Assembly: GCF_021284745.1 (NCBI RefSeq)
Contig: NZ_CP089925.1
Location: 248,001 to 312,000, forward strand
DNA length: 64,000 nucleotides
Direction: 5' to 3'
From: Lysobacter sp. KIS68-7
GTDB taxonomy: Bacteria > Pseudomonadota > Gammaproteobacteria > Xanthomonadales > Xanthomonadaceae
Shown here: positions 1 through 64,000 of the stretch, piece by piece
Layout of the letters: every line of letters begins with the position of its first letter
Position numbering within the stretch: the first letter of the stretch is position 1
The notes under the pieces: model-generated
Databases searched by the model: none
What the model saw: the letters and a program-made list of their open reading frames with translations, nothing else
Told to the model about the DNA's origin: nothing
Program-made: the position numbers and the translations under genes

Positions 1-57
1 GCCGGTACGCTGTTCGACGCGATCGAAGCGCGCATGCGGGTCGCCACCCGAGCCTGA
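1..57 (+). CDS. gshB: Glutathione synthetase, C-terminal end (partial)
   Basis: Only the last 18 codons and the stop are inside the window. The tail reads A-G-T-L-F-D-A-I-E-A-R-M and then ends, which resembles the end of E. coli GshB (G-M-L-M-D-A-I-E-A-R-L). GshB joins gamma-glutamylcysteine and glycine with ATP in the cytoplasm. It is followed after 17 nt by a tonB-like gene, an order known from Xanthomonadaceae. The call rests on a short stretch and on this synteny. Confidence 0.6.
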   Translation, partial: AGTLFDAIEARMRVATRA

Positions 58-74
58 GGAAAGACCGCCCGCCG

Positions 75-956
75 ATGTCCGCCGTCGCAGCACCCCCGCC
101 CGCCCCGCAGATCGGAGAGCCCGAGCGCCTCGGCGCGACCTTCGTGCTCTCGATGCTGCTGCACGGGATCCTCGTGCTCGGCGTCGGCTTCGCGCTCGAC
201 GACGCAGCGCCCGTGCTGCCCACGCTGGACGTCATCCTCACCCAGACGCAGACGCCGCTGACGCCCGCGCAGGCGGACTTCCTCGCGCAGGCCAACAACC
301 AGGGCGGCGGCGACCAGGACAAGAGCGCGCGACCGAGGGATGCGCAGACCGGTATCGCACCGCAACCCGAACCCGGTGCCGCACCGCAGCCCTTGCGCCG
401 CCAATCGCCCGCACCGCAGCCGCCGCCCGAAGCGCGCGTGATCACGGCGCTGCACAGCGACGCGCGAACGCCGCAGGCGCAGGACACGCCCACGCCCACC
501 GAAGCGCCCTATCCCGAGGGCCGCGCGAAGGTCGAACGCGACATGGAGATGGCGCGCCTGGCCGCCGAGATCCAGTTGCGCAGCGCGGCCTACGCCAAGC
601 GCCCGAAGCGCAAGTTCGTTTCGGCGAGCACGAAGGAATACGCGTACGCGGCGTACATGCGCCAATGGGTCGACCGCGCCGAGCGCGTGGGCAACCTCAA
701 CTATCCCGATGAAGCGCGCCGCCGCCACATCGGCGGCCTGCTGGTGATCAGCGTGGCGATCCGGCGCGACGGCAGCGTCGAGAAGATGATCATCGTCGAG
801 TCGAGCCACGTGCCGATGCTCGACGACGCCGCGCTGCGCATCGTGCGCCTGAGCGAACCCTTCGCCCCGTTGCCGAAGACGCAGGAAGACCCCGACATCC
901 TGCACGTCACGCGCACCTGGCAGTTCATGCCCGGTGGCGAACTGATCGACCGCTGA
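75..956 (+). CDS. TonB-family energy transducer
   Basis: A 293-residue protein with TonB layout. It has a short cytoplasmic N-terminus, one transmembrane anchor near residues 19-42, a long Pro/Ala/Gln-rich periplasmic spacer (about 80-150), and a C-terminal TonB domain (about 205-290). That domain contains NYPDEARRR, IRRDGSVEKMIIVESS and a final TWQFMPG strand. TonB proteins pass proton-motive force from ExbB/ExbD to outer-membrane transporters. No exbBD is in view, so it may be one of several paralogues. An AGGAAAG lies 5' of the ATG with a long spacer. Confidence 0.85.
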   Translation: MSAVAAPPPAPQIGEPERLGATFVLSMLLHGILVLGVGFALDDAAPVLPTLDVILTQTQTPLTPAQADFLAQANNQGGGDQDKSARPRDAQTGIAPQPEPGAAPQPLRRQSPAPQPPPEARVITALHSDARTPQAQDTPTPTEAPYPEGRAKVERDMEMARLAAEIQLRSAAYAKRPKRKFVSASTKEYAYAAYMRQWVDRAERVGNLNYPDEARRRHIGGLLVISVAIRRDGSVEKMIIVESSHVPMLDDAALRIVRLSEPFAPLPKTQEDPDILHVTRTWQFMPGGELIDR

Positions 957-959
957 GGG

Positions 960-1070
960 TCAGCCGCGACGCCGCCACGCCATCCAGCGCGCGGGCACTT
1001 CGCCGATGAGGATGGCGCCCGCGCCGCCGACGACGCCCGCGAACAGGGCCCAGGCCAGTTCGAAATCCAT
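960..1070 (-). CDS. Small single-pass membrane protein (36 aa)
   Basis: A short leftward frame starting with ATG at 1070, preceded by AAGGA eight bases upstream. It encodes M-D-F-E-L-A-W-A-L-F-A-G, a Gly/Ala/Ile-rich hydrophobic stretch (residues 6-23), and an Arg/Trp-rich tail (RWMAWRRRG). This looks like a one-pass inner-membrane microprotein with a positive C-terminus. It lies 96 nt downstream of tsaB and ends against the end of the tonB-like gene. I do not recognise a family; reality rests on the ribosome site and composition. Confidence 0.4.
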   Translation of the reverse strand: MDFELAWALFAGVVGGAGAILIGEVPARWMAWRRRG

Positions 1071-1166
1071 TTCGCGATCCTTGCTTCCGGTCAGAACGAG
1101 CGGCATGTGAACAGCGCGAGGGCGATCGGGCAAGAAGAAAAATTCCTGCTGCAGGACGGCAATCCT

Positions 1167-1865
1167 TCAGGACCGCGCCTTTCGCGCCGCTTGCTGCTCC
1201 ACCAACGTCAACGCCACGTTGTCCCGCAAGTACGCCGGCTCCGCGCGTTCGGGCGCCACGCCTTCGCCCCGCGCGAACGCATGCGCGGCCAGGCGTGCGA
1301 CATCCGCCGCATGCGGTAGTGCGGCCGCATCGATCCGCGCGAAGCGCGTGCCCAGCGTGGTGGCGAGCGCACCTTCGACTGCACCGAAACCCGTCCCGAC
1401 ACCGACCCAGCCATCGTCTTCGCCAGGCAACACCACCTGGCCCGGGACGATCACGCGTTCGACATCGAGCCCCACGACATCGCCGCCTTCGCATCGGAAC
1501 GCAGCCGCATACACCTCGCCCATGCGCGCATCGATGGCCGCGAGCACGCGCGGTGCGTCGGCCTGCAGCGCGAGCGCGGCGAGCGTGGAGACCGGCACGA
1601 CGGGACGATCCAGCGCGAGCGCGACGCCCTGCGCCACCGCAATCGCCAGGCGCACGCCGGTGAACGCGCCGGGCCCGCGACCGACGGCGATCGCATCGAG
1701 CGACGACTTCGCAACACCCGCTTCGGACAACAGCGCATCCGCCCATGGCAACGCGAGCTCGGCATGGCGCCGCGGCGCAAGCTCGAAGCGCTCATGCACC
1801 TGCCCGTCGACCCACACGGCGACCGAACACGCTTCGGTCGCGGTCTCGAAAGCCAGCAGTCTCAC
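1167..1865 (-). CDS. tsaB: tRNA threonylcarbamoyladenosine biosynthesis protein TsaB
   Basis: TsaB is the scaffold partner of TsaD in making t6A at position 37 of ANN-decoding tRNAs. The 232-residue product has the family N-terminus (LLAFETATEACSVAV), the conserved G-R-G-P-G-A-F-T-G-V-R-L segment and a late YLRDNVA motif, and matches the usual length. I chose the GTG at 1865 because it gives the canonical N-terminus. The GTG overlaps the TGA of the upstream VOC gene (GTGA), which implies translational coupling. It is the last large gene of the leftward mrcB operon. Confidence 0.92.
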   Translation of the reverse strand: MRLLAFETATEACSVAVWVDGQVHERFELAPRRHAELALPWADALLSEAGVAKSSLDAIAVGRGPGAFTGVRLAIAVAQGVALALDRPVVPVSTLAALALQADAPRVLAAIDARMGEVYAAAFRCEGGDVVGLDVERVIVPGQVVLPGEDDGWVGVGTGFGAVEGALATTLGTRFARIDAAALPHAADVARLAAHAFARGEGVAPERAEPAYLRDNVALTLVEQQAARKARS

Positions 1866-2260
1866 GCAGCGTCCTCGGGCGCCGGCTCCCACAGTTCGAC
1901 GAGCCCGCCTTCCGGATCCAGCACGTAACCGAACTTGCCCTGGTCGCTCGCATCGTAGCGATCGAGCACGTTGCAGCCTTCCGCGCGCAGTGCGGTGAGC
2001 GTGGCGTCGAGGTCGTCGACGCGCAGGTTCACCATGTAGGGCTTCTGGCTCGGCTCGAAATACGCGGTGTCGGCCTTGAACGGCGACCACACGGTGCATG
2101 CGTCCTCGCCCGTGTCCTCGCGCTTCCATTTGAAGATGTGGCCGCCCCAGCCTTCGCCGCCGACATCCAGGTGCTTGGCGTACCAGGCCGACAATGCATC
2201 GGGATCGGCCGCCTTGAAGAACACGCCGCCGATGCCGTGGACGCGAGGACGCTCAGCCAT
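1862..2260 (-). CDS. VOC (glyoxalase/bleomycin-resistance fold) family protein
   Basis: A 132-residue single-domain protein with two beta-alpha-beta-beta-beta modules. The first is VHGIGGVFFKAADPDALSAWY and the second ends FGYVLDPEGGLVELWEP, where the Glu is the usual metal-ligand position. The substrate cannot be told from sequence; relatives are lyases, dioxygenases or resistance proteins. The ATG at 2260 has GGAG upstream and overlaps the end of the helicase gene by 8 nt, while its own stop overlaps tsaB. It is therefore embedded in the mrcB-tsaB operon. Confidence 0.85.
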   Translation of the reverse strand: MAERPRVHGIGGVFFKAADPDALSAWYAKHLDVGGEGWGGHIFKWKREDTGEDACTVWSPFKADTAYFEPSQKPYMVNLRVDDLDATLTALRAEGCNVLDRYDASDQGKFGYVLDPEGGLVELWEPAPEDAA

Positions 2261-4277
2261 GGGGAAGCTCCTGGGGGGTCGGGTCCGGCGATTGTGGACC
2301 AAAGAACGCCACGACATCGCCGACCTCGCGGGTCCGCGCGAACGGCGGCAGCGAGTCGAAGAACACGCGCCCGTAGCTCTTCCCCACCAGGCGCGGATCG
2401 CACAGCACGAGCACGCCACGGTCGGTCTCGCTGCGGATGAGCCGGCCGACGCCCTGCTTCAGCGCGATCACGGCCTGCGGCAACTGCTCGTCGCGGAAGG
2501 GATTGCCGCCGGCGCGGCGGATCGCATCCAGGCGCGCTTCGAACACCGGATCGTCCGGTGCGGCGAAGGGCAGTTTGTCGATGACCACCACGCTCAGCGC
2601 CTCGCCCGCGACGTCCACGCCTTCGCGGAAGCTCGCGGCGCCCAGCAGCACGCCGTTGCCCGAGTCGCGGAAGCGTTGCAGTAGCACGTGGCGCGGCGCT
2701 TCGCCCTGCACGAACAAGGGCCACGGGCCGTCGCGGAGGTGCTCCGCCGCTTCGCGCAATGCACGATGCGAGGCGAACAGGACGAAGGCGCGTCCCCCCG
2801 AGGCTTCGAGCACGGGCGTGAGCGCGTCGACCACGGCGCGGCCGTAGTCGCGCGACATCGGTTCGGGCATGCGCGGCGGCAGGTAGCACAGCGCCTGCGC
2901 GTTCCAGTCGAAGGGACTGGGTTCGATCAGCGTGGCGGGCGTGTCGAGGCCCAGGCGTGCGCGCAGGTGCTCGAATCCGCCGGCCACCGAGAGCGTCGCC
3001 GACGTGAACACCCAGGCCGCGTGCGAGCGTTCGCGGTGATCGCGCAAGGGGCCGGACACATCGAGCGGCGTGCGTTGCAGGCGGAAGCCGCGCGGGGTGA
3101 GTTCGTACCAGAGGACGTCGCCGCTGCGATCGGGCGCGGGTGCGTCGCCCGGATCGAGGTCGATGTCGTCTTCGGTCGCGTGGAAGTCCGATGCCTCCGG
3201 CATTTCCAGCCAGCGGCGCAGGCGCCCGCCGAAATCCTGCGCGCGTGCGTGGCAGGCGTCGAAGCCCGGCGCGGCGTCGCGCATCGGCGCCAGCGTTTCG
3301 ACGAAACCTTGCAGCGCATCCAGCAATTGCTCGCAGGCCTCGCGCACGGGCGCATCATGCAGCGCGCGTCCGCGGGTGCCGCGCGTCGGCAGCACGTCCA
3401 TCGCGGCGCGCAACACGCGCGTGGCGTGTTCCAGGCGCTGCGCGGGTGCCTGCACGGCGGCGAGCGTGCCCGCGACGTCCTTGCATTCGCCGATCGCATC
3501 GCGCGCGAGTTCCACCAGCGGCCGTGCGCCGATGCCTTCGCCGAAGAACTGCGCGGCGAGGTCGGGCAGCTGGTGCGCTTCGTCGACGACGAAGGCCTGC
3601 GCACCCGGCAGGATTTCGCCGAAGCCTTCCTGCTTCAGCGCCAGGTCCGCGAGCAGCAGATGGTGGTTCACCACCACGATGTCGGCGACCTGCGCACGCG
3701 CGCGGGCCTGCACGACGAAACACTCGGACCAGAACGGGCATTCGCTGCCGAGGCAGTTTTCGGCCGTGCTGGTGACCATCGGCAGCAGCGGCGAATCCTC
3801 GGGCAGCGCGTCGATCTCGGCCATGTCGCCGATGCGCGTGCGTCCGCTCCACGCGACGATGCGCTGGAACTGCGCGATCTGTTCGCGGTTGGCGAATCGC
3901 GGCTCGCCCTTCGCGCGTTCGAGGCGATGCTTGCACAAGTAGTTCGCGCGGCCCTTGAGCAGCGCGGTCTTCACCGGCGTGCCGAGGGCATCGCGCACGC
4001 GCGGCAGGTCGCGCAGGAACAGCTGGTCCTGCAGCGCGCGCGTGCCGGTCGAGACGATCGTCTTCAGGCCCGACAACAACGCGGGGACGAGATAGGCGAA
4101 GGTCTTGCCCGTGCCAGTGCCCGCTTCTGCAAGCAAGGCGCCGCGCGTGTCGAAGGCGTCGGCCACCGCCATCGCGAGGCGCTGCTGCGAGGGGCGCGGC
4201 GAAAATCCGGGAATCGCATCGGCGAGCGCGCCGCCTTCGGCGAGCGCGTCGCGCGTGGCGACAGGCAGGTCCGACAT
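2253..4277 (-). CDS. DinG/YoaA-type ATP-dependent DNA helicase with Fe-S cluster
   Basis: A 674-residue superfamily 2 helicase of the XPD/DinG group. Walker A is GTGTGKT at residues 53-59 and the DEAH box is at 232-235. Four cysteines between them (C115, C175, C180, C186) form the typical 4Fe-4S site. The C-terminal half carries the usual helicase motifs (SATLS, QGVGRLIRSETDRG). Such enzymes unwind 5'-to-3' and act on R-loops or damaged forks. The length and lack of a nuclease domain favour YoaA over longer DinG forms. It starts one base after the stop of the upstream lipoprotein gene and overlaps the VOC gene. Confidence 0.9.
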   Translation of the reverse strand: MSDLPVATRDALAEGGALADAIPGFSPRPSQQRLAMAVADAFDTRGALLAEAGTGTGKTFAYLVPALLSGLKTIVSTGTRALQDQLFLRDLPRVRDALGTPVKTALLKGRANYLCKHRLERAKGEPRFANREQIAQFQRIVAWSGRTRIGDMAEIDALPEDSPLLPMVTSTAENCLGSECPFWSECFVVQARARAQVADIVVVNHHLLLADLALKQEGFGEILPGAQAFVVDEAHQLPDLAAQFFGEGIGARPLVELARDAIGECKDVAGTLAAVQAPAQRLEHATRVLRAAMDVLPTRGTRGRALHDAPVREACEQLLDALQGFVETLAPMRDAAPGFDACHARAQDFGGRLRRWLEMPEASDFHATEDDIDLDPGDAPAPDRSGDVLWYELTPRGFRLQRTPLDVSGPLRDHRERSHAAWVFTSATLSVAGGFEHLRARLGLDTPATLIEPSPFDWNAQALCYLPPRMPEPMSRDYGRAVVDALTPVLEASGGRAFVLFASHRALREAAEHLRDGPWPLFVQGEAPRHVLLQRFRDSGNGVLLGAASFREGVDVAGEALSVVVIDKLPFAAPDDPVFEARLDAIRRAGGNPFRDEQLPQAVIALKQGVGRLIRSETDRGVLVLCDPRLVGKSYGRVFFDSLPPFARTREVGDVVAFFGPQSPDPTPQELPHG

Positions 4278-4278
4278 C

Positions 4279-4794
4279 TCAGTAGCGCGGGGGCGCGGCG
4301 ACCCGGCAAGCGTCGAACTGACGCTGCGCCTCCGCCGTGCCCGCCGGATCGTGGGCGTGTTCCCGCACGGTGCGGATCGTGGCCCAGTGCCTGCGACACA
4401 AGGGCCCGACCTGCGCGCCGACCGCATGCGCCTGGCGCGCGAAGCGCTCGGCGCCTTCGAAATCGGCAGCGAACAGGGCGGCCTCGGCGCGTTCCTGCAG
4501 CACCGCCGGATCGTCGCCGACGATGGCGAGCGCCTGGTCGAGGGCGGTCGCGGCGTCGGCGTAGCGGTGTTCGTCTTCCGCGCGCTGCGCTTGCTTGCGC
4601 AGGTCTTCCACGTAGGGATCGCGCAAGGGTTGAATCGCGAGTTCGTCCTTCACTTCCGCCGGGCCGGCGGCAGCGCGCACGGCGGCGACGAGCGCGACGG
4701 TGTCCACCGGCGGCGGCGTCGGAGCCTGCGGTGCAGGCGGCGTTGCACAAGCGGCAAGCAAGGCGATCGACAACGCCAACCCGAACGCGCGCAT
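4279..4794 (-). CDS. TPR-like lipoprotein, probable PBP1b activator (LpoP-like)
   Basis: A 171-residue lipoprotein. It has a short signal peptide with lipobox L-A-A-C and lipidated Cys16, then a Pro/Ala-rich linker. A helical domain with TPR-like pairs follows (AEDEHRYADAATALDQALAIVGDDPAVLQERAEAALFAADFEGAERFARQA in part). Its ATG shares one base with the PBP1b stop (TGATG), so the two are co-translated. In Pseudomonas a TPR lipoprotein encoded beside PBP1b, LpoP, activates that synthase from the outer membrane. The architecture and coupling suggest the same role here. This is inference; the sequence itself only proves a lipoprotein with helical repeats. Confidence 0.65.
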   Translation of the reverse strand: MRAFGLALSIALLAACATPPAPQAPTPPPVDTVALVAAVRAAAGPAEVKDELAIQPLRDPYVEDLRKQAQRAEDEHRYADAATALDQALAIVGDDPAVLQERAEAALFAADFEGAERFARQAHAVGAQVGPLCRRHWATIRTVREHAHDPAGTAEAQRQFDACRVAAPPRY

Positions 4795-7223
4795 CAGTGC
4801 TGCGGCTCCGGTGCCGGCTGCGGCGCCTGCTGCGGTTGCTGCGGTTGTTGCGGCGCCTGCTGGTCGTTGTCCTTGCCGAAACCGAACCAGTCGCGCCAGT
4901 TGCTGCCCTGCTCTTCCGTGGCCTGCTGTTCGACCGTGCAGGGCGCGAAGGCGGGCTGGAACCCGGCGACGAAGGCGAAGCGACGCGCGCCCGGGCAGTC
5001 GGCACTGGTCACGTTGCTGCCCGACACCCACTGGAAGTCGAGGCCCTTGCCGGCGATGTCGAGCGGCTTGCTCGGCAGGCGCGAGAAGATGCCGGACCAC
5101 ACGCGCATGCCACCGGTCGCGCCGTACAGGCCCGTCGGCTGGTTCTGGTCGTTGCCGACCCAGATCACCGCGAGGTGGTCGCCGGTGTAGCCGGCGTACC
5201 AGCTGTCGCGGCTGTCGTTCGACGTGCCCGTCTTGCCCGCCGACTGCAGGCCGCCGAGCCCGTCGGACACGAGCTGGTGCGCCGTGCCGTTGGTGACCGT
5301 GTGCTGCAGCGCCGTGCCGATCAGGCGCGCGGCGATCGCATCGCCCTCCTGCGCGGGCGCGGGCGCCACGTCGTAACGGTTGAGCGCCTTGCCGTTGGTG
5401 TCGAGCACGCCGCGCACCGCATGCAGCGGCTGGATCTGGCCGCCCGAAGCGAGGAACTGGTAGAGCTGCGCCATCGCGTACGGGCTCTGGTCCACCGCAC
5501 CGAGGATGAGCGCCGGATTCGGATCGGACTCGATGCCGGCGAGCACCTTGATCAGGCTCGCCAGGCGACGCGGATCCACCAGCATGCCGATGCGCACCGT
5601 CGCCTGGTTGTACGAATGCGCGAGCGCATCCTCCATGCGCACGGCGCCGTGGCTGCGACCGTCGGAATTGCCGGGCGTCCAGCGCTTGCCGCGGCCCGTG
5701 GCCACCGTGACCGGGGAATCGTCGACGTAACTGGCCAGCGACCAGCGCGAAGGCTGCGCGAGCGCGAGCAGGTACACGAAGGGCTTGAGCAGCGAACCCA
5801 CCGGGCGCTGCGCTTCCACCGCGCGGTTGAAGCCGTGTTCCTGGAAGCTGCGGCTGCCGACCACGGCGACGACATCGCCGTTGTGCACGTCGGTGACGAC
5901 CAGGCCCGCCTGCAGCGGCGGACGCTTGGCACTGTCCAGCGACTTCAGCGTGCGCGTCACCGCGCCCTCGGCATAGGCCTGCGCCGACGGCGACATCGCG
6001 CTGAGCACGGTGAGCCCGGCGCCCTGCAAGGCGTCGGCGGGATAGTCGCGCGCGAGCTGGCGGCGGATCAGGTCGACGTACGACGGAAAGCGGTTGGCGA
6101 TGTTCATCGGCGTCTTGGTCACGCCGAGCGGCGCGGCGAGCGCACGCTTGTATTCGTCGTCGTTCACCAGGCCGCTTTCGTGCATCTTGCCGAGCGCGAA
6201 ATTGCGGCGCTCCAGCGCGCGCTCCGGGTTGCGGCGCGGGTCGTACAGCGACGGGCCGCGCACCATGCCGATCATCAGCGCGATCTGTTCGGTGGTCAGG
6301 TCGCGCAGGTCGCGGCCGAACCAGAACTCCGACGCGGCCGCCACGCCATGGATCGCCTGCGAACCCTGCTGGCCGAGGTAGACCTGGTTGAAGTAGGCCT
6401 CCAGGATCGTGCGCTTGTCGTAGCGCGCTTCGATGAGCAGCGCGTACAGCACTTCGTTGAACTTGCGGCTGAAGGTCTGTTCCTTGCCGATGCCGAGCAG
6501 GCCGCTGCGCGCGAGCTGCTGGGTGATGGTGCTCGCGCCCTGGCGCGCTTCGCCCGAACGCAGGTTCACCCACGCCGCGCGCGCGATGCCGGACAGGTCG
6601 ATGCCGTGGTGGTGGTTGAAGTCGCGGTCCTCGACGGCCTGCAGGCCGGTGACCAGCAACTCGGGCACTTCCTCGATGCGGACCAGGCGACGCTCTTCCT
6701 GCTGCTGGCCGTAGAGCGTGGCGATGCGCGCCGGGTCCAGGCGCGCGACCTTCAGCGATTGCTTGCGGGCCGGGTCGCGCAGGCTGGACACGCGCGAGCC
6801 CGACAGCACCACTTCCACGCGGCGCGGCGCGACCTTGCCGTCGACGTCGAAATACCCGCGGCTGGCGATCAGCCAACGCCCGCCGTTGCGCGAATAGGTG
6901 CCGGGACGCACGCCGGCGCCGTCGTCGCGGTAGCCCGATGCGTCGAGCTCGGTCTTGAGCGTCTGCGCGTCCATCGCCAGGCCGGGCTTGAGCACGAGCG
7001 GGCGCGCATACACGCGCGTGGGCACCTGCCAGCGCAACTGGCCGAAGCGTTCGCCGACCTGGTGGTTCAGGTACAGGGTGTAGGGAATGAGGAACCCGAG
7101 GCCGAGCCCGACCGCGGCCAGGCCCCACGTGAGCAGGCGGCGCCGCCAGTCCGGACTGGCCGGGGCGTGGTCCGCGCGACCGTCGTCGTCTTCGTCGTAT
7201 TCGATGCGCGGGGACTTGGGCAT
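4794..7223 (-). CDS. mrcB: Penicillin-binding protein 1B (bifunctional peptidoglycan synthase)
   Basis: An 809-residue class A PBP that polymerises glycan strands and cross-links stem peptides. There is an acidic cytoplasmic tail, a transmembrane helix at about 30-52 and a UB2H-like region. The glycosyltransferase 51 domain has catalytic Glu198 in EDRDFNHHHG. The transpeptidase domain has Ser477 in the GSLLKP motif, an HSYN motif, and KTGT starting near Lys664. The C-terminus is a low-complexity Gln/Pro run (QQPQQPQQ type). It heads the leftward operon with its probable lipoprotein activator. The divergent neighbour begins about 100 nt away, so the promoter lies in 7224-7330. Confidence 0.95.
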   Translation of the reverse strand: MPKSPRIEYDEDDDGRADHAPASPDWRRRLLTWGLAAVGLGLGFLIPYTLYLNHQVGERFGQLRWQVPTRVYARPLVLKPGLAMDAQTLKTELDASGYRDDGAGVRPGTYSRNGGRWLIASRGYFDVDGKVAPRRVEVVLSGSRVSSLRDPARKQSLKVARLDPARIATLYGQQQEERRLVRIEEVPELLVTGLQAVEDRDFNHHHGIDLSGIARAAWVNLRSGEARQGASTITQQLARSGLLGIGKEQTFSRKFNEVLYALLIEARYDKRTILEAYFNQVYLGQQGSQAIHGVAAASEFWFGRDLRDLTTEQIALMIGMVRGPSLYDPRRNPERALERRNFALGKMHESGLVNDDEYKRALAAPLGVTKTPMNIANRFPSYVDLIRRQLARDYPADALQGAGLTVLSAMSPSAQAYAEGAVTRTLKSLDSAKRPPLQAGLVVTDVHNGDVVAVVGSRSFQEHGFNRAVEAQRPVGSLLKPFVYLLALAQPSRWSLASYVDDSPVTVATGRGKRWTPGNSDGRSHGAVRMEDALAHSYNQATVRIGMLVDPRRLASLIKVLAGIESDPNPALILGAVDQSPYAMAQLYQFLASGGQIQPLHAVRGVLDTNGKALNRYDVAPAPAQEGDAIAARLIGTALQHTVTNGTAHQLVSDGLGGLQSAGKTGTSNDSRDSWYAGYTGDHLAVIWVGNDQNQPTGLYGATGGMRVWSGIFSRLPSKPLDIAGKGLDFQWVSGSNVTSADCPGARRFAFVAGFQPAFAPCTVEQQATEEQGSNWRDWFGFGKDNDQQAPQQPQQPQQAPQPAPEPQH

Positions 7224-7330
7224 GGTTCCGGGTGCGACAATAAAGGCGCGAGTCTAGCGCAGGGCCGCCGTTGCGCAGGTTCGTGGTATCCCTTCCCCCA
7301 TTGTTTCCAGTCAGCCGGAGTTGTGTTGGC

Positions 7331-9439
7331 ATGTCGATGACCCCGGCCGATGCGCGCTTTTTCTTTCGCCGCGCGCTCGGACTCGTCCATCGCGGGCTCT
7401 CGAGCCTGCACGCGCGCGGCTGGCGGGCGACCTGGGAACGGACGAAAGTGCAGTTCGCACGCCGGGCCGCCCCGTCCCCGCAGGCCGCCCCTTGGCGACC
7501 CGGCCGAAGCCCGTTCGCCCCGTTCGCGATGCCCGCGGCGTGGTCGAGCCCGGCGCCGACGGCGAGCGTGGTCATTCCGGTGTACGGGCAGTTCGCGCGC
7601 ACGCTGGAGTGCCTGCGCGCCCTGGCCGCGCATCCGTGCGCGGCGGCGGCCGAGGTGATCGTCGTCGACGACGGCTCCCCGGACGAAACCCCCGAGGCGA
7701 TGCCCCGCATCGAAGGCGTCCGCTACCACCGGCGCGCGCAGAACGGCGGATTCATCGCCGCGTGCAACGACGGCGCCGCCCTCGCGCGCGGCGAGTACGT
7801 CGTCTTCCTCAACAACGACACGATCCCGCAGGCGGGTTGGCTCGATGCGCTGCTGCGCACCTTCGAGGACCATGCCGATGTCGGGCTCGTCGGCGCGCAG
7901 TTGCGCTATCCGGACGGGCGCCTGCAGGAAGCCGGCGGCGTCGTGTTTTCCGACGGCAGCGCCTGGAACTACGGGCGCTTCGAATCGCCCGAGGATTGCC
8001 GCTACGCCTATGTGCGCGATTGCGACTACGCGAGCGGTGCGGCGATCGCGTTGCCGCGCGCCCTGTTCGAGGACATCGGCGGCTTCTCCACGCTGTACGC
8101 GCCGGCCTACTACGAAGACACCGACCTCGCCTTCGCGGTGCGCGCACGCGGCAAGCGCGTGCTGTACCAGCCCGAGTCCGTCGTGGTGCACGACGAAGGC
8201 GGCACCGCGGGCACCGACGTCAACACCGGCCAGAAGGCCTACCAGGTGCGCAACCAGGCGAAGTTCGCCGAACGCTGGCGGGATGCGCTGGCCACGCATC
8301 TGCCGCCGGGCACGGTGCCGACGCCGGCGAACCTGCACAAGCGCCAGGTCCTGATCGTCGATGCGCTCACGCCGCGCCCGGACCACGATTCTGGCTCGCT
8401 GCGCATGGTGAACCTGATGCGCCTGCTCCAGCAGGAAGGCGCGCACGTCGTGTTCCTGCCTGCGAACCGCGCGCACGACGGAGAGGCGACGCTCGCGCTC
8501 CAGCGCATGGGCGTGGAAGCCTGGCATGCCCCGTGGGCCGAACGCGCGCCCGCGTGGTTCCGCATGCACGGCCCGCGCTTCGACGCGATCGTGCTGTGCC
8601 GCCACTACGTGGCCTCGGAAATGCTGCCGCTCGCGCGTCGCCATGCGCCGCAGGCGCGCGTGGTCTTCGACAGCGTCGACCTGCACTACCTGCGCGAGCG
8701 CCGCGGTGCGGAAGTCGCCGGCGACCGCGCACTCGCCCGTGCCGCCGAGCGCACGCGCGCCCTGGAACTGGACGTCATCGCGCGCAGCGACGCCACGCTG
8801 GTCGTCAGCGACGTCGAGCAGGCACTGCTCGCCACCGATGCACCGAATGCGCGCGTGGCGGTGGTCTCCAACCTGCACCGCATCGCCGGCGCGGGACACC
8901 CCTTCGTCGAGCGCAGCGACCTGGTGTTCGTCGGCGGCTTCCGCCATCCGCCGAACGTGGATGCGGTGCGCTGGTTCATCGGCGACATCCTGCCTCGCGT
9001 GCGCGAACGCCTGCCCGCCATCCGCTTCCATTGCATCGGCAGCCACGCCACCGAGGAGATCCTCGCGCTCGCCGATCGTCCGGGCGTGGTGATGCACGGC
9101 CACGTCCCCGACATCGCGCCCTTCATGGATGGCGCACGCATCGCGCTCGCGCCCTTGCGCTTCGGCGCCGGCGTGAAGGGCAAGGTCAACCTGAGCATGG
9201 CGCACGGCCAGCCGGTGGTCGCGACGTCCTGCGCGGTGGAAGGCATGCACCTGCACGACGGCGAAGACGTGCTCGTCGCCGACGAAGCGAATGCCTTCGC
9301 CGATGCGATCGTGCGCCTGCATGAAGACGAGGCGCTGTGGACGCGCCTGCGCGATGCGGGCCTGCACAGCGTCGCGCGGCATTTCTCGCTCGACGCCGCG
9401 CGCCCGGTCGTGCGCGAGGTCGTGCTCGGGATCGAATGA
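7331..9439 (+). CDS. Bifunctional glycosyltransferase (GT2 domain followed by GT4 domain)
   Basis: A 702-residue protein with two catalytic domains in one chain. The N-terminal GT-A/GT2 domain (about 75-340) shows SVVIPVYG, VVDDGSPDETPE and an NNDT motif at 161-164 in the DxD position. The C-terminal GT-B/GT4 domain (about 360-700) has the late PLRFGAGVKGKVNLSMAHGQPVVAT signature in part. Such fusions make polysaccharide or O-antigen chains at the cytoplasmic membrane; acceptor and sugar are unknown. I chose the first ATG of a close pair (7331, 7337). It is divergent from mrcB and followed by a convergent TPR gene. Confidence 0.85.
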   Translation: MSMTPADARFFFRRALGLVHRGLSSLHARGWRATWERTKVQFARRAAPSPQAAPWRPGRSPFAPFAMPAAWSSPAPTASVVIPVYGQFARTLECLRALAAHPCAAAAEVIVVDDGSPDETPEAMPRIEGVRYHRRAQNGGFIAACNDGAALARGEYVVFLNNDTIPQAGWLDALLRTFEDHADVGLVGAQLRYPDGRLQEAGGVVFSDGSAWNYGRFESPEDCRYAYVRDCDYASGAAIALPRALFEDIGGFSTLYAPAYYEDTDLAFAVRARGKRVLYQPESVVVHDEGGTAGTDVNTGQKAYQVRNQAKFAERWRDALATHLPPGTVPTPANLHKRQVLIVDALTPRPDHDSGSLRMVNLMRLLQQEGAHVVFLPANRAHDGEATLALQRMGVEAWHAPWAERAPAWFRMHGPRFDAIVLCRHYVASEMLPLARRHAPQARVVFDSVDLHYLRERRGAEVAGDRALARAAERTRALELDVIARSDATLVVSDVEQALLATDAPNARVAVVSNLHRIAGAGHPFVERSDLVFVGGFRHPPNVDAVRWFIGDILPRVRERLPAIRFHCIGSHATEEILALADRPGVVMHGHVPDIAPFMDGARIALAPLRFGAGVKGKVNLSMAHGQPVVATSCAVEGMHLHDGEDVLVADEANAFADAIVRLHEDEALWTRLRDAGLHSVARHFSLDAARPVVREVVLGIE

Positions 9440-9440
9440 A

Positions 9441-11009
9441 CTAACGGTGCGCTTCGGCCGCGCGCGTCGCCGTGTTCAGGCGCAGCGCGAAGGCGTCGAG
9501 GCCTTCGGTTGCAGGATCCAGCCCGCGCGCGGCGTTGAGCGCGCTGCGCGCCGCCGAGAGTTCGCCCGCGCCCAGGCGTTCTTCGCCGACGGCGACCCAG
9601 CGCAACGCAAGACGACGGCGCGCGATGCGCAGCGTCGTGGCCTCTTCGCCGAGCTGTGTGCGCGAATCCAGGCAGCCCTCCGCGCGCACGAGCCGATTGG
9701 CCCGCAAGGCATCGTCGAAGCACTGACGCGCAGCGGGCAGCAGGCGTGCGAATGCGCGCTGCACGGCGGGGTCGTTCGGCGCCAGCGCTTTCGCGCGACG
9801 CAGGTGGTCGTAGGCGCTGTCGCCCGGCGGCGTGAGCAGGTCGCCGCGCGCTTCGGCATCCTGCGCGGCGGCGAGCAGATTGCGCACTTCGGCGATCGCA
9901 GCCGGCGTGGGCTTGGGAACCGGGACGTGTTCCTTGCGCGAGGTAGATTCGGTCCGTGCCTGCGCGAGTTTGCGCTCCGCATCCGCAAGGCCGGGCGTCT
10001 GCGGATCGAGCGTGCGCGCCGAGTCGATGCTGTGCTGCGCGTCTTCGAAGGCGAAGTCGGCGGCCTGTTTCTCTGCGCGTTGCGTCCAGGCGACGGCGGT
10101 GCGCGCGAGGCCATCGTGTGCGGCGGCATCGTCGGGATCCAAAGCGACGGCGGCGGCGTAGCCCTCGCCCGCATCCGCGATCCGGCCCCGTCGCAGCGCG
10201 CGGTCGGCCTGGGTGCGTTCGCGATCCGCGGCCTGCGTCAGCGCGGCCTGCGCATCGGGCACGCCGACATGGCCCGGGTCGTATTCGCGCACGCGCGCCA
10301 CCAGCCGCGCGGCTTCGGTGAAGTCGCGCTTGGCCAACGCAGGCGCGACCTGTTGCAGCAGGTCGGACAGTGCGTCCTCGCGTCCTTCCACCGCTTCGTT
10401 GCGCGAGGGCTGGAGGTCGAGCACGCGCTTGTAGAGCGGCAGCGCGGCTTGCGGGTCGCCATCGAGATGGCCTTCGGCGCGCGCGCTGGCCGCCTGCGCG
10501 AGCATCGTGTCGATGCCCGCGACATCGGCTTCACGCTGGCGCAGGCGTTCGGCGATGCGATCGGTGTCCGCGGTCGGCACGGAAAGCTCGCGCGCCAGGC
10601 GCAGGGCCGTGTGGGCTTCGCCGAAGCGCGCCTGCTCGGTCGCTTCGGCGGCTTGCTTCAGCGCAGCGGCGCCCACGCGTTGCAGGCCGACGCGCGCATC
10701 GGGCCGATCCGGATCCAGCGCAAGCGCCGCGGCAAACAACTCACGCGCGCCCGTGCCGTCCGGCGAAGTGAGCTTGCCCTGCGAGAGCGCGAGCTGCGCG
10801 GCGTCGCGCAATTGCTGTCCGCGCGCATCGGGATACACGCGTTCGGACATCGGTTGGCGGAAGGCGATGAGCAGCACGGCGATGCCCAGCACGCCCATGC
10901 CGAACCACTCCACGCGCTTGCGCAAGGCCGGCGGCCAACGCCGCACCCAATCGACGAAGCGCAGGCGGAGCGGTCGGCGGGGCCACTGGTCAGGTCGCAC
11001 GCCGCGCAT
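9441..11009 (-). CDS. Membrane-anchored TPR protein
   Basis: A 522-residue protein with a cationic N-terminus, one transmembrane helix (about 35-52) and a long Ala-rich helical region. Many degenerate TPR units are visible, for example ALPLYKRVLDLQPSRNEA, AGEGYAAAVALDPDDAAAHDGLA and SALNAARGLDPATEGLDAF. It would expose a protein-protein scaffold to the periplasm. Its start overlaps the relA stop by 20 nt, so it is probably translated from the relA message. I do not recognise a named family; similar proteins are annotated only as TPR-containing. Confidence 0.8.
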   Translation of the reverse strand: MRGVRPDQWPRRPLRLRFVDWVRRWPPALRKRVEWFGMGVLGIAVLLIAFRQPMSERVYPDARGQQLRDAAQLALSQGKLTSPDGTGARELFAAALALDPDRPDARVGLQRVGAAALKQAAEATEQARFGEAHTALRLARELSVPTADTDRIAERLRQREADVAGIDTMLAQAASARAEGHLDGDPQAALPLYKRVLDLQPSRNEAVEGREDALSDLLQQVAPALAKRDFTEAARLVARVREYDPGHVGVPDAQAALTQAADRERTQADRALRRGRIADAGEGYAAAVALDPDDAAAHDGLARTAVAWTQRAEKQAADFAFEDAQHSIDSARTLDPQTPGLADAERKLAQARTESTSRKEHVPVPKPTPAAIAEVRNLLAAAQDAEARGDLLTPPGDSAYDHLRRAKALAPNDPAVQRAFARLLPAARQCFDDALRANRLVRAEGCLDSRTQLGEEATTLRIARRRLALRWVAVGEERLGAGELSAARSALNAARGLDPATEGLDAFALRLNTATRAAEAHR

Positions 11010-13152
11010 CCTCCACGCCGGGCAGCGCCGCGAGCTTGCCGAGCAGGGTCGACAACTGGCCGAAGTCGTTCACGCGCAGGCGCACATTGAGATGCACGCG
11101 CCCGGTGCCGCGTTCGGGCTGGCTGTTGAAGCCGGCCACGTGTGCGTTCTCCTGCGCGATCAGGTTGGTCACGTCCTTGAGCAGCCACTTGCGGTCGAGC
11201 GCGAGCAACACGACGTCGACTTCGTGGCCACCGCCCACGCCACCCCATTCGACGGGAATCGCGCGCTGCGGTTGCGCGGTGGACAGGCGCACGTAAGTCG
11301 GACACCCGACGCGATGCACCGAGATGCCCTTGCCGCGCGTGAGATAACCCACGATCGGTTCGCCCGGCAACGGTTGGCAGCAGCGCGCGGGTTGCGCGAG
11401 CAGGTTGCCGACGCCGGCGATGGTGAAATCCGAACGCCCCTTCTTCGCGGGCGCGCGCGACACGACGGGCGAGGCCGTCGGTTCCGGTTCCGCCTGCGCG
11501 CGTTCGTATTCCAGCAGCGCGCGGCCCACCTGGTGCGGACCCACGTCGCCCAGCGCGACGAGCACGACGAGTTCGTCTTCGTTCGCGGCGTTGAAACGCG
11601 CAAGCACCGGCGTGAGATCCGCCTTGGCCAGGCCCAGGCGCTTGAGTTCCTTGTCGAGCAGTTCGCGGCCGGCCTGGAGATTGCGCGCGCGGTCGAGCTT
11701 GTGGAACCAGCTGCGTACCTTCTCGCGCGAACGTGCACTGGCGAGGAAGCCATTGGATTGCACGAGCCAGTCGCGCCGCGGTTCGGCGACCTTGCCGGTG
11801 AGGATCTCGACGCGGTCGCCACTGCGCAGCACGTGGTCCAGCGGCACGATGCGGCCGTCGACTTTCGCACCGCGGCAGCGATGCCCGACTTCGGTGTGCA
11901 CGAGGTAGGCGAAGTCCAGCGGCGTCGCGCCCTGCGGCAAATCCATCACCTCGCCGCGCGGCGTGAGCACGTACACGCGGTCCTCGGCGAGTTCGGTGTC
12001 GAGCTCGCGCAACAGGCCCGCTTCGTCGCCGGGCGTGCCTTCCAGCAACTGACGCATCCACGCGATGCGCTTTTCCATCGCCGCATCGCCGCCCTTGCTG
12101 TGGCTGCGGCCTTCCTTGTACTTCCAGTGCGCGGCGACGCCGAGCTCGGCCTGCGCATGCATCTCGTGCGTGCGGATCTGCACTTCCAGCGTCTTGCCTT
12201 CCGGCCCGATCACGGCGGTGTGCAGCGAGCGATAGTCGTTGCGCTTGGGGCGTGCGATGTAGTCGTCGAATTCTTCCGGGATCGGCAGCCACAGCGCATG
12301 CACGACGCCGAGCACGGCGTAGCACGCAGGGATGTCGTCGACGAGCACGCGCACCGCACGCAGGTCGTAGAGCTCGCCGATCGGCACGTTCTTCTTCTGC
12401 ATCTTCTTCCAGATGCTGTAGATGTGCTTCGGCCGCCCGGCCACGTCGCCGCGGATGCCCTGCGCTTCCAATGCATCGCGCAACTGTTGCTTGACCTGTT
12501 CGATAAAACGTTCACGGCCGCTGCGCTTGTCGTCGAGCAGGCGCGCGATCTGCTGGTACGTCGCCGGTTCGAGGTAACGGAACGCGAGGTCTTCGAGTTC
12601 CCACTTGAGCTGCCAGATGCCGAGGCGGTTGGCGAGCGGCGCGTGGATGTCGCGCGTGAGCTGCGCGAGCGCGCGGCGTTGTTCTTCCGGCAACGAAGCC
12701 GCCAGGCGCAGGCGCGCGAGGTGGCGCGCGAGCAGCACGGGCACGATGCGCAGGTCGCGCACCATGGCGAGCAACAGGCGCCGCAGGCCTTCGCTGTTGC
12801 CGTGCCCGTGTTGCTCCGCATGCAGCGACCACACCTGCGCCGCGGCGCGCTGCCCTTCGAGCAGCGCGGCGATCTGCGGGAAATCCTTGTCGATGCGCGG
12901 GCGCAACGCGGCCTGCAGCGCCGGCAGCGCATGCAGGATGGCGGCGGCGGTGACTTCGCCGTCGGCGCCCAGGCGCGCGAGCGAACCGAGCGTATCCACC
13001 AGCACCGCGGGCGCATCCGGCGCGCCGCGGAACGGATCGCCTTCCACGTGCAGCATCGCCTCGCGCAACGCAGGCGCGATCGCATCCGCCGGCGGTTTGC
13101 CGAGCAGCGCGTGGAGGTCGAATGCGGGGGTGGTCGTGGGCGAGGCGTTCAA
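10990..13152 (-). CDS. relA: RelA-type (p)ppGpp synthetase
   Basis: The stringent-response enzyme that makes (p)ppGpp from GTP/GDP and ATP on stalled ribosomes. The 720-residue product has a degenerate N-terminal HD region without an intact HD pair. The synthetase domain follows (KHIYSIWKKM, then YDLRAVRVLVDD). The EFDD motif is typical of monofunctional RelA rather than SpoT. Next are HAELGVAAHWKYKEG-like, TGS (VYVLTPRGEVMDLPQGAT), a zinc-finger-like CCQPLPGEPI and a C-terminal ACT domain. The start chosen is TTG at 13152, with AGGA nine bases upstream. No ATG gives a sensible N-terminus. Confidence 0.92.
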   Translation of the reverse strand: MNASPTTTPAFDLHALLGKPPADAIAPALREAMLHVEGDPFRGAPDAPAVLVDTLGSLARLGADGEVTAAAILHALPALQAALRPRIDKDFPQIAALLEGQRAAAQVWSLHAEQHGHGNSEGLRRLLLAMVRDLRIVPVLLARHLARLRLAASLPEEQRRALAQLTRDIHAPLANRLGIWQLKWELEDLAFRYLEPATYQQIARLLDDKRSGRERFIEQVKQQLRDALEAQGIRGDVAGRPKHIYSIWKKMQKKNVPIGELYDLRAVRVLVDDIPACYAVLGVVHALWLPIPEEFDDYIARPKRNDYRSLHTAVIGPEGKTLEVQIRTHEMHAQAELGVAAHWKYKEGRSHSKGGDAAMEKRIAWMRQLLEGTPGDEAGLLRELDTELAEDRVYVLTPRGEVMDLPQGATPLDFAYLVHTEVGHRCRGAKVDGRIVPLDHVLRSGDRVEILTGKVAEPRRDWLVQSNGFLASARSREKVRSWFHKLDRARNLQAGRELLDKELKRLGLAKADLTPVLARFNAANEDELVVLVALGDVGPHQVGRALLEYERAQAEPEPTASPVVSRAPAKKGRSDFTIAGVGNLLAQPARCCQPLPGEPIVGYLTRGKGISVHRVGCPTYVRLSTAQPQRAIPVEWGGVGGGHEVDVVLLALDRKWLLKDVTNLIAQENAHVAGFNSQPERGTGRVHLNVRLRVNDFGQLSTLLGKLAALPGVEDARRAT

Positions 13153-13219
13153 GCGTGGCGGTCCTGCGGTTGCGCCAAAGGTAGCGTGATCCGCGTAAAC
13201 GCAGGGCGTCCGGGGGTGC

Positions 13220-16200
13220 TCAGCCCCCTTGCAATCGCGCCAGGCGCTGCGCCAGCCGCTTCGGCGACACGCCCGATTTCGCGCCCAGCTCCTGCGCGAA
13301 CAGGGACACGCGCAGTTCCTCCAGGTCCCAGCGCAGGGCCTGCCATTCCGGATCGGCGAGGCGGTCGTTGGCGGCCGCACCCGCCAGGGCGTCGGCGAAG
13401 GGCTTCAGTTCGAGCATGCGCGCCTGGTCCTTGCCCGGGTCGCGCAAGGCACGTTCGCTGCGCAGGACCAGGGCCCGCAGGTAGCGCGGATAGTCCGCGA
13501 GCGCGGGCGCCGGCACGTCGCGCAGGAAGCCCGGGGGCACCAGTGCCGACAGTTGCGTCCGCATGTCGTCGAGGTTGCCGCTGGCCCAGCCCATCAACTT
13601 CGAATCCAGGCCCGCGCGCACGTCGGCGACCAGGCCAAGGATCGCCTGGGCTTGCTGCAGGCGGGCCATCGCTTCTGGGAACAGGCCCTTGGCGATCGCC
13701 TCGCGGCGGTGTTCGAAGGCGTCATGGTCGCGGATGGATTCCAACCCGTCGGCAGCGAGGGCGGCGAACGCGCCTTCGATCAGGTCGGCACGCAGGCGGT
13801 CGCTGTCGTTGCCGGGGAGATTGCGGGGTGCGGCCGATTCGATGGCGGCATACAGAAGCGCGGTCTTCGGCTGGACCGGCAACTGCTTGCGCGCCTGCTT
13901 CAGCTTGTCCGCGAGCGCCATGCGCAACAGGCGGCGCACGCCTTGCGGGTGGCGGCGCAGCGCTTCGTCGCGGCTCGCATGCACGGTAAGCGCGACGTCC
14001 TCGCCGCGATCCTCCAGGGCGGGATACGCGGGCACGCCGCCCGCGCCTGGCACGGACACCGGGATCGCGCGTTCGGGGAAATGCGACAGACCCTGTTGCG
14101 CGAGGCCTTCCGCCGCACGCGCCGCGAAGGCGGCTTCCGCGCGCGCGCCGAAGCGCGTGCGCAGGTCCGTGAGATCGCGCGATTCGGCGAGCACATGGCG
14201 TTCGCCCTTCGTCGAAGCATCGAGCAGACGGAGGTTCGCGTGCAGGTGCGGTTCGATCGACGCCGGATCGAACTCGGTGGCCGCGATCGCCACGCCCGTG
14301 AGCTTGTGCAGGTAGCGCGCGAGTTCGCCTTCGATGCTGTCGGCGGTGGGCTGCGGGAAGGCTTCGGCGAAGGCGCGCGCGAAATCCGGCGCGGGCACGA
14401 AATTGCGGCGCAAGGCCTTGGGCAGCGACTTGATCAGCGCGCTCGCCTTGTCCGCGATGAAGCCTGGCGCGAGCCACGACAGCCGCGCAGGGTCGAGCGC
14501 GTTGAGCAGATGCAGCGGCACGGCGATCGTCATGCCGTCGTCGGGAGAACCGGGTTCGAAGCGATAGCGCACGGCGAGCTTCGCATCGCCGATCGACACG
14601 AAGGGCGGGAAGCGCGTGGCGTCGCTTTCGTCGCCGACCATCAGGTCCGCGCGCGACCATTCGACCGCGTCCTTCGCGTCCTTTGCGAGCCGGCCGTACC
14701 ACGCATCGAGCGCCTGCGCGTTGTGCACGTGCGGCGGCAGGCGGTCGAGGTACCACTGCGCCTGCCATTCCTCGTCGACGACCAGGCCGGTGCGGCGCTG
14801 CTTGGCTTCCTCTTCCTTCGCCTTCGCGAGCGTGGCGAGGTTGCGCGCGAGGAAGGCGCTGCGCGTGTTGATCTCGCCGGTCAGCAGCGCGTCGCGCACG
14901 AAGATCTGCCGCGCTTCCTCGGGGAACAGCGCGCCGTAATGGATCGGGCGCTTCGGTGCGAGCACGAGGCCGAACAGGGAAATCTGTTCGCTGCCCACCA
15001 CGCGCCCCTGCGAGCGTGCCCAGCGCGGATCGTGCTGCCGGCGCGCGAGCAGGTGCGGCAACGCCTCGATCGCCCACTCGGGTTCGATGCTCGCATTGGT
15101 CAGCGACCACACACGCTCGGTGTCGAGCAGGGTCGCGGACAGGATCCACGGGGGCGGCTTCTTCGCGAGCGGCGAGCCGGGGAACAGCTGGAATTTGCGC
15201 CCGCGCGGGCCGTCGTAGAGTCCGCGATCCGCGCGATTGCCGAGCTGCGTGGGCAGGCCCGTCATCAGCGCGCGGTGCAGTTCCGCGTATTGCGCATCGG
15301 CGTCGTTCTGCTTCCACCCGAGTTCATCGCACAACAACTTCAGCTGCCGATGCAGCTCGCGCCATTCGCGCAGGCGCAGGAAGCCGAGGAAGTGTTTCTC
15401 CGCCCATTGGCGCAGCTTCGATTGCGTGAGGTCTTCGTGCGCGGTGCGGTAGGCATCCCACAACTTGAGGATCCCGACGAACTCGGATTTCTGGTCGGCG
15501 AACTGCGCATGCGCGGTGTCTGCGGCGCCGCGCTGGTCGGCGGGGCGTTCGCGCGGATTCTGGATACCGAGGAAGGACGCGATGGCGAGCATCTCGCGCA
15601 GGCAGCCGCGCTCGTGCGCCGCGACGAGCATGCGCGCGAGCTTCACGTCGACCGGCAGGCGCGCCATTGTTCGGCCGATGGACGTGAGCTTGCGCAGGCC
15701 CTTGTCGCCCTCCTCCACCGCGCCGAGCTCGAACAACTGCTGCCAGCCATCGGCGATCGCGCGCGGGTCGGGCGGTTCGAGGAAGGGGAAATCCTCGATG
15801 CGCCCCAGGCCCAGCGACAGCATGCGCAGGATCACGCCCGCAAGCGCGGCGCGGCGGATCTCGGGATCGGTGTATTCCGCGCGCCCCTCGAACTCCGCTT
15901 CCGAATACAGGCGATAACACGTGCCCGGTGCGATTCGGCCGCAACGCCCCTTGCGCTGGTCCGCGCTCGCCTGGCTGATCGGCTCCACGTGCAGGCGATC
16001 GAGCTTCTGTCGCGGGCTGTAACGCTTGACGCGCGCGTAGCCCGGATCGACGACCGCATGGATGCGCGGCACCGTCAGCGAGGTTTCGGCCACGTTGGTC
16101 GCCAGCACGATGCGGCGCTGCGGACCGGGGTTGAAGACGCGGTCCTGGTCGCGCGCGGAGAGGCGCGCGTACAGCGGCAGGATTTCGGTGTGGCGGTACT

Positions 16201-17137
16201 TGCGACGCTCGAGCGCGAGGTGCGCATCGCGGATCTCGCGCTCGCCGGGGAGGAAGATCAGCGTGTCGCCCATCGGGTGATGGCGCGCGATTTCGTCGCA
16301 GGCGGACACGATGCCATCGAGCACCGTGCGGTCGCCGTCATCCTCGCCCTCGCCTTCCAGGGGGCGCCAGCGCACTTCCACCGGATATCCGCGCCCTTCC
16401 ACGCTCACCACCGGTGCATTGCCGAAGTGCGCTGCGAAACGCTCGGTGTCGATCGTCGCGGAGGTGACGATGACCTTGAGATCCTTGCGGCGCTCCAGCA
16501 GTTGCTTCAGGTAACCGAGCAGGAAATCGATGTTGAGGCTGCGCTCGTGCGCCTCGTCGATGATCAGCGTGTCGTACTGCGACAACCAGCGATCGGACTG
16601 GATCTCCGCGAGCAGGATGCCGTCGGTCATGAACTTCACCGCCGTCTGCTCGCCCACGTTTTCCGTGAAGCGCACCTGGTAACCGACCGCGCCGCCCACG
16701 GGCACCTTGAGCTCTTCGGCGACGCGACGCGCCACCGCGCGTGCGGCGATGCGGCGCGGCTGCGTGCAGCCGATCATGCCCGCGGCGCCGCGGCCGGCGG
16801 TCAGGCACAACTTCGGCAACTGCGTGGTCTTGCCGGACCCGGTTTCGCCCGCGATCACCACCACCGGATGGCGGCGGATGAGTTCGACGATCTCCTCGGC
16901 GGCGGTGGCGATGGGCAGGTCCGCATCGACGCTGGCCTGCGGCAACGAAGCCGCACGCACCTCGCGCGCGGTGACCGAGCGCTGCAGCGCCTGCGCGAAC
17001 GCGTCGCGCAGCGCCTCGTCGCCGGGCTTGGCGTTCCACCGCGACCACAGGCCGAGCAGGCGCCCGCGGTCGCGCGACAACGCGCCGTCGATGGCCTGCC
17101 GCCCCCGCGATGACGCGGCCTTGTCGTTCCCTTCCAT
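13220..17137 (-). CDS. hrpA: ATP-dependent RNA helicase HrpA
   Basis: A 1305-residue DEAH-box helicase of HrpA length and order. There is an N-terminal RecA pair with GETGSGKTTQLPK, DEAHERSLNIDFLLGYLK in part, SATIDTERF and CGRIAPGTCYRLYSE-like motif VI. HA2/OB-fold regions and a long C-terminal DUF3418 domain follow. HrpA rescues stalled or collided ribosomes by unwinding or pulling mRNA. Start choice is uncertain: the ATG at 17137 is preceded by GGAG with a short 3-nt spacer, and another in-frame ATG lies at 17146. It is divergent from dps. Confidence 0.93.
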   Translation of the reverse strand: MEGNDKAASSRGRQAIDGALSRDRGRLLGLWSRWNAKPGDEALRDAFAQALQRSVTAREVRAASLPQASVDADLPIATAAEEIVELIRRHPVVVIAGETGSGKTTQLPKLCLTAGRGAAGMIGCTQPRRIAARAVARRVAEELKVPVGGAVGYQVRFTENVGEQTAVKFMTDGILLAEIQSDRWLSQYDTLIIDEAHERSLNIDFLLGYLKQLLERRKDLKVIVTSATIDTERFAAHFGNAPVVSVEGRGYPVEVRWRPLEGEGEDDGDRTVLDGIVSACDEIARHHPMGDTLIFLPGEREIRDAHLALERRKYRHTEILPLYARLSARDQDRVFNPGPQRRIVLATNVAETSLTVPRIHAVVDPGYARVKRYSPRQKLDRLHVEPISQASADQRKGRCGRIAPGTCYRLYSEAEFEGRAEYTDPEIRRAALAGVILRMLSLGLGRIEDFPFLEPPDPRAIADGWQQLFELGAVEEGDKGLRKLTSIGRTMARLPVDVKLARMLVAAHERGCLREMLAIASFLGIQNPRERPADQRGAADTAHAQFADQKSEFVGILKLWDAYRTAHEDLTQSKLRQWAEKHFLGFLRLREWRELHRQLKLLCDELGWKQNDADAQYAELHRALMTGLPTQLGNRADRGLYDGPRGRKFQLFPGSPLAKKPPPWILSATLLDTERVWSLTNASIEPEWAIEALPHLLARRQHDPRWARSQGRVVGSEQISLFGLVLAPKRPIHYGALFPEEARQIFVRDALLTGEINTRSAFLARNLATLAKAKEEEAKQRRTGLVVDEEWQAQWYLDRLPPHVHNAQALDAWYGRLAKDAKDAVEWSRADLMVGDESDATRFPPFVSIGDAKLAVRYRFEPGSPDDGMTIAVPLHLLNALDPARLSWLAPGFIADKASALIKSLPKALRRNFVPAPDFARAFAEAFPQPTADSIEGELARYLHKLTGVAIAATEFDPASIEPHLHANLRLLDASTKGERHVLAESRDLTDLRTRFGARAEAAFAARAAEGLAQQGLSHFPERAIPVSVPGAGGVPAYPALEDRGEDVALTVHASRDEALRRHPQGVRRLLRMALADKLKQARKQLPVQPKTALLYAAIESAAPRNLPGNDSDRLRADLIEGAFAALAADGLESIRDHDAFEHRREAIAKGLFPEAMARLQQAQAILGLVADVRAGLDSKLMGWASGNLDDMRTQLSALVPPGFLRDVPAPALADYPRYLRALVLRSERALRDPGKDQARMLELKPFADALAGAAANDRLADPEWQALRWDLEELRVSLFAQELGAKSGVSPKRLAQRLARLQGG

Positions 17138-17211
17138 ACACTCCATGCCATAGCTTCGATCTATCGAGACGCCAGCGACAATCGATTTCCGCCGCGGGCG
17201 ACCCCCCTCTA

Positions 17212-17223
17212 TTGTGATCGCAA
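17212..17223. promoter_or_regulatory. Imperfect palindrome upstream of dps
   Basis: The 12-mer TTGTGATCGCAA is a 10-of-12 inverted repeat. It lies about 25 nt before the dps start and just right of a TATTGT that could be a -10 box. It could be a regulator site for dps, which is often under oxidative or stationary-phase control. No regulator can be named from the sequence. Confidence 0.25.
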
Positions 17224-17247
17224 CATCCCCCCACAAGGAGCGAAAGC

Positions 17248-17781
17248 ATGGCCAAGGCCAAGAAATCCGCGACCGCCACCAACCCGCCGGGCGACCTCGC
17301 CGGTGCGCCGCCGATCGATATCGGCATCGACAAGGGCGATCGCCAGAAGATCAGCGAGTCGCTGTCGAAGGTGCTTGCGGACGCGTTCACGCTGTATCTG
17401 AAGACGCACAATTTCCATTGGAACGTCACGGGGCAGATGTTCAACAGCCTGCACTTGATGTTCGAGGCCCAGTACAACGAGCAGTGGCTGGCGCTGGACG
17501 AGATCGCCGAGCGCATCCGTGCGTTGGGGGCGGCGGCGCCGGCGTCGTATTCGGCCTACCAGAAGCTCACGTCGATCGAGCCGGGGGTCGAGGTGGTCCA
17601 GGATGATTGGCGCGAGATGGTGCGGCAGTTGACGGTCGGCAACGAGGCGGTCAGCCGGACGGCGCGCAAGGCGTTGGAGATCGCGGACAAGGCGGGGGAC
17701 GATCCCAGCGTCGACATGCTCACGCAGCGGTTGAAGGTGCATGAGAAGAACGCTTGGATGTTGCGGTCTTTGTTGCAGTAG
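17248..17781 (+). CDS. dps: Dps, DNA-binding ferritin-like protein
   Basis: A 177-residue Dps that stores iron, consumes peroxide and binds DNA as a dodecamer. The ferroxidase residues fall in KTHNFHWNVTG and in the LALDEIAERIRALG helix. The Lys-rich N-terminal tail (MAKAKKSATAT) is the usual DNA-binding extension. A strong AAGGAG precedes the ATG. Codon choice drifts in the last third toward G/T-ending codons (GCG, TTG, GGG), just before the repeat cluster downstream. Confidence 0.95.
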   Translation: MAKAKKSATATNPPGDLAGAPPIDIGIDKGDRQKISESLSKVLADAFTLYLKTHNFHWNVTGQMFNSLHLMFEAQYNEQWLALDEIAERIRALGAAAPASYSAYQKLTSIEPGVEVVQDDWREMVRQLTVGNEAVSRTARKALEIADKAGDDPSVDMLTQRLKVHEKNAWMLRSLLQ

Positions 17782-17809
17782 AGCGTCGCCACGAGACGGG
17801 CGGATCGCC

Positions 17810-17878
17810 GTGAGGTGTCGTGTGTGTCTTGTCCACTCCATACGACAAGTCGCGGCCAAGACACACACGACACCTCAC
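17810..17878. repeat. Palindrome A: 21-bp perfect stem, 27-nt loop
   Basis: Arms 17810-17830 and 17858-17878 are exact reverse complements and enclose 27 nt. The loop itself contains CTTGTC and GACAAG in inverted orientation. The arm core is GTCGTGTGTGTCTT. The flank carries AGACGGGCG, as in the copy at 51 kb. It lies 28 nt after the dps stop and could also end transcription. Confidence 0.8.
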
Positions 17879-17879
17879 G

Positions 17880-18280
17880 CCGCTCCGCTCACGACTTGAT
17901 GCCCTCGCGGAGCGTCTGGAGGGTGAGTGCCACCGCGATGCGAACGCCTGCGCCAACTTCCGGCTCCGGTGGGTCGGCACTTTGCCCCCTCGCTCGCTGC
18001 ATCGGCATGTGCGTCCCGCTTCGGAGGGCAAGGTGCCTAGCGATGTAAGTGGGGGGCGCACCTTCGGATGGAGGAGTGCTTCGCTTTTGCCGAAGGCGCG
18101 GATCTGACAAACGAGGTGAGGCACGTCGCCCTTCGAAGCGGGACGCACATGCCGATGCAGCGAGCGAGGGGGCGATGTGCCGTCCTTCCGGAGCCGGGTG
18201 TAGGCGCGAGGCATTCGAATTAGGGCGGACCTCCACACCAGACGCTCCGCGAGGCCATCAAGTCGCGAGCGGTCCGACGT
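17880..18280. repeat. Long inverted repeat, two ~165-bp units around a ~70-bp centre
   Basis: The left unit (about 17880-18043) and right unit (about 18112-18280) are inverted copies. Positions 17984-18023 pair exactly with 18134-18173 (40 bp). Positions 17892-17919 pair with 18238-18265 with one mismatch in 28. The intervening stretches are also similar but diverged. The centre has its own short CCTTCGG/CCGAAGG pairing. Open frames cross it on both strands, but they come from the repeat and have no protein-like features. I see no gene here. Confidence 0.75.
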
Positions 18281-18285
18281 GAGAC

Positions 18286-18340
18286 GTCGTGTGCTCCTCG
18301 ACGGGAGCTTGCCGTATGCGAGCGGCGAGGAGCACACGAC
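18286..18340. repeat. Palindrome B: 15-bp perfect stem, 25-nt loop
   Basis: Arms 18286-18300 (GTCGTGTGCTCCTCG) and 18326-18340 are exact reverse complements. Pairing partly extends outward to about 18356. The 25-nt loop (18301-18325) is the same as the loop of the copy at 51 kb except for two C/T changes. It sits about 85 nt upstream of recQ. Confidence 0.8.
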
Positions 18341-18424
18341 GGCTCGCGGCGGAACGCCCCACTTGTGGAGTTTGCCGGCCAAGTTCCGCACGAAGAACCC
18401 CCCGTCGAATATCCTGTGCGCATC

Positions 18425-20230
<1,806 letters not shown>

Positions 20231-20239
20231 GCGCAACAA

Positions 20240-20267
20240 CGCCGGGAAAGCGTGTGCTTTCCCGGCG
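20240..20267. terminator. Bidirectional hairpin terminator
   Basis: The 12-bp arms CGCCGGGAAAGC and GCTTTCCCGGCG enclose a GTGT loop. It sits 9 nt after the recQ stop and 36 nt past the end of the convergent small gene. There is no clear T-run on either strand. Confidence 0.7.
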
Positions 20268-20303
20268 TCGCCCTGATCAAGGGATTATTGCGTTGCTGCG
20301 GCG

Positions 20304-20513
20304 TCAGTGGCCGCTGTCGTCGCGTCCGGAACCGCTCATGCCGCGATCCTTCGTCGGCTGCTGGCTACCCAGATTGCTCTTGTCCTGCTGCTTGCCCTGG
20401 CCCTGCACCTGCTGGCTGCCCTGCTGCTTGCCTTGGCCTTCCTGGCGCGGCGCATTCGGGTTCGGGCTGCCCATCTTGGAATCACGGTTCGGATTGCTCG
20501 GATTGTTCGGCAT
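20304..20513 (-). CDS. Small disordered Gln/Gly/Ser-rich protein (69 aa)
   Basis: A 69-residue hydrophilic protein made almost only of N, S, G, Q, P, K and D, with repeated GQGKQQ-type pieces (GQGKQQGSQQVQGQGKQQD). It has no signal, helix-forming core or cysteine. GGAG lies about ten bases before the ATG at 20513. Such low-complexity hydrophilic proteins are often stress-induced, but that is only an analogy. It converges on recQ and is divergent from the DUF1254 lipoprotein. The 290 nt between 20514 and 20803 must hold both promoters. Confidence 0.6.
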   Translation of the reverse strand: MPNNPSNPNRDSKMGSPNPNAPRQEGQGKQQGSQQVQGQGKQQDKSNLGSQQPTKDRGMSGSGRDDSGH

Positions 20514-20803
20514 CGTGTGTTCGACTCCGTTGTTGACCAATGTCCGACTGATCGTCGGCAAACACAGTCTGCAAGCGCGCGCATAAGAAACGCGTGATAC
20601 ATCCGCGCATTCAGCGCTCAAGCGCACGTAACGCATGAACTGCTTCATGAACGCAAGGACGTTTCGACAAAGTCGAATGCGAAGTTGCGGGAACTTTGTA
20701 CAGCCGCTGCACCAAGGGGCACCCGGATTGCCCCTTTGGACAATAGTCGTCGTCCTGGTGGTTGCTAGCCTCGTCCTGCTTCCATCCCAACGAGAGACTT
20801 CGC

Positions 20804-22249
20804 ATGCCAACGATCGCTTCTTCGACGCGCCGGCTGTGCGCGACCGTGCTTGCCACCGCGCTGCTGGTCGCAATCGCCGGCTGCAATCGCAATGCGGCGC
20901 CGGAAGCCGGCACGCCCGCGCCGTCGGCCGCCGAGGCCACGCGCACCGACGAGATCCGCGAACTGGCGCGCGATGCCTACATCTGGGGCTTCCCGATCGT
21001 CGACAACTACCGCGTCATGGATGCATACGTCCTCGACCCGAAGAACGCTGAGTACAAGGGCCCGTTCAACACCATCGCCAACAACGCGCGCCTGTACACG
21101 CCGCAGGACAAGGCGATCCAGACACCCAACTCCGACACCCCTTATTCGATGGTGTGGATGGACCTGCGCGCCGAGCCCGTCGTGCTGACGGTGCCGAAGA
21201 TCGGGAAGCCGCGTTACTACTCCATCCAGCTGATCGATGCCTACACGCACAACACGGGCTACATCGGCAGCCGCACCACGGGCAACGATGCGGGCCACTA
21301 CCTGATCGCGGGACCCGGTTGGACGGGCGACAAGCCACCAGGCATCAAGCAAGTCTTTCCGATGGAGACGCAGTTCGTCTTCGCCGTCTATCGCACGCAA
21401 TTGTTCGGCGCGAAGGACATGGACAACATCAAGCGCATCCAGGTCGGTTACAAAGTGCAGCCCTTGTCGGCGTTCCTCGGCAAGCCCACACCGCCCGCGG
21501 CGCCGGCTGTCGATTGGATGAAGCCCGTGTCGGCGGAGGAGCAACGTACGTCGCTGGAGTTCTTCAACGAACTCGCCTTCGCGATCCAGTTCATCCCGAC
21601 GCACCCGGCCGCGAAGCGCTTCCGCGAACGGCTCGCCGAAGTAGGCTTCGTGCCTGGCCGCCACTTCGATTTCGACAAAGCCGATCCCACCGTGCGCGAG
21701 GCGATGCTCGCCGGCATGCAGGAAGGCCAGGCCACCATCGACGCGGAGCGCAAGAAGCGCGTCTCGTCGATGGGCCTGTTCGGCACGCGCGAGGACATGC
21801 ATTACGACCCGGTCGCGCGCGCGCTCGGCGCGCAGGTGGGCATCTACGCGAACTCCCCCGAGGAGGCGATGTACTCGACGTACGAGAAGGACGCCGATGG
21901 CCAGGCGCTCGATGGCGCGCATCGCTATGTCCTGCGCTTCCCGAAGGGCGGGCTGCCGCCGGCGAAGGGCTTCTGGTCGCTCACGATGTACGGCCTGCCC
22001 GACCAGCTGCTCGTCGACAACCCGATCGATCGTTACCTGATCAACTCGACCATGCTCGACACGCTCAAGCGCGACCCCGATGGCGGCATCACGCTGTACC
22101 TGCAGAACGCATCGCCGGACAAGGACAAGGAAGCGAACTGGCTGCCCGCGCCGCAGGGCCGGTTCTTCGCCGTGCTGCGCAACTACTGGCCGGACGCGTC
22201 GGTGGTGAAGGGCGACTGGAAGGCGCCCCAATTGCAGCGCGCGGAGTGA
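20804..22249 (+). CDS. DUF1254/DUF1214 domain lipoprotein
   Basis: A 481-residue exported lipoprotein with signal peptide, lipobox V-A-I-A-G-C and lipidated Cys27. An N-terminal DUF1254 region (YIWGFPIVDNYRVMDAYV, then NTIANNARLYTP and SDTPYSMVWMDLRAEP) precedes a C-terminal DUF1214 region (FWSLTMYG, then LYLQN). The biochemical role of the family is unknown. I chose the internal ATG at 20804 because it starts a clean signal peptide and follows GAGAG. A shorter relative is encoded at 47-48 kb. Confidence 0.85.
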   Translation: MPTIASSTRRLCATVLATALLVAIAGCNRNAAPEAGTPAPSAAEATRTDEIRELARDAYIWGFPIVDNYRVMDAYVLDPKNAEYKGPFNTIANNARLYTPQDKAIQTPNSDTPYSMVWMDLRAEPVVLTVPKIGKPRYYSIQLIDAYTHNTGYIGSRTTGNDAGHYLIAGPGWTGDKPPGIKQVFPMETQFVFAVYRTQLFGAKDMDNIKRIQVGYKVQPLSAFLGKPTPPAAPAVDWMKPVSAEEQRTSLEFFNELAFAIQFIPTHPAAKRFRERLAEVGFVPGRHFDFDKADPTVREAMLAGMQEGQATIDAERKKRVSSMGLFGTREDMHYDPVARALGAQVGIYANSPEEAMYSTYEKDADGQALDGAHRYVLRFPKGGLPPAKGFWSLTMYGLPDQLLVDNPIDRYLINSTMLDTLKRDPDGGITLYLQNASPDKDKEANWLPAPQGRFFAVLRNYWPDASVVKGDWKAPQLQRAE

Positions 22250-22279
22250 TGCACGCGGCGTTCACGCCTTGATGGGGCG

Positions 22280-22330
22280 GCGCATGCGAGCGTCGCGGCT
22301 CCGCCTTCCCCCGGGCCCGCTCGCATGCGC
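22280..22330 (+). promoter_or_regulatory. 12-bp inverted repeat covering the start codon of the next gene
   Basis: GCGCATGCGAGC (22280-22291) and GCTCGCATGCGC (22319-22330) are exact reverse complements around a 27-nt loop. The right arm contains the ATG at 22325, and no Shine-Dalgarno is visible. In RNA this hairpin would hide the start codon. It could be a translational control element, or a remnant terminator of the upstream gene. Confidence 0.45.
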
Positions 22331-23089
22331 TGGATCGTCCGCGCGCTCCTCGCCGTCAGCGTGATCGCTTTGGTCGCCGCCTGCGTGGCGCGCGGCGATC
22401 CTTCGCAACCCATTCCCGTGGCCACCGTGCCGGCGAAGCACACCGCGACGCGGCTGGTGGTCGTGCTGCCTGGCCGCGCCGACGACCTCGCCGCCTTGCG
22501 CAGCAGCGGCATCGCCGATGCGATCCAATCGGTGTGGCCCGACGCCGACGTCGTGCTCGCCGAAGTGACGGTCGACTACTACCAGCAAGGCGATGCATCG
22601 CAACGCCTGCACGATGAAGTGATCGAACCCGCGCGTGCACGCGGCTACCGGGAGATCTGGCTCGCGGGCGCTTCGATGGGCGGCATGGGGACCTTGCTCT
22701 ACGACGCGCAGTATCCCGGCCAACTCGACGGCATGGTGTTGCTCGCGCCCTACCTCGGCGAATTCGACCTGCTCGCGGAAATCGACCACGCCGGCGGCAT
22801 CGCGCACTGGAACGGCGGTCCGTCGCAGGGCTTCACGCGGGAGAGCTGGCAGCGCGACCTGTGGCGCTACATCCAGGGCTTGTCGAAGGATCCGGCGCGC
22901 AGCGAACGCATCTGGCTCGCCTATGGCGACCAGGATCGACTGCGCAAGGCGATGCCCTTGTTCGTGCCCGCATTGCATCCCGAGCATGTGTTCGTGCGCC
23001 AGGGCGGGCACACGTGGACGGTGTGGACGCCCGCGGCGCGCGCGATGTTGCAGGCGATCGACGCACGCGAGACGCGCGGCACGCACTGA
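22325..23089 (+). CDS. Alpha/beta-hydrolase lipoprotein
   Basis: A 254-residue lipoprotein with lipobox L-V-A-A-C (Cys20). The hydrolase fold has nucleophile Ser in GASMGGMG, an acid in YGDQDRLRK and the late His in RQGGHTW. This suggests an envelope-bound esterase or lipase-like enzyme of unknown substrate. Its start codon is inside a perfect hairpin. It follows the DUF1254 gene by 75 nt and ends 2 nt before a convergent gene. Confidence 0.8.
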   Translation: MRWIVRALLAVSVIALVAACVARGDPSQPIPVATVPAKHTATRLVVVLPGRADDLAALRSSGIADAIQSVWPDADVVLAEVTVDYYQQGDASQRLHDEVIEPARARGYREIWLAGASMGGMGTLLYDAQYPGQLDGMVLLAPYLGEFDLLAEIDHAGGIAHWNGGPSQGFTRESWQRDLWRYIQGLSKDPARSERIWLAYGDQDRLRKAMPLFVPALHPEHVFVRQGGHTWTVWTPAARAMLQAIDARETRGTH

Positions 23090-23091
23090 GC

Positions 23092-23661
23092 CTACGCCGC
23101 CAGGCTCGGATCCTTGAGAGAGGACAGGCGCGGCAGGCTGGCTTCCGGCAGGACTTCGGCGAAGCGTTGCAGCACGCGTTCACCGTAGCTTGCCGTGGTG
23201 GTCGCCAGCAGATGGCGCATGCCTTCGAGCAGGCGTTCGATCAGCAGGTCCTGGTCGCTCGTGGTCTGGATCGCCAGGCGCAGGTCCGCGGCTTCGCCGG
23301 TGCGCTGCAGCTGCAGCATGTCGAGCATGTACATCTTGGTCGCGGCGAGGGAGCGGCGCGAACGTGCGGGCGTTGCATCGACCTGCGCCGGCGCAGGCGC
23401 GACGATGCGCGCTTCCGCGGGCACCACGGCCGGCGCGGGCACCGGCGCATACGCGGGCGCTGCTTCCGGCACATCGAGATATCCCTCGAGCCGCAATCGA
23501 TCGATCGCTTGCCCGCTGTCCGCGCCGAGCATCGCCATCACGTCGTTGCGCGTGCGCTGCCCGTCGGCGAGGATCAGGATGCGCCGATCGCGCAGATCCA
23601 ATGCCCCTGCCTTGCCCGCCGCCAACGCGTCGCGCGCCTTCCCCGTCTTGGCCAATCGCAT
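23092..23661 (-). CDS. Conserved-type hypothetical protein (189 aa)
   Basis: A soluble protein without signal peptide. The N-terminal part (about 1-70) looks like a small winged-helix or response module (LDLRDRRILILADGQRTRNDVMAMLG, then IDRLRLEGYLD). A Pro/Ala-rich linker (70-100) and a helical C-terminal part (KMYMLDMLQLQRTGEAADLRLA) follow. AAGGGGG precedes the ATG. Its promoter lies in 23662-23807, shared with the divergent phosphoesterase gene. I cannot assign a function. Confidence 0.7.
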   Translation of the reverse strand: MRLAKTGKARDALAAGKAGALDLRDRRILILADGQRTRNDVMAMLGADSGQAIDRLRLEGYLDVPEAAPAYAPVPAPAVVPAEARIVAPAPAQVDATPARSRRSLAATKMYMLDMLQLQRTGEAADLRLAIQTTSDQDLLIERLLEGMRHLLATTTASYGERVLQRFAEVLPEASLPRLSSLKDPSLAA

Positions 23662-23807
23662 ACCGGCATTCCCCCTTGGAGGCGCAAGGCTAGGGGCGCT
23701 TTGTGAGCGTTCGATGACAATGCATCGTCATCCACGCGTCGTGCGACGGTCACGCGCCTGTCGCCGAAACAGCGGAGCCTTCATGGAACGCCGCTGCCGG
23801 ATGTCGC

Positions 23808-24605
23808 ATGCGCCACCGCGCTGCCTTCCTCTCCGACTGCCACCTCGGGGCGAAACATTGCCACGCCGCCGAGCTGGCCCGCTTCCTCGAACAACTCCAG
23901 TGCGACCGCCTCTACCTCGTCGGCGACATCGTCGACCTGTGGTGGATGACGTGCCGGCGCGCGCACTGGGACGCCGCGCACCTGCGTGTCGTCGAACGCC
24001 TGCATGCGCTGCGCCGCGCGGGCACCGAGATTATCTACATCCCCGGCAACCACGACCGTCCGGTGCGCAGGCTGTGCGGCCTGGCGCTGCCTGCGATGCG
24101 CGTGCGCCGCCGCGCGATCCACGTCACCGCTGACGGACGTCGCCTGCTGGTCGTGCATGGCGACGAGTTCGATGCGCAGACCCAGTTCGGCGGCCTGCAG
24201 GAGCGCGTCGGCGATTGGCTGTACTACAAGATCCTCACGGGCAACGCGCTGGTGAACCGCGCACGCCGGCACTTCGGACTGCGCTACTGGTCGCTCGCCG
24301 AATTCCTCAAGCAACGCAGCGGCGCCGCGGAGCGCTACATCGAGCGCTATCGACAGGCCGGCCTCGACGAAGCACGGCGCCGCGGGCTCGACGGCATCGT
24401 CTGCGGCCACATCCATCGCGCTGCGCTGGAGGTCCGCAGGGGGCTGGTCTATGCGAACGATGGTGACTGGGTCGAGTCGCTGACCGCGCTGGTCGAAGAC
24501 CAGGACGGCACGCTGCGCCTGCTCTCGCACCACCACACCACCCTCGCGCGCATCGCGCCGCGCCCGGTGCTCCCGCCGCGTGCCTGGGAGCGCGCCGCGG
24601 CCTGA
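23808..24605 (+). CDS. LpxH-like calcineurin-type phosphoesterase
   Basis: A 265-residue metallophosphoesterase with all five family motifs: D10-x-H12, GD40, GN80-H81-D, a VVHGDEFD segment and GHIH. The closest described relatives are UDP-2,3-diacylglucosamine pyrophosphatase-family proteins, which cut nucleotide sugars or lipids at the membrane. It may not be the housekeeping LpxH. It is 14 nt upstream of a GT4 gene, and the pair plus a secreted protein looks like one glycolipid or envelope operon. Confidence 0.85.
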   Translation: MRHRAAFLSDCHLGAKHCHAAELARFLEQLQCDRLYLVGDIVDLWWMTCRRAHWDAAHLRVVERLHALRRAGTEIIYIPGNHDRPVRRLCGLALPAMRVRRRAIHVTADGRRLLVVHGDEFDAQTQFGGLQERVGDWLYYKILTGNALVNRARRHFGLRYWSLAEFLKQRSGAAERYIERYRQAGLDEARRRGLDGIVCGHIHRAALEVRRGLVYANDGDWVESLTALVEDQDGTLRLLSHHHTTLARIAPRPVLPPRAWERAAA

Positions 24606-24619
24606 CGCAGGACTGTCAC

Positions 24620-25858
24620 ATGCGTGCCATAGCGTGGCCGCGCATGGACATCCTGATGGTTTCCGACGTGTATTTCCCTCGCGTGAACGGGGTGTCCACG
24701 TCGATCCGCACCTTCGTCCGCGCCCTCGTGCGCATGGGCCATCGCGTCACGCTGGTGGCGCCGGATTACGGGGCGGGCGAGGAACAACACGCACGCGACG
24801 CGGAATTCGGCGACGCCTTCGAGGTGCTGCGCCTGCCGGCGCGCGTGTTGTTCTTCGACCCGGAAGACCGGCTCTTCACGCGGCGCGCGATGCAAGCGGC
24901 CTTCGCGACACTGACCACGCGACGCTGGGATGTCGTGCACGTGCACACCCCCTTTCGCGGCCACGCGCTGGGCGTTCGCATCGCGCGCGCCTGCGGCGTG
25001 CCGGTGGTGGAGACCTACCACACCTACTTCGAGGAATACGCGGCGCATTACCTGCCGTGGTTGCCTGCGCCCATCCTGCGGATGCTGGCGCGCCGCTTGT
25101 CGCGCAAGCTGTGTCACGAAGTCGACCATCTGATCGTGCCGACCGAAGAAATGACGGCGGTGCTGCGCCGATACGGCATCCGCACGCCCGCGACGGTGTT
25201 GCCGACGGGCATCGACCTGGACGAATTCACCGGCGGCCACGGCGCGTCCTTCCGCGCCGCGCTGGGTCTGCGCGACGACCAGCCGGTGGTCGCGACGGTG
25301 AGCCGGCTGGCGGTCGAGAAGAACATCCCGTTCCTGCTCGATGCCGTGCGACGCCTGCTGCCCGAGTTCCCGAACCTGTTCTTCGTCATCGCAGGCGAAG
25401 GTCCCGATGCGAAACGCTTGCGCGCGCTCGCCACATCGTCGGGGCTGTCGCAGCATGTCCTGTTCGTCGGCAACCTCGATCGGCGCAGCACGTTGCTCGA
25501 CTGCTATCGCGCCGCGGATGTCTTCCTCTTCGCCTCGCCCACCGAAACGCAGGGGCTGGTGCTGATCGAAGCGATGGCCCTCGGCGTGCCGATCGTTTCG
25601 ACGGCGGTGATGGGCACGGCGACCGTGTTGCGCGATGCGCGCAGTGCAGTCACCAGCGCGGAAGACCCCGAGGTGTTCGCCGGGCACGTCGCGCGCGTGT
25701 TGCGCGATCACGCACTGCGCGCAACGCTCGCGGCCGCCGGCCCGCAGGATGCGCAAGCCTGGAGCCATGCACGCCTGATGCAGCGCGTGCTGGAGGTGTA
25801 CGCTGGCGCGCGCCCGACCGCCCCGTCGACCGCCCTTCCCGTGCAGGAGCAGGCATGA
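24620..25858 (+). CDS. Glycosyltransferase family 4 enzyme
   Basis: A 412-residue GT-B glycosyltransferase. The N-terminal domain starts DILMVSDVYFPRVNGVSTS, a signature of lipid-directed mannosyl/glucosyl transferases. The C-terminal domain has VATVSRLAVEKNIP, IAGEGPDAKRLR and the E-x7-E region in FASPTETQGLVLIEAMALG. It would add a sugar from a nucleotide donor to a membrane lipid on the cytoplasmic side. The ATG at 24620 has AGGA seven bases upstream; a second in-frame ATG at 24644 starts nearer the domain. Its stop overlaps the next gene (ATGA). Confidence 0.85.
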   Translation: MRAIAWPRMDILMVSDVYFPRVNGVSTSIRTFVRALVRMGHRVTLVAPDYGAGEEQHARDAEFGDAFEVLRLPARVLFFDPEDRLFTRRAMQAAFATLTTRRWDVVHVHTPFRGHALGVRIARACGVPVVETYHTYFEEYAAHYLPWLPAPILRMLARRLSRKLCHEVDHLIVPTEEMTAVLRRYGIRTPATVLPTGIDLDEFTGGHGASFRAALGLRDDQPVVATVSRLAVEKNIPFLLDAVRRLLPEFPNLFFVIAGEGPDAKRLRALATSSGLSQHVLFVGNLDRRSTLLDCYRAADVFLFASPTETQGLVLIEAMALGVPIVSTAVMGTATVLRDARSAVTSAEDPEVFAGHVARVLRDHALRATLAAAGPQDAQAWSHARLMQRVLEVYAGARPTAPSTALPVQEQA

Positions 25859-26346
25859 AACGTCTTGCGTTGTGCATCGTCCTCGCGAGCGCCTGCGTGG
25901 CCGCGTTCGCTGCGTCGCAATGGATCGACCTGGAACAGCGCTTAACCCGCGAGCAGATGCATGCAACGGGGTTGGATACGCTGACGGCCGAACAGCTCGC
26001 GACGCTCAATCGCTTGTTGCGCGATGACGCGGAAGCCACGGCACGTGCGCAGCCCGTCGCGGCGGCGCCGGCGGCCGCGGCGCCGGAAAAGGAAGGCCAT
26101 TCCAACTGGGTCGGCTTCAACGACGAACCGATCGTGAGCCAGCTGGTCGGGACGCTCACGGGCTGGGAGCCCGGCACCGAATTCGTGCTCGCCAACGGCC
26201 AGCACTGGAAAGTGCTCAAGGGCCATTACAAGTTGAACAAGCCGCTGGACAACCCGCAGGTGAAGGTCGTCCCCGGCGCGGCGGGCCGCTGGTTCTTCCG
26301 CATCGACGACGACACACCGGGCGCGCGCGTCTACCGCACCGACTGA
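25855..26346 (+). CDS. Secreted protein of unknown function (163 aa)
   Basis: It has an N-terminal signal peptide (MKRLALCIVLASACVAAFAAS), then a helical segment containing LTREQMHATGLDTLTAEQ. An Ala/Pro linker leads to a compact C-terminal beta domain with FVLANGQHWKVLKGHYKL and VPGAAGRWFFRIDDDTPG. It overlaps the GT4 gene by 4 nt, so it is made from the same message. I do not recognise a named domain. Confidence 0.75.
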   Translation: MKRLALCIVLASACVAAFAASQWIDLEQRLTREQMHATGLDTLTAEQLATLNRLLRDDAEATARAQPVAAAPAAAAPEKEGHSNWVGFNDEPIVSQLVGTLTGWEPGTEFVLANGQHWKVLKGHYKLNKPLDNPQVKVVPGAAGRWFFRIDDDTPGARVYRTD

Positions 26347-26350
26347 GCGC

Positions 26351-26797
26351 TCAGTGGCGGGCGAAGACCTGCGTGGTCCCGTCCGCCATCACCAGCACGA
26401 CGTCGTAAGGCATCGTGCGTCCGCCGGGCACTTCCATCCCCGGCGAACCCATCGGCATGCCGGCCACGGCGATGCCGCGTGCCTTCGGCTTTTCCTTGAG
26501 CAGGCGACGCACGTCGTCCGCGGGCACGTGGCCTTCGATGAAATACCCGCCGATCTGCGCGGTGTGGCACGAGCGTTGATCGTCGGGCACGCCGGCCTGC
26601 TTCTTCACTGCGTCGAGCCCGTCGGTCTCGCGCACGTCGACCTGGAAGCCCGCCTTGCGCATGTAGTCGATCCACGCCTTGCAGCATCCGCAGTAGGCGT
26701 CCTTGTAGACGACCATGGAAGGCAATGCGGCCGCCGCGGTGGCGGCGAAGGAGGCCAGTGCGAGCGCGACCGCGAGAAGGGAGCGATGCAGTTTCAT
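26351..26797 (-). CDS. DUF411 metal-binding protein, periplasmic
   Basis: A 148-residue exported protein with a clear signal peptide and the DUF411 core. It shows YKDAYCGCCKAWIDYM with a C-x-C-C motif, a later SCHTA cysteine and a conserved GIAVAGMPMGSPGMEVPG Met-rich loop. Family members are linked to copper handling. Its ATG overlaps the stop of galE (ATGA), so it is translationally coupled to a sugar epimerase, which is an unexpected pairing. Confidence 0.85.
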   Translation of the reverse strand: MKLHRSLLAVALALASFAATAAAALPSMVVYKDAYCGCCKAWIDYMRKAGFQVDVRETDGLDAVKKQAGVPDDQRSCHTAQIGGYFIEGHVPADDVRRLLKEKPKARGIAVAGMPMGSPGMEVPGGRTMPYDVVLVMADGTTQVFARH

Positions 26798-27780
26798 TGT
26801 TTGTCGTCCTGCGAGAAGTGCCAGCGCAATGCCGTTTCCAGGATCGGCGCCAGCTTGGTGTATTCGGGGCGCCATCCCAGGCGCGCGCGTGCGCGATCGC
26901 TCGAGGCGACGAGCACCGCCGGATCGCCCGGACGTCGCGGCGCGACCGAATGCGGGACGGCGCGCCCGGCGACCTGCGCCACGGCTGCGATCACTTCGCG
27001 CACGGAGAAGCCCTGCCCGTTGCCGAGGTTGAACGCATGCGCCCCCGGATTCGCGTCGAGGTAATCCAGCGCGAGCAGGTGCGCCTGCGCGAGATCGTCG
27101 ACGTGCACGTAGTCGCGGATGCAGGTGCCGTCTGGCGTCGGATAGTCGTCGCCGAACAGCGTGAGCGCGGGCCCGGTGCCGAGCGCCGCCTTGATGGCGT
27201 TGGGGACCAGGTGCGTTTCCGGATCGTGCGCTTCGCCGATCGTGCCGTCCGGTGCGGCACCGGCCGCGTTGAAGTAACGCAGCGCCACCGAACGCAGGCC
27301 GTAGGCGGAGGCCGCATCGGCGAGGATGCGTTCGACCATCAGCTTGCTTGCGCCGTAGGGATTGATCGGCTTCTGCGGATGGTCCTCGTCGATGCGATCG
27401 GCCTGCGGATGGCCGAACACGGCCGCCGTCGACGAGAACACGAGGCGCGCGACGTCGTGCGTGCGCATGGCCTGCAACAGGTTGAGCGTGCCGCCTACGT
27501 TGCTGGCGTAGTAGCTGTACGGGTCGGCGACCGACTCGCCGACCAACGAGCGCGCGCAGAAGTGCATCACCGCATCGAAGCGCTGCGCGGCGAACACGCG
27601 ATCGAGCGCGACGGGGTCGCGGATGTCCGCTTCGATCAGGTCGCCCCACTGCACGAAGCTGCGATGCCCGGTGGAGAGATCGTCGAGCACGGTGACGCGG
27701 ATGTCGCGCAGCGCGAGCCAGCGCGCCATGTGGCTTCCGATGTAACCCGCACCGCCGCAGACGAGGATATGCATCGGCAT
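26794..27780 (-). CDS. galE: UDP-glucose 4-epimerase
   Basis: A 328-residue short-chain dehydrogenase/reductase of the GalE group, which interconverts UDP-glucose and UDP-galactose. The NAD-binding motif is GGAGYIGS, the catalytic S-x-n-Y-x3-K is FSSTAAVFG ... YGASK, and IRDYVHVDDLA and RPGDPA are also present. I chose the ATG at 27780; another at 27774 is nearly equal and both have a weak ribosome site. Longer upstream frames lack family sequence. Confidence 0.92.
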   Translation of the reverse strand: MPMHILVCGGAGYIGSHMARWLALRDIRVTVLDDLSTGHRSFVQWGDLIEADIRDPVALDRVFAAQRFDAVMHFCARSLVGESVADPYSYYASNVGGTLNLLQAMRTHDVARLVFSSTAAVFGHPQADRIDEDHPQKPINPYGASKLMVERILADAASAYGLRSVALRYFNAAGAAPDGTIGEAHDPETHLVPNAIKAALGTGPALTLFGDDYPTPDGTCIRDYVHVDDLAQAHLLALDYLDANPGAHAFNLGNGQGFSVREVIAAVAQVAGRAVPHSVAPRRPGDPAVLVASSDRARARLGWRPEYTKLAPILETALRWHFSQDDKQ

Positions 27781-27934
27781 AGGATGCCGTGGTGCTTGCG
27801 GGTCTGTCGAACGGGCCCCTGGATCCCTTGCCGGCCCTGATGCCTTCGCACGCGGAAATCCCGTATGCATGAGCTTGGAAAGCACGCGCGACACTTGGCT
27901 TTCCTTTCACGCGAATTCCGGTGCAATCGCGCCC

Positions 27935-28372
27935 ATGGACGTGCGGATCCCAGGGACGACGGTGGCGATGTCGATCGCCATGGGTTTGGCTGGGATGGCG
28001 TGCGCCGCGACCGCCTCTGCGCAGTCGACCATGGGGACGTTCAACGTCAGCGTCCGCGTCGTCCGCCAGGTGGCGGCCACCGATGCCACACCCCTCCTCG
28101 ACGCGATGCCCATGCCCGCGGGCGCACGGCGCCTGACGCGCATCCGCGCGGTCGACAGCCTGTGGGTGGACGACACGCCGAGCACGGTGGCCCGCCACTA
28201 TCGCGAGGCGATGCAGGCCCGCGGCTATCGCCTCGCTTACGAAAGCGGCGACGGCCTCGACAGCGCCTGGATCGACGATCGCAGCCACCACCGCATCGCA
28301 CTGCAGTTGCGCCCCGTCATCGGCGCGGCGTTCGCCACGCGCGTCGTGCTGCAGGCCACACCCGACACCTGA
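27935..28372 (+). CDS. Exported hypothetical protein (145 aa)
   Basis: It has a signal peptide ending near AATASAQ and a small mixed alpha/beta domain containing STVARHYREAMQARGYRLAYES. That domain resembles modules that pair a conserved Tyr/Gly turn with surface loops. There are no cysteines after the signal. An in-frame upstream ATG at 27869 would add 22 residues without signal character. It lies between the divergent galE and the patatin gene. Function unknown. Confidence 0.6.
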   Translation: MDVRIPGTTVAMSIAMGLAGMACAATASAQSTMGTFNVSVRVVRQVAATDATPLLDAMPMPAGARRLTRIRAVDSLWVDDTPSTVARHYREAMQARGYRLAYESGDGLDSAWIDDRSHHRIALQLRPVIGAAFATRVVLQATPDT

Positions 28373-28417
28373 CGACGCCCGTATCCTCGGGGTGTCATTG
28401 GACAAGGACCTCCCCCG

Positions 28418-30295
28418 ATGAAGTACTGCGACCTGGTCATGAAGGGCGGCATCACCAGCGGCATCGTGTATCCCAACGCGGTGCTCGCGCTTGCGAAATC
28501 CTTCCGCTTCAAATCGGTGGGCGGCACGTCCGCCGGCGCGATCGCGGCGGCAGTGACGGCCGCGGCGGCCTTGGGCGACCGGACCAAGCAATCCGGGGCC
28601 GCGTCCGTGCATCCCGATGCGCAGGTGGGCTTCGAAGGCCTCGCGCAGGTGTCTGCGCAACTGGCCACGGAAGGCTTCATCTTCGGCCTGTTCCAGCCGG
28701 CGCGCGGCGCGCGCAATGCGTATCGCGCGCTCGTCGTCATGACGGGAAAGGCATCGGTGTGGCGCAAGTTCGCCACCCTGCTGCTCGCCGTGCTGGCGAT
28801 CGCGCCGCTGGAAATCCTGCTCGTGCTGGGGATGTTGCTGGCCATCGGCTTCTGGTTCGGCGCCGGTGCGGGTGTGGCCGCGACGCTGTTGCCCTCGCTC
28901 GCGTGCGCCTACGGTGCAGGCGCGCTATGCGCAGCGATGCGCGTGGCCCGCGTGGCCCGCGCGAACCTGTTGGGCCTTTGCTCCGGTATGCGCCACCACG
29001 ACGGCGCACCCCCCGCGCTCACCGAATGGTTGCACGACACGCTGCAACGCCTTGCAGGCAAACCGCTCGATGCACCGTTGACCTTCAGCGACCTGCACGA
29101 TGCGCCGCGCTATCCGGACGAACCGGCGACCCCCGGCGCGATCGCCCTGCGCATGATCACCACCGGCGTGTCGCATCGCGAACCGCGCACGCTGCCCTTC
29201 CGCGATGTGCAGTTCTGGTTCCTGCGCGACGAGTTCGATCGCCTGTTTCCGAAGGGCGTGGTGGACTGGATGGTCGCGCACGGCGGCACGCCGCCGGAGG
29301 TTATCGAAGGGAAAACGTATTACGCGCTCCCTGCCGATGACGCCCTTCCGGTCCTCGTCGCCACGCGCATGAGCCTGAGCTTTCCGTTCCTGGTCAGCGC
29401 GGTGCCTTTGCACGAACCGGCGCGCCGCGTGCACGCGAGCGAAACCACGGTGGAGCATGCCGCACCCGCTGCGGAGAAGAGCATCGCCGAAACCGCGGAC
29501 CACCTGGCCACGGGCGGCACGCGCTCCGCGGCCGCGCCTGCCCGCATCGCCGAGTTCCGCAAATGCTGGTTCAGCGACGGCGGCATCTCCAGCAACTTCC
29601 CGATCCACCTGTTCGACGCCGCCCTACCCCTGTGGCCGACCTTCGCGATCGACCTGGTGTACCCCGGCAGCGACGACCGCGCCCCCGCCGATCGCGAAGC
29701 GGTCTCGATGCCCGAGCACAACGCGCAGGGCTGGCAGCGCACTTACCAACCCATTGGCGGGCGCATGGCGGCGTCGGAGTTGCTGGGCTTCCTCTTCGCC
29801 ATCGTCGCCACCATGCAGAACTGGCGCGACTTGCTGCTCGCGCGCGCACCGGGGCAACGCGATCGCATCGTGCATGTCGCTCTCTCGCCCGCCGAAGGCG
29901 GCATGAACCTGGACATGCCGGGCACGGTGCTGGCGGGCATCGCCGCGAAAGGCACGCTCGCAGGCGAACGCCTCTCCGCGTTCGACTTCGACAACCACTA
30001 CTGGATCCGCTGGCGTTGCCTGGCGGCCGCGCTGCAGCAGTACACCCAACAGGTCGCACGCACCAACGATGCACGCCTGCGCGTGACCGACTACGCACTG
30101 GTGTACGCCCTGCCGGAATCGGCGGAAACCGAGCCGCCGTCCTACGCGTTCTCCTCGTACTTCCAGCGCGTGGAGTCCGCGCGCCTGCTGGCCTCGCTCG
30201 TCGCGCAGGGGGAGATCTGGAACGACATGCACCCCGACCTCGTGCAGGGCGCACCGCGCCCCGCGCCGCAGATGAAGGTGACGCCGATCTACTAG
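28418..30295 (+). CDS. Patatin-like phospholipase with membrane segments
   Basis: A 625-residue patatin-family acyl hydrolase. The oxyanion loop is GGITSG (10-15), the nucleophile Ser38 lies in GTSAG, and the dyad Asp is near residue 387 in [10 protein letters not shown]. Between the two halves are strongly hydrophobic stretches (about 110-180) that look like two or more membrane helices. The insertion makes the protein much longer than a minimal patatin. It is probably an inner-membrane phospholipase. AAGGA precedes the ATG. Its TAG shares four bases with the convergent dodecin stop. Confidence 0.85.
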
Positions 30296-30504
30296 GCGTC
30301 GCCCAGCGTGAAGCCGACCTTCAGCGTCACCTGCCAGTGGGCGACTTCGCCGCCTTCGATGTAGCCGCGCGTTTCGACGACCTGGAACCACTTCAGGTCG
30401 CGCATCGTCTTCGACGCACGCTCGATCGCGGTGCGGATCGCATCGTCGGAGCTGCGGGTGGAGGAGCCCGTCAGCTCGATGGTCTTGTACACATGGTTGG
30501 TCAT
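30292..30504 (-). CDS. Dodecin family flavin-binding protein
   Basis: A 70-residue protein with the dodecin pattern: [12 protein letters not shown], then [27 protein letters not shown] and [12 protein letters not shown]. Dodecins form hollow 12-mers that store or buffer flavin. The start overlaps the stop of the upstream secreted-protein gene (ATGA). It is thus the last gene of the same leftward transcription unit that begins with the pilin genes. Confidence 0.92.
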
Positions 30505-30869
30505 TCTCGATCCTTGGTGATGCGCACGCCTTTCACCGAAACCTGGATGTCGACCACGTCCAGGTCCGGTTGCCCGCGCTTCTTCTTCACCAGCACGTCT
30601 TCGCCGTCATCGACCTCGGAGGTGCAGCAGGCCTTCGCTTGCGCGCGGACTGCATCGCTGATGTGCCTGGCGACTTTGTTCTCGCCAGTGCCCTTCTTGA
30701 TGTCGACACTGACCGGGATGCGTTGGCCATCGTCCAGCGCGAGCGTGAACGCAACGGTGCCGTCGCTCTCCGCACCGCCGCTGACCTGCAGGCGCCATTT
30801 GTTGGAGCCGGCGAACGCGTTGCCCGCGATGCAGGCGGACAACAGCAGGGCCAGGGCGATGCGCTTCAT
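30501..30869 (-). CDS. Small secreted protein with paired cysteines (122 aa)
   Basis: It has a signal peptide ([21 protein letters not shown]), then a beta-rich domain with [26 protein letters not shown] pair occurs in [16 protein letters not shown], followed by a basic-acidic tail. It starts 14 nt after the stop of the large prepilin gene, so it is co-transcribed. It may be a periplasmic partner of the pilus proteins. No family recognised. Confidence 0.7.
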
Positions 30870-30883
30870 CTTCGTTCGCGTCC

Positions 30884-33247
30884 TTACGGCAGGGTCCAGG
30901 GCTTGCTCCAGACGATGTTGTTGATCTTGTTGCCGCCACCGTTGGTCGAGCAGCTGGTGATCGTGGCGTAGATTGGACTGCCGACCTGTTCGGCCAACGT
31001 GACGGTCACCAGCGCGCCCTGCGCGATGCTGGCGAAGTTGATCGTGGTCGATTCGGTGTTCTTGTGGTCGTTCACCGCGGCATTGATGGTGCCGTTGACG
31101 CCGTTGGCGGCCGCCGCAGTGACGGTGAAGTCGCGGAAGGTCGGACGCGCCACCGTGTCGGTCGCGGTCCTGCCGCCGCACGTGGCCGTCATGGTTTGGC
31201 TGGTCGTCGTTTCGATCCAGTAGTTCGACACCGTCACCGTCCCCGGTTGCGGCAGCACCGTCCCGGTGGTGGCCACGCAGTGGTTGTCGGACCCCGCTGG
31301 CTTCACGCACTCCACGTTGTTGTCGACGCCGAGCGTGAAGAACACGAACGGGTTGGAGCCGCCACCGCTGACGCGCACGTCGAACGACGGCCCGTTGCCG
31401 CCGCCCACCTGGAAGTCCTGCAAATCGGTGAGCAGGACCGCGTCCGGATCGCCGACGATGGGGTCGCCGTTGTCCGCGGGATCCACGCCCTTGATGTTGG
31501 TCAGCGTGGAGTTCACCGCCACGCCCGAGTTGGAGCGGCGCATCTGCGTCGCGTTGGTCGTCGCGCCGTTGGCCTTGCCGATCGTGCGACCACCCGAGGG
31601 CTGCTGCGCGTTGGTGGACAACAGGTTGCCACTGTTGACCGTGATGACCGCCGGATTGGTCGCACGCCATTCCGCGATCTCGGTGAGGTTCGCGGTGGTG
31701 AACGGCAGGTAGGGCATCACGCAGTCTTCGGCGCTCGTGCCAGTCGGGCATCGGCCTTGCGGCCCGTTGTCGGCGAGCACGTCGATCAGTTTCTGGCGCG
31801 CCTTCTGTTCCAGGTAATCCACGTACAGGCCGCGACCGTGCAGGTAGCGATAGTCGGTGTTGTTCGCGGTGGGAATGACGATCGCCGGCACGTCGAACGT
31901 GGGCGTGTTCGCGAGGAAGGTCGCCTGGCCGTTCGTGGTCGGCGTCGGGCTTTGTCCGTTGTACTGGCGGAGGAACGCCTTCACGAAGTTCGTGTAGTTG
32001 GTCACCGCCGTGGGCGTGGGCAGGCCGCTCTTCGCCGCGACGTTGCTCACCGCCTGCGTTTCCAGCAGGCCGTATTGGCGTTCGTACAGGTCCGACGCGG
32101 TGCGCCAGAAGCCGTCGATGCGGATCATGCGGCAGCTGTCCACGTAGTCCGAGTTGTTCGTGTTGGGAGCAGCCACCAGCACGCCCGAGTTGTTCACGTC
32201 GTACTTGGCCGTGCCCGAGCGCTCCGGATCGAAGCGCACCGCGCCCGTGGCGCCGGTGTCGTGGTGGTCCCGGCAGCATTCCTGGCACAGCGCACTCTGG
32301 TCGACGCCGTTCTTCGGACCGGAGCTGAGGGACTGGCCGGGCGCCGCCGGATTGCCGTTTGGCGTGGTCACCTCGTACGCATCGCCCGTCCACACCGCAG
32401 GCCACATCGCCGTGCGATAGATCTCGGGCAGGTTGCTGCCGCCCGCGCCGTACTTGCACTTGCACTTCACCACTTCGTTGTCGAAGCGCTTCTGGATGAT
32501 CACCGAGCCGCTGCCCGCCGACTGGTAGTTGAGCACGCTGAAACGCGTGCCCACGATCGTCTGGTTGTTCGACTGGCCGATGAGTTCCGGAATGGGGTTG
32601 GTCGTTGCCGAATCGGAATTCGTGGTGCCCAGCGCGATGGGAAGGACACCCGCAGTGGTGGCCGGGCTCGTGGTGCGCACGATCGGTCCGCCGCTCGTTG
32701 CGGCGACGGGATCGGGCGGCACCAGGATGTTGTTCGTCAGCATCATCGAGCTGACGTCGGAGGACAAAGACTGGTTGTGCGGGATGCCCGCGGCGTCGGT
32801 CCACGTCGAGGTGAGCGTGACGCGCTTGAACTGCGGGAGGGACGGATCGGCTTCCACCGTGCCGGAAGCAAAGCCACCGCTGCCGGACCAGACGGTGATG
32901 TTCTGGACCACGGTGAGCAGGCCGAGGCCTGCCTGCACGCGCGGGCAATCGAGCCAGTCGTTCCCGACGCCGTCGCAACCATTGTTGGGAGCGCCTTCGG
33001 TGGACGTGAAAGTCGTCGGCGTCAATGGCGTGAGATTGCCGTAACCGCTGTTGCGCAATCCATCCATGCGCGCGCTCAGCATCGCAGCCACGCGCCCACG
33101 CACCTTCGCGTCCGCGGAGGACCGCGTCATGTTGCCCTGCAGGGCAGCGAGCGCGAGCAAGCCGACCGACAGCACGACGACGGCGATCAACACTTCCAGG
33201 AGGCTGAAGCCAGGCGCCCGGCGATGCATGACGAAGAAGCGATTCAT
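30884..33247 (-). CDS. Very large PilV-like type IV minor prepilin (787 aa)
   Basis: The N-terminus (PGFSLLEVLIAVVVLSVGLLALAALQ) is a classical prepilin peptidase site with Glu at mature position 5 and a hydrophobic helix of PilV type. A normal PilV is about 150-200 residues. Here about 700 more residues follow the assembly helix, rich in N, T, G and S. They include cysteine groups (KCKCKYG, CQECCRDHHD) and Ig-like beta stretches near the end. The protein would ride at the pilus tip and may act as adhesin in place of PilY1, which is not found here. GGAGG lies before the ATG. Confidence 0.8.
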   Translation of the reverse strand: MNRFFVMHRRAPGFSLLEVLIAVVVLSVGLLALAALQGNMTRSSADAKVRGRVAAMLSARMDGLRNSGYGNLTPLTPTTFTSTEGAPNNGCDGVGNDWLDCPRVQAGLGLLTVVQNITVWSGSGGFASGTVEADPSLPQFKRVTLTSTWTDAAGIPHNQSLSSDVSSMMLTNNILVPPDPVAATSGGPIVRTTSPATTAGVLPIALGTTNSDSATTNPIPELIGQSNNQTIVGTRFSVLNYQSAGSGSVIIQKRFDNEVVKCKCKYGAGGSNLPEIYRTAMWPAVWTGDAYEVTTPNGNPAAPGQSLSSGPKNGVDQSALCQECCRDHHDTGATGAVRFDPERSGTAKYDVNNSGVLVAAPNTNNSDYVDSCRMIRIDGFWRTASDLYERQYGLLETQAVSNVAAKSGLPTPTAVTNYTNFVKAFLRQYNGQSPTPTTNGQATFLANTPTFDVPAIVIPTANNTDYRYLHGRGLYVDYLEQKARQKLIDVLADNGPQGRCPTGTSAEDCVMPYLPFTTANLTEIAEWRATNPAVITVNSGNLLSTNAQQPSGGRTIGKANGATTNATQMRRSNSGVAVNSTLTNIKGVDPADNGDPIVGDPDAVLLTDLQDFQVGGGNGPSFDVRVSGGGSNPFVFFTLGVDNNVECVKPAGSDNHCVATTGTVLPQPGTVTVSNYWIETTTSQTMTATCGGRTATDTVARPTFRDFTVTAAAANGVNGTINAAVNDHKNTESTTINFASIAQGALVTVTLAEQVGSPIYATITSCSTNGGGNKINNIVWSKPWTLP

Positions 33248-33261
33248 GGCGTCCTCCTGCC

Positions 33262-35007
33262 TCAGTACGACCGTGCGTCGGTCCACGCGCCCGGCAGGGT
33301 CGAGAAGACCATGCCCGCGTCTTCCACGACGCCCTGCATCACGTTGCCGTCGTAGATGACCGCCGACGTGCCGTTGACCTTGATCTGGCCCTGGATCACG
33401 AGGCCGCCATAAATCGCCGAGCCCGCGTTCATGCGCAGCATTTCGCCGCCCGTGCTGGTGCCGGTATCCGGATCCAACGGCGAGCCGGTATCGCGGATGA
33501 AGACGAAACCGAAGACCACGCCGTGGATCTGCACGGGGCCGTCGAGGATCAACAGCACCGGTGCACTCGGCGTGCCCACTTGTGCGTTGCCGATGTCGCA
33601 ATCGGTCTGGCACCAGATGATGCCGTGGCTGGCGGAAGAGCCCAGCAACGCCGACGTGCCGAGCTGGCTGACTTTCACCAGCGGACGATTGGCGGTGGTC
33701 GGGATGATCCTGTCCGCGATCTTGTACAGGTAGGCCTCGTCCGGACCGACCGACGCGACGGCCGCAGTGTTGTCGGGATTCTGGTAGATCACGTTGGCCA
33801 TCTTCGTTTCGGCGAAGCAGTCGTGGTCGTTGTCCTGCCACGCGGAGACGCCGAACACGAAACGGAACAGATCGGGCGGGAATTCGCAGTTCGGCCACGA
33901 CAGGGAGTCCGAGCGCACGTTGTAATTCGCACCCACCTGGCCGCCGGTGTTGTAGCCCGTCGTGGAGTTGGTCCCCGCGTCGACATCGAGGACGTCGATG
34001 CCCTCGCAGTCGGCCGTGCTGCTTGCGCAACGGTTGTAGCCGCTCGCATCGAAACTGAGCGTCTGCGGCGACCCGTTCGCGTCGCACTTGCAATCGTCGC
34101 AGCGGATCGTGTTCTGGTAGATGCTCGGCGTGTGGCTGCCTTGCGTGTAGCGGAAGAATTCGTCCGCGTAGCAGGTGTTGGGCGTGCCGTGCTTGTCGAC
34201 GTCGTGTCGCGTCCACACCGACACCGGCACGCCCGTCCCTCCCGCATTCGGATTGGTGACGATCTGCAGGTTGCCCGTCACGTCCGCCGTGCCCGACGTG
34301 GTGATCGGCGGCTTGTTGACCAGGCTGTCCGGCACCTTCGGGTACTGGCCGATGGTCTGCACGAGCGTGCTGCCCGCGTTCTCGCCCGGGATGCGCGCGA
34401 CGCTGACGAACGTGACGATGCTCGTGCTGGTGAGCGTGGCGCCCACGCCATTGCCGCACGGAATGCCCGTGTTGAGGCCGTTCGGCGGCGCGGTGGCGAA
34501 GCACACGACGGGCGCGACGCCGTAGGCGACCGTTTCGCCGTTCGGCATCGTGCCGATCTTCGATCCCGCGGCCAACGGGAGCATGTACTGCGTCAGCGCG
34601 GAGTCGAGCCCCGCGATCGTGTTGGTGTTGTCCGCCTTCAGGCGGTACATCGTGCCGCGCCGCACCACGGGCGCCGTGGTCGGGTCGCCGTCGTTGTCGA
34701 AGGTGGCGTTGCTGATCGCACCGCAAGGGAAGGTCGTGTCGTTGTCCGCGCACTTCTCCCACAGCGACGGCGTGATGAGCATGTCGCGATGCTGCCGGAT
34801 CAGGTACTCGAACCCCTGCGCCAGCCCCGCCTCGGCCACGTCCGCGACTTCCTTGCTGCGCATGTCGTTGCCGGTACTGCGCTGTTCGAACAGCCCGACC
34901 TTCAACGCGAACACCGTGAGGATGCCCGCGAGGAGCAGCAGGACGATCGCGACCACCAACACCATGCCGGATTGACGGCGATGGGCAAGCAGGCCATTGG
35001 TGCGCAT
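33262..35007 (-). CDS. PilX-type pilus assembly protein (581 aa)
   Basis: It has a PilX N-terminal pattern: QSGMVLVVAIVLLLLAGILTVFAL, followed by RSTGNDMRSKEVADVAEAGL. It is longer than ordinary PilX (about 200). The extra part is rich in Thr/Asn/Gly and contains C-x-x-C-x-C in RCDDCKCDANG and several other Cys pairs. PilX helps start pilus assembly with the other minor pilins. A strong GAGGAGG precedes the ATG at 35007. It lies 25 nt downstream of pilW. Confidence 0.8.
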   Translation of the reverse strand: MRTNGLLAHRRQSGMVLVVAIVLLLLAGILTVFALKVGLFEQRSTGNDMRSKEVADVAEAGLAQGFEYLIRQHRDMLITPSLWEKCADNDTTFPCGAISNATFDNDGDPTTAPVVRRGTMYRLKADNTNTIAGLDSALTQYMLPLAAGSKIGTMPNGETVAYGVAPVVCFATAPPNGLNTGIPCGNGVGATLTSTSIVTFVSVARIPGENAGSTLVQTIGQYPKVPDSLVNKPPITTSGTADVTGNLQIVTNPNAGGTGVPVSVWTRHDVDKHGTPNTCYADEFFRYTQGSHTPSIYQNTIRCDDCKCDANGSPQTLSFDASGYNRCASSTADCEGIDVLDVDAGTNSTTGYNTGGQVGANYNVRSDSLSWPNCEFPPDLFRFVFGVSAWQDNDHDCFAETKMANVIYQNPDNTAAVASVGPDEAYLYKIADRIIPTTANRPLVKVSQLGTSALLGSSASHGIIWCQTDCDIGNAQVGTPSAPVLLILDGPVQIHGVVFGFVFIRDTGSPLDPDTGTSTGGEMLRMNAGSAIYGGLVIQGQIKVNGTSAVIYDGNVMQGVVEDAGMVFSTLPGAWTDARSY

Positions 35008-35032
35008 GGCACCCTCCTCGGATGTCGTGGAC

Positions 35033-35665
35033 TCAGATGCCGGTGCCGACCGAACGGACGTAGACGGTCTGGCTCATCGTGCGGTTGACGGCGGCGACGT
35101 TCGCGTCGCTGTCGACCAGGTGCCCGGTGATGGTGACGTCGAACTGGCGCACCACGTTTTCATCCGTGGCCAGCGGTGGCGTGCTCGACGTCGTCGTCGG
35201 GGTGAAGGTGAGGCTGGTGATCTGGACCTGGGCGGAACCGATCGGCGTGGGCGTTCCCGCGGGCGTGCAATTCGCCGGGCGGTTCACCGAACCTTGCAAG
35301 GTGATGCGCCCGTTGTTGTCCAGGCGCACGATGTGCCACGGGCCATCGACGGCACCGTCGTAGGCATACACGATGCAGCTCCCGTTGACGCTCATGGCGC
35401 CGAACGGATTGCCGCCGACGGCCAGCGCGGTCGTCAGCGGATCGCCGACGCCGCGCGCACGGCGCAGGTCGCTGGCCACCACCGCCAACGTGGCGCGCAG
35501 TTCCTGGTTGAGCCGCGTGGACTGCAGCGTCTGCCGGTTGGAACGGATGATCGACAGCACGAGCGCGAGCACGGCGGTCATCACGATCAGACCGAGCGCG
35601 AGCGCGACCATCATTTCGATCAGGGTGAAGCCGCGTGCCGGCTTCCGGAGGCGGGCGGTCAGCAT
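35033..35665 (-). CDS. PilW-type minor prepilin
   Basis: A 210-residue prepilin with cleavage motif RGFTLIEMMVALALGLIVMTAVLALVLS in part. PilW-like LRATLAVVASDLRRARGVGDP follows the helix, and the C-terminal domain is beta-rich. PilW joins the tip-priming complex with FimT/FimU, PilV and PilX. Its start overlaps the fimT stop by 7 nt. The position between FimT and PilX matches known minor-pilin operons. Confidence 0.85.
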   Translation of the reverse strand: MLTARLRKPARGFTLIEMMVALALGLIVMTAVLALVLSIIRSNRQTLQSTRLNQELRATLAVVASDLRRARGVGDPLTTALAVGGNPFGAMSVNGSCIVYAYDGAVDGPWHIVRLDNNGRITLQGSVNRPANCTPAGTPTPIGSAQVQITSLTFTPTTTSSTPPLATDENVVRQFDVTITGHLVDSDANVAAVNRTMSQTVYVRSVGTGI

Positions 35666-36231
35666 GACGGCAGGCTCGACATCGTGGGCTTGCCCGCCGG
35701 CGTGCAGGCACTCGCCTGCCCCAGCGGATTGACCTGCACCTGCACGTCGTACTTGCCGCTCTGCGAGGTGAGCGTGATCTGCCGCGCACCCATCGGGACG
35801 AGCACGCCCATGTTGCTGTCGAAGGTCATGTTCGCGGGCAGCGCACCGATCGACACGGTGGGATGCGCACCGGATTCCACCGCGTAACGCGTGCCGTCGA
35901 TCAGGCATTGCGTACTGTCCGTGCAATCGCAGGCCGCGGCCGTGGCGGCGGGCGCGCCACCGGTAGGCGGCGTTGCGCCGTTGCCGCCGGCGCACCAGTT
36001 GGTGCCGGTGCCCTGCAGCGAGATGCTGACGTCGAGGTCATGCTTGACCGCTTCGGCGCGCGCGTTGCTGACCAGGCTGACGAGGTCTTCCGCTGCGTTG
36101 CGCACGCGACCACGCTCGAAGAAGTCTCTGAACGACGGTACGGCGACCAGCGCCAGGATGATCAGCACCATCACCGCGACCATCAGTTCGACGAGCGTGA
36201 CCCCGGGGGAAGGGTTCGCTGGACGATGCAT
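35659..36231 (-). CDS. FimT/GspH-type pseudopilin
   Basis: A 190-residue first gene of the minor-pilin operon. The prepilin motif is PGVTLVELMVAVMVLIILALVAVPSF in part. The GspH domain contains NAAEDLVSLVSNARAEAVKHDLDV, and a C-D-C plus C appear in ACDCTDSTQC. FimT homologues join the minor pilus tip and in some Lysobacterales bind DNA for uptake. The operon promoter should lie in 36232-36362; I see no clear sigma-54 box there. Confidence 0.85.
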   Translation of the reverse strand: MHRPANPSPGVTLVELMVAVMVLIILALVAVPSFRDFFERGRVRNAAEDLVSLVSNARAEAVKHDLDVSISLQGTGTNWCAGGNGATPPTGGAPAATAAACDCTDSTQCLIDGTRYAVESGAHPTVSIGALPANMTFDSNMGVLVPMGARQITLTSQSGKYDVQVQVNPLGQASACTPAGKPTMSSLPSC

Positions 36232-36362
36232 GATGTACTCGCTTTGCGCGCAGGGGATTCGCGCTTGATGGAGGCTACGTTGCGCGATGCCTCTTCACGG
36301 GCACCCAACGGACGGACGGGCTCGTTCGTGGGACAAGCGAGTGTTGCGATGCGGAAGTCGCG

Positions 36363-37007
36363 CTAGCTCTGCAGTTCGCGCACCGAATGCGGATCGACTG
36401 AATAGGGATGCACGACGCCGTCGAAATCCGGCTGGGCTTCGATGCGCGCGACCCATTCACGAAGGCGTGAATATGGCGTGAGCGCGATCCCGGCTTCTTC
36501 CGCGCGGCTGGCGTAGGCGAACAAGGCGATGTCCGCGATGGTGTATGCGTCGCCTGCGATGAAGGGGTGGCTGGCGAGCAACGTATCCAGGATGTCGAGC
36601 GCGCGCAGTCCCGCCTTGCGCTTGGCCGCCACGAGTTCCGCCGAACGCCGTTCGAGCTTGCCGGTCATCGTCCAGTGGCGCAGTGCGCCGATGGTCGATT
36701 CGACGTTCTCCTGCTCGAACGACAACCATTGGTGCACCTTCGCGCGCGCGTACGGTTCGCTCGGCAGGTAACGCGTTCCGTCGGCGAGGAACGCCAGGAT
36801 GGCGTTGGATTCGGCGAGCGCGCGGCCGTCGTCCAGGCGGATCGCCGGCACGCGGCCGGTGGGATTCAGCGCGAGGAAGCCGGGCGACTGCCCTTCCCCT
36901 TCGAAGATCGACACCTGCTGCGTGGCGTGGGGAATCCCGAGGTGGGCGAGCAACTGGCGGACTTTCCAGGCGTTGCGCGAAGGGAGGTAGTCGAACAGCG
37001 TGAGCAT
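36363..37007 (-). CDS. Glutathione S-transferase family protein
   Basis: A 214-residue GST with thioredoxin-fold N-domain (LFDYLPSRNAWKVRQLLAHLG, NPTGRVPAIRLDDGRALAESNAILAFLA in part) and a helical C-domain (HPFIAGDAYTIADIALFAYASRA). It probably conjugates glutathione to electrophiles, although the bacterial clade could be a lyase or reductase. The N-terminal Ser (PSRNAW) sits where the active Ser/Tyr is expected. The ribosome site is weak. It is divergent from the GNAT gene, with the promoter in 37008-37122. Confidence 0.88.
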   Translation of the reverse strand: MLTLFDYLPSRNAWKVRQLLAHLGIPHATQQVSIFEGEGQSPGFLALNPTGRVPAIRLDDGRALAESNAILAFLADGTRYLPSEPYARAKVHQWLSFEQENVESTIGALRHWTMTGKLERRSAELVAAKRKAGLRALDILDTLLASHPFIAGDAYTIADIALFAYASRAEEAGIALTPYSRLREWVARIEAQPDFDGVVHPYSVDPHSVRELQS

Positions 37008-37122
37008 CGGCGTTGGTCCGTGTCGGTGGAGGCGCAGTGTCGGTTCGACGCGTCGCGTGCGATATCCGAATCCTGCGCCGTGGCGTATAACGCGCACTCC
37101 CTCGCAGCCGCTTCCGGAGCCC

Positions 37123-37671
37123 ATGGCGCATTCCGACGAGACGCATTCCGATGAGGTCAGGATCGTGCCGGTCGCGCAGGACGACGCGGCCGCATTGTCT
37201 GCGCTGTGCCGCGCGATCTATCCCCAGTTCTACACGCACCTCTGGGACGACGAAGGGGCCTGGTACACGGAGGCGACCTATGGCGTTGCGACGCTGCAAT
37301 CCGAACTGGCAGCCCCGAACTCGCGCTTCTGGTACCTCGAAGTCGATGGCCAGCGCGTCGGCTATCTCAAGCTGAACCTCGCGCGCGACCTCGCCGGCGA
37401 ACCCGGCGGTCTGGAGATCGAACGCATCTACTTGCTGCGCGAGTTTACCGGGCAAGGGCTGGGTGGACGCCTGATGGCCTTCTCGCTCGACGTCGCCCGC
37501 GGACTGCACCGGCGCTATGCCTGGCTGCACGTCATGGACAGCAGCGAGGAATCGATTGCGTTCTACACACGCCTGGGCTTCACGATCGTCGGCGAGACCA
37601 TGCTTCCCTTCGACCACATGCTCCCGCACTACCGGCGCATGTGGCGGATGCGCAAAGCGCTGGACAATTAG
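37123..37671 (+). CDS. GNAT family N-acetyltransferase
   Basis: A 182-residue GNAT protein. The acetyl-CoA motif A reads [21 protein letters not shown] with the R/Q-x-x-G-x-G/A pattern. Motif B appears in [24 protein letters not shown]. The substrate is unknown. CGGAG lies before the ATG at 37123. Its stop TAG shares bases with the convergent folE stop (TTAG). Confidence 0.85.
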
Positions 37672-38291
37672 GCCAGCGCGTCAAGAATGTCGCGCCGCCA
37701 CGGTTCCTGTTCGAATTGCCCGAGCAGTCGCCGCGTCACCATCGCGACGCCATGCATGCGCGCACCGCGCGAACCGATGCACTCGTGCGCCGCCTTGATC
37801 ACCACCGCGACGCCGCGCGGTTGCAACACGCGACCCAGCGTATCGGCGATCTCCGCCGTCAGCCGCTCCTGGATCTGCAGGCGCCGGCCGTAGGCATCCA
37901 CCAGGCGCGCGAGCTTGGAGATCCCCACCACGCGCTTGCCCGGCAGGTAGGCGACGTGCACCACGCCGCGGATCGCGGCCATGTGGTGTTCGCACACCGA
38001 TTGCAGCGGGATGTCGCGCAGCAACACGATGTCGTCGTAACCGCCGGTTTCCTCGAAGGTGCGGCTGAGGATGCGCGCGGGGTCGAGGCGATAGCCGCCG
38101 AACCATTCCTCGTAGGCGCGCACGACGCGCGCGGGCGTCTCGTGCAGGCCCTCGCGCGCCGGTTCGTCGCCGGCCCAACGGATGAGCGTGCGCACCGCGT
38201 CCTCCGCCTCTTCGCGTGAAGGGCGCGCGGCCGGTTGGGCCGCCGGCTGCGCCAGGGAACGTTCAATGAGTTGCAGCGGGTCGTCGAGCAC
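37668..38291 (-). CDS. folE: GTP cyclohydrolase I
   Basis: A 207-residue FolE that turns GTP into 7,8-dihydroneopterin triphosphate for folate. Zinc ligands and active-site residues are in [20 protein letters not shown] and in [14 protein letters not shown] chose the GTG at 38291, which has GAGG eight bases upstream. No ATG fits, and longer frames upstream have no family features. It is divergent from the Rieske/FAD gene. Confidence 0.93.
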
Positions 38292-38409
38292 GACGCATAC
38301 CTCGAAACAGGTGGGCCTGTTCGAATGGATGCACCAGTGCGGCAGCGGTTCCCGGGAACCGGCCCCTGCCCGCTGCATCCAATCCATTGCACCGACGAGG
38401 AGAACGACG

Positions 38410-39921
38410 ATGGGCCACTCCGACACGCCGCCGCCAGGGCCGGATTTCGCGCAAGGCGTCGCGTTGTCGAGCGTGCCCGCAGCGGGCGTGCTCGCGGGGC
38501 ATGTCGACGGCGAAGCGGTGTTGCTCGCGCGCCTGGACGACGGCCTCCACGCCGTGAGCGGCACATGCACGCATTGGAGCGGCACCCTCGGCGAGGGGCG
38601 CGTCGAAGGCGATGTCGTCCACTGCCCCTTGCACCACGCCTGCTTCAGCCTGCGCACGGGGCGGGCACTGAAAGCACCGGCCTTCGCGCCGCTCGATACG
38701 TGGTGCGTCGAGGTCGAGGGCGACAAGGTCTTCGTGCGTGCGAAGCAGGACATCGCCGGGACCCGCGCGCCAGGCACGCAGGCCCATCCGCAACGCATCG
38801 TGATCGTCGGCGGTGGCGCGGCGGGGTTCGCGGCCGCCACGCGCCTGCGCGAACTGGGCTTCGAGGGTGCGCTGACGATGTTGAGCGCCGACCACGATCC
38901 GCCGTGCGATCGACCCAACCTGTCGAAGGATTTCCTGGCCGGCAACGCGCCGCCCGAGTGGATTCCGTTGCAGCCGGATTCGTATTACACCGAACGGCGC
39001 ATCGACCTGCGCCTGCGTTGCGACGTCAGCGACATCGATACGACCGCGCGCGAAGTGGTCACCGGCGCCGGCGAACGCTTCGGCTACGACGCGCTGCTCC
39101 TTGCCACGGGCGCGGAACCCGTGCGCCTGCCCACGCCGGGATTCGATCGTCCCAACGTCTTCATGTTGCGCACGCTGCAGGATGCGAGCGCAATCGTGGC
39201 GGCCGCGAAGAGCGCAAGGACAGTGGCACTCGTCGGCGCGGGCTTCATCGGCATGGAGGCCGCCGGGGCGTTGCGCGCGCGCGGCCTCGACGTGCATGTC
39301 ATCGCGCGCGAAGAAGTACCGCTGGAACGGGTGTTCGGGCGCGACTTCGGCAACGGCATCACCGATCTGCATCGCGCACATGGCGTCAACATCCACCTGA
39401 AAGCCACGGCGGCGTCGTTCGACGGGGCGTCGCTCACGCTCGAAGACGGCGCGCGCATCCCCGCGGACCTGCTGATCGTCGGCGTCGGCGTGAAGCCGCG
39501 CACGCAACTCGCCGAACGCGCGGGTTTGCAGGTGCAGGACGGCATCCTCGTCGACGCGCTGCTGCAAACCTCGACGCCGGGCATCTGGGCCGCAGGCGAC
39601 GTCGCGCGCTATCCGCTCGGCGAAGGTCGCGCGAGGATCGAACATTGGGTGCACGCCGAACGCCAGGGGCAAACGGCGGCGGCGAACATGCTCGGCGCGA
39701 AGCAGGTGTTCGACGATGTGCCCTTCTTCTGGACGTACCACCAGGGCCACGAATTCCGCTACACCGGGCATGCGGAGCAATGGGACGACCTGCGCGTCGA
39801 CGGCAGCGTGCCGGACGGCGATTGCACGGCGCGCTTCTATCGCGGGGGACGCTTGCTGGCCGCTGCGTCGGTCGGGCGCGACGTGGAAAACCTCGAGATC
39901 GAGGCGCAATTGCGGGGTTAG
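38410..39921 (+). CDS. Rieske domain-FAD/NAD(P)H oxidoreductase fusion
   Basis: A 503-residue protein. The N-terminal Rieske [2Fe-2S] domain has C53-x-H55 (GTCTHW) and C72-x2-H75 (HCPLHHACF). An FAD/NAD-dependent reductase follows, with [14 protein letters not shown], a central NAD motif [18 protein letters not shown] and the late [14 protein letters not shown]. This is the apoptosis-inducing-factor-3-like arrangement, where electrons pass from NAD(P)H through FAD to the cluster. The partner is unknown. A good GAGGAG lies before the ATG. Confidence 0.9.
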
Positions 39922-40382
39922 GGCGCCAGCACCTTGCGATACACGATGAAACCGGTGGGCGCTGCGAGCGTGTCGTAAAGCCGGCGCGCAGTCGCGTTGG
40001 CCTCCTGCGTCTGCCAATACACCTTCGGCAAGCCCTGCGTCCGCGCGAACGCGTACACCGCTTCGATCAATGCACGCCCGACCCCTGCGCCGCGCACCGC
40101 ATCGTCGACAAAGAGATCCTGCAGGTAGCAGTTGTCCTGCACCTGGATGGTGCTCCGATGCAGCACGACGTGGGCGAGGCCCACCAGCGCACCTCCTTTC
40201 TCCGCAACGAATCCAAGCACGGGTTCGGCCGGATCCAGCAGGCGCGACCAGGTCGTCGCGTTGATGGCGTCGGACAGCGCCGTCGCGCCCAGCCGCCCGT
40301 AGAACGCGTTGTAGCCGGACCAGAGCGCCGACCACTGCGCCTGATCGGCGGACGACAAGGGACGAACCATGAGATCGGACAT
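39918..40382 (-). CDS. GNAT family N-acetyltransferase
   Basis: A 154-residue GNAT with CoA-binding YLQDLFVDDAVRGAGVGRALIEAVY and a C-terminal VYWQTQEANATARRLYDTL typical of the family. The substrate is unknown. The ATG at 40382 gives MSDLMVRPL; a second in-frame ATG at 40370 is possible. Its promoter overlaps that of the divergent tetR gene (40383-40497). The stop shares bases with the Rieske gene stop (TTAG). Confidence 0.85.
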   Translation of the reverse strand: MSDLMVRPLSSADQAQWSALWSGYNAFYGRLGATALSDAINATTWSRLLDPAEPVLGFVAEKGGALVGLAHVVLHRSTIQVQDNCYLQDLFVDDAVRGAGVGRALIEAVYAFARTQGLPKVYWQTQEANATARRLYDTLAAPTGFIVYRKVLAP

Positions 40383-40461
40383 GCGTTGGCCATTCCGCGA
40401 GGCGGACCGACAGGATGCTGCCCGCCCGATGCGCGCGCAATTGCACTTTGACGGGAGGGAC

Positions 40462-40499
40462 TTGCGCCCCCGCCCAGACCATGTATACGCTGTATACAT
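40462..40499 (+). promoter_or_regulatory. tetR promoter with operator palindrome over the start codon
   Basis: ATGTATAC (40481-40488) and GTATACAT (40492-40499) are exact inverted repeats with a 3-nt spacer. The right half includes the first two bases of the tetR ATG at 40498. A TTGCGC (40462-40467) and TATACG (40484-40489), 16 nt apart, would place the transcription start at the ATG. That fits a leaderless mRNA and autorepression. The only G-rich stretch is about 40 nt upstream, too far for a Shine-Dalgarno. Confidence 0.65.
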
Positions 40500-41079
40500 G
40501 CCCGACCCGACCACCGCCGAACGCATCGTCCTGGCCGCCCGCGAGCTCCTCGAGCGCGAGGGTGTCGGCGCCGTTTCGATGCGTCGCGTCGGCGACGCGG
40601 TGGGCATCACGCCGATGGCGATCTACCGGCATTTCCCGGATCGCGAGGCGCTGCTGCAACGGATCAGCGATGACGCCTTCGGGGAGATCGCGCGCCAATG
40701 GGCGGCCGCTTCGCGCAAGGGCACGCCGCTCGCGCGCCTGCTGGCCGTGCATCGCAACTACCTCGACTACGCGTTGGCGCACCCCCACCTGTTCGATTAC
40801 GTGTTCTCCAGTGCGCACACCGGGACGCGCCAGTTCCCCGAGGACATGCGCGCGCATCGTTCGCCCACGCTCAACGTCGTCGCCGACCTGGTGCAGGCCG
40901 CGATGGACGAAGGCGTGCTGCGACGCGACGACGTGTGGGAGATCGTCATGACCTTCTGGGCGCATTCGCACGGATTGATCGCGCTCTACCGCGCCGGCCG
41001 CTTCAGCTACGACGCCCCGGCGTTCCGCCATTTCTACGATGCCTCCCTGCGGAGATTGATCGATGGACTCAAGGCCTGA
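40498..41079 (+). CDS. TetR/AcrR family transcriptional regulator
   Basis: A 193-residue TetR with the N-terminal helix-turn-helix (ERIVLAARELLEREGVGAVSMRRVGDAVGITPMAIYRHFPDREALL in part) and a helical ligand-binding domain. It most likely represses itself and the overlapping downstream gene through the palindrome at its start codon. The 3' end overlaps the Lnt-like gene by 17 nt. The inducer is unknown. Confidence 0.9.
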   Translation: MPDPTTAERIVLAARELLEREGVGAVSMRRVGDAVGITPMAIYRHFPDREALLQRISDDAFGEIARQWAAASRKGTPLARLLAVHRNYLDYALAHPHLFDYVFSSAHTGTRQFPEDMRAHRSPTLNVVADLVQAAMDEGVLRRDDVWEIVMTFWAHSHGLIALYRAGRFSYDAPAFRHFYDASLRRLIDGLKA

Positions 41080-42493
41080 AACGAATTTCCGGCGCACGCT
41101 GTTCGCGGCGTGCGTCGCCGTTGCGATCTCCGCCACCGCATGGTGGTTCGGCACGGGCTTGCAGCCGATCTGGTGGATGACGTGGATCGCGCCGATGCCG
41201 CTGCTCTGGCTCGCGACGCGCTTCCCGCTGCGCGTGTGGATGCCCGCGACGCTCATCGCGCCCATGCTCGGCAGCTTCAACCTGTGGTCCTACCTGCACG
41301 ACAAGCTGCACCTGCCGGCGAGCGTGCTGGTCCAGCTCATCGTCCTGCCGGCCTTGGTCGCCACGCTGCTCGTTGCGCTCTTTCGTGCATGGATCCGTCG
41401 AGGGCGGCCGTTGCACGCGGCATTGGCGACGGCGGCGGCCGCCACGGCCATCGGCTTCGCAAGCGCTGCGTCCTCGCCCCACGGCACCTGGGGCGACATC
41501 GCCTACACGCAGATGGATGCGGTGTGGGTGATCCAGATCGCGGCGCTCACCGGTTTGTGGGGCATCGGGTTCGTCCTGTGGTGGGTTGCGGCATGCGTCG
41601 TCGCGGCGACGGCGCCTGCGTTGCCGCGCAAGGCGCGCATGCAGGCCGGCCTCGGTGCGGTCGGCATGCTCGCGATCAGCCTGGGCTTCGCGGCGTGGCG
41701 GCTCGCCGTGCCTGCGCCTGATGCCGAAGCGCGCGTGGGCCTGCTGGCCGTCGATGGCCCCATTCGCGCGGATGTCGACACCCCGGTCGGCGCATCGTTG
41801 TTGCGACGCTACGTCGCCGGCATCGATCGCCTGGCCGATGCGGGCGCGAACGTCGTCGTGTTGCCTGAAACGGTGTTCTCCGCCTCGCAGACCCGCATCG
41901 CACCGCTGGCCGACGTGGCCCGCGCGCGCGGCGTGCGTTTGGTGGCCGGCGTCGACCATCGCATCGCGCCGAGCGAAGAACGCAACACGGCCGTCGCCTT
42001 CGTGGCAGACGAGACGTTCGCCTACGCGAAGCAACATCTGTTGCCCGGGCTCGAATCGCAGTACCAGCCTGGCAATGCGCGCCTGTCCTTGCCGGGCACG
42101 CCCCGCATGGCGCTGGCGATCTGCAAGGACCTGGACTTCAGCCACATCGGCCGCGACAACGCCGGCACGCAATTGCTGCTCGCACCGGCGTGGGACTTCG
42201 GCGTGGATGGTTGGCTGCACGCGCGCATGGCGATGTTGCGTGGCGTGGAGAACGGATTCGCATTGGCGCGCACGGCGCGCGATGGACGCATGACCTTGAG
42301 CGACGATCGCGGGCGCGTGGTGGTGGATGCTTCGGCTGCGGGCGACGTCGCGTCCGCGATCGGCACCCTGCCCTTGCGTTCCACGCGCACGCTCTATGCG
42401 CGATGGGGCGACTGGTTCGCCTGGGTGTGCGCGGCGGCCAGCGTGGTGTTGCTGGCCGCGTTGCTCGTGCGACGGGGCGCCGCTACTCGGTGA
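41063..42493 (+). CDS. Apolipoprotein N-acyltransferase-like nitrilase membrane protein
   Basis: A 476-residue protein with five or six N-terminal membrane helices (about 12-215). A carbon-nitrogen hydrolase domain follows, with the Glu-Lys-Cys triad in LPETVF, KQHLLPG and AICKDLDF, and a final membrane helix near 445-470. This is the Lnt fold, which N-acylates lipoproteins in the periplasm. It is divergent enough that it may be a paralogue with another acyl or amide substrate rather than the essential Lnt. It is co-transcribed with tetR. Confidence 0.75.
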   Translation: MDSRPETNFRRTLFAACVAVAISATAWWFGTGLQPIWWMTWIAPMPLLWLATRFPLRVWMPATLIAPMLGSFNLWSYLHDKLHLPASVLVQLIVLPALVATLLVALFRAWIRRGRPLHAALATAAAATAIGFASAASSPHGTWGDIAYTQMDAVWVIQIAALTGLWGIGFVLWWVAACVVAATAPALPRKARMQAGLGAVGMLAISLGFAAWRLAVPAPDAEARVGLLAVDGPIRADVDTPVGASLLRRYVAGIDRLADAGANVVVLPETVFSASQTRIAPLADVARARGVRLVAGVDHRIAPSEERNTAVAFVADETFAYAKQHLLPGLESQYQPGNARLSLPGTPRMALAICKDLDFSHIGRDNAGTQLLLAPAWDFGVDGWLHARMAMLRGVENGFALARTARDGRMTLSDDRGRVVVDASAAGDVASAIGTLPLRSTRTLYARWGDWFAWVCAAASVVLLAALLVRRGAATR

Positions 42494-43763
42494 ACCCGAC
42501 CACGGTCCACGTCTTCGCCGCCACCGTCGAGACAGCCTGCGTCATCGCCGAATTCGCCGACAGCCAGATGACGTTGGCGCCGGTGTTGGAATTGCGCCAC
42601 AGGACGTCCGCGCGACGGTCGCCGTTGTAGTCGCCCGACGCCACGATCTTCCACACCGCGGGAACGGTGGCCACGGACTGTGTGGTCGCCGAGTTGCCCG
42701 CACGCCAGATCACGTTCGCGCCCGAGCTGATGTTGCGCCACAGGATGTCCGACTTGCCGTCGCCGTCGTAGTCGCCGGAGCCGGCCACGGTCCAGACCTG
42801 GCCCGCCACCGTCGTGACGGCCATGGTCGTCGCCGAATTCGCGGCACGCCAGATCACGTTGGCGCCGGTCGCACTGTTGCGCCACAGGATGTCCGACCTG
42901 CCGTCGCCGTCGTAATCGCCCGAGCCCACGATGTGCCAGACACTCGCGATCGTCGGCATCGCGGTCGCGGTGGTGGAGTTCCCCGAGCGCCAGATCACGC
43001 CCTGGCCGGTCGTGACGTTGTGCCACAGGATGTCGGCGCGGTGGTCGCCGTCGTAGTCGCCCGAGCCGGCCACTTGCCAGGCCGTGCCGGCCACGCGGCC
43101 GACGGCCAGCGACGCGGCGGAGCTGCCCGCGCGCCAGATCACGTTCACGCCGGAGCTGGCGTTGCGCCAGAGGATGTCCGACTTTCCGTCGCCGTCGTAA
43201 TCGCCCACGCCCACCACTTGCCACGGCGGGACGGCGGTCGTCACTGCGGTGGTCGCGTTCGAAGCACCCGAGCGCCAGATCACGTTGGCCCCCGACGCTG
43301 TGTTGCGCCACAGGATGTCGGAACGTCCGTCGCCGTTGAAATCGGATTTGCGCGACATGACCGCCGGCGCGCTGATGGTGATCACGCCCGACATGCCGAC
43401 GCCATTCGGCCCGCCATGTTCGTCGCAGAAGAACCGCACGGTGCCCGCCGTCGGGAACGCGACGACCGCCGACCAGGCCGCGCTGCTCAGGTTGCCGTTG
43501 CCACCTGCGCCGTCGCATCCGTTTGCGCAACGGAACGCAGTGATCGCGCCGGGATCGGAGCGCGCGTTGTGGAAGCCGCCGCCGTTCTGGAACGTCACCG
43601 TATCGCCGGCCGCAATGGTCAGCGTGTTGGGCGTGAACGTGCGGTTCGCGTTCGCCGTCACGACGTGGTTGGCGGCGGACGCCGTCGCCGACAGCACCAG
43701 GCCGGCGGCCAAGGCCGAACCGAGGGTCCCGGCATTCGCAAACGCTGATCCCTTCGCTCGCAT
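42483..43763 (-). CDS. Secreted cupredoxin-FG-GAP repeat protein
   Basis: A 426-residue exported protein. After the signal peptide (to about ATASA) comes a plastocyanin-like domain (about 30-135). Its candidate copper ligands are His in GGGFHNARSD, Cys and His in FFCDEHGGP, and Met in GVGMSG. Six FG-GAP/VCBS-like repeats of about 52 residues follow, each with D-x-D-G-D-x-x-x-D and ILWRN-NVIW blocks. The repeats bind calcium and form a beta-propeller. It overlaps the Lnt-like gene end by 11 nt (convergent). GAGG precedes the ATG at 43763. Confidence 0.85.
   Translation of the reverse strand: MRAKGSAFANAGTLGSALAAGLVLSATASAANHVVTANANRTFTPNTLTIAAGDTVTFQNGGGFHNARSDPGAITAFRCANGCDGAGGNGNLSSAAWSAVVAFPTAGTVRFFCDEHGGPNGVGMSGVITISAPAVMSRKSDFNGDGRSDILWRNTASGANVIWRSGASNATTAVTTAVPPWQVVGVGDYDGDGKSDILWRNASSGVNVIWRAGSSAASLAVGRVAGTAWQVAGSGDYDGDHRADILWHNVTTGQGVIWRSGNSTTATAMPTIASVWHIVGSGDYDGDGRSDILWRNSATGANVIWRAANSATTMAVTTVAGQVWTVAGSGDYDGDGKSDILWRNISSGANVIWRAGNSATTQSVATVPAVWKIVASGDYNGDRRADVLWRNSNTGANVIWLSANSAMTQAVSTVAAKTWTVVGFTE
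42525..43355 (-). repeat. Six tandem coding repeats of about 156 bp
   Basis: The FG-GAP part of the cupredoxin gene shows six head-to-tail units. Each encodes GDYDGDGKSDILWRN, or close variants, and then ANVIWRAG. Units differ at many third positions, so this is an old coding repeat rather than a recent expansion or a CRISPR array. Confidence 0.8.
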
Positions 43764-43899
43764 GGCGCACCTCGCGTCTTGGCCCGATGTTCCGGGCCGA
43801 ATTAGGAGGGCACCACCGCTTCGATTGCGTGAACACGCCACCGACGAGCTGCCCCGACGGCACGTGCATATCGGTTGGACGCGGATTGGTTCATCGGCG

Positions 43900-43932
43900 C
43901 CGCCCGGCGGTTAAAACTTCGTTGCCGGGCGG
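43900..43932 (-). terminator. Possible terminator of the 79-aa gene
   Basis: CCGCCCGG (43900-43907) and CCGGGCGG (43925-43932) are exact inverted repeats around 17 nt. They lie just downstream of the stop at 43945 on the leftward strand. There is no T-run after the stem. Confidence 0.4.
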
Positions 43933-43944
43933 GGGGGGCAAGGA

Positions 43945-44184
43945 TTACGCGGTCGCGCCGGATTTCGCCTTGCGCGGCGGATTGGCGGGCGCGGGATGCG
44001 TCCCTTCCGAGGCCGCGATGTGCTTCAGCGTGCAGGTATTCCCGAGCTTTTCGATCACGCCACCTGCCTCTTCGAAGGCGGTCAGGTCCGCGGCGATGCT
44101 TTCGTGCGTGGGTTCGCGATTCGCCTTCGCGAGGGGCTTGCGGGCGAACAGGTGCCCTGTGTTGCCGGGCGTTTTCACAGCCAT
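43945..44184 (-). CDS. Small hypothetical protein (79 aa)
   Basis: A 79-residue cytoplasmic-looking protein: MAVKTPGNTGHLFARKPLAKANREPTHES, then ADLTAFEEAGGVIEKLGNTCTLKHI, and a Lys/Pro/Ala tail. It has one Cys and one predicted helix. AGGA lies before the ATG at 44184. No family recognised; its length, ribosome site and codon use support reality. Confidence 0.65.
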   Translation of the reverse strand: MAVKTPGNTGHLFARKPLAKANREPTHESIAADLTAFEEAGGVIEKLGNTCTLKHIAASEGTHPAPANPPRKAKSGATA

Positions 44185-44296
44185 GGTGTCGTCCTGAGTT
44201 CCGGAACAGAGCTGCACGGAGGCTCGGGACACGACGCGAGGCACGGGGCCGGTCGAGTGCCGGCCCACTATACAGGGCGAACGTGAATGCCTTCGA

Positions 44297-44851
44297 TCAG
44301 TGGGCCGGGGCCGGCAGGGCCTTCACCGCATCGAGGGTTTCCTTCACGTGCATGTTCGGATTGAGGTCCGAATACACGTGCGCGATGTTGCCCGAGGGCG
44401 CGATCACGTAGGACGTCCGGTTCGACCACTCGGGCTTCTGCGACAGGATCGCGTCGTATTGCTTGGCGATTTTCGCGCCCGGATCGGCCGCGACCGGGAA
44501 CTTGCCGCCGCAGTGCTCGGTTTCCTTCGAGAACGCGGCGAGCTCGCTCGTGTTGCCCGCGGTGACGCCGATGACCGTGGCGTGCTGCGCCTTGAAGTCG
44601 TCGATGGCTTCGGAGAACAGGTGCGCTTCCAGGTTGCAGCCCGGGGTATGGGCCGCGGGGAAGAAGTACAAGACCACCGGGCCCTTCTTCAGTGCATCGG
44701 CGAGGCTGAAGGTGAAGGGTTTGCCGGCGAGGTAGGCCGGGGCGCTGAAGTCGGGCGCCTTGGTGTCGACCTTCAGGGCGGCGAAGGACGGTGCGGCGAA
44801 CGCGGCGACGGCGATGGCGCAGGAGGCGGCAAGCTTGAGCACGGGCTTCAT
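44297..44851 (-). CDS. Exported peroxiredoxin (AhpC/TSA-Bcp type)
   Basis: A 184-residue protein with a cleavable signal peptide (MKPVLKLAASCAIAVAAFAAPSFA) and a peroxiredoxin domain. The peroxidatic Cys lies in AAHTPGCNLEAHLF, the Thr-Pro-x-x-Cys position. A second Cys is in TEHCGGKF and could resolve it. It would reduce peroxides in the periplasm. GAGGA precedes the ATG. It is divergent from the membrane-protein gene; their shared promoter lies in 44852-44918. Confidence 0.88.
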   Translation of the reverse strand: MKPVLKLAASCAIAVAAFAAPSFAALKVDTKAPDFSAPAYLAGKPFTFSLADALKKGPVVLYFFPAAHTPGCNLEAHLFSEAIDDFKAQHATVIGVTAGNTSELAAFSKETEHCGGKFPVAADPGAKIAKQYDAILSQKPEWSNRTSYVIAPSGNIAHVYSDLNPNMHVKETLDAVKALPAPAH

Positions 44852-44918
44852 GGCGGTCCATTCCTCGTGGGGTACGCGACAGCATAATGCGCCCCGACCG
44901 CCGCTGCAGGACGACGCC

Positions 44919-45485
44919 TTGGAACACCTCGCCCACCTCTCCACCTTCGTCTCGCTGATCTACGGATTGGGCGTGGCCAACGTGCTGGCGCACCTCGCCT
45001 CGCTCATCAAGCGTGGCAAGCGCGCCGACTGGTACTGGGTCCACACGCTGTGGAGCGCGTTCCTGCTCCTGGCGATGGCGAGCTTCTGGTGGTTGCTGCA
45101 GAACTGGGCCCGCGTGCCGCACATCAGCTACCTCACCTACCTGAGCATGCTGCTGATTCCTTCGCTGTTGTTCATGCTGTCGGACCTGCTGTTCCCCGAT
45201 CGCGGCGAAGGCGCGGTGAACCTCAAGGCGCATTTCTTCGCGATCAAGCGCCCGCTGTTCCTGCTCCTGTCCGCCCTGGTCGCCGCCGACACGCTCGACT
45301 CCGTGCTCAAGGGTTGGCAGCACATGCGGGAGCTGGGGCCCCTGTACTGGAGCGCGCAGGTGTTCTTTTTCCTCGGCTGCCTAGTCTGCGCCCGCTCCGG
45401 CAGCGAGCGCGTGCAGGGCGCGTTCGCGGTCGTGACCTTCGGGCTGTATCTCGTCGGGATCAGCAACGCGCTGGCATCGGTCTGA
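44919..45485 (+). CDS. Four- or five-helix membrane protein of unknown function
   Basis: A 188-residue hydrophobic protein beginning LEHLAHLSTFVSLIYGLGVANVLAHL, with helices near 8-30, 42-62, 72-92, 108-128 and 140-180. I chose the TTG at 44919, with AGGA seven bases upstream. Longer frames upstream run into the peroxiredoxin promoter and gene. No conserved catalytic residues are visible. Confidence 0.65.
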   Translation: MEHLAHLSTFVSLIYGLGVANVLAHLASLIKRGKRADWYWVHTLWSAFLLLAMASFWWLLQNWARVPHISYLTYLSMLLIPSLLFMLSDLLFPDRGEGAVNLKAHFFAIKRPLFLLLSALVAADTLDSVLKGWQHMRELGPLYWSAQVFFFLGCLVCARSGSERVQGAFAVVTFGLYLVGISNALASV

Positions 45486-45585
45486 CCGGACCTGCGTCAC
45501 GGTTGACATGACTGATGGGCCAGCGGTCGGGGCCGGTGGGGGTGGCAAACTCGCTTCTTTGTCGCGTTTCCACAGGGGAAAACCA

Positions 45586-47181
45586 ATGAAGCGAGTGCTG
45601 CTGGCGGCTACCGTCGCCATGCTGGTCGGCGGGCTGCACGCCGAAGAACGTGTCGACCTGTCGATGACGGGTCGGATCCGCACCGAGGCCTTCCAACGCT
45701 CGCAGGTGATGCCGCTGCTGACGCACCTCACCGAGGACATCGGTCCGCGCCTCACCAATTCGCCGGCGATGGCGAAGGCCAATGCCTGGACGCGTTCGAA
45801 GTTCAACGAATGGGGCCTGGCGAACGTGCACGACGAAGCCATGAGCGAACCGTTCGGCCGTGGCTGGGAGTTCCGCTCGGCGAGCATGGAGATGCTGGGC
45901 CCGCGCGCGTTCCCGCTGCATGCGCTGCCGAAGGCGTGGACTCCGGGCACCAACGGCCCCGTGGAAGGCGAAGCGATCGCCGCCAAGCTCGAAAAGAAGG
46001 AAGACCTTGAGAAGTTCAAGGGCAAGCTGAAGGGCAAGATCGTCTTCCTCAGCGAAGCGCGCGCGTACAAGCCGGGCGAGAAGCCCGACTGGAACCGCGA
46101 GACCGACGACACGCTCCACGCGATGAAGGACTTCACCGTTCCCGCGGACCAGAAGCCGGAAGCGAAGAACGAAGCGCGCGAGCGCCGTCTGCAGCGCCTG
46201 GAATTCGCGCCGCTGCTCAACAAGTTCCTGGTCGATGAAGGCGCGGTCGGTTCGGTGAGCCAGAGCAGCTGGGACAACGGCGTGATCGTCGTGTCCGGTG
46301 GCGGCTCGCGCAAGGCGGGCGAATCCGTCGGCGTGCCCTCGATGGCGATGGCCGCCGAGCACTACAACGCCGTGATGCGCGCGCTCGACCGCAAGGAAAC
46401 GGTGCGTCTGCGCATGAACGTGGATGCGAACTTCACCAGCGACACCGACCAGCCGGCCTACAACACCATCGCCGAAATCCCGGGCACCGGTCCGCACCGC
46501 AACGAAGTGGTGATGATCGGCGCGCACATGGATTCCTGGCATGGCGGCACGGGCGCGGCGGACAACGGCGCGGGCGTGGCGGTGATGATGGAAGCGATGC
46601 GCATCCTGAAGGCCGTGGGCGCCAAGCCCGATCGCACGATCCGCGTCGCGTTGTGGACGGGCGAGGAACAGGGCCTGCTGGGTTCGGCCGATTACGTCTC
46701 GCGCCACTTCGGCCATTTCCCCGAGCCGACCGATCCGAAGGAAAAGGCGCTGCCGGCGTTCCTGCGCACCTCGCGCGGCCAGCTGCAGCCGACGGGCGAG
46801 TACAACAAGCTCGCCGCGTACTTCAACGTCGACAACGGCGGCGGCAAGATCCGCGGCGTGTACGCGCAGGAAAACATGGAAGCTGCGCCGATCTTCGAGC
46901 AGTGGCTGACGCCGTTCAACGACGTCGGCGCCACCGTCGTCACCCAGCGCAACACCGGCAGCACCGACCACATCTCCTTCGATGCGATCGGCCTGCCCGG
47001 CTTCCAGTTCGTGCAGGATGGCCTGGACTACTTCACCAACGTCCACCACACCGATCTGGACGTGCTCGACCACATCGTGCCGGAAGACCTGAAGCAGGCT
47101 TCGGCGATCGTGGCGTCGTTCGCGTACGACGCGGCGATGCGTCCGGAAAAGCTGCCGCGCAAGCCGGTCGCTGCGGAGTAA
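45586..47181 (+). CDS. M28 family zinc aminopeptidase, exported
   Basis: A 531-residue peptidase with a signal peptide (MKRVLLAATVAMLVGGLHAEE), a PA-type insertion and the M28 zinc core. The ligands and catalytic acid are His-Asp in GAHMDSW, Asp in ADNGAGVAVM, Glu-Glu in TGEEQGLLGS, Asp in NVDNGGG and His in VHHTDLD. It would release amino acids from peptides in the periplasm or outside. It ends in a bidirectional hairpin. Confidence 0.92.
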   Translation: MKRVLLAATVAMLVGGLHAEERVDLSMTGRIRTEAFQRSQVMPLLTHLTEDIGPRLTNSPAMAKANAWTRSKFNEWGLANVHDEAMSEPFGRGWEFRSASMEMLGPRAFPLHALPKAWTPGTNGPVEGEAIAAKLEKKEDLEKFKGKLKGKIVFLSEARAYKPGEKPDWNRETDDTLHAMKDFTVPADQKPEAKNEARERRLQRLEFAPLLNKFLVDEGAVGSVSQSSWDNGVIVVSGGGSRKAGESVGVPSMAMAAEHYNAVMRALDRKETVRLRMNVDANFTSDTDQPAYNTIAEIPGTGPHRNEVVMIGAHMDSWHGGTGAADNGAGVAVMMEAMRILKAVGAKPDRTIRVALWTGEEQGLLGSADYVSRHFGHFPEPTDPKEKALPAFLRTSRGQLQPTGEYNKLAAYFNVDNGGGKIRGVYAQENMEAAPIFEQWLTPFNDVGATVVTQRNTGSTDHISFDAIGLPGFQFVQDGLDYFTNVHHTDLDVLDHIVPEDLKQASAIVASFAYDAAMRPEKLPRKPVAAE

Positions 47182-47190
47182 TCCCGATAC

Positions 47191-47218
47191 GCGCAGCCGG
47201 TCAACCGACCGGCTGCGC
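47191..47218. terminator. Bidirectional hairpin terminator
   Basis: Arms GCGCAGCCGGTC and GACCGGCTGCGC around AACC form a perfect 12-bp stem, followed by TT on the plus side. It starts 9 nt after the M28 stop and overlaps the last codons and stop (47201-47203) of the convergent DUF1254 gene. One structure thus serves both. Confidence 0.7.
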
Positions 47219-48358
47219 TTCCGGGAATTTCCAGGTGCCGTCGAGGATCTGCGGCTTCGACCGGTACAGGCGCACCATGTAATTCCAGCCCGGCGCGATC
47301 GGCAGGCAGTTCGGGATCTTCCCGTCGCAGCCGCCGAACTGGATGTCGATCCCGCCGTCTGCGTTCTTCTTCGCCGTGATGTTGTTGAGCGTGTACGCGT
47401 TGTAGTCGTTCTTCTCGTAGTAGCCCTTCGCGTTGTAGACGCTGATCGACCAGAAGCCGTCGACGGGCACGTCCTTCACGCTGAGCTTGTAGATCGTCTT
47501 GCCGTCGTTCTTCTCCGGCGTGACGTTGAGGTACAGCGCGTCCTTTTCCGGATTGCCACCCCAGGCCGACGCCGACGCGACCAGGTGGCGCACGGGATCC
47601 ACCTTGCCGCGCGGGCCGAACGCGCCCTTGGTATCCGGCATCGATTCGGACAAGGTCAGCAGCGCGTCGCGGATCTTCTTCTGGCTGACCGGATCCCAAT
47701 TGGGGATCTCGAACGTGCCCGGCTTGTCCTGCTTGACGACGATCTTGTCCTGCAGCGCGTTGGCTTGCTTCACGTCCTCCGGATCATCGGGATTGACGAG
47801 CGTGCGGATTCCGGTGGCGACGTAGCGCGTGCCGATGTCCTTTCTCGTGAGCGTGTGCGTGCCCGCGCCGTAGTACACGTTCGGCACATGCTCGTCTTCG
47901 TCGATGATCTGCAGCGCCTGGAAGCGCTTGCCGGGGTCGGGCATTGTGATCGTGACCGGCCCGGCATCCAGGTCGAACACGCCGATCGAATACAGCGTGT
48001 CGCGATTGCCACGCACGACGAACTGCTGGTCGACGCCCATCAACTCGCGATGGTGCAGCAACTTGGAGAACGCATTGTCCTTCACCGCCGTGTTGGCGAA
48101 GTACGAGTCGGTCTCGGCGCGGGCGAAATTATCCACGGTGACCGGCATCAGCGGCCCCTTCTTCACCGCAGCGATGGCGGCGGTATCTTCGGTGGCGCCT
48201 TCGGCGACTGCGGTCGTGGCGGCCGTCACGGCAGCGGCGACCGACTTTGCGGCGGACTCGGCAGTCGCCGCGGCGTTGGCCGCCGTCTCCGGCGCCTTGT
48301 TGCAGCCGGCGATGGTGAGCAGTGCGGCGGCGAGCGGAAGCAAACGGTTCGTCTTCAT
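47201..48358 (-). CDS. DUF1254 domain lipoprotein, second copy
   Basis: A 385-residue lipoprotein with lipobox T-I-A-G-C and a long Ala/Thr linker. The DUF1254 segment (FVVRGNRDTLYSIGVFDLDAGP) and C-terminal DUF1214 segment (FWSISVYNAKGYYEKND) follow. It shares architecture with the 481-residue protein at 20.8-22.2 kb, but similarity by eye is modest. Function unknown. The ATG at 48358 begins a clear signal peptide. Confidence 0.82.
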   Translation of the reverse strand: MKTNRLLPLAAALLTIAGCNKAPETAANAAATAESAAKSVAAAVTAATTAVAEGATEDTAAIAAVKKGPLMPVTVDNFARAETDSYFANTAVKDNAFSKLLHHRELMGVDQQFVVRGNRDTLYSIGVFDLDAGPVTITMPDPGKRFQALQIIDEDEHVPNVYYGAGTHTLTRKDIGTRYVATGIRTLVNPDDPEDVKQANALQDKIVVKQDKPGTFEIPNWDPVSQKKIRDALLTLSESMPDTKGAFGPRGKVDPVRHLVASASAWGGNPEKDALYLNVTPEKNDGKTIYKLSVKDVPVDGFWSISVYNAKGYYEKNDYNAYTLNNITAKKNADGGIDIQFGGCDGKIPNCLPIAPGWNYMVRLYRSKPQILDGTWKFPEAQPVG

Positions 48359-48530
48359 GGCGATATGTCCAGACTGCGTATGGATGAGCCCGATTCGAGT
48401 CTCATGTTCGACGGCGGCACCGATGGGCGGCATCAGTGATTCGTGCACTTCCAGCCAGTAGAACTACGCAAGGCGCAGGCGACACCGTCTCGCACAATGG
48501 CGCGGACTTCGCTGCTGGGCGCCGCGTCGC

Positions 48531-49514
48531 ATGGAATCGGTACACGCGAACCCGTTCGTTTCGACAGGGACCTTGCCACCCGTCGATCTCGTCACCGAGC
48601 TGGTGCTCGAGGCGCATGCGCGTTTCGGCGAGGTGACGCTCGGACAGAATTCGCAGGTCTATCCCGCGCTCGCGCGCGTGCCGGCCGAACTGTTCGGAAT
48701 CTGCGTCGTGTCCGTCGACGGGCGTGTGTTCTCCGCCGGCGATGCGGAGCACACGTTCACCATCATGAGCGTGTCCAAGCCGTTCGTGTTCGCGCTGGTA
48801 TGCGACCTGATCGGCGCGACGGGCGCGCGTGAACGCTTGGGTGCCAACGCCACGGGCTACGCGTTCAACTCGTTGGCGGGCATCGAACGCACCGGCGATG
48901 GCCGCACCAATCCGATGGTCAATGCGGGCGCGATCGCGACAACCAGCCTGGCCCCGGGCGACACCGAAGCGGACAAGTGGCGCTTCCTGCACGAAGGCCT
49001 GTCGCGCTTTGCCGGACGCACGCTCTCCGTCAACGACGAAGTGTACGAATCGGCATCGAAGACGAATTTCCGCAATCGCAGCATCGCGTGGATGTTGGAA
49101 AGCATGGGCCGCCTGTATTGCGACCCCGCGCTGGCGACGGAGCTGTACACGCGACAGTGTGCGCTGGATGTCAGCGCGAAGGACCTTGCCGTGATGGGCG
49201 CGACGCTCGCCCACGGCGGCTTCAACCCGGTGACGCGCGAACAGGTCGTCAAACCCGAGGTCTGCCATCCCGCACTCGCCGTGATGGTCACCGCAGGCCT
49301 CTACGAAACCTCGGGCGACTGGCTCTACGAGATCGGCCTGCCGGGCAAGAGCGGCATCGGCGGCGGCATCGTCACCGTCTCGCCCGGCAAGGGCGGGCTG
49401 GGCACGTTCGCGCCGCCGCTGGATGAAGCAGGCAACAGCGTGCGCGGGCAACTGGCGGCGCAGTTCCTCTCGCAACGCCTCGGACTCGACTTGCTGGTGT
49501 CGTCGCCCGACTGA
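48531..49514 (+). CDS. glsA: Glutaminase (GlsA family)
   Basis: A 327-residue serine-dependent glutaminase that turns glutamine into glutamate and ammonia. The nucleophile Ser80 with Lys83 is in IMSVSKPF. Other motifs are NPMVNAGAIATTSL, SxxN-like NRSIAWML and the late SGDWLYEIGLPGKSGIGGGI. The ATG at 48531 gives the usual start. It is followed after 18 nt by an MFS gene, so the two may form an operon. Confidence 0.93.
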   Translation: MESVHANPFVSTGTLPPVDLVTELVLEAHARFGEVTLGQNSQVYPALARVPAELFGICVVSVDGRVFSAGDAEHTFTIMSVSKPFVFALVCDLIGATGARERLGANATGYAFNSLAGIERTGDGRTNPMVNAGAIATTSLAPGDTEADKWRFLHEGLSRFAGRTLSVNDEVYESASKTNFRNRSIAWMLESMGRLYCDPALATELYTRQCALDVSAKDLAVMGATLAHGGFNPVTREQVVKPEVCHPALAVMVTAGLYETSGDWLYEIGLPGKSGIGGGIVTVSPGKGGLGTFAPPLDEAGNSVRGQLAAQFLSQRLGLDLLVSSPD

Positions 49515-49532
49515 TCCAGCTGGAGCATCGCC

Positions 49533-51125
49533 ATGGCAGAAGCAAAAGCCTCGTGGATCCCGATGATCGCCATCGCCTTCGGGCAGGCCATCATGTCGTT
49601 CAACGTGGCGTCCTTGCCGGTCGCATTGGGCGGCATGGTCGAAAGCTTCGGCGTCGCGCCGACGGTGGTGGCCACCGGCATCGTCGCGTATTCGATGATC
49701 GTCGCGGGCTTCGTCATGTTGGGTGCGAAGCTCGTGCAGCGCTTCGGCGCGCTGCGTGTGTTCCGCTTCGCGGTGATCCTCTTCGGCGTGGGCCAGGTGC
49801 TCATGACGATCAGCCCCAACGCCACCGCGATGATCACCGCGCAAGCGATCTGCGGCGCGGCGGGCGCGGTCATCGTGCCCTCGCTCGTGGCGCTGATCGC
49901 GGAAAACTATTCGGGCACGCAGCAAGCGAAGGCGCTGGGGGCGTTGGGCTCTGCGCGCGCCGGTGCCGGCGTGCTCGCGTTCCTGATCGGCGGCGTGCTC
50001 GGCACCTACATCGGGTGGCGGCCCGTGTTCGGCATCCTCGTGGCCGTCTCCGCGTTGGTGCTCGTGCTGAGCCTCAAGCTCAGGCCGGACCACGGGCGCC
50101 CCGACGTGAAGATCGATTTCGTCGGCGTGCTGTTCGCGGCGACCGCAATCATCCTCATCAGCTTCGGCTTCAACAACCTCAATCGATGGGGCATGGCGCT
50201 CGCGCGCCCGGGCGCGCCCTTCGACATCGTCGGGCTGTCGCCGGCGCCGGTGATGATCGTCGTCGGCATCGTGCTGGGGCAGGCGTTCTTCTTGTGGACG
50301 CGCCGCCGCGAAGCCCAGGGTCGCACGCCGCTGCTCCCCTTGTCGGTGCTCGAATCCCCGCAGGAGCGCGCGGCCGTCTACGCCATGTTCTCCGTGGTCG
50401 CACTCGAAGCCGCGCTCAACTTCTCCGTGCCGCTGTACATCCAGATCGTGCAGGGCCGCTCCCCGCTGGCGACCGCCGTCGCGATGCTGCCGTTCAACCT
50501 CACCGTCTTCTTCGCCGCGATGTTCATCGTGCGCTTCTACGACCGCCTCACCCCCCGCCGGATCGGCCTGTTCGGCTTCGGGCTGTGCGCCACCGCGCTG
50601 TTGTGGCTGGCGTTCGTGGTGCACAACGACTGGAGTTCGGTGCCCGTGTTGTTCGGCCTGATCCTGTTCGGCATCGGCCAGGGTTCACTGGTGACGTTGC
50701 TCTTCAACGTGCTGGTCACGTCGTCACCCAAGGAACTTGCGGGCGACGTGGGCTCGTTGCGCGGTACCACCAACAACCTGGCTGCCGCGGTGGGGACGGC
50801 GGTGGCGGGTGCGTTGCTGGTGGGTTTGTTGAGTTCGGCGGTGGTGCGGCAGCTTGCGCAGAATCCGACGTTGCCGATCGAGGTCCAGTCGGAGGTCAAT
50901 CTCGACAACATCACGTTCGTCAGCAACGATCATCTGGAGGAGGTGATCGGGCGGACGAGTGCTTCGCCTGAGCAGAAGGCGGAGGCGTTGCGGATCAACA
51001 CGGAGTCGCGATTGCTCGCGCTGAAGATCGGGTTCTGCATCATGGCGGGGTTGGCGTTGCTCACGATGCTGCCTGCGTCGCGGTTGCCTGCGTATCGGCC
51101 GGGGGAGATTCCGGCGGACGACTGA
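49533..51125 (+). CDS. MFS transporter (DHA2-like, about 14 helices)
   Basis: A 530-residue major facilitator with an N-terminal helix pair MAIAFGQAIMSFNVASLPVALGG-like, motif A in LGAKLVQRFGALRVF, and ALGSARAGAGVLAFLIGG like motif C of drug/proton antiporters. The number of hydrophobic stretches fits the 14-helix class. Substrate unknown. Codon usage in the last 350 nt shifts to G/T-ending codons. The gene ends 15 nt before palindrome C. Confidence 0.85.
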   Translation: MAEAKASWIPMIAIAFGQAIMSFNVASLPVALGGMVESFGVAPTVVATGIVAYSMIVAGFVMLGAKLVQRFGALRVFRFAVILFGVGQVLMTISPNATAMITAQAICGAAGAVIVPSLVALIAENYSGTQQAKALGALGSARAGAGVLAFLIGGVLGTYIGWRPVFGILVAVSALVLVLSLKLRPDHGRPDVKIDFVGVLFAATAIILISFGFNNLNRWGMALARPGAPFDIVGLSPAPVMIVVGIVLGQAFFLWTRRREAQGRTPLLPLSVLESPQERAAVYAMFSVVALEAALNFSVPLYIQIVQGRSPLATAVAMLPFNLTVFFAAMFIVRFYDRLTPRRIGLFGFGLCATALLWLAFVVHNDWSSVPVLFGLILFGIGQGSLVTLLFNVLVTSSPKELAGDVGSLRGTTNNLAAAVGTAVAGALLVGLLSSAVVRQLAQNPTLPIEVQSEVNLDNITFVSNDHLEEVIGRTSASPEQKAEALRINTESRLLALKIGFCIMAGLALLTMLPASRLPAYRPGEIPADD

Positions 51126-51140
51126 GTTTGTTGCTGCACA

Positions 51141-51241
51141 AGACGGGCGTTCCGCCGCGAGCCGTCGTGTGCTCCTCGACGGGAGCTTGCTGTATGTGAG
51201 CGGCGAGGAGCACACGGCAGCTCGCGGCGGACCGCCCGTCT
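51141..51241. repeat. Palindrome C: 101-bp near-perfect hairpin element
   Basis: Arms 51141-51178 and 51204-51241 (38 nt) match in inverted orientation at 35 positions around a 25-nt loop. Arm and loop are shared with palindrome B at 18.3 kb; the loop differs at two positions, both C/T. The outer arm AGACGGGCG also flanks palindrome A. It separates the convergent MFS and amidohydrolase genes and could end both. Confidence 0.85.
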
Positions 51242-51249
51242 AGTGGAGA

Positions 51250-52677
51250 TCAAGGCTTAGCAGCAGCCAGTGTGTTCTTGAAAACCTGCCCGTTCTTCAT
51301 GATCACCAGGAACTTGTTCTGCGGATCCGCGACCAGCTTGATGTTCTCGATCGGATTACCGTCGACCAACAACAAGTCCGCCAACGCCCCCTCCTGCACA
51401 CGCCCCAACACCCCAGGATAAGGATTGCGCTTCCCCGAAAGCTGCAGCAGATCCGCATTCGTACTGGTCGCCATCGTCAACGTCTCCGCGGGCGTGTACC
51501 AACGCGTCAGGCTCGCCAGGATCGCACCCTGCTTCGTCGCGAGCGCCCGGGAGAACAACACGTCGGTGCCGAAGGCCACCTTGATGCCGAGCTTCTTCGC
51601 AAGCTTGTAGGCATTGTCATTGCCGGCAAAGACTTCCTGCGCCTTGTTCCACTCGTTAGAACCCTTCGGGAAGGCATCGGCCAGCTCATCCGGGAACGGC
51701 TGCATGCTCAACCAGACGCCCTTGTTCTTGACGAGCTGCGCGGTGGGCTCGTCCATCAGGCTGCCGTGCTCGATGCAGGTCACGCCAACGTCGATCGCCT
51801 GGCGCATCGCTTCGGACGTGTACGCATGCACCGTGACGTAAGTGCCCCAATTCTTTGCGGCTTCGACGGCCGCACGCAGTTCTTCCGGCGTGAACGTGAT
51901 CGCGTCGAGCGGGCTGTTCGGTGACGACACGCCGCCGCCGGCAGTGAGCTTGATCTGCGAGGCGCCTTGCGCGAGCTGTTCGCGCACGCGCATGCGGACT
52001 TCGTCCGGGCTGTCCGCGATCATCGCTTCGCCGCTGGCTTCCTGGTGCGACAGCGGGCCGCCGATCACCCGGGGAAATTGGTTGGCGCTGCGGAAGTCGC
52101 CATGGCCGCTGGTCACGGAGATCATCGCGCCCGAGGGATAGATGCGCGGCCCGGGGAGTTGGCCTTCGTCGACGGCGCGCTTGAGCGCGAAGGACGAGCC
52201 GCCCACGTCGCGCACGGTGGTGAATCCGCGCATCAGCGTCCGGGTCGATTCGGCCGCGGCGAGGATGTTGATGTAGCCGTTGTCCGCGGTCTCGACTTCC
52301 GCGAGCGGGGCAACCGCGAACATGGAATGCCAGTGCATGTCGATCAGGCCAGGCATGAGCGTGCGCCCTGCCCCGTCGATCACCGTGGTGCCCGCTTCCG
52401 GCGCGATGTCCGCGGTGGAGATGCGCTCGATGTGGTTGCCGCGCACGAGCACGTTGCTGGCGGCCGACAAGTCCGTGCCCGTGCCGCTGAAGATGCGGAC
52501 GTTCTTGAAGAGCGTCGTGGTCCCTGTCGCCGCTGGCGGCGGCGTATTGGGTTGGGCCTTCGCCGCCTGCAGCTCTGCAACACCTGCGGTCGAAGAGGTG
52601 CCTTCCTGCTCCTTTGGGGTGCAACCGAGCACCGCCATGGACACCAGGACCGCCATGAGGATTCGTCGGTTCGACAT
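51250..52677 (-). CDS. Amidohydrolase-family lipoprotein
   Basis: A 475-residue lipoprotein (lipobox A-V-L-G-C) with an imidazolonepropionase/prolidase-like amidohydrolase domain. Metal ligands are in PGLIDMHWHS (usual H-x-H), QIKLTAGGGV (Lys), TVHAYT, CIEHGS and the late FGTDVLF Asp. It likely cleaves a cyclic amide or dipeptide in the periplasm. The ATG at 52677 has AGGA seven bases upstream. Another ATG at 52683 is too close to that site. Confidence 0.88.
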   Translation of the reverse strand: MSNRRILMAVLVSMAVLGCTPKEQEGTSSTAGVAELQAAKAQPNTPPPAATGTTTLFKNVRIFSGTGTDLSAASNVLVRGNHIERISTADIAPEAGTTVIDGAGRTLMPGLIDMHWHSMFAVAPLAEVETADNGYINILAAAESTRTLMRGFTTVRDVGGSSFALKRAVDEGQLPGPRIYPSGAMISVTSGHGDFRSANQFPRVIGGPLSHQEASGEAMIADSPDEVRMRVREQLAQGASQIKLTAGGGVSSPNSPLDAITFTPEELRAAVEAAKNWGTYVTVHAYTSEAMRQAIDVGVTCIEHGSLMDEPTAQLVKNKGVWLSMQPFPDELADAFPKGSNEWNKAQEVFAGNDNAYKLAKKLGIKVAFGTDVLFSRALATKQGAILASLTRWYTPAETLTMATSTNADLLQLSGKRNPYPGVLGRVQEGALADLLLVDGNPIENIKLVADPQNKFLVIMKNGQVFKNTLAAAKP

Positions 52678-52794
52678 GCACATGTCCTGTCAGCGGCGGC
52701 AATCAGATCATTGAGTGGCACGGGCCGTTAACGAAAGGTGTTGCAGGAATGAGGATCACGGCGCGTTAACCGGCATGCGTATGCTCGCCACCAC

Positions 52795-53814
52795 ATGGAA
52801 CGCCACCGCGCCACGCCGTCGCTTGCACGCCGCGCACCGCTGCGGTGGATGACTCATCTGTTCCTCGCCGCCTGCGTCGTCTGGGCGTTCCTGGGGATCG
52901 GCTATGCGCCGCTGGGCATCGCACCGGTGCGGTGGATCGTCGCCACGATGTTCCTGCTGTTCGCAGGCTGGTCGCTGTGGAAGGAACGGTGGCGCTGGCC
53001 TGCATGGATCGCGCTCGCGCTCATCGCCTTCGTGTTCGGGAGCCGTTGGCTCATCCATCCCTCGCTGCATCGCGACTGGACGCCCGAGGTCGCCGTCATG
53101 CCGCACGTACGGATCGACGGCGACCGCGTGCACATCACGGGGTATCGCGACTTCCATTACCGCGGCACGGACGACTTCGACATCCACTACGAAGAGCGGG
53201 AACTGCGGTTGTCCGATCTGCAATCCATGGATTTCTTCGTGTCCTATTGGTGGCCGGGGCCGGTGGCGCACACCTTCGTCAGCTTCGACTTCGCCAATGC
53301 CGATCCGGTGGCGGTGTCGATCGAGACGCGCCCCGAAGTGGGCGAAGGCTTCGACCCGATCGCCTCGATGTTCCGGCGCTTCGAACTGATCTACGTGGTG
53401 GGCGACGAGCAGGACATCGTCGGCGTGCGCACGAACTACCGGCACGAAGATGTCTACCTGTATCGCACCAACACGTCGCCGGAGGCCGCGCGGCGCCTGT
53501 TCCAGGTGTACGCCGAGCGCATCAACGCGCTCGCGGTCCGCCCCGAGTTCTACCACCTGCTGAGCAACAGCTGCACGATCAACATCGTGCGCTACGCGAA
53601 CCGCGCTGGCCGCACGGGCCCGCTGGACTACCGCCATGTGTTGAACGGCTACAGCGATCGCTACCTGTATCGCAGGGGCTTCATCGATACATCCCTGCCC
53701 TTCGCCGATCTGCGCGCGATGTCCCGCATCAACGCCAAGGCCGAGGAGGCCGCGGATTCGCCCGAGTTCTCCCGCCGCATCCGCGAAGGACTGCCGGTGC
53801 CGGCAGCGCGCTAG
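52795..53814 (+). CDS. DUF4105 membrane protein
   Basis: A 339-residue protein with three N-terminal membrane helices (about 20-85) and a periplasmic DUF4105 domain. That domain includes FVSYWWPGPVAHTFVSFDF, IYVVGDEQDIVGVRTNYR and YHLLSNSCTINIVRYA, where a conserved Asn-Ser-Cys resembles a papain-like thiol-enzyme site. The biological role is unknown. It shares CTAG with the convergent hydrolase stop. Confidence 0.85.
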   Translation: MERHRATPSLARRAPLRWMTHLFLAACVVWAFLGIGYAPLGIAPVRWIVATMFLLFAGWSLWKERWRWPAWIALALIAFVFGSRWLIHPSLHRDWTPEVAVMPHVRIDGDRVHITGYRDFHYRGTDDFDIHYEERELRLSDLQSMDFFVSYWWPGPVAHTFVSFDFANADPVAVSIETRPEVGEGFDPIASMFRRFELIYVVGDEQDIVGVRTNYRHEDVYLYRTNTSPEAARRLFQVYAERINALAVRPEFYHLLSNSCTINIVRYANRAGRTGPLDYRHVLNGYSDRYLYRRGFIDTSLPFADLRAMSRINAKAEEAADSPEFSRRIREGLPVPAAR

Positions 53815-55295
53815 CGCAAGTCCGAGAACACCTCGATGCGTTCGACCATGTACGCGTGGAACGGATTCCAGCTCAGCCGGTTGAGGCTGTCCTGCGACAC
53901 CGCGAGCGTGTTGCGTTCGCCGCGAACCGCGATGGTGCCGAGCTGCAGCGCCCAGCGCGAAGCACGCTGGTTGCCGTAGAGCGGATCGTCGGCCGGGAAC
54001 GGGACGGCGATGTGCGACAGGGAATAGATGTCGGGCGGATAACGCAATCCCGTCGGTTGCACCTGCACTTCCGTCGCGCCCGGTGCCCGCGATCGCGCCA
54101 CGACGGTCGGATCGTCTTCCGAGGCCGCGCCCAGCACCGTCAGCGCATAGCGGCGCGTCGACACGGCGAGCGCGTCGCGCGACCACGCCGTCGCCGATTC
54201 GCGGAGGATCGGTTCCATGGCGCGCGAACGATTGACGTCGAACAACACGAGCTCGCTGCCGTTGGCGGGCAGCGCATCGAACAGCTGCGTCATCACGGCG
54301 GACGCGGTGACCGTGTCATCGACCACGGACTGGAACGCCAGGATCGGGGGCACCTTCCCCATCGCGCCATGCGCCGCCACGTCGGCGATCGCCGTTCGCA
54401 GCTCGCTCGTGACCAGGAACGACTCGCGCGCGGCGCGCACGGGGAACGAGTTGTACTTGAAGGCGTTGAACTCCGGCAGCAGGTCCAGCCACGCGGCCCT
54501 CGCGTAGCGACCGAGCAAGGCCGGCCAGGCCGCGATACCCGCGAAACGTGCCGCCGCGTTGACCTCGATCATCGGCGAGAGCAGGACGACGCGTTGCACG
54601 TCGCTGGGCTCGCCTCGGGCGATGCGCCGCATGACGTGCAGGGTCGCGAGGGCGCCGCCGTTCGAGTAGCCCACCAGGTGCACGGGCAAGCGACCGCCTG
54701 CGCGCCGCGTCGCTTCGGCCATCGCCATGTCGACGGCGGCCTCCCATTCCACGCGGCCTTCGCGTGTCAGGCCGGCGGGCACGGTGCCGTGCCCTGGCAA
54801 GCGCGGCACGAGTGCGATGAAGCCGTGGTCGCGATACACCATCGCGAGGCTGCGCATGCTGTACGGCGAATCGGTCAGGCCATGCAGCAGCACCACCACG
54901 CCGCGCGGTGCGCCTGCGGGCGCGAGTTCGAAGGAGCGATTCCAATCGCGCCCATAGGCCAGCGGCGACGCGCGTCCGCCATCGAGGTAACGATTGAGCG
55001 GCGTGCGATCCGAAGGATTCATCTTGCGCTGCAGGCCGTCGTGCACCTGCTCGAACATGCGCGATTCCGCCGCGACGTACTTCGCCCAACCGCCGCGCCG
55101 GATCGCGTCCGCATCGAGCTCGACCGGTGCGAGCGTGTGCCACGGCCGCAGCGGCGGGCCCTGCGTGGATTGCCACGCACGCAAGCCGACGATGGCGAGC
55201 AGCAGCAGGATCGCGAGGGTCGCGAGCTTGCGCGCCACGCCGCCGATGCCGCCGATCGCGCGGCGCAGCAGTGAAGGATGGCCCGGGGTCCCCAT
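53811..55295 (-). CDS. Membrane-anchored alpha/beta-hydrolase
   Basis: A 494-residue protein with one N-terminal membrane helix (about 22-42) and a hydrolase domain. The oxyanion region is VVVLLHGLTDSPYSMR, the nucleophile Ser lies in VGYSNGGALA, and an acid is likely in FQSVVDDTV; a late His is in SLSHIAVPFP. It is probably a periplasmic-face esterase or lipase. The ATG at 55295 gives the membrane anchor; in-frame extensions upstream are low quality. Confidence 0.82.
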   Translation of the reverse strand: MGTPGHPSLLRRAIGGIGGVARKLATLAILLLLAIVGLRAWQSTQGPPLRPWHTLAPVELDADAIRRGGWAKYVAAESRMFEQVHDGLQRKMNPSDRTPLNRYLDGGRASPLAYGRDWNRSFELAPAGAPRGVVVLLHGLTDSPYSMRSLAMVYRDHGFIALVPRLPGHGTVPAGLTREGRVEWEAAVDMAMAEATRRAGGRLPVHLVGYSNGGALATLHVMRRIARGEPSDVQRVVLLSPMIEVNAAARFAGIAAWPALLGRYARAAWLDLLPEFNAFKYNSFPVRAARESFLVTSELRTAIADVAAHGAMGKVPPILAFQSVVDDTVTASAVMTQLFDALPANGSELVLFDVNRSRAMEPILRESATAWSRDALAVSTRRYALTVLGAASEDDPTVVARSRAPGATEVQVQPTGLRYPPDIYSLSHIAVPFPADDPLYGNQRASRWALQLGTIAVRGERNTLAVSQDSLNRLSWNPFHAYMVERIEVFSDLR

Positions 55296-55339
55296 GGCCG
55301 GCACGATACCAAGTCCCGCTGCAGGTAGAACTGCTGTAG

Positions 55340-55349
55340 GTAGAACTAC
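55340..55349. repeat. Short palindrome GTAGAACTAC within a tandem pair
   Basis: GTAGAACTAC is the inverted pair GTAG/CTAC with AA between. It lies beside a near-copy (GTAGAACTGC) 15 nt to the left. The same 10-mer occurs at 48458-48467, also between genes. It might be an operator for divergent genes or chance. Confidence 0.3.
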
Positions 55350-55386
55350 TGAAGCCGGCGCACGAACGTGGCGGGATACTGCGCGC

Positions 55387-56565
55387 ATGGATCGAACTCT
55401 TCGGTTCGCATGCTCGCTGGCGCTCGCGCTCGCGGCGACCCCCGCGCTGGCATCGGGGGAAGGCACCCCCAGGTTCACCGCGCGCGTGGTGTTCACCAAC
55501 TTCGGCACCGCTCAACTCGCGGGCGATGGCGACACGGACGCGTGGTTCGCCGGCAAGGTCGATGCGTACCTGACGGTGCGTGGCTGGGAAGGCTTCACCC
55601 TGGACCTGCAACCCGAATACACCTACGGCCGCAATCCCAACGGCAGCGGCAACGGTGCGTTGCTGCCGGTCAACACGGCGGCCGCCTTCCCGATCAACAA
55701 CAAGGCCGACTTCGACATGGCCCTGAGCGTGAGCCAGCGCATCGACAATGCGACGCTCACGATCGGCAAGATCAACATGGTCACGCGTGCGGCCGCCACG
55801 CCCATTCTCGGCGGCGGCGGTCGTGAAGGCTTCCAGGCCCTGCAACTGGCCGCGCCGGTGTCGTTCAACACGCCACCGATGGTGCTCGGCGGTTTGCTCG
55901 TGGTGCCGACGGCGCGCGCGCAAGTGGTCATCGGCTTGTGGGATGCGCAGGACGCCACCAATCGCACCGACCTGCACGATGCGTTCCAGAACGGCGTTTC
56001 AGGATTCGCCACCGTCACCTTGCGCAAGCCATGGCGTGGACGCATGGGCTTCCACAGCTTCACGGTGGGCGGCACGACCGAGCGCAGCCTGGATCTGCGC
56101 TCCATTCCCGAACTGATCTTCCCGCCGGGCACGGGCGGTGCCACGCCCAGCCAACGCGAAGGGGGATGGCAGGTGCGTTATGCGTTCCAGCAATTCGTGC
56201 GGCAGGATCCCGCGCAACCGCTGCGCGGCTGGGGCGTGTTCGGTTACGCGAGCCTGTGGGACGGCAACCCGACACTCGGGCGCTGGTCGATGGGGCTGGG
56301 GGTGGCGGGCAATCCCTCGTTCACCGCGGCGCGCCCCGACGATCGCTTCGGCATCGGCTACTACCGGTTCGCGCCCAGTTCCACGCTCAAGCGCGGCCTG
56401 GCGCCCGTGTTCTCGGTCGGCGACGAACAAGGCCTGGAGCTGTTCTACACCTTCGCCTTCAGCGCGCACTTCCTGCTGACGGCGAACGTGCAGTTCATCG
56501 ATCCCGCGCCTGGGGGATACGCCAACGACGTGTTCGCGGGCCTGCGCACCAACATCCAGTTCTGA
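55387..56565 (+). CDS. Outer-membrane porin-like protein (OprB-like pattern)
   Basis: A 392-residue protein with a signal peptide (MDRTLRFACSLALALAATPALA) and many alternating beta strands. It has short aromatic-rich turns (GFTLDLQPEYTYGRNPNG, GWGVFGYASLWDGNPTLG) and ends in Phe (LRTNIQF), as outer-membrane barrels do. The pattern recalls carbohydrate-selective OprB porins. The exact family is uncertain. The ATG at 55387 begins the signal peptide. Confidence 0.7.
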   Translation: MDRTLRFACSLALALAATPALASGEGTPRFTARVVFTNFGTAQLAGDGDTDAWFAGKVDAYLTVRGWEGFTLDLQPEYTYGRNPNGSGNGALLPVNTAAAFPINNKADFDMALSVSQRIDNATLTIGKINMVTRAAATPILGGGGREGFQALQLAAPVSFNTPPMVLGGLLVVPTARAQVVIGLWDAQDATNRTDLHDAFQNGVSGFATVTLRKPWRGRMGFHSFTVGGTTERSLDLRSIPELIFPPGTGGATPSQREGGWQVRYAFQQFVRQDPAQPLRGWGVFGYASLWDGNPTLGRWSMGLGVAGNPSFTAARPDDRFGIGYYRFAPSSTLKRGLAPVFSVGDEQGLELFYTFAFSAHFLLTANVQFIDPAPGGYANDVFAGLRTNIQF

Positions 56566-56572
56566 GCGTGGC

Positions 56573-56935
56573 TCAGCGCCGGAACCAGCGACGCCAGACA
56601 CGGGTGAAGTAGAGGGCGACCAGGACGCCGACACCGATCGCCAACAGCAAGCCCGTCGTACGGAACCACGCGTTGCGCGCATGACGGAGGCGCTCGCCGC
56701 TGATCACCTGTTCGAGCGCCTGCGTGCAATTCGCATCGAGGGTCGCGACGCCCGCGGTGGCACTGCGCGCACGGTCGAGTTCGCGTCGCGCCTCGCGGCG
56801 CGTCACGGGCTCGGTGAGCGTCGGACATTCGGCCAACGTGCCGGTGGACCGCGCCGTCGGCCAGGACGGCATCCGATACACGCCCACCAACGCGATCAGG
56901 ATGCCGATGGCGATCCACAGCGCAGTTCGATACAT
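56573..56935 (-). CDS. Two-helix membrane protein (120 aa)
   Basis: An N-terminal helix (MYRTALWIAIGILIALVGVY), a helical soluble middle (VTRREARRELDRARSATAG, with Cys pair ECP and NCTQ) and a second helix (GLLLAIGVGVLVALYF) ending in a basic tail. The middle part would be periplasmic. No known family. It ends 7 nt after the stop of the porin-like gene, in convergent order. Confidence 0.65.
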   Translation of the reverse strand: MYRTALWIAIGILIALVGVYRMPSWPTARSTGTLAECPTLTEPVTRREARRELDRARSATAGVATLDANCTQALEQVISGERLRHARNAWFRTTGLLLAIGVGVLVALYFTRVWRRWFRR

Positions 56936-57079
56936 GGCCCGGCTCCACGCACGTCGAAGCGCGCAAGCATGTCGCGCGTGCGTGAAATCCGCGTCATCGG
57001 AACTGCTGTGTTGATCGCCGCTTTACCGACGTTGGCGTATGCAGCGGCAGTCGGTCGTCGACGATTGCCGGGAATCGAG

Positions 57080-57553
57080 ATGAAAGCACTGCTGTTCGTC
57101 CTGACGCTGGCGGGCGTGAGCGCCTGCTCCCACGGGCCCACCTTGTCGACGGAGGATCGCCTCTCGCTGTATCGCGAGCACGCCGGCGATTCGGTGAACA
57201 GCTTCCGCATGGATCGTGCACCCGGCATGCAGAACTGGACGCCTTTGGGCGACCAGGCCGTCGCCGTGTGGCAGACCGCGAATCGTGGCTTCCTGCTGGA
57301 GCTGCGCACGCGCTGCAGCGGCCTGGGATCGGCGAGCCGCATCTCCATCACCAACTCGCTCGGCGTGGTGACGACGCGACTGGATAGCGTCGTCCCGCGC
57401 ACCGCCGCCGGGAGCCAGGTGGGCATGTCGTGCCGCATCGACGTCATCCGTCCGATCGACGGCAGTGCGTTGCGCGATGCCAAGCGCGAGCTGCGCGAAG
57501 CCGAGTACATCGAGCGCAGTGCGGCGCCGCCGGAAGAAACGCCCGCGCCCTGA
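57080..57553 (+). CDS. Small lipoprotein, DUF6491-like
   Basis: A 157-residue lipoprotein with lipobox G-V-S-A-C (Cys16). Its body contains NSFRMDRAPGMQNWTPLGDQAVAVW and RGFLLELRTRCSGLGSAS, which resembles the DUF6491 pattern as I remember it. A second Cys is in MSCRIDVIRPID. Function unknown. The ATG at 57080 is preceded by a weak GAG. It converges with the next gene, 6 nt apart. Confidence 0.65.
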   Translation: MKALLFVLTLAGVSACSHGPTLSTEDRLSLYREHAGDSVNSFRMDRAPGMQNWTPLGDQAVAVWQTANRGFLLELRTRCSGLGSASRISITNSLGVVTTRLDSVVPRTAAGSQVGMSCRIDVIRPIDGSALRDAKRELREAEYIERSAAPPEETPAP

Positions 57554-57559
57554 CGGCGA

Positions 57560-58279
57560 CTATTTCCAACCGCGATCGCGGTAGATCGCGATGATCGAAT
57601 CGGCGATGCCGTCCGCGGTGCGTTGCGCGGCGCCGCGGATCGATTCCGCACCGCGTTCCTGCATGACGTTGGACGCGCCCGACACCGCCGCGTTGGTGCC
57701 CATGCCCGCAAGTCCGATCGGCAGCAGCACGCCGGGCAAGCGGCCGCCTTGCGTGTCGGCCTGCGCGCTGGCGAGCGGGCGCGGACCTGCGGCCGTGATC
57801 TGGTATGTCTCCACGAGCGTGCTCATCTGCGCCCGACCTGCGCCGAATCCCACGAGCACCCGCATCGAGCGGCTGCCGGTGTCGACCGACACGAACTCGC
57901 CGCGCACGACCACGTCGCCGACTTTCGGCACGGGTCCATACGCGACGGGATAAGCGTCGATGCCCGCGCTGCGCAGCCTGGCGACAAGTCGCTGCGCCAC
58001 CTGCTGGCCCAACTGCTTGCCGAGCGCCACGTCGTCCGCCGACTGGGCAGGCGCACTCGCATCGACGGCGCTCGCGATCTGCGTGTCCGGCGGAAGTTCG
58101 TCGCGCGTACCGACGAAGTCGTAGACGAGGATGCGCTCCGGTCGCACGACCGCCTGCGTCGTGTCGGATTGTTCGAACCGAGGCGACGGCGTCGTCGCGC
58201 AACCGGCCGTTGCGGCGAGGATCGCGCATGACAACAGGCAAGCAAGTTTGCCGCGATCGAGCACGTCCATGACCTGCAT
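57560..58279 (-). CDS. DUF4410 lipoprotein
   Basis: A 239-residue lipoprotein with lipobox A-T-A-G-C. The DUF4410 domain shows ILVYDFVGTRDELPPD, LGQQVAQRLVARLRSAGI, GDVVVRGEFVSVDTGSRSMRVLVGFGAG and a C-terminal helix. Family role unknown, but it is often found in envelope gene sets. The start is 58279 or 58270; both give the same signal peptide core. Confidence 0.8.
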   Translation of the reverse strand: MQVMDVLDRGKLACLLSCAILAATAGCATTPSPRFEQSDTTQAVVRPERILVYDFVGTRDELPPDTQIASAVDASAPAQSADDVALGKQLGQQVAQRLVARLRSAGIDAYPVAYGPVPKVGDVVVRGEFVSVDTGSRSMRVLVGFGAGRAQMSTLVETYQITAAGPRPLASAQADTQGGRLPGVLLPIGLAGMGTNAAVSGASNVMQERGAESIRGAAQRTADGIADSIIAIYRDRGWK

Positions 58280-58415
58280 GCAAAGTCGTGGAACTAAACG
58301 CCCTGCACGGTGATGCGTAAGTGAGCGCAACCCATGCATCCCCCATGCGGGTGACTTGCCCGGTCGGCTACGCAACTTGTACAGGGAAGCACGCCCAGCA
58401 AAGGAGATCGATGCA

Positions 58416-58781
58416 ATGCGCACGTTATCGAAATGCGCCTCCGCAGTCGCGTTGGTCGTCGGCTTGTGCTTCGCGGGCGTGACGCACGCGCAGCACGTCG
58501 TGGTCGACGGCAACATGTGGCTGAAGTCGTCGCAGGAAGTCCGCAAGGTGTTTCTCGTGGGCGCGGGCAACATGGTCGCGCTCGAGAAGGCCTATGCACA
58601 GAAAAAGGGCACGCCGCCACCGACCGTCGGCACGATGGCCGCGAAGGCGGTGGAGGGCATGACGCTCGACGACGTCTCCAACCGCATCACGCAGTGGTAC
58701 CAGGCGCATCCGGATCGCACCGACGTGCCCGTGATGGGTGTGTTGTGGATGGACATCATCAAGCCCGCATCGACCAAGTGA
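58416..58781 (+). CDS. Exported hypothetical protein (121 aa)
   Basis: It has a signal peptide ending near GVTHAQ and a helical domain with MWLKSSQEVRKVFLVGAGNMVALEKAYAQKKG and MTLDDVSNRITQWYQAHPDR. A good AAAGGAG lies ten bases before the ATG. No catalytic motif is visible. It is followed after 10 nt by a small Gly-rich lipoprotein. Confidence 0.7.
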   Translation: MRTLSKCASAVALVVGLCFAGVTHAQHVVVDGNMWLKSSQEVRKVFLVGAGNMVALEKAYAQKKGTPPPTVGTMAAKAVEGMTLDDVSNRITQWYQAHPDRTDVPVMGVLWMDIIKPASTK

Positions 58782-58791
58782 GGACATCGAC

Positions 58792-58962
58792 ATGAAGCGC
58801 ACATTGAGACTCTTCGCCGCGCACTGCCTGCTGCTCCTCGCTGCATGCGCCACAGTCGCCGGCACCGCCGTGGGTGCGGGCATCGGCAGCATCTCGGGCA
58901 ATGCCGGCGCAGGCGCGCTGATCGGCGGCGGCATCGGCATGATGGTCGACGTCATCGATTGA
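58792..58962 (+). CDS. Glycine-zipper lipoprotein (56 aa)
   Basis: A short lipoprotein with lipobox L-L-A-A-C and a Gly/Ala pattern (GTAVGAGIGSISGNAGAGALIGGGIGMM). This matches glycine-zipper outer-membrane or osmotically induced small lipoproteins. GAGG lies just upstream. It is probably co-transcribed with the 121-residue exported protein. Confidence 0.7.
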   Translation: MKRTLRLFAAHCLLLLAACATVAGTAVGAGIGSISGNAGAGALIGGGIGMMVDVID

Positions 58963-58971
58963 CGAGCGCGG

Positions 58972-59466
58972 CTAGAGCAGGAGCTGCCAGTACCCCACGT
59001 CGATCCATCGATCCTGCTTGAAGCCGACCTGCCTGAAGCGCGCGACGTTCTCGAAACCCAGGCGCTCGTGCAAAGCGATGCTCGCCGCGTTCGGCAGCGC
59101 GATGCCGCCGATGACGGTGTGCATCGCGCGTGCGCGAAGCGCGTCGATCAGCGCGACGTACAACGCCTTGCCGATGCCCTGCCCATGGTGTGCGGCGTCG
59201 ATGTACACGGTCGACTCGACCGCGTACCGATACGCGCAACGCCCTTTCCATTTCGAGGCGTACGCATAGCCCGCCAGGACGTCGTCCTTGAGCGCCACCA
59301 GCCAGGGCAGGTTTGCGGCCGAGGCTTCGGAGATGCGCGCCGCCATCTCCGCCTTCGAGACAGGCTCAGTCTCGAACGTGATCGTGCTATCGGCAACGTA
59401 GGGGTTGTAGATCGCAGCGACGGCGTCGGCATCGCGGGTCGTGGCAGCCCGGAGTTCGAGTGGCAT
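58972..59466 (-). CDS. GNAT acetyltransferase of the phosphinothricin/methionine-sulfoximine type
   Basis: A 164-residue Pat-family acetyltransferase: LRAATTRDADAVAAIYNPYV, FETEPVS, ESTVYIDAAHHGQGIGKALYVALI and a late NAASIALHERLGFENVARFRQVGFKQDRWIDVGYWQ. Relatives N-acetylate phosphinothricin-like or methionine-derived amines. The true substrate is unknown. It lies 9 nt downstream of the GDCCVxC gene on the same strand. Confidence 0.87.
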   Translation of the reverse strand: MPLELRAATTRDADAVAAIYNPYVADSTITFETEPVSKAEMAARISEASAANLPWLVALKDDVLAGYAYASKWKGRCAYRYAVESTVYIDAAHHGQGIGKALYVALIDALRARAMHTVIGGIALPNAASIALHERLGFENVARFRQVGFKQDRWIDVGYWQLLL

Positions 59467-59475
59467 GGGAGGCCT

Positions 59476-59688
59476 TCAGCAGGTGCAGCAGGCACGGTCC
59501 GCCTGCCTGGGCGGACACGGGACCGAACCGTACGAACAGAACACGCAACAGTCTCCTTCCCTGGGCTGGAAGATCGCGCCGCACGCGAGGCAATCGAAGA
59601 AGAACACGCAGGCGTCCTCGGGCATGGCGTGCGTGGTCGTGTGACCGCAGGCCGGGCAGGTCAGATCGCTCTGGAGTTGGATGTTCAT
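59476..59688 (-). CDS. GDCCVxC-type zinc-ribbon protein (70 aa)
   Basis: A 70-residue cysteine-rich protein with a zinc-ribbon start (LTCPACGHTTTHAMPEDAC), then FFDCLACGAIF and the diagnostic GDCCVFCSYGS with PCPP. This family includes selenoproteins in some bacteria; here all positions are Cys codons. It occurs with MerT-like and metal genes and probably buffers soft metal ions. It is 9 nt from the MerT-like gene, in the same operon. Confidence 0.85.
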   Translation of the reverse strand: MNIQLQSDLTCPACGHTTTHAMPEDACVFFFDCLACGAIFQPREGDCCVFCSYGSVPCPPRQADRACCTC

Positions 59689-59697
59689 GCATTCTCC

Positions 59698-60096
59698 TCA
59701 AGCGAACAGAAGCGGAAGGACGAAGGCAAACGCGACCCCGGTGGCCACTGCGACCAGCGCCACCCACCACAGCACCACGCTCGTCGCACGCAACCGACGG
59801 CACGCCGCTGCAGCTTTCGGGTCTGCCGGACAGGGCAGCGACCGCGCGCGCCACAGCATCACGCCGGATAGCGCGAGCATACCCGCCGCGACGCCGAAGA
59901 CGAGCGCCTTGTGCTCCGACAGCCAGATCAGTTGCGGCACCGCAGTCACCAGCCCCGCCAGCGCCGCGCCGGCGCCCAGCGCCACCATGACGGCGGGCAG
60001 GACGCAGCAGACGAGTGTTCCGGTGCTGGCGAGCAGCGTCAGCGCTGCGACGCCGACGTTGCGTTTGAGGGGTGCGTTCGCGGCGACGTCATTCAT
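59698..60096 (-). CDS. MerT-like membrane transporter
   Basis: A 132-residue protein with three hydrophobic helices. The first has a Cys-Cys pair (STGTLVCCVLPAVMVALGAG), as MerT uses to take mercury from MerP. A Cys pair (LPCPADPKAAAACRR) lies between later helices. It likely carries a soft metal ion across the inner membrane. The ATG overlaps the end of the HMA gene by 8 nt, which fits a MerT/MerP-type unit in reversed order. Confidence 0.75.
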   Translation of the reverse strand: MNDVAANAPLKRNVGVAALTLLASTGTLVCCVLPAVMVALGAGAALAGLVTAVPQLIWLSEHKALVFGVAAGMLALSGVMLWRARSLPCPADPKAAAACRRLRATSVVLWWVALVAVATGVAFAFVLPLLFA

Positions 60097-60490
60097 GCGT
60101 GCCCATCCCCGGCATGTCCTTCATGTCGTGGTTGTGCTTTGCGGGATCGGCCTTGGGCAGCGCCTTCTCGTGCGACACGCGCTCGCGGATGGTGGCGATG
60201 GATTCGTCCGTGCGGCGGATCGTGACGAGCGCGTATCCGGCATCGGTGATCGCTTTCTTCAGCGCGGCGTCGTCTATGTCCTGCCCATCCTTGAGCTCCA
60301 CCGCGACGATGCGGTGTTCGAGGCTGACGAACACCTGCTCGGTGGCCGGGAATCCCTTGAGGGTCTTCTCGATGCCCTGCGCGCAGAACGCGCAGACCAG
60401 GCCGTTGACGTCCATCTCGATCGTCTTGGCGAACGCACCGGGCGCAACAGCGAGGAGCATGGAGAACAACAGGGTCTTGAGGATTTTCAT
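60089..60490 (-). CDS. Exported heavy-metal-associated (MerP-like) protein
   Basis: A 133-residue protein with a signal peptide (MKILKTLLFSMLLAVAPGAFA) and an HMA domain whose metal loop is VNGLVCAFCAQGIEKTLKG (C-x-x-C). The C-terminal tail is rich in His and Met (KHNHDMKDMPGMG), unusual for plain MerP and suggestive of copper or similar metal. It would pass metal to the downstream MerT-like protein. Confidence 0.87.
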   Translation of the reverse strand: MKILKTLLFSMLLAVAPGAFAKTIEMDVNGLVCAFCAQGIEKTLKGFPATEQVFVSLEHRIVAVELKDGQDIDDAALKKAITDAGYALVTIRRTDESIATIRERVSHEKALPKADPAKHNHDMKDMPGMGTHE

Positions 60491-60507
60491 TGTCGGGGTC
60501 CTTCGAA

Positions 60508-61161
60508 TCAGAAATTGAACATGGCCATGGCTTGCAGCTTGCCGTCGGTCGTCGCGCCGAACTCCACCCAGGTGCCGCCCTTGAAGAAGCGAACGAGCAA
60601 GGCAGTTTCGGTGCCGTCGGAAATGCCGCCGGTGTAGCGGCGCCCCTGGACGACGAACCACGTGGCCAGTTGGTCGTAATCGTGCGCGTACGGTGCCCAA
60701 CCGAGTTGCAACGTATCGATGCGGTGGGAGAAGCGATCGCTTTCGTGCAGGTCGCTGCGGAACGACGAGTAGACACGCCGCGTTTCGTAGTCCGCCTGGA
60801 AGCCGACATTGCGCGACAACTCGGGGCCTTCGAAGTCGTTGCCGGTCGCCCGACCGAGGCCGCCCCAGACGAAGACGTTCGCCTGCGCATTCGGCATGTT
60901 CCAACGTTTCGCCAGCAGGTTGGCCCGCAGGTAAGTGATGTCGCGTCGCTTCCGGCCGTCCTCGCTGTCGAGTTCCAGCCATCCGCCGCCGAGCGAATAC
61001 CAGTAGCGTGGCGCGTAGAACATCTGCGCCTCGTACATGGTGCCGGCGCCCCACTCCAGCATCAGCGTCTTGCCTTTCGCGAACGCGATCGGCTTCGCCG
61101 CTGCCGCGAACGGCAGCAACCCGAGCAGCAACAATGCTGCCCAGCGTTTCGTCGACTCCAT
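60508..61161 (-). CDS. Outer-membrane-type beta protein of the metal cluster (217 aa)
   Basis: It has a signal peptide ending AAAAK, then alternating beta strands with many Tyr/Trp (FYAPRYWYSLGGGWLEL, ADYETRRVYSSFRSDL) and a terminal Phe (MAMFNF). This fits a small outer-membrane barrel. No named family is recognised. It lies 17 nt upstream of the HMA gene on the same strand, so it belongs to the metal operon. Confidence 0.65.
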   Translation of the reverse strand: MESTKRWAALLLLGLLPFAAAAKPIAFAKGKTLMLEWGAGTMYEAQMFYAPRYWYSLGGGWLELDSEDGRKRRDITYLRANLLAKRWNMPNAQANVFVWGGLGRATGNDFEGPELSRNVGFQADYETRRVYSSFRSDLHESDRFSHRIDTLQLGWAPYAHDYDQLATWFVVQGRRYTGGISDGTETALLVRFFKGGTWVEFGATTDGKLQAMAMFNF

Positions 61162-61233
61162 CCCAAGTCTCCATGGAAGCCGCGCACGGCGGCGTCGGGC
61201 GCGTGGATGCGCCCTCGGATCACGCGATGGGAT

Positions 61234-61590
61234 TCAGGCGATGGGAGGCCGGAGGGGCGTGTCGAGCACGCCGGAGGGCACGAACGGCACGTCCGCGATA
61301 TCGAGTCGGCCGGCGCTCGGGACGTGCGCGGTCATGCGCGGCATTTCGGGCAGGCACGCCGCGGCGCCCAGACAGACCGCGAGGCTGCAATGCGCTTTCG
61401 CGGCAGGGTCGTGCGAAGGCGCCTGCTGCATTGCGCCCATCTCGGCGCACGGCATGTCCATCGGCGCGGCGCCGGGGATGCTCGCCATCGCTTCCTTCGC
61501 CGCGGACACGGGCGCCATCACGCCAGCCAGGCCCATCGAGAGGACCAGGACCAGGTGCAAGGCGACGCGAGTGAGCTTGCGCAGCGACAT
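61234..61590 (-). CDS. Secreted Met/Cys-rich small protein (118 aa)
   Basis: A signal peptide (MSLRKLTRVALHLVLVLSMGLAGVMAPVSAA) precedes a short chain with clustered Met, His and Cys (MDMPCAEMGAMQQAPSHD, HCSLAVCLGAAACLP). This composition fits a periplasmic soft-metal binder. It is the first gene of the leftward metal set and faces arsR across 79 bp. Family not recognised. Confidence 0.65.
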   Translation of the reverse strand: MSLRKLTRVALHLVLVLSMGLAGVMAPVSAAKEAMASIPGAAPMDMPCAEMGAMQQAPSHDPAAKAHCSLAVCLGAAACLPEMPRMTAHVPSAGRLDIADVPFVPSGVLDTPLRPPIA

Positions 61591-61634
61591 GGCGTGGATT
61601 CTACGCGTGCATCTGCGGGCGTCGAGGCGGGGGC

Positions 61635-61676
61635 TTGACCATCCTCGTTATTTCCATATTCTTGGAACTATGGAAA
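61635..61676 (+). promoter_or_regulatory. arsR promoter and operator over the start codon
   Basis: TTGACC (61635-61640) and TATTCT (61657-61662), 16 nt apart, predict a start near 61669, at the ATG (61670). The palindrome TTTCCATA (61651-61658) / TATGGAAA (61669-61676) is exact, with a 10-nt spacer, and covers the -10 region and start codon. No Shine-Dalgarno is present. This implies a leaderless, autorepressed arsR mRNA. The divergent metal operon begins 79 bp to the left and may share this site. Confidence 0.7.
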
Positions 61677-61999
61677 TGCCATCCGCCCTTGCCAGCCTCT
61701 CCTCCCTCGGCCACGAATCCCGACTCCGCGCGTTCCGCCGCCTCGTCGAGGCCGGCCCCGATGGCATGCCGGTCGGCGAACTACGCGAACACCTGGACCT
61801 CCCCGCCGCGACGCTGACCGCGCACCTCAACGTGCTGCGCGGGTCCGGCCTGGTCGTCGACCAGCGCGAGGGCCGCGTGATCCGCGTGCGCGCGAACTAC
61901 GACCAGATGAACGCGCTGATCGCTTACTTGACCGAGAACTGCTGCGCAGGGACTGCGGATTGCGGCCCCGATTGCAAGCCGCGCAGGAAGCGCCGATGA
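61670..61999 (+). CDS. arsR: ArsR/SmtB family metal-sensing repressor
   Basis: A 109-residue winged-helix repressor with recognition helix in LREHLDLPAATLTAHLNVLRGSGLV and the wing VDQREGRVIRVR. A Cys pair lies in TENCCAGTADCGPDCKPRR at the C-terminus, an arsenite or similar metal site outside the classical alpha-3 position. It most likely represses the arsC-aquaporin operon and itself. Its TGA overlaps the arsC ATG. Confidence 0.92.
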   Translation: MEMPSALASLSSLGHESRLRAFRRLVEAGPDGMPVGELREHLDLPAATLTAHLNVLRGSGLVVDQREGRVIRVRANYDQMNALIAYLTENCCAGTADCGPDCKPRRKRR

Positions 62000-62379
62000 A
62001 GCGCGTCCTGTTCGTCTGCATCGAGAATTCGAACCGCAGCCAGATGGCGGAAGGATTCGCGCACATGCTCGGTGGCGCGGACGTCGAAGCGATGAGTGCG
62101 GGGTCCGCGCCGTCCGGCGTCATCAACCCGAAGGCGATCCGCGCGATGGCGGAACTCGGCTATGACCTCACCACGCACGGCTCGAAGTCGCTCGATGACA
62201 TCAGCGGCGAGTTCGACGCCGTGGTGACGATGGGCTGCGGCGATTCGTGCCCATGGGTGCCCGCGAAGCGGCGCGAAGACTGGGCGCTGCCCGATCCGAA
62301 GCACCTCGAAGGCGACGAGTACCGCGCGGTTCGCGACGAGATCCGCGAGCGCGTCCGCGCACTGCTGGCATCGCTGTGA
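61996..62379 (+). CDS. arsC: Arsenate reductase, thioredoxin-coupled LMW-PTP type
   Basis: A 127-residue reductase with the phosphatase P-loop CIENSNR (C-x5-R; nucleophile Cys8) and a redox pair Cys81/Cys85 in MGCGDSCPW. The late LPDPKHLEGDEYRAVRDEI has the conserved Asp-Pro. Arsenate is reduced to arsenite by a Cys relay regenerated by thioredoxin. It overlaps arsR by 4 nt, and its TGA overlaps the GTG of the aquaporin gene. Confidence 0.9.
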   Translation: MKRVLFVCIENSNRSQMAEGFAHMLGGADVEAMSAGSAPSGVINPKAIRAMAELGYDLTTHGSKSLDDISGEFDAVVTMGCGDSCPWVPAKRREDWALPDPKHLEGDEYRAVRDEIRERVRALLASL

Positions 62380-63038
62380 ACGCACTCGGCCGTCGGCTGC
62401 TCGCCGAGTTCATCGGAACCGCCGTGTTGCTCGCCACCGTCGTCGGCTCGGGCATCATGGGCGTGGCCTTGTCGCGCGGGAACGACGGCATCGCATTGCT
62501 CGCGAACGCCGGGGCCACCGCCGGCGCGCTCTACGTGTTGATCGTGCTGTTCGGGCCGATCTCGGGGGCGCACTTCAATCCCGTGGTCACGATGGCGATG
62601 CGCCTGCGCGGCGAACTCGATACGCGCACTGCCCTCGCCTATGTCGCCGTGCAGGTCATCGCCGCTGTTGTCGGCGTGGCGATCGCGCACGCAATGTTCG
62701 GCCAGGCGTTGCTGCAGACCGGCACGCATGCGCGAACGGGCGCTGCGCTGTGGTTGAGCGAAGGCATCGCGACGTTCGGCCTGCTTCTCACCATCCTGCT
62801 CGGCGCGCGACATCGTCCAGGCGCGTTGCCTGCGCTCGTCGCCGCGTGGATCTTCGCCGCGTACTGGTTCACGGCCAGCACGTCATTCGCGAACCCCGCG
62901 GTGACCTTTGCGCGCGCGTGGACACAAAGCTTTTCCGGCATCCGGCTCATCGACGTGCCCGCCTTTGCTTGCGCGCAAGTCATCGGTGCGATCGTTGCCT
63001 TGCTTGCCGCGTCTGCGCTCATCAAGCGCGACGATTGA
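62376..63038 (+). CDS. aqpS: Aquaporin/glycerol facilitator-family channel (AqpS-like)
   Basis: A 220-residue MIP-family channel with six helices and two half-helix motifs: N-P-V in AHFNPVVTM and N-P-A in FANPAVTFA. In Sinorhizobium an aquaporin in the ars operon (AqpS) lets arsenite leak out after ArsC reduces arsenate. The same logic applies here, with no ArsB or Acr3 pump in view. The start is a GTG overlapping the arsC stop (GTGA). Confidence 0.88.
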   Translation: MNALGRRLLAEFIGTAVLLATVVGSGIMGVALSRGNDGIALLANAGATAGALYVLIVLFGPISGAHFNPVVTMAMRLRGELDTRTALAYVAVQVIAAVVGVAIAHAMFGQALLQTGTHARTGAALWLSEGIATFGLLLTILLGARHRPGALPALVAAWIFAAYWFTASTSFANPAVTFARAWTQSFSGIRLIDVPAFACAQVIGAIVALLAASALIKRDD

Positions 63039-63046
63039 TATCGCGG

Positions 63047-63508
63047 CTATTCGCCCGCCGGAATCGATCCGTCGAACATGCGCCACTTCCACGCATCGCC
63101 GTGTTTGACCATCACGCCCGAGAATCGATAGGGCGTCCTGCTGGTTTCGCCGACGTCGTTTGTCAGCGTCATGGTGCCGTCGACGAACACCCAGGCGGTG
63201 TTCCCGTTCGAGTCGATGTCGGCGTGCGAGAGGTCCCACGAGAAGCGATGGTGTTCGAACAGCCCGCTCACCCAAGTGCGAATGGCCGCCTGGTCGCGGA
63301 ACACCTCACCGTGGTCGGAGCCCGCGAGGAGCACCTCGCCGGCGGGGTCGAACTGTTGCATGAAGGCATCGATGTCGCCCCGACTGGCCGCTGCATTCCA
63401 TGCTTCCAGCGCCGCGGCGACTTGCTGTTTCGTGTCCTGTTTGCCTGCAACCCCCATCGGAGACAACGCGAACAGCAACATGCAGGACAGCACTGCGTTC
63501 CGGATCAT
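63047..63508 (-). CDS. Exported SnoaL-like (DUF4440) protein
   Basis: A 153-residue protein with a signal peptide (MIRNAVLSCMLLFALSPMGVAG) and a cone-shaped NTF2/SnoaL fold. The pattern is VAAALEAWNAAASRGDIDAFMQQF, then FEHHRFSW, AWVFVDGTMTLTN and WKWRMFDGSIPA. This fold serves as ketosteroid-isomerase-like or regulatory domains. GGAGAA precedes the ATG at 63508. Confidence 0.8.
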   Translation of the reverse strand: MIRNAVLSCMLLFALSPMGVAGKQDTKQQVAAALEAWNAAASRGDIDAFMQQFDPAGEVLLAGSDHGEVFRDQAAIRTWVSGLFEHHRFSWDLSHADIDSNGNTAWVFVDGTMTLTNDVGETSRTPYRFSGVMVKHGDAWKWRMFDGSIPAGE

Positions 63509-63531
63509 CCGACGTTCTCCCCAGATCGCCC

Positions 63532-64000
63532 TCAGGCGTAATACGACAAAAACATATCCACGGCCGATTCGGCCACCTGCTTCTGCTTCTCCGGCGTGAG
63601 CGGCGGCTGCCCCATCGCGATCTGTGGCCAGAACGCGAAGCCTTTCACCAGCGCCTGCATCTGCTCCGCGGCGAACAAGGGATCGGTCGTCTTCAAACGC
63701 CCGTCCGCGGCGGCGGCGCGGATCCACGTGGTCATGCCTTCTTCGCGATTGCCCATGCGCGCGATGAGTTCCTGCGCCAGGTCGGGTGCGTGCAGGCCGG
63801 CGGCGATCGCCACGCGCGCGAGGTCCGCGAAGTACGCGTCGTTCAACAGGCGGAATTTCTGTTCCAGCAGTTCGAGCAACTGCGCGCGCAGCGGCCGATC
63901 CTTGCGATACGCGAGGTCCGTCCCTTCAAACGCGCGTTCCCACAACTGTTCGAGGATCTGCACGAACAACACTTCCTTGCTGGGGAAGTGGTTGTACACG
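63532..64000 (-). CDS. TetR family regulator (partial, N-terminus outside the window)
   Basis: The gene continues past the right edge, so the first helices are missing. What is visible begins at the end of the helix-turn-helix (VYNHFPSKEVLFVQILEQL) and includes a helical sensor domain with AELIARMGNREEGMTTWIRAAAADGRL-like sequence of the AefR C-terminal type. The first visible Met is not the true start. Confidence 0.85.
   Translation of the reverse strand, partial: VYNHFPSKEVLFVQILEQLWERAFEGTDLAYRKDRPLRAQLLELLEQKFRLLNDAYFADLARVAIAAGLHAPDLAQELIARMGNREEGMTTWIRAAAADGRLKTTDPLFAAEQMQALVKGFAFWPQIAMGQPPLTPEKQKQVAESAVDMFLSYYA

Follow-up and report, generated by a model that had tools for sequence, protein, structure and literature searches.

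The giant PilV-like prepilin of Lysobacter sp. KIS68-7 is encoded in an operon, fimT-pilW-pilX-pilV, and the data suggest that the products of this operon probably form an alternative type IVa pilus tip that is independent of PilY1, made up of a ComZ-like PilX and the giant modular PilV together with FimT and PilW. On the sequence side this reading draws on the operon, the family of relatives, the co-occurrence of the four genes, the pattern of the E5 residue, a set of invariant cysteines and the presence of PilY1 elsewhere. The folds behind it are predicted ones, and from all of these we infer the tip location, the priming, the ligand binding and the sharing of a pilus machine that are set out below. 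The window is the whole stretch of 64,000 nucleotides that was analysed and the features within it are listed in Table 1.

Translation of giant pilV gives an intact frame. AGGAGGACGCC precedes the ATG, and there is a gap of 14 nt between the pilX stop and the giant pilV start. The N-terminus matches the class III signal or prepilin N-terminus profile (PF07963, E 3.5e-6). The PilV equivalog TIGR02523 matches at E 3e-11, over residues 13-65 only (53 positions), and its 44 bits do not reach the curated cut-off of 52.2. The first-pass annotation described a PilV-like prepilin of 787 residues with a standard prepilin N-terminus, rich in Thr, Asn and Gly and containing Cys, and this description holds (T 11.6%, N 7.9%, G 9.8%, 14 Cys). 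A chance ORF or a misannotated fusion is ruled out by the long relatives and the intact Shine-Dalgarno site. Scans for promoters and terminators gave no signal above shuffles. There is a 122-aa ORF (30501-30869) with a signal-peptide-like start that begins 14 nt past the giant pilV stop; it was not found adjoining the operon in relatives, and its homologue in G039 lies away from the operon. A further ORF of 625 aa (28418-30295, + strand) has a GGTSAGA motif and is patatin-like by eye.

Table 1. Positions in the window of the giant-pilin operon, its genes and the parts of the giant PilV
Feature	Position	Strand	Basis
fimT/GspH-like minor pilin, 190 aa	35659..36231	(-)	PF12019 E 4e-8, PF07963
pilW-like minor pilin, 210 aa, overlapping the end of fimT	35033..35665	(-)	PF07963 E 8.3e-10; NF007848 (ppdB-type) E 2.2e-11, below cut-off
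Outsized PilX, 581 aa, without E5	33262..35007	(-)	PF14341 E 5.5e-6, AF2, Foldseek
Shine-Dalgarno AGGAGG, 5 nt upstream of the giant pilV ATG	33253..33258	(-)	
Giant modular PilV-like prepilin, 787 aa	30884..33247	(-)	Translation, profile matches, relatives, AF2
Prepilin leader and pilin module, residues 1-166, E5 present	32750..33247	(-)	AF2, VIA-align
Disordered linker, residues 169-187	32687..32743	(-)	pLDDT <50 in AF2
Cys-rich mixed-fold module, residues 188-386	32090..32686	(-)	6 invariant Cys, highest conservation in the protein
CQECCRDHHD motif, residues 321-330; family signature CxxCCRDHHD	32258..32287	(-)	
Predicted Ig-like (Big_2-type) fold with long insertion, residues 387-617	31397..32089	(-)	VIA-align to LigA
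Predicted C-terminal Ig-like beta-sandwich, residues 618-787	30887..31396	(-)	Weak structural matches

The AlphaFold2 (AF2) model of the giant PilV, made with an alignment of 50 sequences, has a mean pLDDT of 84.5 and a pTM of 0.70. In this model the linker at residues 169-187 is followed by folded modules, so that a second module is joined to the pilin part through a linker, as in modular type IV pilins. VIA-align matches residues 14-166 to a chain of the XcpGHIJK pseudopilus (9a1f_R; Z 7.4, rmsd 3.2, 110 aligned). The module that comes next, residues 188-386, has no recognised domain. Cys 262, 264, 321, 324, 325 and 372 are invariant in 50/50 sequences, and in each of the four comparisons this module is better conserved (59-74% identity) than the pilin module (39-60%). 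The Ig-like folds beyond it are recognised through structure only, in the predicted model: residues 387-616 align with bacterial Ig domains (LigA, 8gyr_A; Z 9.3, rmsd 1.7, 89 aligned, 12% identity) and residues 618-754 have weak matches to adhesin or pilin domains of Gram-positive bacteria (Z 5-7; for example UafA, 3is1, Z 7.2). Compared with the genome's own paralogue, conservation is lowest in the last domain (31% identity). Foldseek with the whole model gave no match at E <=0.001, and a Pfam search of 50 members found no recurrent domain past the N-terminal pilin part. The conservation pattern would fit a conserved hub and a more variable distal head, and the predicted folds, with their modest matches, may indicate what the exodomains do. 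A fusion to about 700 residues of Ig-like sequence had been proposed earlier. The fusion stands, but about 600 residues lie past the pilin module (~166 residues) and the linker, and only 387-617 and 618-787 are Ig-like, 188-386 being a Cys-rich module of mixed fold.

The four genes of the operon are on one strand, spaced by -7 to 25 nt (the pilW start being placed at MLTARLRK). There is no pilY1 inside the operon, as the first reading had it. E5 is present in the window FimT and PilW and in 49/50 giant PilVs (the other has D), and is absent in 44/44 PilX proteins. This pattern, PilX without E5 and giant PilV with it, is the one expected for a GspK-like cap over a GspI-like subunit.

The AF2 model of the window PilX (pLDDT 85.8, pTM 0.80) predicts a pilin fold and a beta-solenoid of the ice-binding type. 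With this model in Foldseek, ComZ of Thermus thermophilus (6qvi) was alone below E 0.001 (E 1.1e-4 and 2.1e-4). VIA-align gives Z 10.8 for PilX against ComZ over 306 aligned residues, with an rmsd of 12.3 owing to differently set domains, and Z 10-11 against ice-binding beta-solenoids; the ice-binding protein FfIBP is known from the literature to be related to the ComZ solenoid (PMC6561018). PilX and ComZ are 10-17% identical, and in a profile search of PDB sequences ComZ ranks first, at E 0.31 only. The predicted model therefore suggests, but does not prove, that PilX and ComZ are homologous, the likeness being at the level of fold and marginal in sequence. ComZ is a proposed tip pilin that binds DNA and is supported by PilA2, itself modelled on GspI (PMC6561018). 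Tt1218 is a GspI-like Thermus pilin whose gene adjoins the large TTHA1220, and the Pfam Tt1218-like family (PF22150) matches 5/50 giant PilVs. Because of these matches and the ComZ-like fold of PilX, PilX and the giant PilV are plausible counterparts of ComZ and PilA2, each of the two being enlarged.

An alignment-based scan of 84,980 species genomes, in which CxxCCRDHHD was one of two patterns used, found 156 relatives of the giant PilV, and 80 of these were kept. The relatives come from Lysobacter, Vulcaniibacterium, Arenimonas, Luteimonas, Idiomarina, Pseudidiomarina, Methylobacter, Methylophaga, Cycloclasticus, Marinobacterium, Thiobacillus, Gallionellaceae and others, and the family is found in many Gammaproteobacteria and some Betaproteobacteria. 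Identities across many genomes are 21-66%, and sizes are 560-1130 aa for the giant PilV and 365-612 aa for PilX. Long relatives are present in about 25 of the 198 genomes of the taxonomic family, within this operon in all loci read, and fimT, pilW, pilX and pilV occur together in 63/63 giant-PilV loci whose upstream sequence is long enough to hold them. Among 369 genomes sampled across the class, only about five, including KIS68-7, match the giant PilV over all or nearly all of its length, and most matches in this sample are confined to the N-terminal pilin module. The pilin is thus common, and the exodomain has been added to it sporadically but over a wide range of bacteria. We found no description of the giant PilV family in the literature searched, which is not proof of novelty.

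There are exactly two giant-PilV copies in 5/5 genomes of the genus searched. In the tree the two copy types fall in different supported groups, each with several members of the genus. pilE-like genes flank many of the loci. Some neighbours differ: an extra fimT-like gene starts just downstream of giant pilV in four loci (L084, L086, L112 and L115), followed by pilW and pilX in L084, possibly as tandem operons in some MAGs; and in Lysobacter dokdonensis an RHS-repeat protein of 1144 aa is encoded directly downstream (L053:11500-14931). In one MAG (L080 / G049:C107) an in-frame TGA interrupts the giant PilV, which is either a pseudogene or an assembly error.

The KIS68-7 genome (3.25 Mb, one contig, 99.97% complete) holds a second giant-PilV operon at ~12.1-17.5 kb of C1 (L033:8122-13492), in which PilV is 802 aa and ~43% identical to the window copy. 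This second operon is flanked by divergent pilE-like and convergent fimT-like genes, and the window copy is without both flanks. The genome also has a canonical cluster (locus L002) in the order fimT-pilV-pilW-pilX-pilY1-pilE, with a small normal PilV, a small PilX and a PilY1 of 1215 aa, and its sole PF05567 match is PilY1 at C1:2901737-2902573 (E 6.8e-39). PilB and PilQ are both encoded, above curated cut-offs, as is a further, divergent PilB/GspE-like ATPase.

PilY1 was searched for in other genomes with two probes, PF05567 and a second PilY1 protein (G572 and G573 with the protein probe only); a phmmer scan with the KIS68-7 PilY1 was too insensitive, missing the PilY1 at L113, hence the use of these two. 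Besides KIS68-7, 18 Lysobacteraceae genomes were searched; PilY1 is encoded elsewhere in each of them except G057 and G005, two genomes of one genus. Neither probe detected PilY1 in Idiomarina loihiensis (complete chromosome), Pseudidiomarina, Salinimonas, Marinobacterium, Methylobacter favarea, a betaproteobacterium, G457 or G199, absence here meaning absence in homology searches, several of these genomes being without a completeness figure. All of these genomes, which have the giant-pilin operon, carry PilB-type ATPases. We also looked for PilY1 just past the operon; the large ORFs flanking the scanned operons of relatives are CcmF, RHS, kinase, UvrB or TPR-like. The PilY1 that adjoins the operon at L113 belongs to a second, canonical cluster. 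At the level of gene content, the searches show that the giant-pilin operon is not tied to PilY1.

Taken together, the data suggest the following mechanism. The pilin module of the giant PilV would polymerise into a type IVa pilus, with the flexible linker, the Cys-rich module and the Ig-like distal domains beyond it. With FimT, PilW and the ComZ-like PilX it would make up a minor-pilin tip complex that does not depend on PilY1. PilX, which is without E5, may cap the tip, as proposed for GspK and ComZ, and the giant PilV may pack beside it, at the position of GspI or of Thermus PilA2. Both large exodomains would then be exposed at the tip, where they would bind a surface or a ligand. In KIS68-7 the complex would be an alternative tip, with a pilus machine in common with the canonical PilY1 tip. 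We put forward only tentatively, as possible rather than probable, the wider idea of a distinct tip class in Gammaproteobacteria and some Betaproteobacteria, in which a two-headed PilX/giant PilV with its CxxCCRDHHD module takes the part of PilY1 and, in Idiomarina for example, is the sole tip system.

We favour a tip for attachment over its main rival, a tip for DNA uptake. In the latter case the operon would be a competence minor-pilin set of the Vibrio cholerae type, in which the ComZ-like PilX and the giant PilV bind DNA for natural transformation. V. cholerae VC0858-VC0861 is fimT-pilW-pilX-pilV, encodes core competence minor pilins and has no pilY1 (PMC13249403, PMC12040237), and the gene order is thus identical. 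The DNA binding of ComZ points the same way, as does the presence of ComEC in 7/7 genomes tested, although ComEC is near universal and so is weak evidence. The GRxR motif has been shown to contribute to DNA binding by FimT (PMC8897410; PMC9956873), and the operonic FimTs of many bacteria outside Lysobacteraceae keep a motif of this type ahead of a Cys (GRIRYC in Idiomarina and GRIRLC in Thiobacillus, for example). The C-terminus of the window FimT, however, is GQASAC, with GQAS where the FimT DNA receptors have GRxR when the tails are compared; the FimT of the own-paralogue operon has GQAT at this place and close relatives have GQARxC. The first Arg of the motif is Gln in many operonic FimTs of Lysobacter, and GRxR is retained in L. 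daejeonensis, in which no PilY1 was found. Among the window proteins, PilX is the strongly acidic one (net -22, pI 4.6), mild acidity is seen in the modules of the giant PilV, and FimT is acidic, in contrast to the basic canonical FimT of the same genome (pI 10). Because the window FimT is without GRxR, a DNA role is weakened for this copy. Judging from the distribution of the motif and the acidic window PilX and FimT, family members outside Lysobacteraceae could plausibly have such a role, which is less likely for the window copy. Overall, we consider a DNA-uptake tip rather unlikely.

The first-pass annotation proposed that the giant PilV alone may combine PilV priming with the role of PilY1 and replace it, and we regard this version as improbable. 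It is in keeping with the large exodomain, with an operon that is without pilY1 and with the occurrence of this operon in genomes where PilY1 is undetected, but those genomes do not show replacement by the giant pilin, the same T-W-X-V operon being present without pilY1 in V. cholerae. There is no match to the PilY1 beta-propeller (PF05567) in the giant PilV. The argument that the missing pilY1 must be made good by the giant pilin is not supported in KIS68-7, where a normal pilV and pilY1 stand in the complete canonical cluster; of the two findings that were to speak against it, such a set elsewhere and a failure of the pilus machine to export the protein, the first is thus present. PilX, a ComZ-like neighbour overlooked at that time, is just as outsized, and any tip function is therefore probably divided between it and the giant PilV. 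As for a new tip design, what stands is a conserved giant modular pilin in a PilY1-free operon, recurring in genomes with PilB and no detectable PilY1; PilY1-free T-W-X-V operons as such were already known, another being ppdAB-ygdB-ppdC of Escherichia coli.

It is very unlikely that the operon serves a type II secretion pseudopilus (GspHIJK-like) and not a pilus. The match of the pilin module to the XcpGHIJK chain would fit this, as would the second, divergent PilB/GspE-like ATPase, but this fold is common to pilin and pseudopilin minor subunits in general, the annotation profiles point rather to PilV, PilX and ppd pilins, the gene order is that of a type IV pilus minor-pilin set and pilE-like genes lie beside many loci. 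Least credible of all is a redundant, decaying paralogue without present function, as two giant operons and a canonical set in one genome and the in-frame TGA of one relative (G049) might suggest, against which stand the intact frame, the invariant Cys and the retention of both copies in 5/5 genus genomes searched.

The PilY1-independent attachment tip that we prefer makes the giant-pilin operon a defined and widespread candidate tip with two large exodomains, which bears on the way in which pili that lack PilY1 hold on to surfaces or DNA. The hosts without detectable PilY1 and the sharp signature of the family make the idea testable. It would also extend a ComZ-type pilin, known from Thermus, to many Gammaproteobacteria and some Betaproteobacteria, where its partner has a main module of no recognised fold.

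Among known systems, V. cholerae VC0858-VC0861 has the fimT-pilW-pilX-pilV order without pilY1 (PMC13249403, PMC12040237); in the window, however, the GRxR-type motif of FimT is lost, and PilX and PilV are outsized (the V. cholerae sizes were not compared). The PilY1-bearing clusters of Pseudomonas aeruginosa, Xylella and KIS68-7 (L002) have the four minor-pilin classes in common with the giant-pilin operon, but in L002 the genes are in another order, PilV and PilX are small and the tip adhesin is a separate PilY1. In the CofB/CofJ system of ETEC, too, a large minor pilin at the tip bears additional beta domains (PMC8179133), although this is a T4b pilus with a trimeric CofB carrying a secreted protein, and the comparison is by description only. 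PilB and PilC of Streptococcus sanguinis, which are modular type IV pilins, are similar in having a pilin module and a large module grafted on through a linker, with tip display predicted (PMC8179133), whereas the graft of the giant PilV is larger, is without a Pfam domain and belongs to a fimT-pilW-pilX-pilV set whose PilX is itself outsized. Finally, ComZ/PilA2 of T. thermophilus has a large pilin with an ice-binding-type beta-solenoid at the GspK/PilX position, beside GspI-like pilins (PMC6561018), but the PilV equivalent there is small with a small subdomain, in contrast with the modular protein of 560-1130 aa here. In summary, modular pilins in a T-W-X-V minor-pilin set are known, and what appears to be new is the giant PilV family with its Cys-rich module together with an outsized ComZ-like PilX.
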